From positions 1 to 30,800 of the IMG/VR virus record IMGVR_UViG_3300010151_000086: DNA of 30,800 nucleotides; one strand, 5' to 3'. Source of the stretch: a virus. A model generated the notes under the pieces. That model searched no databases and was not told where the DNA came from. It worked only from the letters and a program-made list of their open reading frames with translations. Positions 1-30,800 of the stretch are shown in pieces. A program made the position numbers and the translations under genes. Positions within the stretch are counted from its first letter, which is position 1. Each line of letters starts with the position of its first letter.

Positions 1-1090
1 AGGCCCTGCCCCTTTTCCCTTCCCTTGTGTTTCGCCTTGTCGTGGCGGGAAGGCCCAACGGGAAACCGTTGCCAAGAAACACCGTTCATTGAAATAGCTT
101 TGACAGAATCCACCGACGGCCCCTTTTCGGCCCGTTGCCTAGCATCCCCGTTCGCGGGCGAGTGTAGGGAGATTGACACCCTTTAACGGCAACTTGGTAA
201 TAACGGGAAAGAATCGCCACGGTGGAGGAATAAAGCGCGGATTGTAGCGCGGTTGCCTTGGCTTGGCCTTGGCCGCTCTGTTGATTTGCAAACCTTTCCC
301 GTGTGGGCCGTCACTATTGTGCCGGGAAGCTTCACACGATACCGGGGAAGCCTAGCAAGTTGGCTGTAATTACTTCAAACGCTTGCGCTCTCCGCCATTG
401 GCTTTGCCTTTGTTCACTTGTCACCGATGAAACGAGGCCCGGACGGGTTGCGCGTGGATTGTGTCTTGCGCCGATTGTGATTTGAAATTTTCAGACTGCA
501 AACGGTGGCAGTAGAGCTATGCCTTTGCCCGTCTCAGATTTTTAGCGGCTATTGAAAAGATAGTCAGCATCAGAAAGGTCACGCAAGAATTGTCGGTTCT
601 TTTCAGGATCAGCGATTGAGCGGGATGGGTACTCGAAGTGGGAAAGTTTAGCAGACCCACGATGCTCGCCGTATAAACCAGCATAGGACATAAGTCGGCG
701 GGACACTTGACCAAAGGATGGTTACTTGAGAAGCAGATCAGCTTACGCAAGAACTGTATCGATAGCCTGGCGGGTCGTAAATTTCGCCAAGGGATACAAT
801 ATTGCAAGCAAGTCACTTGTACCCTACCGAGCCAAGGTCACGAAGAGTGAGACGCAACAGGTAGATTGTAGCCTCACCAAATCCAGTCATTCCCAAGTAG
901 ATTTACACGCGAGAATTGTGTCTACTGGGGTAATGTAGGCTGGTGATACCTTACGGGTATTCAAATACGCAACCACGGCCCATGTCAGAGATGGGTTTGT
1001 GGCTTCCCTCACATTGTGCTTGCCTTGACGAGGCGTGAGGGCCTGAATCCGCACAGAGTGGATCACTAAAAGGACAGGAAAGGATAAGCT
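1..1090 (+). ncRNA. Candidate large structured non-coding RNA (5' end outside window)
   Basis: No reading frame here has protein-like composition, a good start context or overlap with neighbours, although the rest of the window is packed with genes. The sequence is rich in perfect local inverted repeats. Two carry stable RNA tetraloops: 57-61/66-70 closing GAAA, and 147-150/155-158 closing TTCG. Others are 495-499/508-512, 547-552/560-565, 585-590/596-601, 638-642/656-660, 667-671/696-700, 768-772/785-789, 896-901/921-926, 945-950/956-961, 973-976/999-1002 enclosing 979-983/991-995, and 1006-1012/1035-1041 enclosing 1022-1025/1031-1034. Possible longer-range pairs are 188-193/252-257 and 1-6/1039-1044. 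Large phage RNAs such as GOLLD and ROOL are known to occupy gene-free stretches of this kind, but I cannot assign this one to a family. Strand is inferred from the downstream genes. It could instead be an unusual replication or packaging region. Confidence 0.6.
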
Positions 1091-1330
1091 ATGTATCATA
1101 TGGATATAAGCCCCCAGAAAGCAGGGGCAATCATGCGAAAGATGAGGCTGGCCAACAGGAGTGAACACCCTAATGGCACAGACCTACGGACGGAAGGGGT
1201 AGAGGTTATGCTCAGTACAGGAGCCAAGCTCTATTACAATGAAGGCAAGGGGTATCACATTAGTGGATACACGCCGAGTGGCAGCGATGTGTCCCCATAC
1301 AGGGGGAGCGAGGAGATGCACAAGCTATGA
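1091..1330 (+). CDS. Hypothetical protein, 79 aa
   Basis: I do not recognise this small basic protein. The ATG at 1091 follows a clear purine-rich ribosome site (AGGAAAGGA, about 1078-1086), and the stop overlaps the next ATG by four bases, the junction style used throughout this phage. It is the first gene after the large non-coding stretch, so it may be cotranscribed with it. The centre (VEVMLSTGAKLYYNEGKGYH) looks like a short beta-rich fold. No signal peptide, membrane segment or metal-binding motif is seen. Confidence 0.7.
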   Translation: MYHMDISPQKAGAIMRKMRLANRSEHPNGTDLRTEGVEVMLSTGAKLYYNEGKGYHISGYTPSGSDVSPYRGSEEMHKL

Positions 1331-1473
1331 ACACCGATAAGAAAACCGAAGAGGAATCGTTCATCCACCCTGTATTGGGCGAAGTGTTTGGGTACAGCAA
1401 CATTGAGGAGTTCGATGAAGCTTGCAAGAAATGGGAGAAAGAGAACGAAAAACATCACCCCTTCAGCCAATGA
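1327..1473 (+). CDS. Small acidic hypothetical protein, 48 aa
   Basis: This short frame starts at an ATGA overlap with the upstream gene and ends in another ATGA overlap with the downstream gene. That coupling is the main reason to call it. The product is hydrophilic and charged (Glu/Lys-rich), with a probable C-terminal helix (EEFDEACKKWEKENEK). No function can be assigned. Confidence 0.6.
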   Translation: MNTDKKTEEESFIHPVLGEVFGYSNIEEFDEACKKWEKENEKHHPFSQ

Positions 1474-1658
1474 AAACAGGAGAATGGTTTGTCACCGTTA
1501 TGGATTCTGTGGGCGGCTGGATGTGGGCAGTCATGCGGCAAGAGGAGGGATACGCAGAGCCATACAGTACGGCTGATCTAAAGAGAGCCACTCGCGAAGA
1601 GGCGGTGTCGGACGCAAAAATTATCGCAAGACAAATGGAGATCAAACATGAGAGTTAA
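1470..1658 (+). CDS. Hypothetical protein, 62 aa
   Basis: The start at 1470 overlaps the preceding stop (ATGA), which favours it over the upstream in-frame ATG at 1422. The N-terminal half (MKTGEWFVTVMDSVGGWMWA) looks like a beta hairpin rich in Trp. The C-terminal half is a charged helix ending beyond the next gene's ATG (11-base overlap). Unknown function; probably one of the small host-takeover proteins typical of phage early regions. Confidence 0.65.
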   Translation: MKTGEWFVTVMDSVGGWMWAVMRQEEGYAEPYSTADLKRATREEAVSDAKIIARQMEIKHES

Positions 1659-2058
1659 ATGCTATTGGAACCTAAACCAAGCCAAGCAGGGGAACTATGT
1701 GTTTTCTGTGCTGGCCGCTGGGAAGGTGATTGGGTACGAGAGTGTCATTGCCTTGGCGAACGCAAGGTTTCATGTGAACCATAAGGCTAGGCTTAAGATC
1801 CTTGGCGGGGGAAAGAAGTCCGTTCATGCTTGGGTGACAGGTGATTGGATGGCGACAGCAGACTCGGAGATTCTCAAGTGTCACGGGTTGAGGGAGGCAA
1901 CGTACAACCCAAGGCGGGACGAGGACTACGTCGATGTGCATACTGGTGAGAAACTTGCGGCTACATCTCCGCTGGTTGTGTTGAAGATCACGAAAGTGCC
2001 GGGATACAAGAGTCCCGATTGGCAGCATCAATACAGGGGTGCTGTGTATTACAAATGA
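1648..2058 (+). CDS. Hypothetical protein, 136 aa
   Basis: Not recognised. The first 60 residues alternate hydrophobic and polar positions, followed by a basic stretch (KARLKILGGGKKSVHAW), so nucleic-acid binding is possible but unproven. It starts inside the end of the preceding gene and its last codons overlap the next ATG (2055). No membrane segment or Cys cluster. The opposite strand has a 214-codon open frame across this gene and the following terminator, which I regard as a shadow. Confidence 0.7.
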   Translation: MRVKCYWNLNQAKQGNYVFSVLAAGKVIGYESVIALANARFHVNHKARLKILGGGKKSVHAWVTGDWMATADSEILKCHGLREATYNPRRDEDYVDVHTGEKLAATSPLVVLKITKVPGYKSPDWQHQYRGAVYYK

Positions 2059-2168
2059 AACGCGAAAAAACAACATGGGTAGAAGAATACGAGTGGCGCA
2101 CGGAGTGGTGCGGTATGGGAAAACGCAGGGTCTATGTGTATGTTGGCATGGTGATGGTGAAAGGATAG
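2055..2168 (+). CDS. Very small basic protein, 37 aa
   Basis: A 37-codon frame starts at an overlap with the preceding stop (AAATGAAA) and ends with TAG just before a structured, terminator-bearing intergenic region. Composition is basic and aromatic (TTWVEEYEWRTEWCGMGKRR), with a hydrophobic Val/Met tail. Coupling to the upstream gene supports it. No function can be assigned, and its size makes the call tentative. Confidence 0.45.
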   Translation: MKREKTTWVEEYEWRTEWCGMGKRRVYVYVGMVMVKG

Positions 2169-2310
2169 AAATGTAAGCTGATCTAAACAAACAAGGACTT
2201 CGACCTTCATAGGGTGCTGCTAGGCTAGACAAAGAGGCAATGCAGCACCCAATTGAGGGCCGCAACAATTCCCCCGGTACATCATGGAGTATGTGCTGGG
2301 GGTTTTTATT
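2169..2310 (+). ncRNA. Structured 3' UTR or small RNA ending in a terminator
   Basis: The gap between two small genes contains three successive inverted repeats and then a terminator. A short stem lies around 2193-2207 (AAGG/CCTT). A perfect 9-bp stem pairs 2212-2220 (GGGTGCTGC) with 2242-2250 over a 21-base loop. A 5-bp stem pairs 2251-2255 (AATTG) with 2266-2270. Such an arrangement suits a stable RNA end or a small regulatory RNA. It does not fold as a tRNA: no TTCRA arm or acceptor stem is visible. Confidence 0.45.
2271..2307 (+). terminator. Strong intrinsic terminator
   Basis: A 12-bp stem (2271-2282 with 2291-2302, two G-T wobbles), starting with five C-G pairs and closing an 8-base loop, is followed directly by five T residues at 2303-2307. 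This is a textbook Rho-independent terminator on the plus strand. It separates the first operon (from the non-coding region to 2168) from the genes starting at 2337. Confidence 0.85.
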
Positions 2311-2336
2311 AACCACTCCAGAAAGAAACGCTAGTT

Positions 2337-2513
2337 ATGCCAGAGAAAGTTAAGAAGAAAGTAAGGACAGATATGCACAAGGATGACATCGAAGTCATAG
2401 AGGAATCCTTTTACGGTCAGCCCAAGTGGATGATCTATGTCAAGGGATTGTTATTCACCTTCTTCAGCCGTGAGGATGACGCATTGTGTTATGTCGAACT
2501 CAACCTCATCTAA
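2337..2513 (+). CDS. Hypothetical protein, 58 aa
   Basis: First gene after the terminator at 2307. The 58-residue product begins with a very basic segment (MPEKVKKKVRTDMHKDD) followed by alternating hydrophobic residues (WMIYVKGLLFTFFSRED), consistent with a small beta structure. The ribosome site is weak (AGAAAGAAA some 12 bases upstream). The stop lies inside the next small frame. Unknown function. Confidence 0.55.
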   Translation: MPEKVKKKVRTDMHKDDIEVIEESFYGQPKWMIYVKGLLFTFFSREDDALCYVELNLI

Positions 2514-2643
2514 AAGGAAGTGCCGGCCAGAGCAAGGGGAGTTGGTGCTGGAGGATGCCAGGGTTCGCCCGGTTCCTGCGACACAGCCCGTTGCAGACTG
2601 GTGGTTTAATCGGATCAGAGTTACCCTAAAAAAGATCAAGTAA
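2491..2643 (+). CDS. Small basic hypothetical protein, 50 aa
   Basis: The frame is open from 2437, but the internal ATG at 2491 gives a shorter overlap (23 bases) with the previous gene and is the likelier start. The product is basic with Pro and Trp (VRPVPATQPVADWWFNRIRV). Its last codons contain the recurrent GTTACCCTAAA motif (2620-2630), so the C-terminus may be partly shaped by a promoter. Unknown function, moderate confidence. Confidence 0.4.
   Translation: MSNSTSSKRKCRPEQGELVLEDARVRPVPATQPVADWWFNRIRVTLKKIK
2620..2630 (+). promoter_or_regulatory. GTTACCCTAAA motif copy 1 (putative phage promoter element)
   Basis: Exact GTTACCCTAAA, starting 27 bases before the ATG at 2647. Together with copy 2 (6360) it forms a larger similar block: 24 of the 30 bases from motif to ATG are identical, ending in TAACATATG in both. 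This suggests a duplicated promoter-leader unit. Confidence 0.5.
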
Positions 2644-2646
2644 CAT

Positions 2647-2781
2647 ATGAAAATGATAACACTAGAGAGATACGAGGAGCTACTTGATGTGGCTCGCAAG
2701 GTTACATGGTGTGCATTCCTATCTGGGTTTGGCATAGGAGCGACAATCGCAGCCCTGATTATCGGGAGGATGTGGCTATGA
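2647..2781 (+). CDS. Small single-pass membrane protein, 44 aa
   Basis: This frame encodes a charged N-terminal helix (about residues 1-17) followed by a hydrophobic segment (FLSGFGIGATIAALIIG, roughly residues 24-40) with a GxGxG-like pattern, then a short end. That is the pattern of a one-span inner-membrane protein. It starts 27 bases downstream of a GTTACCCTAAA motif and its stop overlaps the next ATG (ATGA at 2778). A holin, superinfection-exclusion or other membrane role is possible; nothing in the sequence decides between them. Confidence 0.6.
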   Translation: MKMITLERYEELLDVARKVTWCAFLSGFGIGATIAALIIGRMWL

Positions 2782-3050
2782 TTAAGATGTGCTACCACAT
2801 AGATATAACGCAAGACCCTGCTAAACACGGGGGCTATGTCCCAAGCGTGATCTACTCTGACAAGGCGGGACACTACCCACTAGAAGGCAGTGGTTCTATG
2901 TCACAGCCTTGGATATGGGGGGACACATTGGATAAGGCGCAAGCAATCTGTGCCAAGGCTAATGAGAGACTCGGCCTCACCAAGGAGGAGGCACAAGACA
3001 TAGTGAACAAGTCGATCACCCTATCGATAAGAAAGGATGGATTAAGATGA
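2778..3050 (+). CDS. Hypothetical protein, 90 aa
   Basis: The start at 2778 overlaps the previous stop by ATGA and is preferred over the upstream in-frame ATG at 2706. The N-terminal half looks beta-rich (MCYHIDITQDPAKHGGYVPS), and residues 50-75 form a helix (TLDKAQAICAKANERLGLTK). The stop overlaps the next ATG (3047), implying translational coupling. I recognise no family. Confidence 0.7.
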   Translation: MIKMCYHIDITQDPAKHGGYVPSVIYSDKAGHYPLEGSGSMSQPWIWGDTLDKAQAICAKANERLGLTKEEAQDIVNKSITLSIRKDGLR

Positions 3051-3487
3051 GCATATTCAAAACGCAAGAGCTTCCTCACGATGAGGCAGAGGCAGAGGGG
3101 TTTGCAAGGTTCAACCAAGGACCACACCTGACAGTAGATTTGCCCAAGGGTGGGTCTACTATCACGGTCAGGACACCAGCAGGAGAGAGGGTCACCTTTG
3201 GCTTTGTATCTTATGGACCAGACACAGCCGGTGGATCACCTCAATGTGTAGACATCCAGCATCACGGGCCGAAGAGAAAGTATGGTAGTTCGTCGCTGTT
3301 GCCTGTGCAAAACGTGAGGGTGTTCGGGCTTGGGGATACCAAGTACGCATCTGACGAGGTGTATGAAGAGGCGTTGGCTGCTGATAACGACAAGTTCTAT
3401 GAGCTGCCAGATTCCGAGCGGCCACCCACGTTAACTTGTGTGCTGTTTGAACAGAAGAAACTCGACAAGAGAATAGAAAAGCTATGA
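3047..3487 (+). CDS. Hypothetical protein, 146 aa
   Basis: Not recognised. The middle of the protein (about residues 28-75) is Gly/Thr/Val-rich and probably all-beta. The C-terminal third is acidic with a terminal Lys/Arg-rich helix (EQKKLDKRIEKL). Four-base overlaps on both sides place it in one operon with the DNA glycosylase that follows. No Cys clusters, signal or membrane segment are seen. Confidence 0.7.
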   Translation: MSIFKTQELPHDEAEAEGFARFNQGPHLTVDLPKGGSTITVRTPAGERVTFGFVSYGPDTAGGSPQCVDIQHHGPKRKYGSSSLLPVQNVRVFGLGDTKYASDEVYEEALAADNDKFYELPDSERPPTLTCVLFEQKKLDKRIEKL

Positions 3488-4086
3488 TCACGCCAAGTAA
3501 GATAACCGACTACCATCGCAGCAAGTATGAGCTGGAGGAATTCCTTATGTTCTGTGTGCTGTGTGCTGGCAAGAGCAGCAAGATACAGGCGCAGAAACTG
3601 GAGTACTTCCTTCATCACGACAGGTCACCCAACCTTGAGCCATACTGGGGGGCTACTCCCTTTGCGATGATTCAACACTGGGTAAGAGAAGGGATGCTGA
3701 TGGATAGGATGAAGGAGGCGAAGCTGGGTAAGTACAAGCTGATGGAAAAAGCCTTTAGCCAGTTACTCCTTCTCAACCTGGACTACACGCTGGTTACTGT
3801 CCGAGGCGCGAGCCATGCAAGGCTTATACTTACCGGCGCATACGGCGTTGGCCTCAAGACTGCGAGCCTCTTCCTCCTTCATTCGGTTGAGGGTTGCAAG
3901 ATGGCTGTGTTAGACACTCACCTTCTACGGTTTCTTCGCAAGCTGTACCCCAAGGCAAGAGTACCGAAGGCTTCACCTCAATGCCCTCATAAGTACAGGC
4001 AGATAGAGGATATGTGGTTGGGCTTCTGCTACCGCAATGATCGTGACCCCGCAACCTACGACCTAGAGATATGGAACAACAAATAA
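3484..4086 (+). CDS. HhH-GPD family DNA glycosylase/AP lyase, 200 aa
   Basis: This looks like a base-excision repair glycosylase of the endonuclease III/OGG superfamily, which removes damaged bases from DNA and can nick the abasic site. The helix-hairpin-helix is at residues 119-127 (AYGVGLKTA), with the Lys of the KTA motif (K125) in the position of the lyase lysine. The Gly/Pro loop aspartate follows in AVLDTHLLRF (D144). Both catalytic residues are therefore present. At 200 aa it is compact, and the C-terminal four-cysteine iron-sulphur loop of classic Nth is missing; only isolated Cys occur near 167 and 182. This makes an OGG2/AGOG-like enzyme more likely than Nth. It overlaps both neighbours by a few bases. 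It could repair damaged phage DNA or act on a modified base. Confidence 0.75.
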   Translation: MITPSKITDYHRSKYELEEFLMFCVLCAGKSSKIQAQKLEYFLHHDRSPNLEPYWGATPFAMIQHWVREGMLMDRMKEAKLGKYKLMEKAFSQLLLLNLDYTLVTVRGASHARLILTGAYGVGLKTASLFLLHSVEGCKMAVLDTHLLRFLRKLYPKARVPKASPQCPHKYRQIEDMWLGFCYRNDRDPATYDLEIWNNK

Positions 4087-4361
4087 ACAGAGTCAGGAAG
4101 AGGAAAGGATACTCATTGGTAGACATGAGGTTGGCATCTTATGTCCGTGTCTGGCTGGCATTGAAGAGCAACGCAACGGATGACTGCGAGTGGAAGGATA
4201 GTGATCCAGAGTTTGCATTCTTCGATGACCGTGAGCTGCATGACAAGGCTCCATTCACGGACAAGCACTTGCTCGACATGGTAAAGAAGCAAGCAGAGGT
4301 AGAGGGACACAAGTTCCCTGAAGACATCGATAAAACATTGAGCGTAATGCTCTACTCATAA
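4071..4361 (+). CDS. Hypothetical protein, 96 aa
   Basis: The frame starts 16 bases inside the end of the glycosylase gene. The product has a basic N-terminus (INRVRKRKGYSLVD) and a mainly helical, acidic remainder. I recognise no family. The tight overlap suggests joint translation with the glycosylase, but this alone says little about function. Confidence 0.65.
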   Translation: MEQQINRVRKRKGYSLVDMRLASYVRVWLALKSNATDDCEWKDSDPEFAFFDDRELHDKAPFTDKHLLDMVKKQAEVEGHKFPEDIDKTLSVMLYS

Positions 4362-4364
4362 GTT

Positions 4365-4856
4365 ATGTACAACGGATACAACGGAACATATGTCTCGTCT
4401 GCAGGAGCCAAGGGCAAAGCTGATTGGTTATTCTGCGACATCCCCGACAAGATACCTGACAAGGAGTTCGAGAGGGAGAAGTACCTGTGGGAACATAAGT
4501 GTACTGACCCAAAAGCGTGGCTTGGCACGATCTACAATGGATGGGGCATCTCGCATGAGTACGAGGACATCGAAGACATCCCTGTTGATGTTAAGATTGA
4601 GGATGAGTGGTATCCCTCGTTCGTGGACAACGACTGTCGTGCTGGTGACGAGGAACAAAACGAGTACTACCGTAATATGCGGCAAGGTGCTGCTGTTTCA
4701 TACGGTAAGGTGAAAGTAAACGGACGCTGGGTGCTTAGTGGTTGGGAGAAGAATGATAACTGTTACAAGTACTTCTATCACCACATGTACGAAGGGCCGA
4801 AGAAGCCACGGCCTCAACATCTATGGCCTCACAACATAAAAGAAAATGAAAGCTAA
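4365..4856 (+). CDS. Hypothetical protein, 163 aa
   Basis: An unrecognised Trp/Tyr-rich, acidic protein. It has many aromatic clusters (DWLF, WEHK, WLGTIYNGWG) and a His/aromatic C-terminus (YKYFYHHMYEG). No classic motif, signal peptide or membrane segment is present. It is separated from its upstream neighbour by three bases and overlaps the next gene by eleven, so it belongs to the same transcription unit. The composition suggests a small soluble globular protein. Confidence 0.7.
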   Translation: MYNGYNGTYVSSAGAKGKADWLFCDIPDKIPDKEFEREKYLWEHKCTDPKAWLGTIYNGWGISHEYEDIEDIPVDVKIEDEWYPSFVDNDCRAGDEEQNEYYRNMRQGAAVSYGKVKVNGRWVLSGWEKNDNCYKYFYHHMYEGPKKPRPQHLWPHNIKENES

Positions 4857-5256
4857 CAAAGGAACACCAGATTGGTGGAAGAATAAGACCATCAATGATG
4901 AGCAAACCGTGAACAAGCACGGCAACATAGAGAGGGAAAGGTATGTTGATGCAAGTCGAGCCTTGTACGATTGGAACCTGTGCAAGGCAAGCGAAGGCTG
5001 GCAGCAGTACGACACAGATCAGGACGCTTGGTACTTCGGTGTATGGATAAACCCTGCCGGCCTGATGATAGTCACATACGCAGAGGGAGACAGAACCCTG
5101 ACAATCTGCCCGTCGAAAGACAGGTACGACAAGGAGATCGATGCGATGAATGAGTTCTATGGGGCGCAGCCGCCAATGGCTGTAGCTATAGGAGGAGGAA
5201 CAACAACCAAGTACTACGACAACAACAGCGTGAATGAAGGGAGAGACAGACAATGA
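4846..5256 (+). CDS. Hypothetical protein, 136 aa
   Basis: Not recognised. The first 45 residues are charged, followed by an aromatic, probably beta-rich core (WYFGVWINPAGLMIVTYAEG, residues about 65-84) and a Gly/Asn-rich C-terminus. It starts inside the end of the preceding gene and ends in an ATGA overlap with the next. A 178-codon frame on the opposite strand across this region lacks any start context or coupling and is treated as a shadow. Confidence 0.7.
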   Translation: MKANKGTPDWWKNKTINDEQTVNKHGNIERERYVDASRALYDWNLCKASEGWQQYDTDQDAWYFGVWINPAGLMIVTYAEGDRTLTICPSKDRYDKEIDAMNEFYGAQPPMAVAIGGGTTTKYYDNNSVNEGRDRQ

Positions 5257-5603
5257 AAAATAAAACATCAAAGCATAAGTTAAGCAAAGACCAGAAGAGC
5301 AAGCAGGAACACGCTCGCGTCTGGATAGAGAGCAACATCCTATTGAGGGAGCATGGGTTCACACCTGGCCGCTGCTTCGAGAAGGTATGGAACATGGGCA
5401 AGACTCCCGTGCTGGAGCTGCACCTGTTGGAGGATGATGACATCACCACGGGGTACGGCACGGTGTCGGAGCGTAAAGGTAAGCGCAAGGGCAGCATCAT
5501 CGACATCACAGGGTGGACGGTGAAGCAGTTCTTCGAGGGGTCCACTCACATCGAGGCAACCTACAAGCAGGGGTTGATAGAGATAAGGGGGATCGATGGC
5601 TGA
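5253..5603 (+). CDS. Hypothetical protein, 116 aa, upstream of methyltransferase
   Basis: A basic N-terminus (about residues 1-20) is followed by LREHGFTPGRCFEKVW and a beta strand. That resembles the start of AbrB/SymE-type swapped-hairpin domains (GFxxG then basic-hydrophobic strands). A second similar stretch occurs near the C-terminus (THIEATYKQGLIEIRG). The resemblance is weak and I do not assign a function. The gene overlaps the methyltransferase start by eight bases, so the two are probably translated together, and a DNA-binding or regulatory role is plausible. Confidence 0.65.
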   Translation: MKNKTSKHKLSKDQKSKQEHARVWIESNILLREHGFTPGRCFEKVWNMGKTPVLELHLLEDDDITTGYGTVSERKGKRKGSIIDITGWTVKQFFEGSTHIEATYKQGLIEIRGIDG

Positions 5604-6354
5604 GTTCATCAAGCATGACATAGACCCAAGCAACCGATTCATCCTCTCACTCTGCGACTACTCAGGCAGATGGTCACAACCATACCGGGACGCAGGGTAC
5701 AACGTGATCCAGATAGACCTGAAGCGTGGCAATGATGTGCGCTTACTGGAAAAGTTAGAGTACAGGGTGACTGATGCCGGTGACATCCCTGAGCTAAAGG
5801 TTAACGACCTGTTGACTGATGATGAATACAAGCAGCTCAAGGCAGAGGGTTGCTTCGCTAGGGACAGTAAGCAGACCTACGTTGGAGCCAAGGCCAAGCG
5901 GGACGCAACCATCCACGGTATACTGGCAGCACCACCATGCACAGAGTTCAGCGCAGCGGGGGCCAGGTGGTGGAAGGATAAAGATCCTGCGCTACTAACT
6001 GAAGCCCTTGCTCTGGTGGATGCCTGTCTCCGAGCGGTGATGATCTACCAACCTCAATGGTGGGTGCTTGAGAATCCAGTAGGCAGGGTGCAGCGATGGA
6101 TAGGTAAGAAGGCGTACACATTTCAGCCACATGAATTCGCTGGGTGGTTGCCCGAAGAGGAACAGTACGACGAACAATACACCAAGGAGACATGGTTGTG
6201 GGGACAGTTCGAGGAACCAAAGACAAAGGACTTACCTCCTGTGCAAGGCTCAAAGATGTGGGCTAAGTACGGAGGGAAGAGTGAGAGAACGAAGGAGCTG
6301 CGTAGTCATACGCCGAGAGGGTTCGCCCTGGCTTTCTTCAATGCAAACAAGTGA
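5596..6354 (+). CDS. C5-cytosine-specific DNA methyltransferase, 252 aa
   Basis: The enzyme would transfer a methyl group from S-adenosylmethionine to carbon 5 of cytosine in DNA. Motif I is near residues 17-24 (LSLCDYSG) with the acidic cofactor residue after it (VIQIDL, 37-42). Motif IV is AAPPCTEFS, with the catalytic cysteine at C115. Motif VI is LENPVGR (158-164), with ENP in place of the usual ENV. A late motif (TKETWLWG, about 195-202) matches the conserved K/T-x-LWG region. It is short compared with most bacterial enzymes and seems to lack a large target-recognition domain, as is common for orphan phage methyltransferases. No cognate restriction enzyme is nearby, so protection of phage DNA or epigenetic control is the likely role. 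Confidence 0.8.
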   Translation: MAEFIKHDIDPSNRFILSLCDYSGRWSQPYRDAGYNVIQIDLKRGNDVRLLEKLEYRVTDAGDIPELKVNDLLTDDEYKQLKAEGCFARDSKQTYVGAKAKRDATIHGILAAPPCTEFSAAGARWWKDKDPALLTEALALVDACLRAVMIYQPQWWVLENPVGRVQRWIGKKAYTFQPHEFAGWLPEEEQYDEQYTKETWLWGQFEEPKTKDLPPVQGSKMWAKYGGKSERTKELRSHTPRGFALAFFNANK

Positions 6355-6359
6355 TAGGT

Positions 6360-6370
6360 GATACCCTAAA
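6360..6370 (+). promoter_or_regulatory. GATACCCTAAA motif copy 2 (putative phage promoter element)
   Basis: The motif begins 27 bases before the ATG at 6387, exactly the spacing seen at copy 1, and the leader again ends in TAACATATG. It lies just after the methyltransferase stop, where a new transcription start would make sense. Confidence 0.5.
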
Positions 6371-6386
6371 AGAAAGTAAATAACAT

Positions 6387-6992
6387 ATGGAAACAAAAAC
6401 AAAACCAAGGATAAACTTCGGTGGGCTGAAGAAGTCTGCGCCGAAGACAACATCAAACGACTACGCAACTATCCCTGACCCAACGGGAGAGCTGAAGGCG
6501 TTGGCAACATCCGTTGTCGGACACAAGCCAAATGCTGATAGGTTTGTAGCTGGCAAAAAGCAACTCGCTGAAGCAGCAGCAGACCATGCGCTAGAGAACA
6601 ACAACGGAAAGATAGAACCAGCTAAAGGTTACTTGATACAGACTGATGTGGGAGTGAAGGACATCCTTGCATTGCAGACATCAAAGTATCGGATGCTTGA
6701 TGACACAAGTGTGCTGGCTGACATCAATCCCAAGCTGCCTGACCTGTTCCAAGAGATGTTCGAGATCAAGATCGATGGCAACCTGATACCATACGACAAG
6801 GCGCAGGACTTCATCGATGACTTGGTTGCACTGAAGGATAAGCACGGGCTGGCGGACGAGTCAGTCACATTCAAGGCAAAGAACAAGCCGATCGCATCCT
6901 TCCATGAGGCACGGCATCAGTTGTTCAGCGTGGAAGAGAACAAGAAGTTGCAGACTATCTGCCCATTCGTATCAACCATAAGGATCAAGTAA
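6387..6992 (+). CDS. Hypothetical protein, 201 aa
   Basis: First gene after motif copy 2. The N-terminal 50 residues are basic and Thr/Pro-rich, probably disordered. Residues 60-75 are Ala/Lys-rich and helical, and the C-terminal two thirds appear globular (mixed alpha/beta with LPDLFQEMFEIKIDG). No motif identifies it. Gene order, upstream of a zinc-ribbon protein and a clamp-like protein, is consistent with a role in phage DNA metabolism, but that is inference. The stop shares one base with the next ATG. Confidence 0.7.
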   Translation: METKTKPRINFGGLKKSAPKTTSNDYATIPDPTGELKALATSVVGHKPNADRFVAGKKQLAEAAADHALENNNGKIEPAKGYLIQTDVGVKDILALQTSKYRMLDDTSVLADINPKLPDLFQEMFEIKIDGNLIPYDKAQDFIDDLVALKDKHGLADESVTFKAKNKPIASFHEARHQLFSVEENKKLQTICPFVSTIRIK

Positions 6993-7207
6993 TGAGTTGG
7001 CCAATGAAAGAAAAGAGAGTGGAGCTATGCAACACGGCAATGGCATTAGCTGAAGACTGTATGTTCGGCACATCTAATGACGGGCTATGCCTGTGGTGTG
7101 GTTCAGTACAGGGAGGGTGCGAACCAGATGCACGGAAGCTCAAGTGTGAGGACTGTGAAAAGAGCACGGTCTACGGAGCAGAGGAAGCAGTAATGATGTT
7201 AGCATGA
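6992..7207 (+). CDS. Small zinc-ribbon-like protein, 71 aa
   Basis: Two CxxC pairs (CLWC around residue 33 and CEDC around residue 52), about 20 residues apart, form a probable zinc ribbon preceded by a short helix. Its stop overlaps the next ATG. Tiny Cys-rich proteins recur in this phage (see 8938, 9110, 9708, 11435 and 11857). The family is unknown; nucleic-acid or protein binding is likely. Confidence 0.65.
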   Translation: MSWPMKEKRVELCNTAMALAEDCMFGTSNDGLCLWCGSVQGGCEPDARKLKCEDCEKSTVYGAEEAVMMLA

Positions 7208-7458
7208 AACAAGCAACATGGATCAACGCAGTGGTGTGTAATGCCACGGATAATGGAGAGGAACAGACAGCACTACATGAAGGCGTAATGATGGGGAAGT
7301 TTCTCCTGACTTACGATGACATGGAGACTGATGTTCACATAGCACAGCGCAAGCTGAAAGAGATAGTGTCTTGGTATCAGAACAACAAGGCAAGGAACGA
7401 GGCAGCATTGTCTCAAATATATAATCAAGTGTTCAACGTAGAGTTAATGAAAGGATAA
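7204..7458 (+). CDS. Hypothetical protein, 84 aa
   Basis: Starts with an ATGA overlap on the zinc-ribbon gene. Residues 45-75 are predicted to be one long amphipathic helix (IAQRKLKEIVSWYQNNKARN). It ends three bases before the clamp-like gene. No family recognised; it may be a small partner of its neighbours. Confidence 0.65.
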   Translation: MKQATWINAVVCNATDNGEEQTALHEGVMMGKFLLTYDDMETDVHIAQRKLKEIVSWYQNNKARNEAALSQIYNQVFNVELMKG

Positions 7459-7461
7459 CAA

Positions 7462-8001
7462 ATGAAAATAAACAAAACATATAAGCTAGAAAAGGTAGTA
7501 TCAAAAGACCCCAGCCGTGCAGCATTACAACAGGTATTGGTGGACGAGAAAGATGAGGTAGCAATAGCAACCAACGGCAAGGCAATGGCGGTTGTGCCTG
7601 TTGAGCTAAATGGTGACAGGTTCGAGAACGGTGTCAGGTTGTTGCCAACGGAGGCAATCACCAAGGCTAGGAAGATTGCGAGGAAGAACGACCTGGCCTA
7701 CATAGGACTCTACGGTGGAGCTGTACTGGATGACGAAACGGAGATACCAACTGAAGATCATGTACCCTTCCCTCATTGGAGAAACGTCCTACCTAAGGAT
7801 GCCAACTTGGATGGGGGTTTCAGCGTAGCCCTAGATGCCAAGCTACTTCACAACTTAGCCGAGGCAATCAACGACGGCAAAGAGAAGGCGCAAAGGACTG
7901 TTACCCTGCACTTCCATAAAGAAGCCCCAGGGATGAGTGCCATTAAGGTAACAACCAGAGGGGGTGAAGCATACGGAGTGATCATGCCATGCAGGAGATA
8001 A
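7462..8001 (+). CDS. Short sliding-clamp (DnaN) like protein, 179 aa
   Basis: The protein resembles parts of the bacterial DNA polymerase III beta clamp. EVAIATNGKAMAVV (about residues 32-45) looks like the clamp strand with the ATDG/ATNG-type turn. FPHWRNVLPKD (103-113) matches the FPDYRRVLPK signature of clamp domain 2. SVALDAKLLHNLAEAI (121-136) matches the helix that follows, and AYGVIMPCR (170-178) matches the C-terminal VVMPMR motif. Bacterial clamps are about 366 aa with three domains; this is half that, so it would need a higher oligomer to close a ring, or it may be a decoy or partner-binding fragment. It lies in a run of DNA-metabolism genes, 3-4 bases from each neighbour. Confidence 0.65.
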   Translation: MKINKTYKLEKVVSKDPSRAALQQVLVDEKDEVAIATNGKAMAVVPVELNGDRFENGVRLLPTEAITKARKIARKNDLAYIGLYGGAVLDDETEIPTEDHVPFPHWRNVLPKDANLDGGFSVALDAKLLHNLAEAINDGKEKAQRTVTLHFHKEAPGMSAIKVTTRGGEAYGVIMPCRR

Positions 8002-8005
8002 GACT

Positions 8006-8239
8006 ATGAAAATAAACCTGTTGGTAAGGCATTGCGTTTACGACGATGGCGCAATGAACATTGAGATAGAGTTAGCAACAGGCAGATACAAGGGACAGGT
8101 CTACACTCCCAAGGCTATCCTTGAAGACTACAGTGAGTGGGAGGAAATACCGTGGGATGATCTTGTGAAAGCGTACCCTAGTTTACAGAAGGATGTGCAA
8201 CACATAGTAGATCAGTACACAGCAGCAGGATTGTACTAA
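8006..8239 (+). CDS. Hypothetical protein, 77 aa
   Basis: Last gene before the strong terminator at 8266. It is acidic, with a beta-rich first half (MNIEIELATGRYKGQVYTP) and a helical second half. It starts four bases after the clamp-like gene with a weak purine-rich ribosome site. Unknown function. Confidence 0.65.
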   Translation: MKINLLVRHCVYDDGAMNIEIELATGRYKGQVYTPKAILEDYSEWEEIPWDDLVKAYPSLQKDVQHIVDQYTAAGLY

Positions 8240-8265
8240 CTAACTAACAACAACAAATGAGACGG

Positions 8266-8293
8266 GCCGCTGGCATTTAGCTGGCGGCTTTTT
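8266..8293 (+). terminator. Intrinsic terminator ending the first long gene block
   Basis: A 9-bp stem (GCCGCTGGC at 8266-8274 with GCTGGCGGC at 8280-8288, two tandem wobbles) closes the loop ATTTA and is followed by five T residues (8289-8293). It lies 26 bases after the stop of the upstream gene and just before the GP88-like gene. Confidence 0.85.
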
Positions 8294-8301
8294 GTATACC
8301 T

Positions 8302-8934
8302 ATGAAAGTAAAAGAAGCTAATGAAATAGTAGGGGCAGGGAGTGCAGCGTTAAGCGACACATCCAAGATGCCAGGTAAATCTTTTGGCCTACCCGCCAAG
8401 AGATGCAATGTCGGCAGCAAACTGACCAAGGTAGCAGGGACTGTATGTTCCAAGTGCTACGCTATGAAGGGTTGCTATTCGTGGAACTGTGTGAAGGTGG
8501 CGCAAGGGCGTAGGCACAAGAGGCTCAAGCATCCCAAGTGGGTGACCGCAATGACTACTCTGGTCAAGCGCATCCCATGGTTCAGGTGGCACGACAGCGG
8601 GGACATCCAAGGTGATTGGCACATGGATAACATCCTCGAAGTATGCCATAGCACACCCAACACAACACATTGGTTACCGACCAGAGAGTACGGGGTCATA
8701 ACCAAGTCGGTAAGTAAGGCGCGGTTACCAGACAACCTGACTGTTCGCCTATCAACAATGAAGATCGATGCCCCTCCACCCGCAGTACTGGCCAAGAGGC
8801 TGGGTGTGGTGACGAGCGGTGTCGCTAAAGAAAACTCATTCGATTGTCCTGCACCCAAGCAAGGCGGCAAGTGTCTAGACTGCCGTGCCTGTTGGGATCG
8901 TGGGATTGAGAATGTTAACTACAAACTACACTAA
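8302..8934 (+). CDS. GP88-family phage protein, 210 aa
   Basis: The sequence pattern matches the phage GP88 family (named after a mycobacteriophage gene product). Features seen are KMPGKSFGLPA near residues 22-32, CxxCYAMKG at 49-57, FRWHDSGD at 94-101, HWLPTREY at 123-130 and a C-terminal Cys cluster (residues about 186-199). The conserved His/Asp and Cys residues suggest a metal-binding enzyme, but the biochemical role of the family is not established to my knowledge. It is full-length compared with the pattern I know. It starts just after the terminator, so it has either its own promoter or read-through transcription. Confidence 0.7.
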   Translation: MKVKEANEIVGAGSAALSDTSKMPGKSFGLPAKRCNVGSKLTKVAGTVCSKCYAMKGCYSWNCVKVAQGRRHKRLKHPKWVTAMTTLVKRIPWFRWHDSGDIQGDWHMDNILEVCHSTPNTTHWLPTREYGVITKSVSKARLPDNLTVRLSTMKIDAPPPAVLAKRLGVVTSGVAKENSFDCPAPKQGGKCLDCRACWDRGIENVNYKLH

Positions 8935-8937
8935 CAA

Positions 8938-9126
8938 ATGACAATGAAAAAAGAATGCAAACATCAATGGATATACTGGGGCATGGTTGCTGGCGATATG
9001 CTGGTTCACAAGTGCGCGAACTGTGGCACTCCCTGCTTCAGTAACAGGAGCATGGAAGGGGTAGACTACAGCAGGAGCTGGAGCGAAACTCACGGAGAGG
9101 AGGTAGTAAATGAGCGATCCAGATAG
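8938..9126 (+). CDS. Small zinc-finger-like protein, 62 aa
   Basis: A CxH pair near the N-terminus (ECKHQW, residues 6-11) and a CANC pair (about 26-29) followed by another Cys form a probable zinc ribbon. The start may be 8938 or the ATG six bases later. It overlaps the next gene by 17 bases. A short Cys-rich protein of unknown role. Confidence 0.6.
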   Translation: MTMKKECKHQWIYWGMVAGDMLVHKCANCGTPCFSNRSMEGVDYSRSWSETHGEEVVNERSR

Positions 9127-9295
9127 TGAACTAACAGTAGTGTGCAAGATATGCAGGGCGGTAATGAGTAACCCTGAGTTCGACGATCACCTATGCCCTG
9201 GCCTAGTGCCACCGAGACAAGGCGAAGCATGGGATGACTACATGGCTAGATGTGCAAAGGAAAACCTAAAGAAAAATTACATGGATGTGGGATGA
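9110..9295 (+). CDS. Small zinc-finger-like protein, 61 aa
   Basis: The ATG at 9110 follows a strong ribosome site (GGAGAGGAGG, about 9094-9103). CKIC at residues 12-15 pairs with a His and Cys in DDHLCPG (26-32), giving a C-C-H-C type finger. The C-terminus is a charged helix. Its stop overlaps an in-frame ATG of the following gene. Unknown function. Confidence 0.65.
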   Translation: MSDPDSELTVVCKICRAVMSNPEFDDHLCPGLVPPRQGEAWDDYMARCAKENLKKNYMDVG

Positions 9296-9318
9296 CTATA
9301 GAGAGCGGAGATAAAACT

Positions 9319-9702
9319 ATGATTAGAAACATACTACTAACGCTGGCCCTGTGCTTAACCGTGTCGTGCCGAAGTGCATCAACTGAATGCTCATGGTACG
9401 GCGAGAAGCATAGGGGTTTACCGATGGCCAACGGAAAGGGATTCAACCCCGACCTAGCAGTCATCGCATCATGGGACTACGACTTCGGCACAATCCTTGA
9501 GCTGACTTTCAACGGGAAGAAGGTTCGAGGTGTGGTGTGGGATCGTGGCCCTGCTCGTAGGCTGTACCACAAGGGGCGCAAGCTCGACATCAGCCAATCA
9601 CTCTTCAAGAAACTGGTGGGTGACACAGATGTTGGTGTGGTTCAGGTAAAATACAGAAGGGTGGGACAGTATAAGTCCTACCGATACCCTATAATTAAGT
9701 AA
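9319..9702 (+). CDS. RlpA-like double-psi beta-barrel lipoprotein, 127 aa
   Basis: Residues 1-16 form a hydrophobic signal (MIRNILLTLALCLTVSC), with C17 in a near-lipobox setting (T-V-S-C), so the product is probably exported and lipidated. The mature part, beginning with ECSWYGEKHRG, resembles the double-psi barrel of RlpA: FGTILELTFNGKKVRG, then VWDRGP and KLDIS, matching the RlpA patterns G-T-x-V, NDRGP and RIDLS. The RlpA His before LPxGT is not obvious. RlpA enzymes are lytic transglycosylases that cut peptidoglycan; here a role in lysis, envelope change or superinfection is inferred. I chose the ATG at 9319 because it has an SD (GAGCGGAG) and begins the signal. The ATG at 9292, overlapping the previous stop, would add nine residues. 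Confidence 0.65.
   Translation: MIRNILLTLALCLTVSCRSASTECSWYGEKHRGLPMANGKGFNPDLAVIASWDYDFGTILELTFNGKKVRGVVWDRGPARRLYHKGRKLDISQSLFKKLVGDTDVGVVQVKYRRVGQYKSYRYPIIK
9683..9694 (+). promoter_or_regulatory. GATACCCTATAA motif copy 3
   Basis: The motif starts 25 bases before the ATG at 9708, inside the last codons of the RlpA-like gene. The leader (CTATAATTAAGTAACTAAC) resembles that of copy 7 at 27033. As it overlaps coding sequence it is less certain than the intergenic copies. Confidence 0.35.
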
Positions 9703-9707
9703 CTAAC

Positions 9708-10004
9708 ATGAAATGCGAATGGTGTAACGGGAGTGGCCGGCAGTATGTGGAGAGCGAATCGTCCCTCTGCTACTGCTGCCCTGATTGTAACGGAAGCGGC
9801 AAGGAACAGCCCGAAGAAGAGGAGTGCAAGATATGTGGTGAGTGGAAGGAAGTCGAAGAGGACTGTGAATGGTGTGAAGAAATGAAAGAAGTAAGCTATG
9901 AAGATAACAATAAACGGGAAGCTTCCCCCCTACATAAAGCGGGAAGAGATACGGGCAATCATACACTCAACTCAAGCGGTGTGTGCCTACCACAACAAGA
10001 GTAG
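9708..10004 (+). CDS. DnaJ-like Cys-rich zinc-finger protein, 98 aa
   Basis: Two CxxCxGxG repeats of the DnaJ zinc-finger type (CEWCNGSG at residues 3-10 and CPDCNGSG at 24-31) are followed by two more Cys pairs (CKIC near 40-43 and CEWC near 53-56). This would bind two zinc ions. From residue about 64 the composition changes, because this region overlaps the next gene's start in another frame (107 bases), and the tail may carry little function. No J-domain is present, so it is not a full co-chaperone. A role as a small protein- or nucleic-acid-binding module is inferred. Confidence 0.65.
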   Translation: MKCEWCNGSGRQYVESESSLCYCCPDCNGSGKEQPEEEECKICGEWKEVEEDCEWCEEMKEVSYEDNNKREASPLHKAGRDTGNHTLNSSGVCLPQQE

Positions 10005-10407
10005 ATCCCCGCAAGAGGTGAAGCTCTCACTTGTCAGTGCGACTAGGGTGCTAGGCAAGAATGAAATAACGGGTGGCAAATGCTGGGGCCGCGCTTGTTG
10101 GAGTGGTAACTGGATGAAGGTGTTCAATGGCATCAAGGAGAAGGATGCGTTCATCACGGTTCTAATCCATGAGATGTTGCATCTGTGCGTGAAGCATAAG
10201 GGCGGACAAGAGATGCCAACCTCAACCCTGACGGCAAGGCTTCATCCTTTGATAGTGAAACTAGCTGGAACCTTGGCCAAGGGAACCTATCAGCGGTCAG
10301 CTTGGTTTGCTCATTGCAAGATCAGCTACAAACGAACCAAGGACAACGACTCCTACAACGAGGACCAATGGAACAACGATGACGAAACAAATGGAACAAA
10401 ACTATAA
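9898..10407 (+). CDS. HExxH zinc metallopeptidase-like protein, 169 aa
   Basis: The motif LIHEMLHLCVKH (residues 89-100) is a zincin active site: two His ligands (H91, H95) and the catalytic Glu (E92), with a further His at 100. Arrangement and size resemble SprT-like domains, which cut protein in DNA-protein crosslinks in cells. A basic N-terminus leads into VKLSLVSATRVLGKNEITGG, which looks like the strand-turn region before the active-site helix. The long overlap with the upstream Cys-rich gene is striking, since SprT proteins often carry a zinc ribbon. Substrate unknown; peptidase activity is inferred from the motif alone. Confidence 0.65.
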   Translation: MKITINGKLPPYIKREEIRAIIHSTQAVCAYHNKSRSPQEVKLSLVSATRVLGKNEITGGKCWGRACWSGNWMKVFNGIKEKDAFITVLIHEMLHLCVKHKGGQEMPTSTLTARLHPLIVKLAGTLAKGTYQRSAWFAHCKISYKRTKDNDSYNEDQWNNDDETNGTKL

Positions 10408-10412
10408 GTAAT

Positions 10413-10886
10413 ATGAAACTAAAAAAATACACAAACAGAGATTGGGAATGCCTGTATCACGGGACTGATCCTTACGAAACAAATAACGAAGACTGTATCT
10501 GCGGAGGTGACCGTAAGTATTTCCGCTGGAGATCAGATTGTTTTAACTGGAGATGGCCCGACAAAGACAGGGGTGAGGTTATGCCAGAAGGTATAATGAC
10601 ACCAAAGCCTGGTCGATTAGCGGTCGCGGATTGGAGTGGCAGATTCCCTGAAGACACAGAAGACGGGATACTGTGGGTGGATGAAACGAAACCCTTACGG
10701 ATAAGTGCGGAGGAAGGTGATCCGTTTGAGACGCTACGCCGTACTGCTCATGTAACTGAAGTTGGCAGTTGGAGGGAGTACTACGAGATTAAGAGTCAAG
10801 GATACACCCTTAGCTTGACTCAAACCGAGTACGAGTTCCTTAAAGACAAGATAGGAATGAAGGTGGAACTAGGAAGAAACTTATGA
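10413..10886 (+). CDS. Hypothetical protein, 157 aa
   Basis: Not recognised. The N-terminal 45 residues are Cys/Trp-rich (CLYHGTD, CICGGD, SDCFNWRW). The remainder is acidic, with a beta-type C-terminus (YTLSLTQTEYEFLKDKIG). It starts five bases after the metallopeptidase gene and overlaps the next ATG. No catalytic motif is seen. Confidence 0.65.
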   Translation: MKLKKYTNRDWECLYHGTDPYETNNEDCICGGDRKYFRWRSDCFNWRWPDKDRGEVMPEGIMTPKPGRLAVADWSGRFPEDTEDGILWVDETKPLRISAEEGDPFETLRRTAHVTEVGSWREYYEIKSQGYTLSLTQTEYEFLKDKIGMKVELGRNL

Positions 10887-11191
10887 ACCTAATACGAATA
10901 CCCAAAGTATATTACGATGACCACATTATGTGTGAACAAGAAGCACCTCCTGTGGTGAGGGAAACAAAGAGCCACTACTACATAAGTTCAGAGAAGGTTT
11001 TGTGTGAGGATGACATAGATAAGAAAGGCATGACTACCTTGGATGACCTATACTCAAGAGCAAAGTGTTACGGGGCTGTCGCAGTTCCCGGGAACCAACT
11101 TGGTTTCGACCCAGATTACTGGGGGCTATGTCGGTCAGCAAAGCATACAGTAATAGCAATAGATAAACACAGAAAGGAACAGAAAGCATGA
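10883..11191 (+). CDS. Hypothetical protein, 102 aa
   Basis: Starts with an ATGA overlap. The product is mixed alpha/beta with no recognised motif, although RETKSHYYISSEKVLCEDD resembles an antiparallel pair of strands. Its last ten residues (IDKHRKEQKA) are encoded by the first copy of a 28-base direct repeat shared with the end of the next gene. Confidence 0.65.
   Translation: MNLIRIPKVYYDDHIMCEQEAPPVVRETKSHYYISSEKVLCEDDIDKKGMTTLDDLYSRAKCYGAVAVPGNQLGFDPDYWGLCRSAKHTVIAIDKHRKEQKA
11157..11184 (+). repeat. 28-bp direct repeat, copy 1
   Basis: This segment, which ends a gene and supplies the ribosome site of the next (AGAAAGGAACAGAA), is identical to 11408-11435. It suggests duplication of a gene-end/ribosome-site unit or a whole-gene duplication with later divergence. 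Confidence 0.9.
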
Positions 11192-11442
11192 AGGATAATA
11201 AAAAATATAAACTGACTGTGGATGACTACGTCGTTCACGAAAAGACTTACTACGTCGAGGCGAAAACCGTGAAGGAAGCAAAAGAGAAGTTGTTTCGGGG
11301 TGATTGGTCTGCTTGTGGAGACAGCGAGAGTGACTACTTTGAAAAGACGGTGGTGCGAACCGTTGACGTAGTCTCTGATCCTCCAACCACACGGGCCGGG
11401 TTGCAACCAATAGATAAACACAGAAAGGAACAGAATGACTAG
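11188..11442 (+). CDS. Hypothetical protein, 84 aa
   Basis: Starts by an ATGA overlap with its upstream neighbour. YKLTVDDYVVHEKTYYVEAK and VKEAKEKLFRGDWS suggest a small beta-beta-alpha fold of the kind seen in short DpnD/PcfM-like or BRCT-like phage proteins, but I cannot assign a family. The C-terminus (IDKHRKEQND) is encoded by the second copy of the 28-base repeat. Overlaps the next gene by eight bases. Confidence 0.65.
   Translation: MKDNKKYKLTVDDYVVHEKTYYVEAKTVKEAKEKLFRGDWSACGDSESDYFEKTVVRTVDVVSDPPTTRAGLQPIDKHRKEQND
11408..11435 (+). repeat. 28-bp direct repeat, copy 2
   Basis: Identical to 11157-11184. It again covers the last codons of one gene and the ribosome site of the next; the following ATG begins at 11435. 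Confidence 0.9.
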
Positions 11443-11626
11443 AAAAAAATGTAGCGAATGCGGAACACACGGAAGCGATCTTCACATTATGTGCCACGGT
11501 TATTGGGATGAGGACAATCAGGAGATGGCAGTTTGGAGTGAGGCAGATGGATACGATTGGTTTTGTGACACCTGTGGAACTGAGGTTGAAGTAGAAGAAG
11601 TAAACATGGAGGAAGATGATGAGTAA
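11435..11626 (+). CDS. Small zinc-ribbon protein, 63 aa
   Basis: CSEC (residues 6-9) and CDTC (about 45-48) form a probable four-Cys zinc ribbon with His and further Cys between them. The C-terminus is strongly acidic (VEVEEVNMEEDDE), a pattern common in small phage proteins that bind host transcription or other basic partners. Unknown function. Confidence 0.65.
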   Translation: MTRKKCSECGTHGSDLHIMCHGYWDEDNQEMAVWSEADGYDWFCDTCGTEVEVEEVNMEEDDE

Positions 11627-11855
11627 ATGCAAACAGAAACGGACATGGCTAGGACTCAACGCTTACGAGGACATCGCTATGTGGAAACCAGAACCGTTGA
11701 ACATCAAGGCGGGTGCTGGAGAGGATTGGTTTATCAAGGAATGGAACAAGGAGATGAAAGGCGATTGGCCAAACCGTCAAGATACCCCATCACCTAACCA
11801 GCTCTTTATAATCCACTGGGAAACCAAGGACATTGAGGAACTGGCGGGGTATTAA
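11616..11855 (+). CDS. Hypothetical protein, 79 aa
   Basis: The start is either ATG 11616 or the adjacent ATG 11619, both overlapping the preceding stop. A Trp-rich, basic-then-acidic small protein (TWLGLNAYEDIAMWK, DWFIKEWNKEMKGDW). No family recognised. It ends one base before the next ATG. Confidence 0.6.
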   Translation: MMSKCKQKRTWLGLNAYEDIAMWKPEPLNIKAGAGEDWFIKEWNKEMKGDWPNRQDTPSPNQLFIIHWETKDIEELAGY

Positions 11856-11856
11856 T

Positions 11857-12081
11857 ATGAGTAAGAAAAATAAAGAAGTATGGAGCGGTATCACAGCATG
11901 GGTGTGCAATGATTGTGGTAGCACAGATGTGTTAGCTAAAGGCACGATGGTGTGGGTTTATCACCGACAGGATTGGTTAAGTAACGAAAGGGAAAGCCAC
12001 TTCTGTGAGAGTTGTGCTTCAGACAATGTAGGCCCAGTAGATATAACAGGCCCAGACGTAAAGGAAAGGTTAGGGATATGA
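11857..12081 (+). CDS. Small zinc-ribbon protein, 74 aa
   Basis: CNDC (residues 16-19) and CESC (about 50-53) form a zinc ribbon. The first Cys pair lies in VCNDCGSTDV, a classic zinc-ribbon turn also found in transcription factors and replication proteins. The ATG at 11857 is preferred to an upstream in-frame ATG at 11833, as it starts just after the previous stop. Its stop overlaps the next ATG. Confidence 0.7.
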   Translation: MSKKNKEVWSGITAWVCNDCGSTDVLAKGTMVWVYHRQDWLSNERESHFCESCASDNVGPVDITGPDVKERLGI

Positions 12082-12317
12082 AATATGTAGTAGAGATGAT
12101 GATAGGTAACGAGTTCGAGGTTGCCTTCCATTCGTGTGACGGGAGCGGAGGACGTAAGCCGTTACTGTTCGACTCGGTTGAAGAAGCCCAGAAAGAAATA
12201 GATGACTGCAATGAAACGTGCGAGGAGTCAGTCAGGATGGGCGACATGGATACATCATTCCGAGATGACGAGTACAACATAAGGGAAGCAACAGAACAGG
12301 AGATCAATGGTGAATGA
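12078..12317 (+). CDS. Hypothetical acidic protein, 79 aa
   Basis: ATGA overlap at 12078 supports this start over the open frame beginning at 12012. The first half (MKYVVEMMIGNEFEVAFHS) is beta-rich and the second half is very acidic and helical (VEEAQKEIDDCNETCEESV). No motif. Overlaps the XF1762-like gene by eleven bases. Confidence 0.65.
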   Translation: MKYVVEMMIGNEFEVAFHSCDGSGGRKPLLFDSVEEAQKEIDDCNETCEESVRMGDMDTSFRDDEYNIREATEQEINGE

Positions 12318-12882
12318 TATACATTGGCAGCACAACCAGAGCATCGTTGAGAACTTCGACAGGGAAACAAACCAGCGCGACTTACTGTCCGCAACCTTGA
12401 GGGTGATGGCTGATCGGTTCATCTCAACAGTAGGCAAGCTGCACCTCAGAACCATCAACCAAAAGCAAGCGTTCGAGTTGGTTAAGAAATGGCACAGGCA
12501 TCACAAGCCTCCACAAGGATGGAAGTTTGGCGTGGCATTACAGGATGACATAGGTGTACTGGGTGTCACCACCGTAGGTCGGCCTGTCTCACGAAACCTA
12601 GATGACGGGACCACCTTCGAGATCACAAGGCTTGCAATGATGGACAAGGGAATAAAGAACGGTGCATCGATGTTGCTTGGAGCTGCCTGTCGTGCGGCCA
12701 AGGCTACTGGTGCAGAGAGAATCATTAGTTACACCTTGGATGAGGAGGATGGTGTTTCATACAAGGCGGCAGGATTTCATGTTGACCACATAACAAAGGG
12801 TCAGTCATGGGATAGGGACAGTAGAGAGAGAGAAGATAAGCACCCGACCTGTGACAAGAAGCGGTGGGTGAAACAACTATGA
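12307..12882 (+). CDS. XF1762-family (GNAT-like) phage protein, 191 aa
   Basis: LHLRTINQKQAFELVKKWHR, then HHKPPQGWKFGVAL, GVTTVGRPVSR, EITRLAM and a C-terminal K-x-R-W match the pattern of the XF1762 family found in many phages and prophages. The fold is thought to be related to GNAT acyltransferases; the central ASMLLGAACRAAKATGAERI helix and SYTLDEEDGVSYKAAGF would be the acyl-CoA site and following strand. The acceptor substrate is not known. The length agrees with the family plus an N-terminal extension of about 45 residues. It overlaps both neighbours. Confidence 0.65.
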   Translation: MVNDIHWQHNQSIVENFDRETNQRDLLSATLRVMADRFISTVGKLHLRTINQKQAFELVKKWHRHHKPPQGWKFGVALQDDIGVLGVTTVGRPVSRNLDDGTTFEITRLAMMDKGIKNGASMLLGAACRAAKATGAERIISYTLDEEDGVSYKAAGFHVDHITKGQSWDRDSREREDKHPTCDKKRWVKQL

Positions 12883-13190
12883 TTGAATACAGAGGAACAC
12901 TAAAGGAAGCGTTGAAGGCGGTCTTCGAGGATCATCCCGATTGCTTGGTAGTGATGGGTGTAAGTCGGTACGGTGCGCCCAAGCTAAAACCGCAGGATCA
13001 CGCAGCCAGGCCAACGGGATATGTGAACACCACTCCTGACCACTACCCTAATGGAGTGATAGTGAACGAAAAACAAATGGATGATCTTGAGATGTATTAC
13101 ATAGGCCGCTTCAGCACGAACTTGAGGAACATATTAAATGTATACGACAGAAACACAGACCCTGATCTCTTACCCTTGCAGACCTATTAA
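12879..13190 (+). CDS. Hypothetical protein, 103 aa
   Basis: The ATG at 12879 overlaps the preceding stop and is preferred over 12864. The N-terminal helix (GTLKEALKAVFEDHPDCLVV) is followed by a Pro/His-rich middle and a helical C-terminus. It overlaps the ligase gene start by 53 bases, longer than is usual here. No family recognised. Confidence 0.6.
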   Translation: MIEYRGTLKEALKAVFEDHPDCLVVMGVSRYGAPKLKPQDHAARPTGYVNTTPDHYPNGVIVNEKQMDDLEMYYIGRFSTNLRNILNVYDRNTDPDLLPLQTY

Positions 13191-13710
13191 CGGAGGGCCG
13201 CTGGACAATCCGCTCCCGAAGCTGGGCCGCTGGGCATACGAGGCAAAGTACAACGGATGGAGAGGGATGCTTCACTTGGATTCTGGCAAGATGTGGAACA
13301 GACACGGCTCGCCCCTGACCATACGGGATAACTTTGCTGTTGCCATTGCCAAGGCGAAGAACACCTTCAAGGATTACGAGTGGTTGGATTGTGAGGCCAT
13401 GCACATGAGGCACAAGAAGGCCAAGGGTACGCTCGTAGTGCTGGACATAATGAAGGAAGGGGAATACTGGGAGCGCAGGGCAGAGATGGAGAATCACTTG
13501 CCGACCATGCCCATAGGCGAGTTCAAAACCAATGGACTCTTCTGTTCCCACAGGTCTGCGGATGGACAGGGATTGTATGATGAATTACAGGGAGTCGATG
13601 CTGAGTTCTACGAGGGTGTGGTAGCCAAGAAAATTGAAAGCATCTACCCCATACAACTAGAGAATCCTAACAGAGAATTTTCTCAATGGGTAAAACACCG
13701 TTGGGACTAG
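13138..13710 (+). CDS. Minimal ATP-dependent DNA/RNA ligase domain, 190 aa
   Basis: All nucleotidyltransferase motifs of an ATP-dependent ligase are visible. Motif I is AKYNGWRG with the adenylated lysine K37 and R42. RHGSPLT (55-61) corresponds to the RxG region. Motif III is WLDCEAM with E86, motif IV is EGVVAK (159-164) and motif V is WVKHR (184-188). Cellular and phage ligases normally add an OB-fold after motif V; here the protein stops two residues after it, so it is a stand-alone catalytic domain. It could seal nicks poorly, work with a partner, or act on RNA or another acceptor. It is followed by a structured non-coding stretch rather than an OB-fold frame. Confidence 0.7.
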   Translation: MYTTETQTLISYPCRPINGGPLDNPLPKLGRWAYEAKYNGWRGMLHLDSGKMWNRHGSPLTIRDNFAVAIAKAKNTFKDYEWLDCEAMHMRHKKAKGTLVVLDIMKEGEYWERRAEMENHLPTMPIGEFKTNGLFCSHRSADGQGLYDELQGVDAEFYEGVVAKKIESIYPIQLENPNREFSQWVKHRWD

Positions 13711-13882
13711 GGAGTTAGGGAGTAAGGATCGTGGCGCAGCGTCACACCAGCTAGGCATAACTAGCCCCATTACTACGCTGAACGCTTGGAAATCCTGTAG
13801 AACAAAGCCATGTTTTTTTGCTGGTGAATATTTCCGTGGCTTCTATGTTCGCTCCCCTTCTTCTACAAATGAAAGCATAACA
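13711..13882 (+). ncRNA. Structured intergenic element (riboregulator or small RNA candidate)
   Basis: No gene is seen in these 172 bases. Nested pairing gives one long hairpin: 13725-13729 (AGGAT) with 13792-13796, 13737-13742 (CAGCGT) with 13775-13780, and 13750-13754 (GCTAG) with 13761-13765 around the loop GCATAA. A second hairpin pairs 13800-13804 (GAACA) with 13846-13850 and 13805-13810 (AAGCCA) with 13837-13842, 11 bp in total with a 3-base bulge, over a T-rich loop. No T-run follows, so it is not a standard terminator. It lies 33 bases before the next ATG and might control it, or be a separate small RNA. Confidence 0.45.
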
Positions 13883-14389
13883 ATGAAAACAACAACAGAA
13901 AATGTAGGCTATGTCGCTGTTGATTCGGGTCAGTTAATGATCTGTGATCCCTGCTACATAGAGAGCATGTGGAAAGCTGATGCCGAGTACAACAGCGTCC
14001 GCAAGTACAGGTCGAAGGATGGAAACATCTACGCTTACGGAGAAGAAGGCGGCGATATGTTAGGCGATGTTAAAGAAACATTCACGGCATACGACAAGCC
14101 ACTCAAGGCAACAGGCAAGACACCCAACGAACTCATGCAAAGCGGGGATTGGGAACCGATAGACCCTGCTGAATACGACGAGCAAGTTGGTGAGTTCTCT
14201 TATGCTGGTGCAAGCAAGGCAACCTTAACCAAGGATAGGTGTGGGCCGCTTCGTTTAGCGCAAGGACATGAGGGTGCTGGCTTTGCCTTCTCTACCTATG
14301 GTGATGGAATGTACAGCGTCAACGTAACCAAGGATGAGAATGGAATGATAACCAAGGTAGAGATCGTAGTGAAGGAGGAGGCAGCATGA
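13883..14389 (+). CDS. DUF4241-like conserved hypothetical protein, 168 aa
   Basis: YVAVDSGQLMICDPCYI (residues 10-26) and, later, HEGAGFAFSTYGDGMYSVNV recall a conserved family of bacterial and phage proteins (DUF4241-like) of unknown function. The DSGxxxxxDPCY motif and the C-terminal GAGFAFSTxxGDGxYxV motif are both present, so the domain seems complete. First gene after the structured element at 13711-13882. Its stop overlaps the next ATG. Confidence 0.55.
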   Translation: MKTTTENVGYVAVDSGQLMICDPCYIESMWKADAEYNSVRKYRSKDGNIYAYGEEGGDMLGDVKETFTAYDKPLKATGKTPNELMQSGDWEPIDPAEYDEQVGEFSYAGASKATLTKDRCGPLRLAQGHEGAGFAFSTYGDGMYSVNVTKDENGMITKVEIVVKEEAA

Positions 14390-15123
14390 AAAAATACAGA
14401 ACAATAAACACGTTTGAAACACTCGGTGATGAAGTGCCAATAGAACACGACACACTTGATGAGGCGATAGAATGTGCCTTGTCTGGTGCGGATCAAATAG
14501 TTGAAATGATAACTGAAAACACCCCCCCTTACCTCAAGAGGGATGGCGACCACATAGTTATCGAGGAGGAGTACAGGAGCAGTAGTCAGACAGGCTGCTC
14601 GCATGAGGTAGAATGGTGGAATGAACTTTATGAGGATGTAAAAGAGATAGGGAAGTTGCCTGTTGATGGATACAGGGTAGAGGGAGCCGCCCGTTCAGTC
14701 ATAGACCGAGCCGCACGTTCAGTCATAGACCGATTGGTTTCTACCCCTAACTTCAACGGCGAAGCCATCCCTATAGAGATACAAATACTTAATGAGGAAA
14801 GCGGTGAGTACGATTCGCCAGAGTTCCAATCCTATGAGAGAGGCGAAGGGTTCGGGGATAACAGGACGATAAGGGTTAAGTTTGAGGATGGGCCTTTAAA
14901 GGAAGCAATACGAGAAAGCGGGTTATCAAACAATATAGCTCACAGCGAGTTGACCGAAAGAGGCAAGAGAGTTATTCAAATAAAAAAGATTGGCTACGGG
15001 GATAGTGCTTTATCTTTGGTTGAGTATGATGATTTTACCGCCATGATTTACACTAATGGCGACCCTATTGAATGTGAAAGCTGGGAGCATGGCTTGGAAT
15101 TATTGCGGGAGAACCAAGCATGA
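14386..15123 (+). CDS. Hypothetical protein with internal duplication, 245 aa
   Basis: Not recognised. An acidic N-terminal region (about 1-75) is followed by a duplicated octapeptide (AARSVIDR twice, around residues 101-116), encoded by a 24-base tandem repeat, then an acidic mixed-fold C-terminal half (TIRVKFEDGPLKEAIRESG). ATGA overlaps on both sides show it is in the operon from 13883 to 16047. Confidence 0.65.
   Translation: MKKYRTINTFETLGDEVPIEHDTLDEAIECALSGADQIVEMITENTPPYLKRDGDHIVIEEEYRSSSQTGCSHEVEWWNELYEDVKEIGKLPVDGYRVEGAARSVIDRAARSVIDRLVSTPNFNGEAIPIEIQILNEESGEYDSPEFQSYERGEGFGDNRTIRVKFEDGPLKEAIRESGLSNNIAHSELTERGKRVIQIKKIGYGDSALSLVEYDDFTAMIYTNGDPIECESWEHGLELLRENQA
14684..14731 (+). 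repeat. 24-bp tandem duplication within a gene
   Basis: Two adjacent 24-base units (14684-14707 and 14708-14731) differ at one base (C/A) and preserve the frame, doubling the peptide AARSVIDR. It looks like a recent replication-slippage event. Confidence 0.9.
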
Positions 15124-15314
15124 GTGCATACCACATGGAGGCCGCTCTTGTATCCATCAGACATGACATCGAGCGGATCAACGACAAGCAGCAGCTCAAC
15201 CTAATCCTTACCAGCACCTCACCAGAGGCAGAGCAAGGCAGGGTATTGGTCGAGGCAATGAGTCAGTTCTTAAAAGTTATTAACCACGCATTAACGAGAA
15301 AGGAAACAGCATGA
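15120..15314 (+). CDS. Small helical hypothetical protein, 64 aa
   Basis: ATGA overlaps at both ends. The product is almost entirely helical (VSIRHDIERINDKQQLNLIL, then ALTRK at the end), possibly a small coiled-coil or DNA-mimic type protein. No family recognised. The next gene's ribosome site, GAGAAAGGAAACAGC, is a strong version of the one used across the phage. Confidence 0.65.
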   Translation: MSAYHMEAALVSIRHDIERINDKQQLNLILTSTSPEAEQGRVLVEAMSQFLKVINHALTRKETA

Positions 15315-15628
15315 AAGCAGAACAGCTAAAGGATAAGAAGTTCGTTGCCCTCTACCTATCGGAGAGATGGGGTACAGTAGAGCGGTTCAAGATTCAACGG
15401 CACAAGGCAGTCGGCAACTGGTTGTTTGTCAAGTGTCAGGAGAAATACTTCTACGATGAGGATGACTACATTGGCAAGAACCCTACCTATGTCTACCCAA
15501 TCCCCCTGCATAACGGGACGGTGAGCGGAGAAATATGGGACGAGCTTGACCCCGACACATTCGATTGGTCAAAGGTCAAAGAAGTAGCAGACGAGCTAGA
15601 CAAGGATAACCCTGAGCTGAACGACTAA
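15311..15628 (+). CDS. Hypothetical protein, 105 aa
   Basis: Unrecognised. A beta-rich, aromatic N-terminal two thirds (FVALYLSERWGTVERFKIQR, LFVKCQEKYFYDE) and an acidic C-terminus. It starts by overlap behind a strong SD and is followed five bases later by the next gene. Confidence 0.65.
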   Translation: MKAEQLKDKKFVALYLSERWGTVERFKIQRHKAVGNWLFVKCQEKYFYDEDDYIGKNPTYVYPIPLHNGTVSGEIWDELDPDTFDWSKVKEVADELDKDNPELND

Positions 15629-15633
15629 TTATT

Positions 15634-16047
15634 ATGAGTGAAGCAATAAAGTTAACACCAGTAACAACTGCCGCTGGTCAAACAGAAGGAAGGGCAGACT
15701 ACAAGGGTTGCGAGTTGGCGTTCAGTACGGACAGATCAACTTTGCAGATACACAAGGGCGACGAGGTAGAGGTATGGAGGGTTGGTGAGTTCGATTACAA
15801 CGATAGCGCAATGCTTCGGCACAAGGCTCAGTATCTTAATGATACGCTGGGCGAGGATGGGTTGACTGCTGGCTGGGAGGATGAAGATTGGGAGCCGATA
15901 GACGCACACGCTGCTAGGTATCACATTGCCAGCAACCGTGAACTGTGGAGGGAGTACTTCGATCCCGACGAGAACTACACAGACGAGGATTGGAAGAACG
16001 AGCCGGTAGCGGACAGGGTTAAGACAATGGAATCGCTGGCGGTTTAA
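15634..16047 (+). CDS. Hypothetical acidic protein, 137 aa
   Basis: Last plus-strand gene of this block. It is acidic with many Trp/Asp/Glu clusters (GWEDEDWEPIDAHAARYH). The first 65 residues look beta-rich (CELAFSTDRSTLQIHKGDEV). No family recognised. It ends one base before a long inverted repeat and converges on the minus-strand gene. Confidence 0.65.
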   Translation: MSEAIKLTPVTTAAGQTEGRADYKGCELAFSTDRSTLQIHKGDEVEVWRVGEFDYNDSAMLRHKAQYLNDTLGEDGLTAGWEDEDWEPIDAHAARYHIASNRELWREYFDPDENYTDEDWKNEPVADRVKTMESLAV

Positions 16048-16095
16048 CTACCAGAACCAAACCATGTAGTCCTCATCGGGGTAGTCTTCTGGTAG
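16048..16095. repeat. 9-bp inverted repeat between convergent genes
   Basis: CTACCAGAA (16048-16056) is perfectly complementary to TTCTGGTAG (16087-16095), with a 30-base loop. Its position between convergent genes suggests a bidirectional RNA end, although no T-run follows on either strand. Confidence 0.5.
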
Positions 16096-16122
16096 GATGT
16101 CATGCGTGTTTCCACTCTTCAC
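16048..16122 (-). CDS. Possible 24-aa minus-strand micropeptide
   Basis: A GTG-started frame overlaps the end of the larger minus-strand gene by 23 bases and encodes an acidic aromatic peptide ending DEDYMVWFW. That composition is unlike random sequence and the frame ends exactly at the convergent junction. It could also be a frameshifted continuation of the upstream poly-Glu protein. Low confidence. Confidence 0.25.
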   Translation of the reverse strand: MKSGNTHDILPEDYPDEDYMVWFW

Positions 16123-16363
16123 CTTCGTCATCTTCTTCCTCCTCCTCCTCCTCCTCTTCCTCTTCATCTTCGTAGACATACTCACCTTCAGGCAAATCCT
16201 CTGCCGTTGCTGAACCCCACAGCAATTGGTTAAGGTACATCGCCTTGGCTATCTCAACGGAGCCTACGACCTGTGCGTTGGTGAGATCGAACTCCTTGGT
16301 GGAATAGTCAATAGCATTAACCAGCATCTTGACTAGCGCAGCACATTGATCTCCCTTGTCCAT
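16100..16363 (-). CDS. Minus-strand protein with poly-Glu tail, 87 aa
   Basis: This is the only substantial gene I accept on the minus strand. Residues 1-50 look like a real helical domain (MDKGDQCAALVKMLVNAIDY, EIAKAMYLNQLLWGS). Residues about 62-83 are almost all Glu/Asp, encoded by a GAG/GAA-rich run (16130-16175 on the plus strand). Acidic tails of this type can mimic DNA or bind basic proteins. It is transcribed divergently from the HTH-integrase module, and a variant of the TTACCCT motif lies about 30 bases upstream of its ATG. A gene in this position may act in the lysis-lysogeny decision, but no DNA-binding motif is evident. Confidence 0.55.
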   Translation of the reverse strand: MDKGDQCAALVKMLVNAIDYSTKEFDLTNAQVVGSVEIAKAMYLNQLLWGSATAEDLPEGEYVYEDEEEEEEEEEEEDDEGEEWKHA

Positions 16364-16392
16364 CTCCGTATCATTCCACCCCGCTCTCAGGA

Positions 16393-16404
16393 TTCAAGGG
16401 TAAT
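16393..16404 (-). promoter_or_regulatory. Variant TTACCCT motif facing the minus-strand gene
   Basis: Read on the minus strand, ATTACCCTTGAA shares TTACCCT with the plus-strand motif and starts about 41 bases upstream of the ATG at 16363. It would form a divergent promoter pair with the copy at 16435. Confidence 0.35.
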
Positions 16405-16414
16405 ATAAATTCCT

Positions 16415-16445
16415 TTGACACGGGGAATGTTTCCGTTACCCTAAG
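16415..16445 (+). promoter_or_regulatory. Promoter with -35-like TTGACA and GTTACCCTAAG motif (copy 4)
   Basis: TTGACA at 16415-16420 is 16 bases upstream of TACCCT (16437-16442), which sits inside GTTACCCTAAG (16435-16445). This is the only copy with a good -35 box. If TACCCT acts as a -10 element, transcription would begin at or beside the ATG at 16449, giving a leaderless transcript. Confidence 0.55.
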
Positions 16446-16448
16446 TTT

Positions 16449-16970
16449 ATGCGAGCAACACGGTTGTTCTGGGAGAGGGTGCGGGATTTTCCCCCTGTAC
16501 TATGCCGACTCCTGGCTAAACACAATGCTCCACCGAGAACTTGGGAAGCCTTATCGCATGAGGATATTGCCAAGCGCAGTGGGTTGGATGTGCTGGAGAT
16601 AATGGCTTTGTCTAGGCGCACAAGCTGGGACGGGGTGGACTTGATAAGGTTCCGCCAGTTCACACAGGCTTGCGGCATCGACTTTCTTAATGCCAAGCAC
16701 ATGGTAAGAGTAAGGGACTATGTAAGGAAGCGAGGGAGGTTTGCCTATCTAAAGCGCGACCCTCTTTGGGAGTCCTACTATAGCCCGTTGATAAATATTT
16801 GGAGGGATTCTTATGCTAGAAGAACAGGATTGGGAAAAGATTCGGAAACGAGTGGAGGACAACAAGTTCGTTCAGAGCCACACAAGGAAAACAGAGGAAA
16901 AGAAAGAGGAAATCACGGAGAGAGAGGAGAGGAAGAAGCAATTACATCAGGACATAAGGGATTACAATGA
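16449..16970 (+). CDS. HTH DNA-binding protein, 173 aa (C-terminus uncertain)
   Basis: Residues 34-60 (ALSHEDIAKRSGLDVLEIMA) are a good XRE-like helix-turn-helix, so the protein is probably a regulator or a small DNA-binding factor of the integrase module. The middle (IRFRQFTQACGIDFLNAKHM, about 66-85) is helical. The last 50 residues (TGLGKDSETSGGQQVR and on) are low-complexity and overlap the next gene by 158 bases in another frame, so the true functional part likely ends near residue 120. No SD precedes the ATG, which lies immediately after a promoter motif. Target sites are not known. Confidence 0.6.
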   Translation: MRATRLFWERVRDFPPVLCRLLAKHNAPPRTWEALSHEDIAKRSGLDVLEIMALSRRTSWDGVDLIRFRQFTQACGIDFLNAKHMVRVRDYVRKRGRFAYLKRDPLWESYYSPLINIWRDSYARRTGLGKDSETSGGQQVRSEPHKENRGKERGNHGERGEEEAITSGHKGLQ

Positions 16971-17196
16971 CCAGATCAGGCTGCTGAACGGCAAGGTTAG
17001 GTCAGCACAGGTCAACATTAACGCCCAAGACAGGGCTATCCTCGCGAGGCAGAAAAGGATTGCAGAGATTAAGCTGAAGGCAGAGAAGATTAGGGAAGGT
17101 ATAATAGAAAGGCAGGAAGAGATAGCACTTAAAAGAAAGCGAAGAGAGTTTAGGCAGAAAGTATTAAAAAATAAGGTAGCAGAAATATGGAACTAA
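16813..17196 (+). CDS. Coiled-coil protein, 127 aa
   Basis: The ATG at 16813 has an excellent ribosome site (GGAGGG at 16801-16806). From residue 10 on, nearly the whole protein is a charged, heptad-like helix (TEEKKEEITEREERKKQLHQ, then RQKRIAEIKLKAEKI), so a long coiled coil is expected. It overlaps the HTH frame upstream and the integrase start downstream. Known roles of such proteins include scaffolding of DNA complexes, but nothing specific is seen. Confidence 0.75.
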   Translation: MLEEQDWEKIRKRVEDNKFVQSHTRKTEEKKEEITEREERKKQLHQDIRDYNDQIRLLNGKVRSAQVNINAQDRAILARQKRIAEIKLKAEKIREGIIERQEEIALKRKRREFRQKVLKNKVAEIWN

Positions 17197-18038
17197 TAAC
17201 CAAAGCACTAGATAAGTATCTGGAATGGGAAGAAGCAACCGGCAATTCAGATAACACGATCAACAATAAATACTACGAAGTCCACAGGTTTATGGATGAC
17301 ATGGGTATAAAGAAGTTGAGCAAGATAACCGAAGTCACCCTTCATAACTGGATAAATAAAGCAGGAGGGGAAACGACAGCATCAACAAGAAAGTTCAAGC
17401 TCTCTTGCCTCAAGATGTTTCTTAACTATTGCTTGGCCAAAGGTTGGGTGAAGGGAAACCCTGCCATTATGGTTAGGGTAGACATCAGGTCGGTAAGACA
17501 CGCCCAACGAGAGACAAAGAAGAAGCTGGCATTCGACAAGGCAGAGTACCGATACCTGTTGAGCAACTTGGATTGGGCTTGTGACACGGGTAGAAATGAT
17601 GGGCCATGCCCTAACTTTTGGAAGGCCGCTATCGTTATAGGTGTAGAAACTGGACTGAGACTTGGTGACATCATTCAACTGGAGTGGGATTGTTTCACCC
17701 CCAGATCAGTCAATGTATGGACAGACAAGAAGGATAAGCGGGTATCCCTGCCGATGAGTATGGAATTGCGCGAGGCTATCAAGTCCATCAAAAAAACCAG
17801 CAAACACTATCTGTTCCCGGTGCAAAGGTCAGAGTTTCTAGGCGGCAACAGGGCAAAGTATTCCATGCAGTTCAATCGACTGCTCAAGAAGTTGGAGTTC
17901 GAGGGCATGAGTTTCCATTGTACTAGGGTGACTTTTGCTACTTGGGCGAAGAAAGCCGGGGGCAACCTAGCCAAGATTGCAGAAGACTTGGGGCATAGCA
18001 CTACAAATACTACCTCCAAGCATTACATAGCTGGATGA
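17187..18038 (+). CDS. int: Tyrosine recombinase (integrase), 283 aa
   Basis: Site-specific recombinase that would cut and rejoin DNA by a phosphotyrosine intermediate, integrating or resolving the phage genome. The N-terminal core-binding domain (about 1-100) is a SAM-like helical fold. The catalytic domain has the complete set: R158 in ETGLRLGDI, the beta-hairpin lysine near K182/K184, H244-x-x-R247 in FHCTR, H270 in LGHSTT and the nucleophile Y280, three residues from the end. At 283 aa it resembles XerC/D-size enzymes and lacks the arm-binding domain of lambda-type integrases. It overlaps both neighbours. No attP core or arm sites could be recognised in the window. Confidence 0.9.
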   Translation: MELITKALDKYLEWEEATGNSDNTINNKYYEVHRFMDDMGIKKLSKITEVTLHNWINKAGGETTASTRKFKLSCLKMFLNYCLAKGWVKGNPAIMVRVDIRSVRHAQRETKKKLAFDKAEYRYLLSNLDWACDTGRNDGPCPNFWKAAIVIGVETGLRLGDIIQLEWDCFTPRSVNVWTDKKDKRVSLPMSMELREAIKSIKKTSKHYLFPVQRSEFLGGNRAKYSMQFNRLLKKLEFEGMSFHCTRVTFATWAKKAGGNLAKIAEDLGHSTTNTTSKHYIAG

Positions 18039-18697
18039 ACCTGACTAACGGCGAACGCAAAGCGATACACCTTGCATTGGAGGAGGCCAACGGTGTGGTG
18101 GATACAGCGGCCAAGCTCGTCGGCGTCAGCCATTACAAGGTTACGAAGTTAATCAAGACTGACCCAGAGTTTAATGCCAGATGGGGCAACGGGGAGGTCA
18201 AGGTTCCCACCTCAACGGATGTGATCCATCGCCCTGATCCCGCTGATAAGTTTGTAGCCAAGCTCAAGGAGGAGGAGGCCGCACTAGGCAGGGGGCTTGA
18301 GGCCGTGGGTATCAAGGGTGAGTGTAAGCAGGAGGCCATAGCCACATCAGCTTTTGCGGCAGCACACCTCGGCCAGATGAGGCAGATGACCACGGGCGGA
18401 TTGCTCAAGGATTTCATGGAGCTAGGTGTGGTGTTCAGGGAAATTAGGGGTGAACTGGCAGAGGGACAGGAGCAGGATAGGGAGCAGACCTTGTATGATG
18501 CCCTGTTTAATACTGTTAAATTAAGGAACGAGATCAACAGGGAGGTCATCAAGGGTGCGCTGATTGATGCACAGATAAAGCAGAAGTCCGAGGAGCAGCA
18601 AGGGAAGAGGCCATCAGGCAAGCCGGGGTTTGCCCCCATGAATAACATTTTGATTAAGACCGATGGTAAGGTCGAGGTCAGCAAGGATGCCAAGTAA
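18035..18697 (+). CDS. Candidate small terminase subunit, 220 aa
   Basis: It directly precedes the large terminase and overlaps it, as small terminases do. The N-terminus (ERKAIHLALEEANGVVDTAA, then KLVGVSHYKVTKLI) is a probable helix-turn-helix for binding packaging sites. The centre is helical and would oligomerise, and the C-terminus is basic. The family is not obvious from sequence, so assignment rests on position, HTH and size. It would recognise the phage DNA and load the large subunit. Confidence 0.6.
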   Translation: MNLTNGERKAIHLALEEANGVVDTAAKLVGVSHYKVTKLIKTDPEFNARWGNGEVKVPTSTDVIHRPDPADKFVAKLKEEEAALGRGLEAVGIKGECKQEAIATSAFAAAHLGQMRQMTTGGLLKDFMELGVVFREIRGELAEGQEQDREQTLYDALFNTVKLRNEINREVIKGALIDAQIKQKSEEQQGKRPSGKPGFAPMNNILIKTDGKVEVSKDAK

Positions 18698-20198
18698 AAC
18701 CAACCTGTCTGAAGAGGAGATTGAGGCCATTGCTTCTGCTGTAATGGATACTGAACCGGCTCCAGCTCGAACAGAGTGGTATCCTGACCTGAACAAAACC
18801 CAAGAGAAAATTTTTAACGACCCGTCAAAGTATGTGTTGGGATACGGTGAGAAAGGTAGCGGTAAGACGATAGGTTTTGCCCACAAGCTGACCCGACACG
18901 CCTACGAAGAGAACAATGCCCTAGTCCTTATCCTTGCCCCTTCAATCCGTACAGGTGCGGAGGGTATCTGGCATGATCTGGACACGCTGGTACTCCCTCA
19001 ATGGGAGGAAGGCATAGGACTAGAGTACACGGTATCCAAGCTCGACCCCAATACCAAGGACAGACACAGGTGGATACGCAATCGGTTCGGGGGCTGGAGC
19101 AAGTTGCTTCTGGTTTCGATTCCCTACGCAGGGGCAGTCGAGACTAGGATCAAAGGCCCAGCCCCCAGCCATTGCTATGTAGATGAGCTTACCCAATGTG
19201 ATGGAGTGGAATACTTCCGTTACCCTGCGGCCCAGTTAGGTAGGCGCAGAGGGATAGAGGGGCCACAACAATACTGTGCCAGTTGTAACCCTGAAGGCCC
19301 AAGCCATTGGGTTTACAAGCAGTTCTTCGAGGATTGCATAGATGACAAGGGTAAGCGCGACAAGAACTTCAAGATTTACCATGTACCCATGCGGGAGAAC
19401 GCCAAGCGGTTGCCTCCCGGCTATGTCCAGAGTCTTGAAGCTATCCTCAAGTCAGACCCAATTGAGTGGCGCAGACTCATTGAGGGTGAATGGGTGGACA
19501 GGCCCACAGGTGAAGCGTTGTTCAAGGAATACTTCTCGCCTGAACTACACAAGAAAGGGGACGAGATAAGCGGTAAGGGACTCATGCCCAAGCCGGGGCA
19601 TCCCATCATCATAGGGTATGACTTGGGCCAGGTGTACTCTGCCGTGACCTTCCTTCAGATGATACCAACCGAGAGGGGAAACCTTTGGATCGCGTTCGAT
19701 GAGGTGGATTATCTAGGTGAACGCCACCTGTACAAGCGGCTGGCCCAGCAGATAATGAAGCGCATGGACTATTGGAACGAGAAGATGGACACCGAGTTCT
19801 ACTATGAACATATCACCGACTCTAGTGCTATCAACCAATGGCATCCCGGCGGTGAAGGAAGCTACGATAGCTGGGACTTTGAGAGATACAGCGATGGGAG
19901 GATCAGGATGGTTGGATGCCCCAAGGGGCAGGGCAGCGTCGAGGCGAGGGTCAGACTGCTATCAGGCAAGCTCTTTCAGGATGAGTTCTATGTGTCGGCA
20001 ATGTGTACCAACTCTGTGGATATGCTAATGAATCTGGAATCTGACAAGAAAGACCCAACCAAGCCCAAGCGGAGCAAGTATATCCACAAGTTTGACTCCA
20101 TTACCTACCCCATGTTCAAGCTGGATTTGAATAATAACTCAAGGTTGCCGAAGGCAGCGGACGCAAGGCCCAGTTTAATTCATTGCGGAATACCTTGA
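18687..20198 (+). CDS. terL: Large terminase subunit (DNA-packaging ATPase/nuclease), 503 aa
   Basis: The motor that pumps phage DNA into the prohead and cuts the concatemer. Walker A is GEKGSGKT at residues 54-61. Walker B is CYVDEL with the Asp/Glu pair near 166-167. The coupling motif fits CASCNPEG (197-204). The RNase H-like nuclease begins with IIIGYDLGQVYSAV (D312). The start at 18687 overlaps the small terminase by eleven bases and avoids an unlikely basic leader from 18663. Length is normal. The C-terminal nuclease acidic residues after D312 are less clear. It is followed by a promoter motif copy. Confidence 0.9.
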   Translation: MPSKTNLSEEEIEAIASAVMDTEPAPARTEWYPDLNKTQEKIFNDPSKYVLGYGEKGSGKTIGFAHKLTRHAYEENNALVLILAPSIRTGAEGIWHDLDTLVLPQWEEGIGLEYTVSKLDPNTKDRHRWIRNRFGGWSKLLLVSIPYAGAVETRIKGPAPSHCYVDELTQCDGVEYFRYPAAQLGRRRGIEGPQQYCASCNPEGPSHWVYKQFFEDCIDDKGKRDKNFKIYHVPMRENAKRLPPGYVQSLEAILKSDPIEWRRLIEGEWVDRPTGEALFKEYFSPELHKKGDEISGKGLMPKPGHPIIIGYDLGQVYSAVTFLQMIPTERGNLWIAFDEVDYLGERHLYKRLAQQIMKRMDYWNEKMDTEFYYEHITDSSAINQWHPGGEGSYDSWDFERYSDGRIRMVGCPKGQGSVEARVRLLSGKLFQDEFYVSAMCTNSVDMLMNLESDKKDPTKPKRSKYIHKFDSITYPMFKLDLNNNSRLPKAADARPSLIHCGIP

Positions 20199-20200
20199 AT

Positions 20201-20211
20201 GTTACCCTAAA
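20201..20211 (+). promoter_or_regulatory. GTTACCCTAAA motif copy 5
   Basis: Exact motif directly after the large terminase stop, 38 bases before the ATG at 20239. A new transcript starting here would include the acidic protein, the HTH-like gene, portal and scaffold. Confidence 0.55.
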
Positions 20212-20238
20212 ATTGAGTAGTAAACAGGAATGGTCAAC

Positions 20239-20490
20239 ATGACGGACAAAGTAGTTTTAGACCTGGCCGACAACGAGGAGCTGGCTGAGTACATAGGAAG
20301 CAAGGCTCCCGGTGATGAGTGCAAGATGGAAATTACTGCCACATTGGACGAAACAACTGACGAACAGGCTGTCTTCTCCATCAAGGATGTATCTGTGGAA
20401 CACGCCGAAGCAGACTACGAGGAGGAGGCCGAGGATGAAGAAGAATCTCCAGTAATGGCGGTAATGGGCGGCAAAAAAGATAGCTACTAA
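20239..20490 (+). CDS. Small acidic protein, 83 aa
   Basis: The ATG at 20239 has an SD (AGGA nine bases upstream); 20230 is an alternative. The N-terminus (VVLDLADNEELAEYIGSKAP) and middle (MEITATLDETTDEQAVFSIK) form a beta-rich domain, and residues about 55-70 are almost all Glu/Asp/Ala. It lies between terminase and portal, a place where small accessory structural or packaging proteins are often found. No family assigned. Confidence 0.65.
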   Translation: MTDKVVLDLADNEELAEYIGSKAPGDECKMEITATLDETTDEQAVFSIKDVSVEHAEADYEEEAEDEEESPVMAVMGGKKDSY

Positions 20491-20731
20491 CACCACAACT
20501 TTCCTGCTTGAGAGAATCCACGACAAGGCTGGTGTTCTCAGGGGCTGGGATAGGGACAGGGTTAAAAGATGTTGTGCTTTTTTAAATGTAACGGTGGAAG
20601 AACTGGCAGCCCGAAGCTGCATCCCCGTGGGCAGACTCAAGGGTTGGATGAGGACAGGCAGGGTTCCCTCCTACATCGCCCTGCTGTTTTACCTACAGGA
20701 ACGCTCTGAAGTAGAGACTAGATATGATTGA
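20480..20731 (+). CDS. ATG-less HTH-like gene, about 83 aa
   Basis: A frame between the acidic gene and portal has no ATG/GTG near its start, but is protein-like for more than 75 codons and ends eight bases inside the portal gene, the usual junction style. The translation from ATA 20480 reads IATNTTTFLLERIHDKAG, a natural-looking N-terminus, and continues through WDRDRVKRCCAFLNVTVEEL, with a probable helix-turn-helix (VEELAARSCIPVGRLKGWM). Options are an ATA or CTG (20504) start, a +1 frameshift in the A6 run at 20473-20478 fusing it to the acidic protein, or a base error (ATG read as ATA). The C-terminus is helical. Confidence 0.6.
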   Translation: MATNTTTFLLERIHDKAGVLRGWDRDRVKRCCAFLNVTVEELAARSCIPVGRLKGWMRTGRVPSYIALLFYLQERSEVETRYD

Positions 20732-23090
20732 TTTTGATGTACTAAAGGCCCACGGAACCACCAATGAGCGGTTAAGGGAACTCTTCACGGCCAAGTTGCC
20801 GAGCAAGGTAGCCTTGGACAAGATGCCAAAGGATGAGGTCAAGGCATTGGAGAAGGATATTGAGCGCAGGGAGAAGGCGGAAGAACTGATTGCTTCTCGG
20901 ATCACGGAACACATCACCTTTAGCCTACGCAATCATCACCTTTACAGTAGCGTAGACCTGGCATGGGATAGCTCGCCCATCAACAGCAGGAACATTCCCC
21001 TCATTATGTACGCGCAGAAGAGGATCAATGTGGAATCCTGCGTCAAGGAGTTAAGCAAGCTCAAGATTACTGACAAGTATGTGAAGCGCGATGCTGCCGG
21101 GAAACCAACCGAGATTGACCTACCCAAGTTCTTTGAGGTGAATATCAATCTGGTGCGGAGCTTTGTCACTCGCCGGTTGGCAGCACAGGTAAACAAGTAC
21201 AACAACCTGTACCCATTCTTTAAGTACCAACCACGGGGGACAAGCGCAGCCGGTAAGCTAAGGGCAGATGTACTGTCTCAGAGGGTGGACATCATGGCTG
21301 ACCAGTATGATTACCGCCACTTCCAGACCCAGATCATGCGGGACATGTTCCTGTATGGCCACGCTGTTGCATTCCCAAGGGCAGCATGGGAGAGGGAAGT
21401 TCAATGGGAGAAGGACGTTTCTGATGCCGAGTTCAAGATGGAGGGTGGGCAAAGAATCAGGACAACCGTTTCCAAGGAGGGCATTTGCTGGATCAACCCG
21501 CATCCGAGCCGTGTGTTCTGGGATAACGATTCACCCCTGACATCCATCAATACTGATACCGGCGGGGAGTACATAGGATTCTGGGATATAGCCAGATACG
21601 GGGATGTGATGCAGAACCCAGAGTATTTCAACCGGGACGCAGTGGGTTACACATCTGCCACCGCTGGCCTGTTCACCCAGTACAGTACCTACTTCAACAC
21701 CTACTACACGCAGATAGTTCCGCCCAATACAGAGGATGACCTGACTAGCTGGAACGACAGGAAGAACACAGTCGGGATCTACTCAGGGGAAATGACGGAT
21801 ACCTCTGTGTTTATTACGGATTTCTTTTGGAAGATGGTTCCCAATCAGTGGGGCGTAGGCGACTACCCTTACCCTATTTGGGTGCATCTTCGGGTGGCTG
21901 GTGACTCGACGGTGATCTTTGCCGAGTTCCTCCCGTCTTCACCGGCTGCCGTCTTTGCCTTTAACGAGAACGACAATCGACTACGGAACATATCTGTGGC
22001 CCATGAGTTGATGCCGTTCCAAGACCAACTCTCCAACCTGTTCAGTCAATTACTTGAAACAGCCAAGGCGGATATGTTCTCTGTAGGTGTGCTTAATACA
22101 GACATATTTCCTGACACGGAAGAGGGGATGAGCGTAAGAGATGAGTTCAGGGACACCATGAAGGGGGAGAACTTTTACGCCTCGACCCATGTGCTGGAGA
22201 CATCCTTCTCAAAGCTCGCCAACCTCGGCATAGACACATCACCTGACAACGTGTTCAAGATAATCAGGGGGCAGCCGAACGGGAACATCAACACTATATT
22301 CCAATCAATCAATCAACTGCTGATGATGGCAGAACGCTTGATGGCTTTGAGTCCACAGGAACAGGGGCAACCCGCGCCAAGGGAAACAAGTGCCACCGAG
22401 ATAATGACCATCAATAACACAACTGAATCGGTCTACAGCTTTATCTCCGAGGCAATTGATGAGGGTCGGGCAGCCATGAAGAGGGTTATCTACGAGAGCC
22501 TGATGAGCATGGGAAGTAACATGATCCACTTGCCGGTTAAGAACAGGTACAGCCCTGCTATCATTGAACAGGCAGGGTTCGACATTGACCCAGAAGACTT
22601 GGAGTTTATGTCACCTGACCTAGAGCGGAGGCACACCGTTATCGGCAGCAAGAAGAACCTGATACACGATTACATTTTTACTAGCCGGGATGGATCGGAA
22701 CGAAGCTCGAACGTGCAGGAGGCTCAAGCCCTTATCCAGTTGTTCCAGATTATTAGCCAGACACCTGTTATTCTAGAGGCATTAGGCAAGGATAAATACT
22801 ACGAATTGCTTAATGAAATAGCCCGTAAGTCAGGGGCAACTGACATCAAGCTGGAGGTAGCCCCCGGCGATGACAACCAACTGGGGGGACCGAACCAAGA
22901 AATGCAAGGGGTAGTCCAGCAAGTGATTGGTGCAGTGCAAACAAACGCCCAAGAGATAGCGGGGCTAAAAGATTTATTGGGAGGGCAACAACAGCCACAG
23001 GCAGCCAGCCCAATGGAAGCTGAAGCAGCAGCAGAACAAGCAGCAGCAGAACAAGCAGCAGCAGAACAAGCAATGCCTATGGTGCAATAA
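20724..23090 (+). CDS. Portal protein, 788 aa
   Basis: The ring at the phage vertex through which DNA enters and leaves. Position after terminase and before scaffold/capsid, and length near 790, match podovirus-type portals. A helical N-terminus is followed by the stem/wing-type region (HFQTQIMRDMFLYGHAVAFP, residues about 194-213) and a helical crown-like C-terminal region (about 520-720). The last 60 residues are Gln/Ala-rich (three 15-base repeats, 23025-23069) and probably flexible. The start overlaps the preceding HTH-like gene by eight bases. Recognition is from pattern and context. Confidence 0.75.
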   Translation: MIDFDVLKAHGTTNERLRELFTAKLPSKVALDKMPKDEVKALEKDIERREKAEELIASRITEHITFSLRNHHLYSSVDLAWDSSPINSRNIPLIMYAQKRINVESCVKELSKLKITDKYVKRDAAGKPTEIDLPKFFEVNINLVRSFVTRRLAAQVNKYNNLYPFFKYQPRGTSAAGKLRADVLSQRVDIMADQYDYRHFQTQIMRDMFLYGHAVAFPRAAWEREVQWEKDVSDAEFKMEGGQRIRTTVSKEGICWINPHPSRVFWDNDSPLTSINTDTGGEYIGFWDIARYGDVMQNPEYFNRDAVGYTSATAGLFTQYSTYFNTYYTQIVPPNTEDDLTSWNDRKNTVGIYSGEMTDTSVFITDFFWKMVPNQWGVGDYPYPIWVHLRVAGDSTVIFAEFLPSSPAAVFAFNENDNRLRNISVAHELMPFQDQLSNLFSQLLETAKADMFSVGVLNTDIFPDTEEGMSVRDEFRDTMKGENFYASTHVLETSFSKLANLGIDTSPDNVFKIIRGQPNGNINTIFQSINQLLMMAERLMALSPQEQGQPAPRETSATEIMTINNTTESVYSFISEAIDEGRAAMKRVIYESLMSMGSNMIHLPVKNRYSPAIIEQAGFDIDPEDLEFMSPDLERRHTVIGSKKNLIHDYIFTSRDGSERSSNVQEAQALIQLFQIISQTPVILEALGKDKYYELLNEIARKSGATDIKLEVAPGDDNQLGGPNQEMQGVVQQVIGAVQTNAQEIAGLKDLLGGQQQPQAASPMEAEAAAEQAAAEQAAAEQAMPMVQ
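23025..23069 (+). repeat. Three 15-bp tandem repeats in the portal C-terminus
   Basis: GCAGCAGCAGAACAA repeats three times in frame (23025-23039, 23040-23054, 23055-23069), encoding Ala/Glu/Gln repeats. It is a low-complexity slippage product of no clear function. Confidence 0.9.
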
Positions 23091-23094
23091 ACAC

Positions 23095-24474
23095 ATGACC
23101 GATGAAGCAGTAGCGGAACAAGTAGAGGAGCAAGAGCCACAAACACAAGTAGAAGAAACCCAAGAGGCAGTAGAGGCAGAAGAGCCAGAGTCTTTTATGG
23201 ATTCCCTCTTCCTAGACCTTGGTGTGGTTCAGGAAACAGAAACCCCAGAAGAGAAAGAGCAAGATGAAGAAGAGCAAGAGTCAGAGAAAGAGTCAGAGCA
23301 AGAAACCCAAGAAGAAGAAGGGAGCGTGGCAAACGAGGCCGAAGGTCGGGGCGAGGGGGGAGAATCACAAGAAGTTCAGGTAGCAGAGGAGAAGCCCAAG
23401 AAGCGTGTCAGTTACAAGCCTAAAGTAGACTATGAAGAGATCAGGCGGACAGTACGAGAGGAAGTATCCAGACACCAACCACCACCGCCGCCGCCACAAA
23501 CACCGCAACCACCAGCTCAAGCACCAGAGGAGGACACATCTAACCTCGTTCCTGAACAGCATGAAGAACTGGAACTGGCGCGGTTTGCTGAAAGGAAATA
23601 CCCTGATAAGTACAAAGGGCAAGCCAAGAAGCTGCTAGATTTCTACGGGAAACTGGACAAGTACGCATCCGAGAGTGAAGGCAGCCTTGATGATGATGAC
23701 ACCGAGTTCCGAGAGTTTGTATCCAAGAACAAGCCCAATCTAACCGGCCACAAGAAGCTCGAACGGGAAATGATTGCCGACTTGGCGGCCCAACAGGTGT
23801 CCACTGAAAAGGATTCCGAGATCAGCGCCCTCAAGGAGAAGATGCGTGTGCTGGAGACAAAGCCCACCGTCGAGAAGAAGTTCTCCAAGTTTACAGATAC
23901 CCTAAAGAAAGCAGGGGAAACGGAGGACGAGTTTGCTCAATCCATATACAAGCAGCAACTAGATCAAGCCGAGGGGATAGGGAAGGAATACCTTGACCTG
24001 TACTACGGGATGAAGACATGGGACGGCAGCGACCCAACCCAGAAGTGGATCGTGGATTTCGTTACGCATCAGTCCAATGTGTTCTCCGAAAGAGGCGGGG
24101 ACAATCTAACGAGGAACAACAAATCCTTTATGACTCCTGCCACCTATGCAACGCAGGGCAATCCAAGTGAAAACTGGACGTTCGGCCCCGATGAAGTGCT
24201 GCAAATGTTCAACAACTTCTTCAGTAATAGCGCAAAAAAACAGGTGGACTCAGAGTATGAGAGGCTTGAGAAGATGGGATTCACTAAAGGTAAGGCGAAG
24301 AAATCCTTAAAGGCAGGGAAAATAAATGAGGATGCCAAGCCTATTAACACACCTAAAGCGAAGACGGCCAAGTCACCTGGGGCTGCGGAATCAGGGGCCG
24401 CAGAGGATGTATCATTCGGTGAAGACTTGGTAAAAACTTTGGGCATGGACTTCTCCCCGGTATCCGCAGAGTAA
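23095..24474 (+). CDS. Scaffolding-like protein, 459 aa
   Basis: Located between portal and major capsid, the usual site of the scaffold. Residues 1-95 are almost all Glu/Gln/Asp/Thr, followed by a basic and poly-Pro stretch (HQPPPPPPQTPQPPAQAPEE, about 126-145). The middle is helical (AQQVSTEKDSEISALKEKMR), and the C-terminus has a positively charged helix-rich tail near residues 390-425 (MGFTKGKAKKSLKAGK). Scaffold proteins are acidic, elongated and helical, with a basic C-terminal capsid-binding helix, so this fits. It contains an internal copy of GATACCCTAAA at 23896, probably coincidental coding sequence. Confidence 0.65.
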   Translation: MTDEAVAEQVEEQEPQTQVEETQEAVEAEEPESFMDSLFLDLGVVQETETPEEKEQDEEEQESEKESEQETQEEEGSVANEAEGRGEGGESQEVQVAEEKPKKRVSYKPKVDYEEIRRTVREEVSRHQPPPPPPQTPQPPAQAPEEDTSNLVPEQHEELELARFAERKYPDKYKGQAKKLLDFYGKLDKYASESEGSLDDDDTEFREFVSKNKPNLTGHKKLEREMIADLAAQQVSTEKDSEISALKEKMRVLETKPTVEKKFSKFTDTLKKAGETEDEFAQSIYKQQLDQAEGIGKEYLDLYYGMKTWDGSDPTQKWIVDFVTHQSNVFSERGGDNLTRNNKSFMTPATYATQGNPSENWTFGPDEVLQMFNNFFSNSAKKQVDSEYERLEKMGFTKGKAKKSLKAGKINEDAKPINTPKAKTAKSPGAAESGAAEDVSFGEDLVKTLGMDFSPVSAE

Positions 24475-24604
24475 TGGAATCTAAAATTCTCCTGCAAAAA
24501 ATAATATTCTTCTAGGTTTTTTCTAGAACTTTAGCGTTTAGCCATAAGCAAGGCGTATTCTCGTTGTTACCCTAAATGTGGGTAGATAACAGAGGATATA
24601 TATT
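24475..24604 (+). promoter_or_regulatory. Leader of the major capsid gene with motif copy 6
   Basis: A 130-base intergenic stretch. It holds a 6-bp hairpin with a T-rich loop (24510-24515 with 24523-24528), then GTTACCCTAAA at 24566-24576 and a good ribosome site (AGAGGA at 24591-24596) eight bases before the capsid ATG. A strong dedicated promoter for the capsid gene is expected; the motif is the best candidate. Confidence 0.6.
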
Positions 24605-26539
24605 ATGGCTAATTCAACGCTTACACCTGTAGCGGGTGCAATAACTAACAACTGTACTCCTCGGCATATTCTTGTCGATGAATCCACAGGCTGCTCGCTG
24701 ACAAGGGCCAACATAACGGCCTTCAAACGCAGCGACTTTGAGGCTCAAGCAGCCAAGGAAGTCGGGATGGACAGGATCATCGCACAAACTGCCGAGGCTC
24801 GCCTTGCCGGTATGCACGAAAAATCCCTGTATGACCTATTACTTTCAAAGCACGTTGCCTTGGGCGAGAAATCTGGTGGTGGTTCGCAGTCTGTGATTGC
24901 ACCGTTCACTCTGGTTCCACGCAGGAACACGCTGAACTTTAACTACTTCCAGATTGAAGGTCGTTCGGTTGCCGGTGTTACGGATAACGCCAACGCAGTC
25001 CCAACTGGAAACTTCAGCGCCATGACCCTCACGATAGGGCCAGCAACGAACAACACCACATACGGATGGATTCCTTCATCTGCTTTTGTGATGACCGTCA
25101 ACGCTGGAACGGATGCGGCTCCCGGTGGAGGAACTCACGCCCTTGAGAAGACTAACTTCAACAAGAGTCAGGTTCAAAACCTTGAGAAGTATTTCAACCC
25201 TGGTTCATACATCAATGTGATGGTTAGCGGAAGGTCGCTTGGAACTAACGCCACCCTTGCGGACAAGGCCACATCTTACATTCAGTATAAGGTTTACGCT
25301 GCTGAAAACGCAGATGCTGGTGGGGTTTCCAAGGCGCGGCTAGTTGTTGCTCCAAGTGATTATGCTTCTAGCAGCGCAACCGATTCTCTTGACATCAAGT
25401 GGCACGGTCAAACTAGTCCCGCTATCACAGAGTTAACTGATGCCGAGAAGGCTGACCTTGGTTACGAGGTTGCTCTTGGTACTGGCATGATTATGGGCAA
25501 CTCGGTGAGCGACTACGAGAAGTGGTGTCACCAAGGGCCAGCCGTCAACGATCTTACGTTGATAGAATATTGGCAACAAACTCAACGGTGGACACACCAG
25601 TACAATGAGGAGTACCTGAAAGCCCTGCAAGCTCCGTTGACTTCGGAGTATTTCAAGAAGTTCCGCCAGTTGCCACTCGCCCAACAGCGCAAGCAACAGG
25701 AGGCTTACCAGCAGAATGCCTTTATGAACTCTGTGTTCTACGGGCAGAGGATGAACGGCAACCAGACGGTTGAGACTTACACAAGTCTGCCTACGGTTGT
25801 TGATCCTAATACCACCGCTGGTTCCGCTCCGTTCGATAGTTGTGCTTCTGCTCCGACGATTGAGTACAAGTCCAACACGCTTGGTATTCGTACCCAGTTG
25901 AACGATTGCTCACGCACCTGGGATAACGCTGGCGCTGCATTGAACTTGGATATCTTGTTCGAGTCTATCTATATGCTGAAGCGCGAACGCGAGAACTCTG
26001 GTGGCACGGTGGATACCATCGACGCCATGACGGATCGGTTTACCGCTGCCAAGATTCGGGACTTGATGACCAAATACTACAAGGCCAAGTACTCCGCTGA
26101 CCTGACGCTGTTCATGCAGCCCAAGCAGCAGATTACGTTCGAGGGTAAGGTGGTCTTTGAGTACAACAAGTACGACTTGCCAGATCAAGGGTGCAGCTTG
26201 GCTGTCTTCACGGATACGTTCTTTGACGACAAGCTGGGGGCTACCCTGTCAGCCACGGACGGAACCACGACCAACAAGAACATCGGCCGCCAACTCTGGT
26301 TGATAGATTGGTCAGACATTCAGATCAACGTCCTCAAGACTGCGAGCGTGAAGCGTCAGACCAACACCGCTGATGACCTCTACAACTGTGTCATTCAGCC
26401 CAATGTCTCCCACTATCAGTTGAATAGTAAGACATACGAGGTGCGTGTGGGTAACACCAACCGTCACGCTTTGGTAGAAAACTTCAGCGATGCCTCGCCT
26501 AGTGTGAGTGTTGCCGGGGCTGACGTAACTATCACCTAA
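24605..26539 (+). CDS. Major capsid protein, 644 aa
   Basis: By position (scaffold-capsid-decoration) and size this is the shell subunit. Residues 1-60 form a plausible N-arm, and the following region (SLYDLLLSKHVALGEKSGGG) starts the body. The central part is Gly/Thr/Ala/Asn-rich beta sequence (about 110-270), suggesting a large inserted domain, since HK97-fold subunits are often only 300-400 aa. A long helical stretch (EYLKALQAPLTSEYFKKFRQ) and a beta-rich C-terminus (YEVRVGNTNRHALVENFSD) follow. It has its own promoter motif and is followed by a G/C-rich hairpin. Family assignment from sequence alone is not certain; context is the stronger argument. Confidence 0.7.
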   Translation: MANSTLTPVAGAITNNCTPRHILVDESTGCSLTRANITAFKRSDFEAQAAKEVGMDRIIAQTAEARLAGMHEKSLYDLLLSKHVALGEKSGGGSQSVIAPFTLVPRRNTLNFNYFQIEGRSVAGVTDNANAVPTGNFSAMTLTIGPATNNTTYGWIPSSAFVMTVNAGTDAAPGGGTHALEKTNFNKSQVQNLEKYFNPGSYINVMVSGRSLGTNATLADKATSYIQYKVYAAENADAGGVSKARLVVAPSDYASSSATDSLDIKWHGQTSPAITELTDAEKADLGYEVALGTGMIMGNSVSDYEKWCHQGPAVNDLTLIEYWQQTQRWTHQYNEEYLKALQAPLTSEYFKKFRQLPLAQQRKQQEAYQQNAFMNSVFYGQRMNGNQTVETYTSLPTVVDPNTTAGSAPFDSCASAPTIEYKSNTLGIRTQLNDCSRTWDNAGAALNLDILFESIYMLKRERENSGGTVDTIDAMTDRFTAAKIRDLMTKYYKAKYSADLTLFMQPKQQITFEGKVVFEYNKYDLPDQGCSLAVFTDTFFDDKLGATLSATDGTTTNKNIGRQLWLIDWSDIQINVLKTASVKRQTNTADDLYNCVIQPNVSHYQLNSKTYEVRVGNTNRHALVENFSDASPSVSVAGADVTIT

Positions 26540-26555
26540 GAAAAGGATTAACATT

Positions 26556-26590
26556 GGGTGGGGGTCTTAACCGGCCCCTGCCCTTAACTT
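26556..26590 (+). terminator. Probable terminator after the capsid gene
   Basis: GGGTGGGG (26556-26563) pairs with CCCCTGCCC (26575-26583) with one bulged T. It is followed by only a weak T-containing run (TTAACTTTAAT), so it is probably an attenuator or partial terminator allowing read-through to 26601. Confidence 0.5.
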
Positions 26591-26600
26591 TAATAAGATC

Positions 26601-26954
26601 ATGGCTAAACATAGTACATTACAAGAAGTCAAAGAGGGGGCATTGCTCTCAAAGGGATCGACCTTAACGATTGCTTCCGGGGCCATTACGGTAACGGACT
26701 CATTTCATTTAGTTGGAACAGAAGACGGAGCCAGCACAGACGATCTCACCACAATCAACGGAGGAGCCACCGCTGGTCAGGTTGTCGTTCTGATGGCATC
26801 TGATGACGGCGATACGGTTGTTGTTAAGGATGGCGCATCACTAGCAGTTGGAGCCGACACGAATTTGGCTGACGATACTGACACCATAACCCTCATGTAC
26901 ACAGGTTCCAAGTGGGTAGGTTTGGCATCTAGAGTAGCAACGACACCGAGTTAA
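26601..26954 (+). CDS. Head-decoration or head-fibre-like protein, 117 aa
   Basis: A beta-rich, Gly/Thr/Asp-rich protein. SGAITVTDSFHLVGTEDG and TLMYTGSKWVGLASR recall the short beta-sandwich/beta-helix modules of phage head fibres and decoration proteins, which often contain ADDTDTITLMY-like strands. Placed right after the capsid gene and before a strong terminator, consistent with high-level expression. No catalytic motif. Confidence 0.65.
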   Translation: MAKHSTLQEVKEGALLSKGSTLTIASGAITVTDSFHLVGTEDGASTDDLTTINGGATAGQVVVLMASDDGDTVVVKDGASLAVGADTNLADDTDTITLMYTGSKWVGLASRVATTPS

Positions 26955-26988
26955 TTTTTGCTCCATACCTGTTCTGTCTCTGCTACTG

Positions 26989-27020
26989 GGGTCGGGGTGT
27001 AAAAGCCTCGGCCCTTTTTT
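26989..27020 (+). terminator. Strong intrinsic terminator
   Basis: A 9-bp stem (26989-26997 with 27006-27014, two wobbles) closes the loop TGTAAAAG and is followed by six T residues (27015-27020). It ends the capsid/decoration transcript and lies just upstream of motif copy 7. Confidence 0.9.
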
Positions 27021-27032
27021 CCTTGAAATAAT

Positions 27033-27043
27033 GTTACCCTATA
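27033..27043 (+). promoter_or_regulatory. GTTACCCTATA motif copy 7
   Basis: Located 13 bases after the T-run of the terminator and 26 bases before the ATG at 27059. A promoter is needed exactly here to restart transcription of the tail genes, which makes this copy strong evidence for the motif's role. Confidence 0.6.
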
Positions 27044-27058
27044 ACTAGGTTCTTAACT

Positions 27059-27436
27059 ATGGCTGTTAAATATTACGCCGGGTCACCGATGAGCGGGAAG
27101 CAAATGGACGGATTCACCTTTGTCTTTGAGGCCATTGAGGTCACAGGCGGAAGCTGGAGGGGGGTCTACAAGACTGAATCAGATGGTGAGATTGTTGCCC
27201 TATCCAAGTTGGCTGATGCCGGTCAAGTTAAGGAAATTTCAGAGGGAACCTACAATAACTTCCTGAAAAAAAAAGCGGTGAGGCAAGCTATCTCTCCAAA
27301 CTTGAACGTCGCGTCGGAACAACAAGCTGTGGGTCGTGCGGACCCTCCAACTCCCAAGGAGTCAGTCGATGATGTTATCGAAGTCCAACAGGTTGAACCC
27401 CCTAAGCGCAAACTGCGACCATCAAGGAAAATTTGA
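27059..27436 (+). CDS. Hypothetical protein, 125 aa
   Basis: The first 75 residues look like a small beta fold (DGFTFVFEAIEVTGGSWRGV, then EISEGTYNNFLKK). The C-terminal 45 are Pro/Val/basic and probably disordered. In this genome position small accessory head or tail-completion proteins are common, but I recognise none. It overlaps the next gene by 68 bases in another frame. Confidence 0.65.
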   Translation: MAVKYYAGSPMSGKQMDGFTFVFEAIEVTGGSWRGVYKTESDGEIVALSKLADAGQVKEISEGTYNNFLKKKAVRQAISPNLNVASEQQAVGRADPPTPKESVDDVIEVQQVEPPKRKLRPSRKI

Positions 27437-27623
27437 AACACAAAGGGAGAGGGATGCCATTAGTGAATACTGGAGGAATCATGGACTAGATATACTCAAG
27501 GAAAGAAACCCAACATACAGCGAGTGCAAGGCGGCAGCCATTGGGAACCAGACGGCAAACCCTGAACTAGCAGCAGACTTAATGGTTAAGGCAAAGAAGT
27601 ATAAGAAACCCAAAAGCAAATGA
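27369..27623 (+). CDS. Small basic protein, 84 aa
   Basis: The ATG at 27369 has a near-perfect SD (AAGGAG at 27356-27361, spacing 7) inside the preceding gene, which supports this start. Residues 20-80 look like a helical, basic domain (ERDAISEYWRNHGLDILKER, then KAKKYKKPKSK). Function unknown; nucleic-acid binding or a small terminal structural role is possible. Its stop overlaps the next ATG. Confidence 0.65.
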   Translation: MMLSKSNRLNPLSANCDHQGKFETQRERDAISEYWRNHGLDILKERNPTYSECKAAAIGNQTANPELAADLMVKAKKYKKPKSK

Positions 27624-28438
27624 CTTGGCTACAATTCAAGACGGCAGTTAAAGAACTACTCACGGTGGACGGTGTTCGCGTGGGCGTGGCAACTTCTCCC
27701 ACATCAGGGGGGACTAGCTATCTGGACAGGATGACGCAACTTGCAGTCGTGGAGGTTCTGTCCCATGTCGATTACTATGTAACCAGAAACACCGCTAAGT
27801 ACACCACCTTGTCGGGACCGCCTAGCGGCTTCTTAGCACTTGGAACTGACGGGAACGCAAGCACAGGCTTTCTGCCGGGAGGGGCAAGCGCATTAGTAGA
27901 CCGAAGGATAGAAGAGGCATATCGCCTGAACTATGAAACAACTACCGCAGTAACCGCTTCCCCTTCGGCTACGGCGGCAACCCACTGTAACCGTACCCCT
28001 GTAGAGAACTACCCCTGGGCCAACCGCAACGACATGATCTGCGCCCATCCCCTTATCCGTGCCGGGGCTACCCTGATTGCCATTGGGCCGGGGTTAAGTG
28101 GAGGAACGGGCCGAGCTTGTGATTTCTATTTGTACCCCAGCTTTGATGACAAGGAAGTGCTTGAGGTCGCTTACACCACATCTGATGCCTCACACTCAAA
28201 CGGAGACACGGTTCCTTACGACCTTCCCATGGCCGAGGCGGTGTCAGAATACTGCAAGGCAAAGATCACCCGCGAGGTAGACAAGGATTTAAAACTTCAC
28301 GACTCCTATTATTCCAGTTTCCGAAAGAAGAGGCAGGAGTTGTACATCAACAGCTTTGGGCGAGAGCGACTCAAGGATAATGTATCTGGAGGATCAACCA
28401 GGGCCGCTTGCTCTGATACGACAACCTCCTCCTGCTGA
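27620..28438 (+). CDS. Head-tail connector (adaptor) protein, 272 aa
   Basis: The N-terminus (MTWLQFKTAVKELLTVDGVR) and the C-terminal region (AVSEYCKAKITREVDKDLKL, then SYYSSFRKKRQELY) have the helical pattern typical of gp4/gp6-type adaptors that bind below the portal. A beta-rich middle (about 95-200) is inserted. Position, after capsid and before the nozzle, supports the call. The last 15 residues are Thr/Ser/Cys-rich. Family assignment is from context and pattern, not certain. Confidence 0.6.
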   Translation: MTWLQFKTAVKELLTVDGVRVGVATSPTSGGTSYLDRMTQLAVVEVLSHVDYYVTRNTAKYTTLSGPPSGFLALGTDGNASTGFLPGGASALVDRRIEEAYRLNYETTTAVTASPSATAATHCNRTPVENYPWANRNDMICAHPLIRAGATLIAIGPGLSGGTGRACDFYLYPSFDDKEVLEVAYTTSDASHSNGDTVPYDLPMAEAVSEYCKAKITREVDKDLKLHDSYYSSFRKKRQELYINSFGRERLKDNVSGGSTRAACSDTTTSSC

Positions 28439-30660
28439 TGGCTGCCAAGTCAAAGAGCTTGTTCAAGAGCGTAAACTACAAGCCCAAGGATGGGGGGCAG
28501 CTATTCACGGCTTTGTCTGGGGAGCTTGCTGGCGTTACCAACTATGTGGAGAAGCAGGATTGGCGGCGTGACCTTGATGTGGAGGTGAGAAGGGAGGGGC
28601 ATGAATACTTTAATCCCGGCAGCTCAAGCAGCGCAGGGGAAGCCTTTCCCGGTGATACATCAGCCATCAATCTAGTCCACATGACTCGGCGGCCCAACGG
28701 TGACTCAGCCTTGATAGTCGGAACCGAATCCGCCTTGTACCGCTACACGAAACTGGATGACGCTACCTATGTGGAGTCCACCTACCTGTCTGCTTCAGAT
28801 TACTTTGTAAACACCAACCCGAACTGGATTAAGATAGGTAGCGGGTTTACCAACAAAGCTAACGGGGCCAAGAGGTGGCAAGCGGTAAACTTAAACGGCT
28901 ACACCGTATTCAACAACGGCTACGATTTACCTGTGGTGTACCGGGGTGAGGATCATTTAGCAGTTCCGATCTACGAACTAAGGGAAGCCGGGATTTCCAC
29001 GGTGGGCTGCATAGCCAGCTACAACGGAATCCTAATGCTTGGAGACATCACGGAAATATCCGACATGGAACACTGGAAGAAGATAACCCTTCCCTCCGTT
29101 GTCACAAGCACCGCAATCGCTTTGCTTATAGGCTCATCAACAGACTACACAAGTAACGGGATTGCGGTTACTGCATTGCCTATGGACTTAAAAAGCGGTG
29201 ACGTTATTACGTTTGAGGGCGGTGGAATTTTCACTCTCTCGGCAAACGCCAACATGACTGCAACCACTATTCATGGGACACTAACTGAAGCTACCATTCA
29301 AGTGGATGAAGAAGGGATGACACCAGAGAGGGGTACTTACGGAAAGGTCTTAACCTCTACCGCCCGAAATCACGCCAGACTCATCTGGAGCCAGATCAAC
29401 AATCCCAAAAAGTTTGCAGCATCCAACACGGGAAGCATCACCGCTGAAAGCACACTTCTGACCCTTGATTACGAAGCCAAGTCATACAACAAGGGGGATC
29501 AGATAACCGTTATCGGGGCCGGGACAAGCGGGGGCAACTTTACTGCGAGGATAGCGTGGATAAGCGGGGCAAAGCTGTATCTCCATGAACCCGCAATAAC
29601 TACTGTTACTTCAGCCCTTGTGTCGCAAACCGCCGAGGCAAGCAGCATCATAGGGTATGAGGACATAGAGGATGACGGGTCAGGTATTGTCAACATGGCC
29701 CCCCTCCAGAACTCGCTCGCCATCTACAAGGACACATCAATCTTTATTGCAGAGTACACGGGTAGCGTAACTGCTCCGTTCAAGTTCAGGCTCATCAAGG
29801 TTCCCGACTCCAAGACACTTTACTACAAGAACACTCTTATTAGCGTTAAGGAGTCTATTCACATCTACGCAGGGAGAGATAACTTCTACGCTTTTGACCT
29901 GTCCACCCGTGGGCCAAAGGAACTGATACCTGGCCAAGCCGTTAAGGATTTATTTTATGATGTGGCAGATATAACCAAGACAGACGATGTGTTTGCTGCT
30001 GACAATGTTCTAACCAATGAAGTTTGGATCGGGCTTCCAGCTTCAAGTGTAGCCCATAAGTCGATCTGTCTGGACTACATAAACAACACCATTTCAACAA
30101 CTGCCGTGGAGATAGGAGCTGCTGCATCCATCAAGAAGCCGCCAAGCGACAAACAGAACTGGTTTATTATGGGAACCAAGAACGGGGTGGTGCTGCGATA
30201 TGGGTTAACCAATGAAACCCAAAGTACTTGGAGCAATAAGAAATCCATCTACTACAGGACGGATGCCAACCCGTACAGCGCAACACAAAACACATACAAC
30301 AGCACAATCAAGAGTGGGCTGGCTAACTTTGGGGATGCCTACAACGAGAAGGACTTGAAGGGGTATGTGATTCAGTTGGCAAGCCAGCAGGACAACAACG
30401 CCACCCTCAACCTCAAGATTCATGGGTACGAGAACCCTTACGATGACGCAACCAACCTGTATGACCCCAGCGTGAGTGACACCTATTACCAAATCACCAA
30501 CCCAAAGGGGCAGAATTTAGTACCTGTTTTTTTCAGGCAACATCTTTATCAGGACGAGATAATGGTTAACGGAACCACCAATGTTAGGCTGGCTGGAAGA
30601 ATATTCGATGTCAGCAAGGTCAAGAGTTCCAGCGAAGTTAGAACACCGGCAATAGCATAA
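28438..30660 (+). CDS. Tail nozzle / stabilisation protein, 740 aa
   Basis: A long, all-beta protein following the adaptor, as for T7 gp12 or P22 gp10, which form the nozzle at the end of a short tail. Features include repeated aromatic-Gly patterns suggesting propeller blades (INLVHMTRRPNGDSALIVGT, RWQAVNLNGYTVFNNGYDLP, IASYNGILMLGDITE, IYAGRDNFYAFDLSTRGPKE), spread through about residues 70-560. A Tyr/Asn-rich C-terminal domain lies after 600. The start shares one base with the preceding stop. It is the largest piece of evidence for a podovirus-type tail. Confidence 0.7.
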   Translation: MAAKSKSLFKSVNYKPKDGGQLFTALSGELAGVTNYVEKQDWRRDLDVEVRREGHEYFNPGSSSSAGEAFPGDTSAINLVHMTRRPNGDSALIVGTESALYRYTKLDDATYVESTYLSASDYFVNTNPNWIKIGSGFTNKANGAKRWQAVNLNGYTVFNNGYDLPVVYRGEDHLAVPIYELREAGISTVGCIASYNGILMLGDITEISDMEHWKKITLPSVVTSTAIALLIGSSTDYTSNGIAVTALPMDLKSGDVITFEGGGIFTLSANANMTATTIHGTLTEATIQVDEEGMTPERGTYGKVLTSTARNHARLIWSQINNPKKFAASNTGSITAESTLLTLDYEAKSYNKGDQITVIGAGTSGGNFTARIAWISGAKLYLHEPAITTVTSALVSQTAEASSIIGYEDIEDDGSGIVNMAPLQNSLAIYKDTSIFIAEYTGSVTAPFKFRLIKVPDSKTLYYKNTLISVKESIHIYAGRDNFYAFDLSTRGPKELIPGQAVKDLFYDVADITKTDDVFAADNVLTNEVWIGLPASSVAHKSICLDYINNTISTTAVEIGAAASIKKPPSDKQNWFIMGTKNGVVLRYGLTNETQSTWSNKKSIYYRTDANPYSATQNTYNSTIKSGLANFGDAYNEKDLKGYVIQLASQQDNNATLNLKIHGYENPYDDATNLYDPSVSDTYYQITNPKGQNLVPVFFRQHLYQDEIMVNGTTNVRLAGRIFDVSKVKSSSEVRTPAIA

Positions 30661-30800
30661 TGGCACAAACAGTAAAAGTCGTTACTCGCGCAACTGCGCC
30701 CACCACCACGCCCACCAACCCTGAGTATGGGGCAAGCGACACATCAAGCAACAAGGGTTCCGCGCTGACATCGTCCGAGATGGACATGAACCTTCTCAAT
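30660..30800 (+). CDS. Tail-fibre or tail-tip protein, N-terminal part only (truncated by window)
   Basis: The ATG at 30660 overlaps the nozzle stop. The 47 visible residues are Thr/Pro/Ser-rich (RATAPTTTPTNPEYGASD), ending with SALTSSEMDMNLLN. That resembles the conserved LTxxEMDxNF start of many phage tail-fibre proteins. The remainder lies outside the window. Confidence 0.5.
   Translation, partial: MAQTVKVVTRATAPTTTPTNPEYGASDTSSNKGSALTSSEMDMNLLN

Follow-up and report, generated by a model that had tools for sequence, protein, structure and literature searches.

What occupies the first 1,090 bases of this phage contig, which precede the first rightward gene of the early operon? The window that we analysed is the whole IMG/VR contig (30.8 kb), so its position 1 is an arbitrary assembly end, and the 5' end of the stretch is lost there. 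The source is an uncultivated tailed phage with an integrase gene, and the window also contains terminase and structural genes (Table 1). No phage record matched the window at the DNA level, and its terminase has only distant relatives among deposited phages. An initial annotation, made from the sequence alone, had read positions 1-1090 as a large RNA rich in hairpins rather than as a gene.

We found that this region does not code for protein. The phased-trinucleotide score had a mean of -0.06 in 1-1090 compared to +0.15 elsewhere, and no frame had a coding signal. The five longest open reading frames had no match in PHROGs or Pfam, in agreement with the earlier statement that there is no credible frame. 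No other noncoding gap of the contig is as long, and there is a shift in base composition within 1-500. We also searched for relatives of the first gene downstream and found none. Terminator-like sites in 1-3000 were about as frequent as in shuffled sequence (2 found, 2.5 expected). No tRNA gene was found in the window. Two other features of the contig are mentioned here for completeness. A gap of ~420 nt in rightward coding (16048-16448), ~2 kb upstream of terminase, has a near-identical length in many relatives; base skew is reversed there, which may point to a short leftward gene (16100-16363) in the gap. A Mom-like DNA modification protein (12307-12882) and a DNA methyltransferase (5596-6354) are possible counter-restriction genes.

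Table 1. Features of the window discussed in the text.
Feature	Position	Strand	Basis or remark
Noncoding stretch heading early operon	1..1090	+	Coding score, family searches, gap length
Pyrimidine-rich start	1..27	+	Sequence comparison
Motif copy 1, AGGTCACGCAAGAATTGT	576..593	+	
Motif copy 2, AGCTTACGCAAGAACTGT	740..757	+	
Stem around motif copy 3	896..926	+	
Motif copy 3, TTTACACGCGAGAATTGT	902..919	+	Opens the element alignable with G6
Hairpin H1	945..961	+	G6 has a hairpin at the same place
TACGCAA anchor	966..972	+	Common to G6
Hairpin H2	973..1002	+	Kept in G6; 7-nt loop, 1-nt U bulge on 3' side
Hairpin H3	1006..1041	+	Longer hairpin after H2 in G6 too
Short hairpin H4	1047..1063	+	Before first gene; read from sequence
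Early unit, gene 1	1091..1330	+	79 aa; family: none found
phrog_586 gene	1648..2058	+	Counterpart in G6 at L006 1874-2239
Intrinsic-terminator-like hairpin	2271..2302	+	May close first transcription unit
Integrase	17187-18038		
Terminase	18663-20198		

The hairpins that had been noted are real, but their number does not distinguish the region from chance. The stem around motif copy 3 and hairpins H1, H2 and H3 are where the initial annotation placed them, as are a GAAA loop near 57-72 and a TTCG loop near 146-158. Compared to dinucleotide shuffles, the fold energy of 1-1000 had z = -0.51. Tiles of 150 nt on the + strand had a mean z of +0.1 in 1-1090 and -0.3 across the remainder of the window, and the final 206 bases of the noncoding stretch had z = -0.95. 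With z-scores about 0, we dropped hairpin density as an argument for an RNA. We also set aside low z-scores from two of the relatives described below, G14 and G24, because coding DNA scores low there too and noncoding DNA could not be separated from it. That is, fold z-scores have no discriminating power in this clade. A closing helix between the first six bases (AGGCCC) and the 3' end had been proposed as well. GGGCCT does sit at 1039-1044, but the pairing carries no weight: a six-base complement has no meaning in 1 kb of sequence, and its partner is an arbitrary contig end.

The stretch does not belong to a known RNA family as currently modelled. There was no match in the window at Rfam gathering level, no family up to E = 0.5 in the whole window, and only two unrelated chance matches up to E = 5 in 1-2400. 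Based on these searches it is not a GOLLD, ROOL, OLE, HEARO or group I intron RNA, the families that had been put forward as candidates.

We found relatives by a terminase scan, which gave G6 (48.9 kb), G8 (64.8 kb), G19 (70.7 kb) and G14 (63.5 kb), and by searching for a conserved block (GAAAGTTGAGAAGAG..RTRTATA with C-tracts after it), which added G22, G23 and G24. G6 is the nearest (92% terminase identity). In five relatives (six contigs: G8, G19, G14/G22, G24 and G23), noncoding stretches, mostly 0.75-1.2 kb long, head the early operon. In G8, G19 and G24, ~0.75-1.1 kb of noncoding DNA runs from the conserved block to the first rightward gene. In G14 and its near twin G22, 1.2 kb of noncoding DNA comes after a first gene, and in G23 small open reading frames are flanked by noncoding stretches. 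G8, G19 and the window also resemble one another in the distance to the terminase. All of these are tied to the window by position and not by sequence. The pyrimidine-rich start of the window might possibly correspond to the C-tract found ahead of this stretch in relatives, the likeness being weak.

G14 and G22 are near-identical over ~440 noncoding nt, compared to ~80% identity in the adjoining first gene (L063 10036-10460 versus L074/L090); recent recombination could also have caused this. Phage records contained no nucleotide match to the G14 or G8 regions, and a terminase scan of cellular genomes yielded only two MAG contigs (4.3 and 10 kb), neither long enough to include the region. G24 has a tRNA gene upstream of its noncoding stretch (L091 646-719). 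Several contigs of the group terminate inside the noncoding stretch (the end of L084, the start of L006 and the start of the window), perhaps because C-tracts or structure hinder assembly.

Three of the relatives have a predicted ribozyme core of a known class just before the first gene. In G19, a twister-P1 (E = 3.2e-8, below the Rfam gathering score) ends ~15 nt before the first ATG. In G8, the predicted ribozyme resembles a type III hammerhead, carries one additional U in its core and stops 22 nt short of the ATG; Rfam did not report it, and our descriptor for it was not matched once in 335 Mb of shuffled sequence. In G23, our own descriptor predicted a hammerhead II ~34 nt before the start codon. 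The Rfam search of G23 did not list this one, and 3 equal-or-better matches were found in 165 Mb of shuffled sequence (about 0.02 per Mb). The presence of three ribozyme architectures at one place argues that an RNA is made and cut there. In window 1-1090, which lacks the sequence CTGANGA, we recognised no ribozyme core known to Rfam, hammerhead and twister included, and in G6 no known self-cleaving ribozyme. Elsewhere in G23, small genes of the early operon are accompanied by a further twister-P1 and type II hammerhead (L089 2893-2960 and 4759-4824), and a DUF3800-VIII RNA is on the - strand (L089 7349-7414).

At the same junction, the window and G6 share an element. Positions 902-1066 resemble G6 1-205 in sequence and structure, including a motif, the TACGCAA anchor and a hairpin. 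The G6 contig opens with the motif, and its subsequent features come in the order seen in window 902-1090. H2 follows TACGCAA in both phages, and in each it has 10-11 pairs, a 7-nt loop and a U bulge on the 3' side. In a hand alignment of this single pair of sequences, with pairs numbered from the base of H2, 5 of 10 pairs were changed on both sides, 1 had a change on one side only, and 4 were identical. Among 34-mers, 0.36% and 0.17% in the two sequences fold as stably as H2. Automatic alignment (MAFFT/RNAalifold) gave z = -1.7, with 10 of 200 shuffles equally good, and misplaced H2, so the comparison of H2 depends on the hand alignment. G6 1-205 itself had z = -4.3, the lowest among 40 tiles of that locus. 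Likeness in sequence to the window is confined to G6 and to these 205 nt.

The motif that opens the element, ACGC[AG]AGAA[CT]TGT, had been overlooked. It occurs three times in the window, in steps of 164 and 162 nt, and such a triple was found in 0 of 300 shuffles. A 17-mer that includes part of copy 2 (743-759) is identical to G6 bases 1-17. Pattern scans of IMG/VR found the motif in G6 only; other matches fall within or next to unrelated genes and are attributed to chance. Apart from G6, no relative was found to share a motif with the window. The window and G14 have the 12-mer GTGGATTGTGTC in common, which we do not count as proof. Recurrence of the motif at ~163-nt steps upstream suggests that structured domains are repeated there.

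Based on these results we consider it about an even chance that 1-1090 specifies a long noncoding RNA that forms the 5' part of an early transcript and, in relatives, is cut from the mRNA. The first rightward early transcript would begin with this RNA, if 1-1090 is transcribed in this phage as we suppose. Its 3' ~190 nt (motif, H1, TACGCAA, H2, H3 and H4) would form a structured domain before the first gene. In relatives, the predicted self-cleaving ribozyme would sever the equivalent RNA from the first mRNA; the RNA of the window may likewise be released, or at least cut, and the freed structured RNA might then act in trans early in infection. Against this, the stretch folds no better than shuffles, no known ribozyme is recognised in it, and only G6 shares sequence with it. 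The initial annotation was probably right to prefer an RNA over a gene, though not on the grounds that it gave: the stretches in relatives, the ribozymes and the domain shared with G6 favour an RNA, whereas the density of hairpins and the named families do not.

The cleavage element of the window, if there is one, would be of a kind that our searches do not recognise. The conserved element at the junction is more probably a structured RNA domain than a new cleavage motif. It could be a ribozyme because it occupies the site of three different ribozymes in three relatives. By that analogy, the element (902-1066; G6 1-205) might conceivably be an unrecognised class of self-cleaving ribozyme that releases ~1 kb phage RNAs of a new class, which we regard as improbable.

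It is also possible, with a probability well short of even, that the region serves the first early genes in cis, as a long 5' untranslated leader that works by antitermination, translation control or effects on mRNA stability. The ribozymes in relatives would then merely trim the 5' end of the mRNA, and the upstream part that is severed would have no function of its own. The start codon is directly downstream, as expected of a leader, a terminator-like hairpin follows the first unit, and Perreault et al. proposed that long phage transcripts may be divided into shorter mRNAs by hammerheads (PMC3088659). A leader does not readily explain why a length of 0.75-1.2 kb is kept in several relatives, and cleavage would separate most of it from the gene on which it acts. 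In addition, the stretch in G14/G22 comes after the first gene and not after the promoter-like block.

Two other explanations do not involve an RNA, and we consider both unlikely. Three evenly spaced copies of a 13-nt motif, located where the early region begins, could be protein-binding sites in a replication origin, packaging site or attachment site, and the conserved block followed by C-tracts in relatives would fit such a role in DNA. In contrast, the 160 nt between motif copies is wide for iterons, the integrase gene is 16 kb away, the changes in H2 preserve base pairing, and the ribozymes of three relatives function only as RNA. Slightly less likely still is that the region is non-functional DNA or a decayed gene. 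Sequence conservation among relatives is indeed weak and composition shifts in 1-500, but the rest of the genome is compact, relatives keep the stretch in place and at similar length, and H2 is conserved. The ~440 nt that G14 and G22 have in common also argue against decay, unless they were recombined.

A long noncoding RNA, proposed to be released from the early mRNA in relatives, can be compared with known systems. Large phage RNAs resist functional explanation. The finding of different ribozymes at the same junction makes RNA release by self-cleavage directly testable, and it singles out a short element of the window as a candidate for new cleavage activity. The put sites of phage HK022 are leader RNAs of ~70 nt per site. 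Like the RNA proposed here, they are structured and open an early transcript; they are much shorter, and we judged similarity to them through Rfam only. GOLLD and ROOL are noncoding RNAs of phages and prophages (PMC12286853). They are similar in being phage-encoded, ~0.6-1 kb long and likewise without an assigned function (PMC12286853). They form multimeric cage structures. They differ in often, not always, being near tRNA islands, whereas the window has no tRNA; the location at the head of the early operon and the ribozymes at the 3' end in relatives are not like GOLLD and ROOL. Hammerhead and twister ribozymes occur in phage operons (PMC3088659, PMC6155905), and the self-cleaving motifs directly upstream of genes in G8, G19 and G23 resemble these. 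None was recognised in the window or G6. In contrast to those ribozymes, the motifs of these relatives close a long noncoding stretch.
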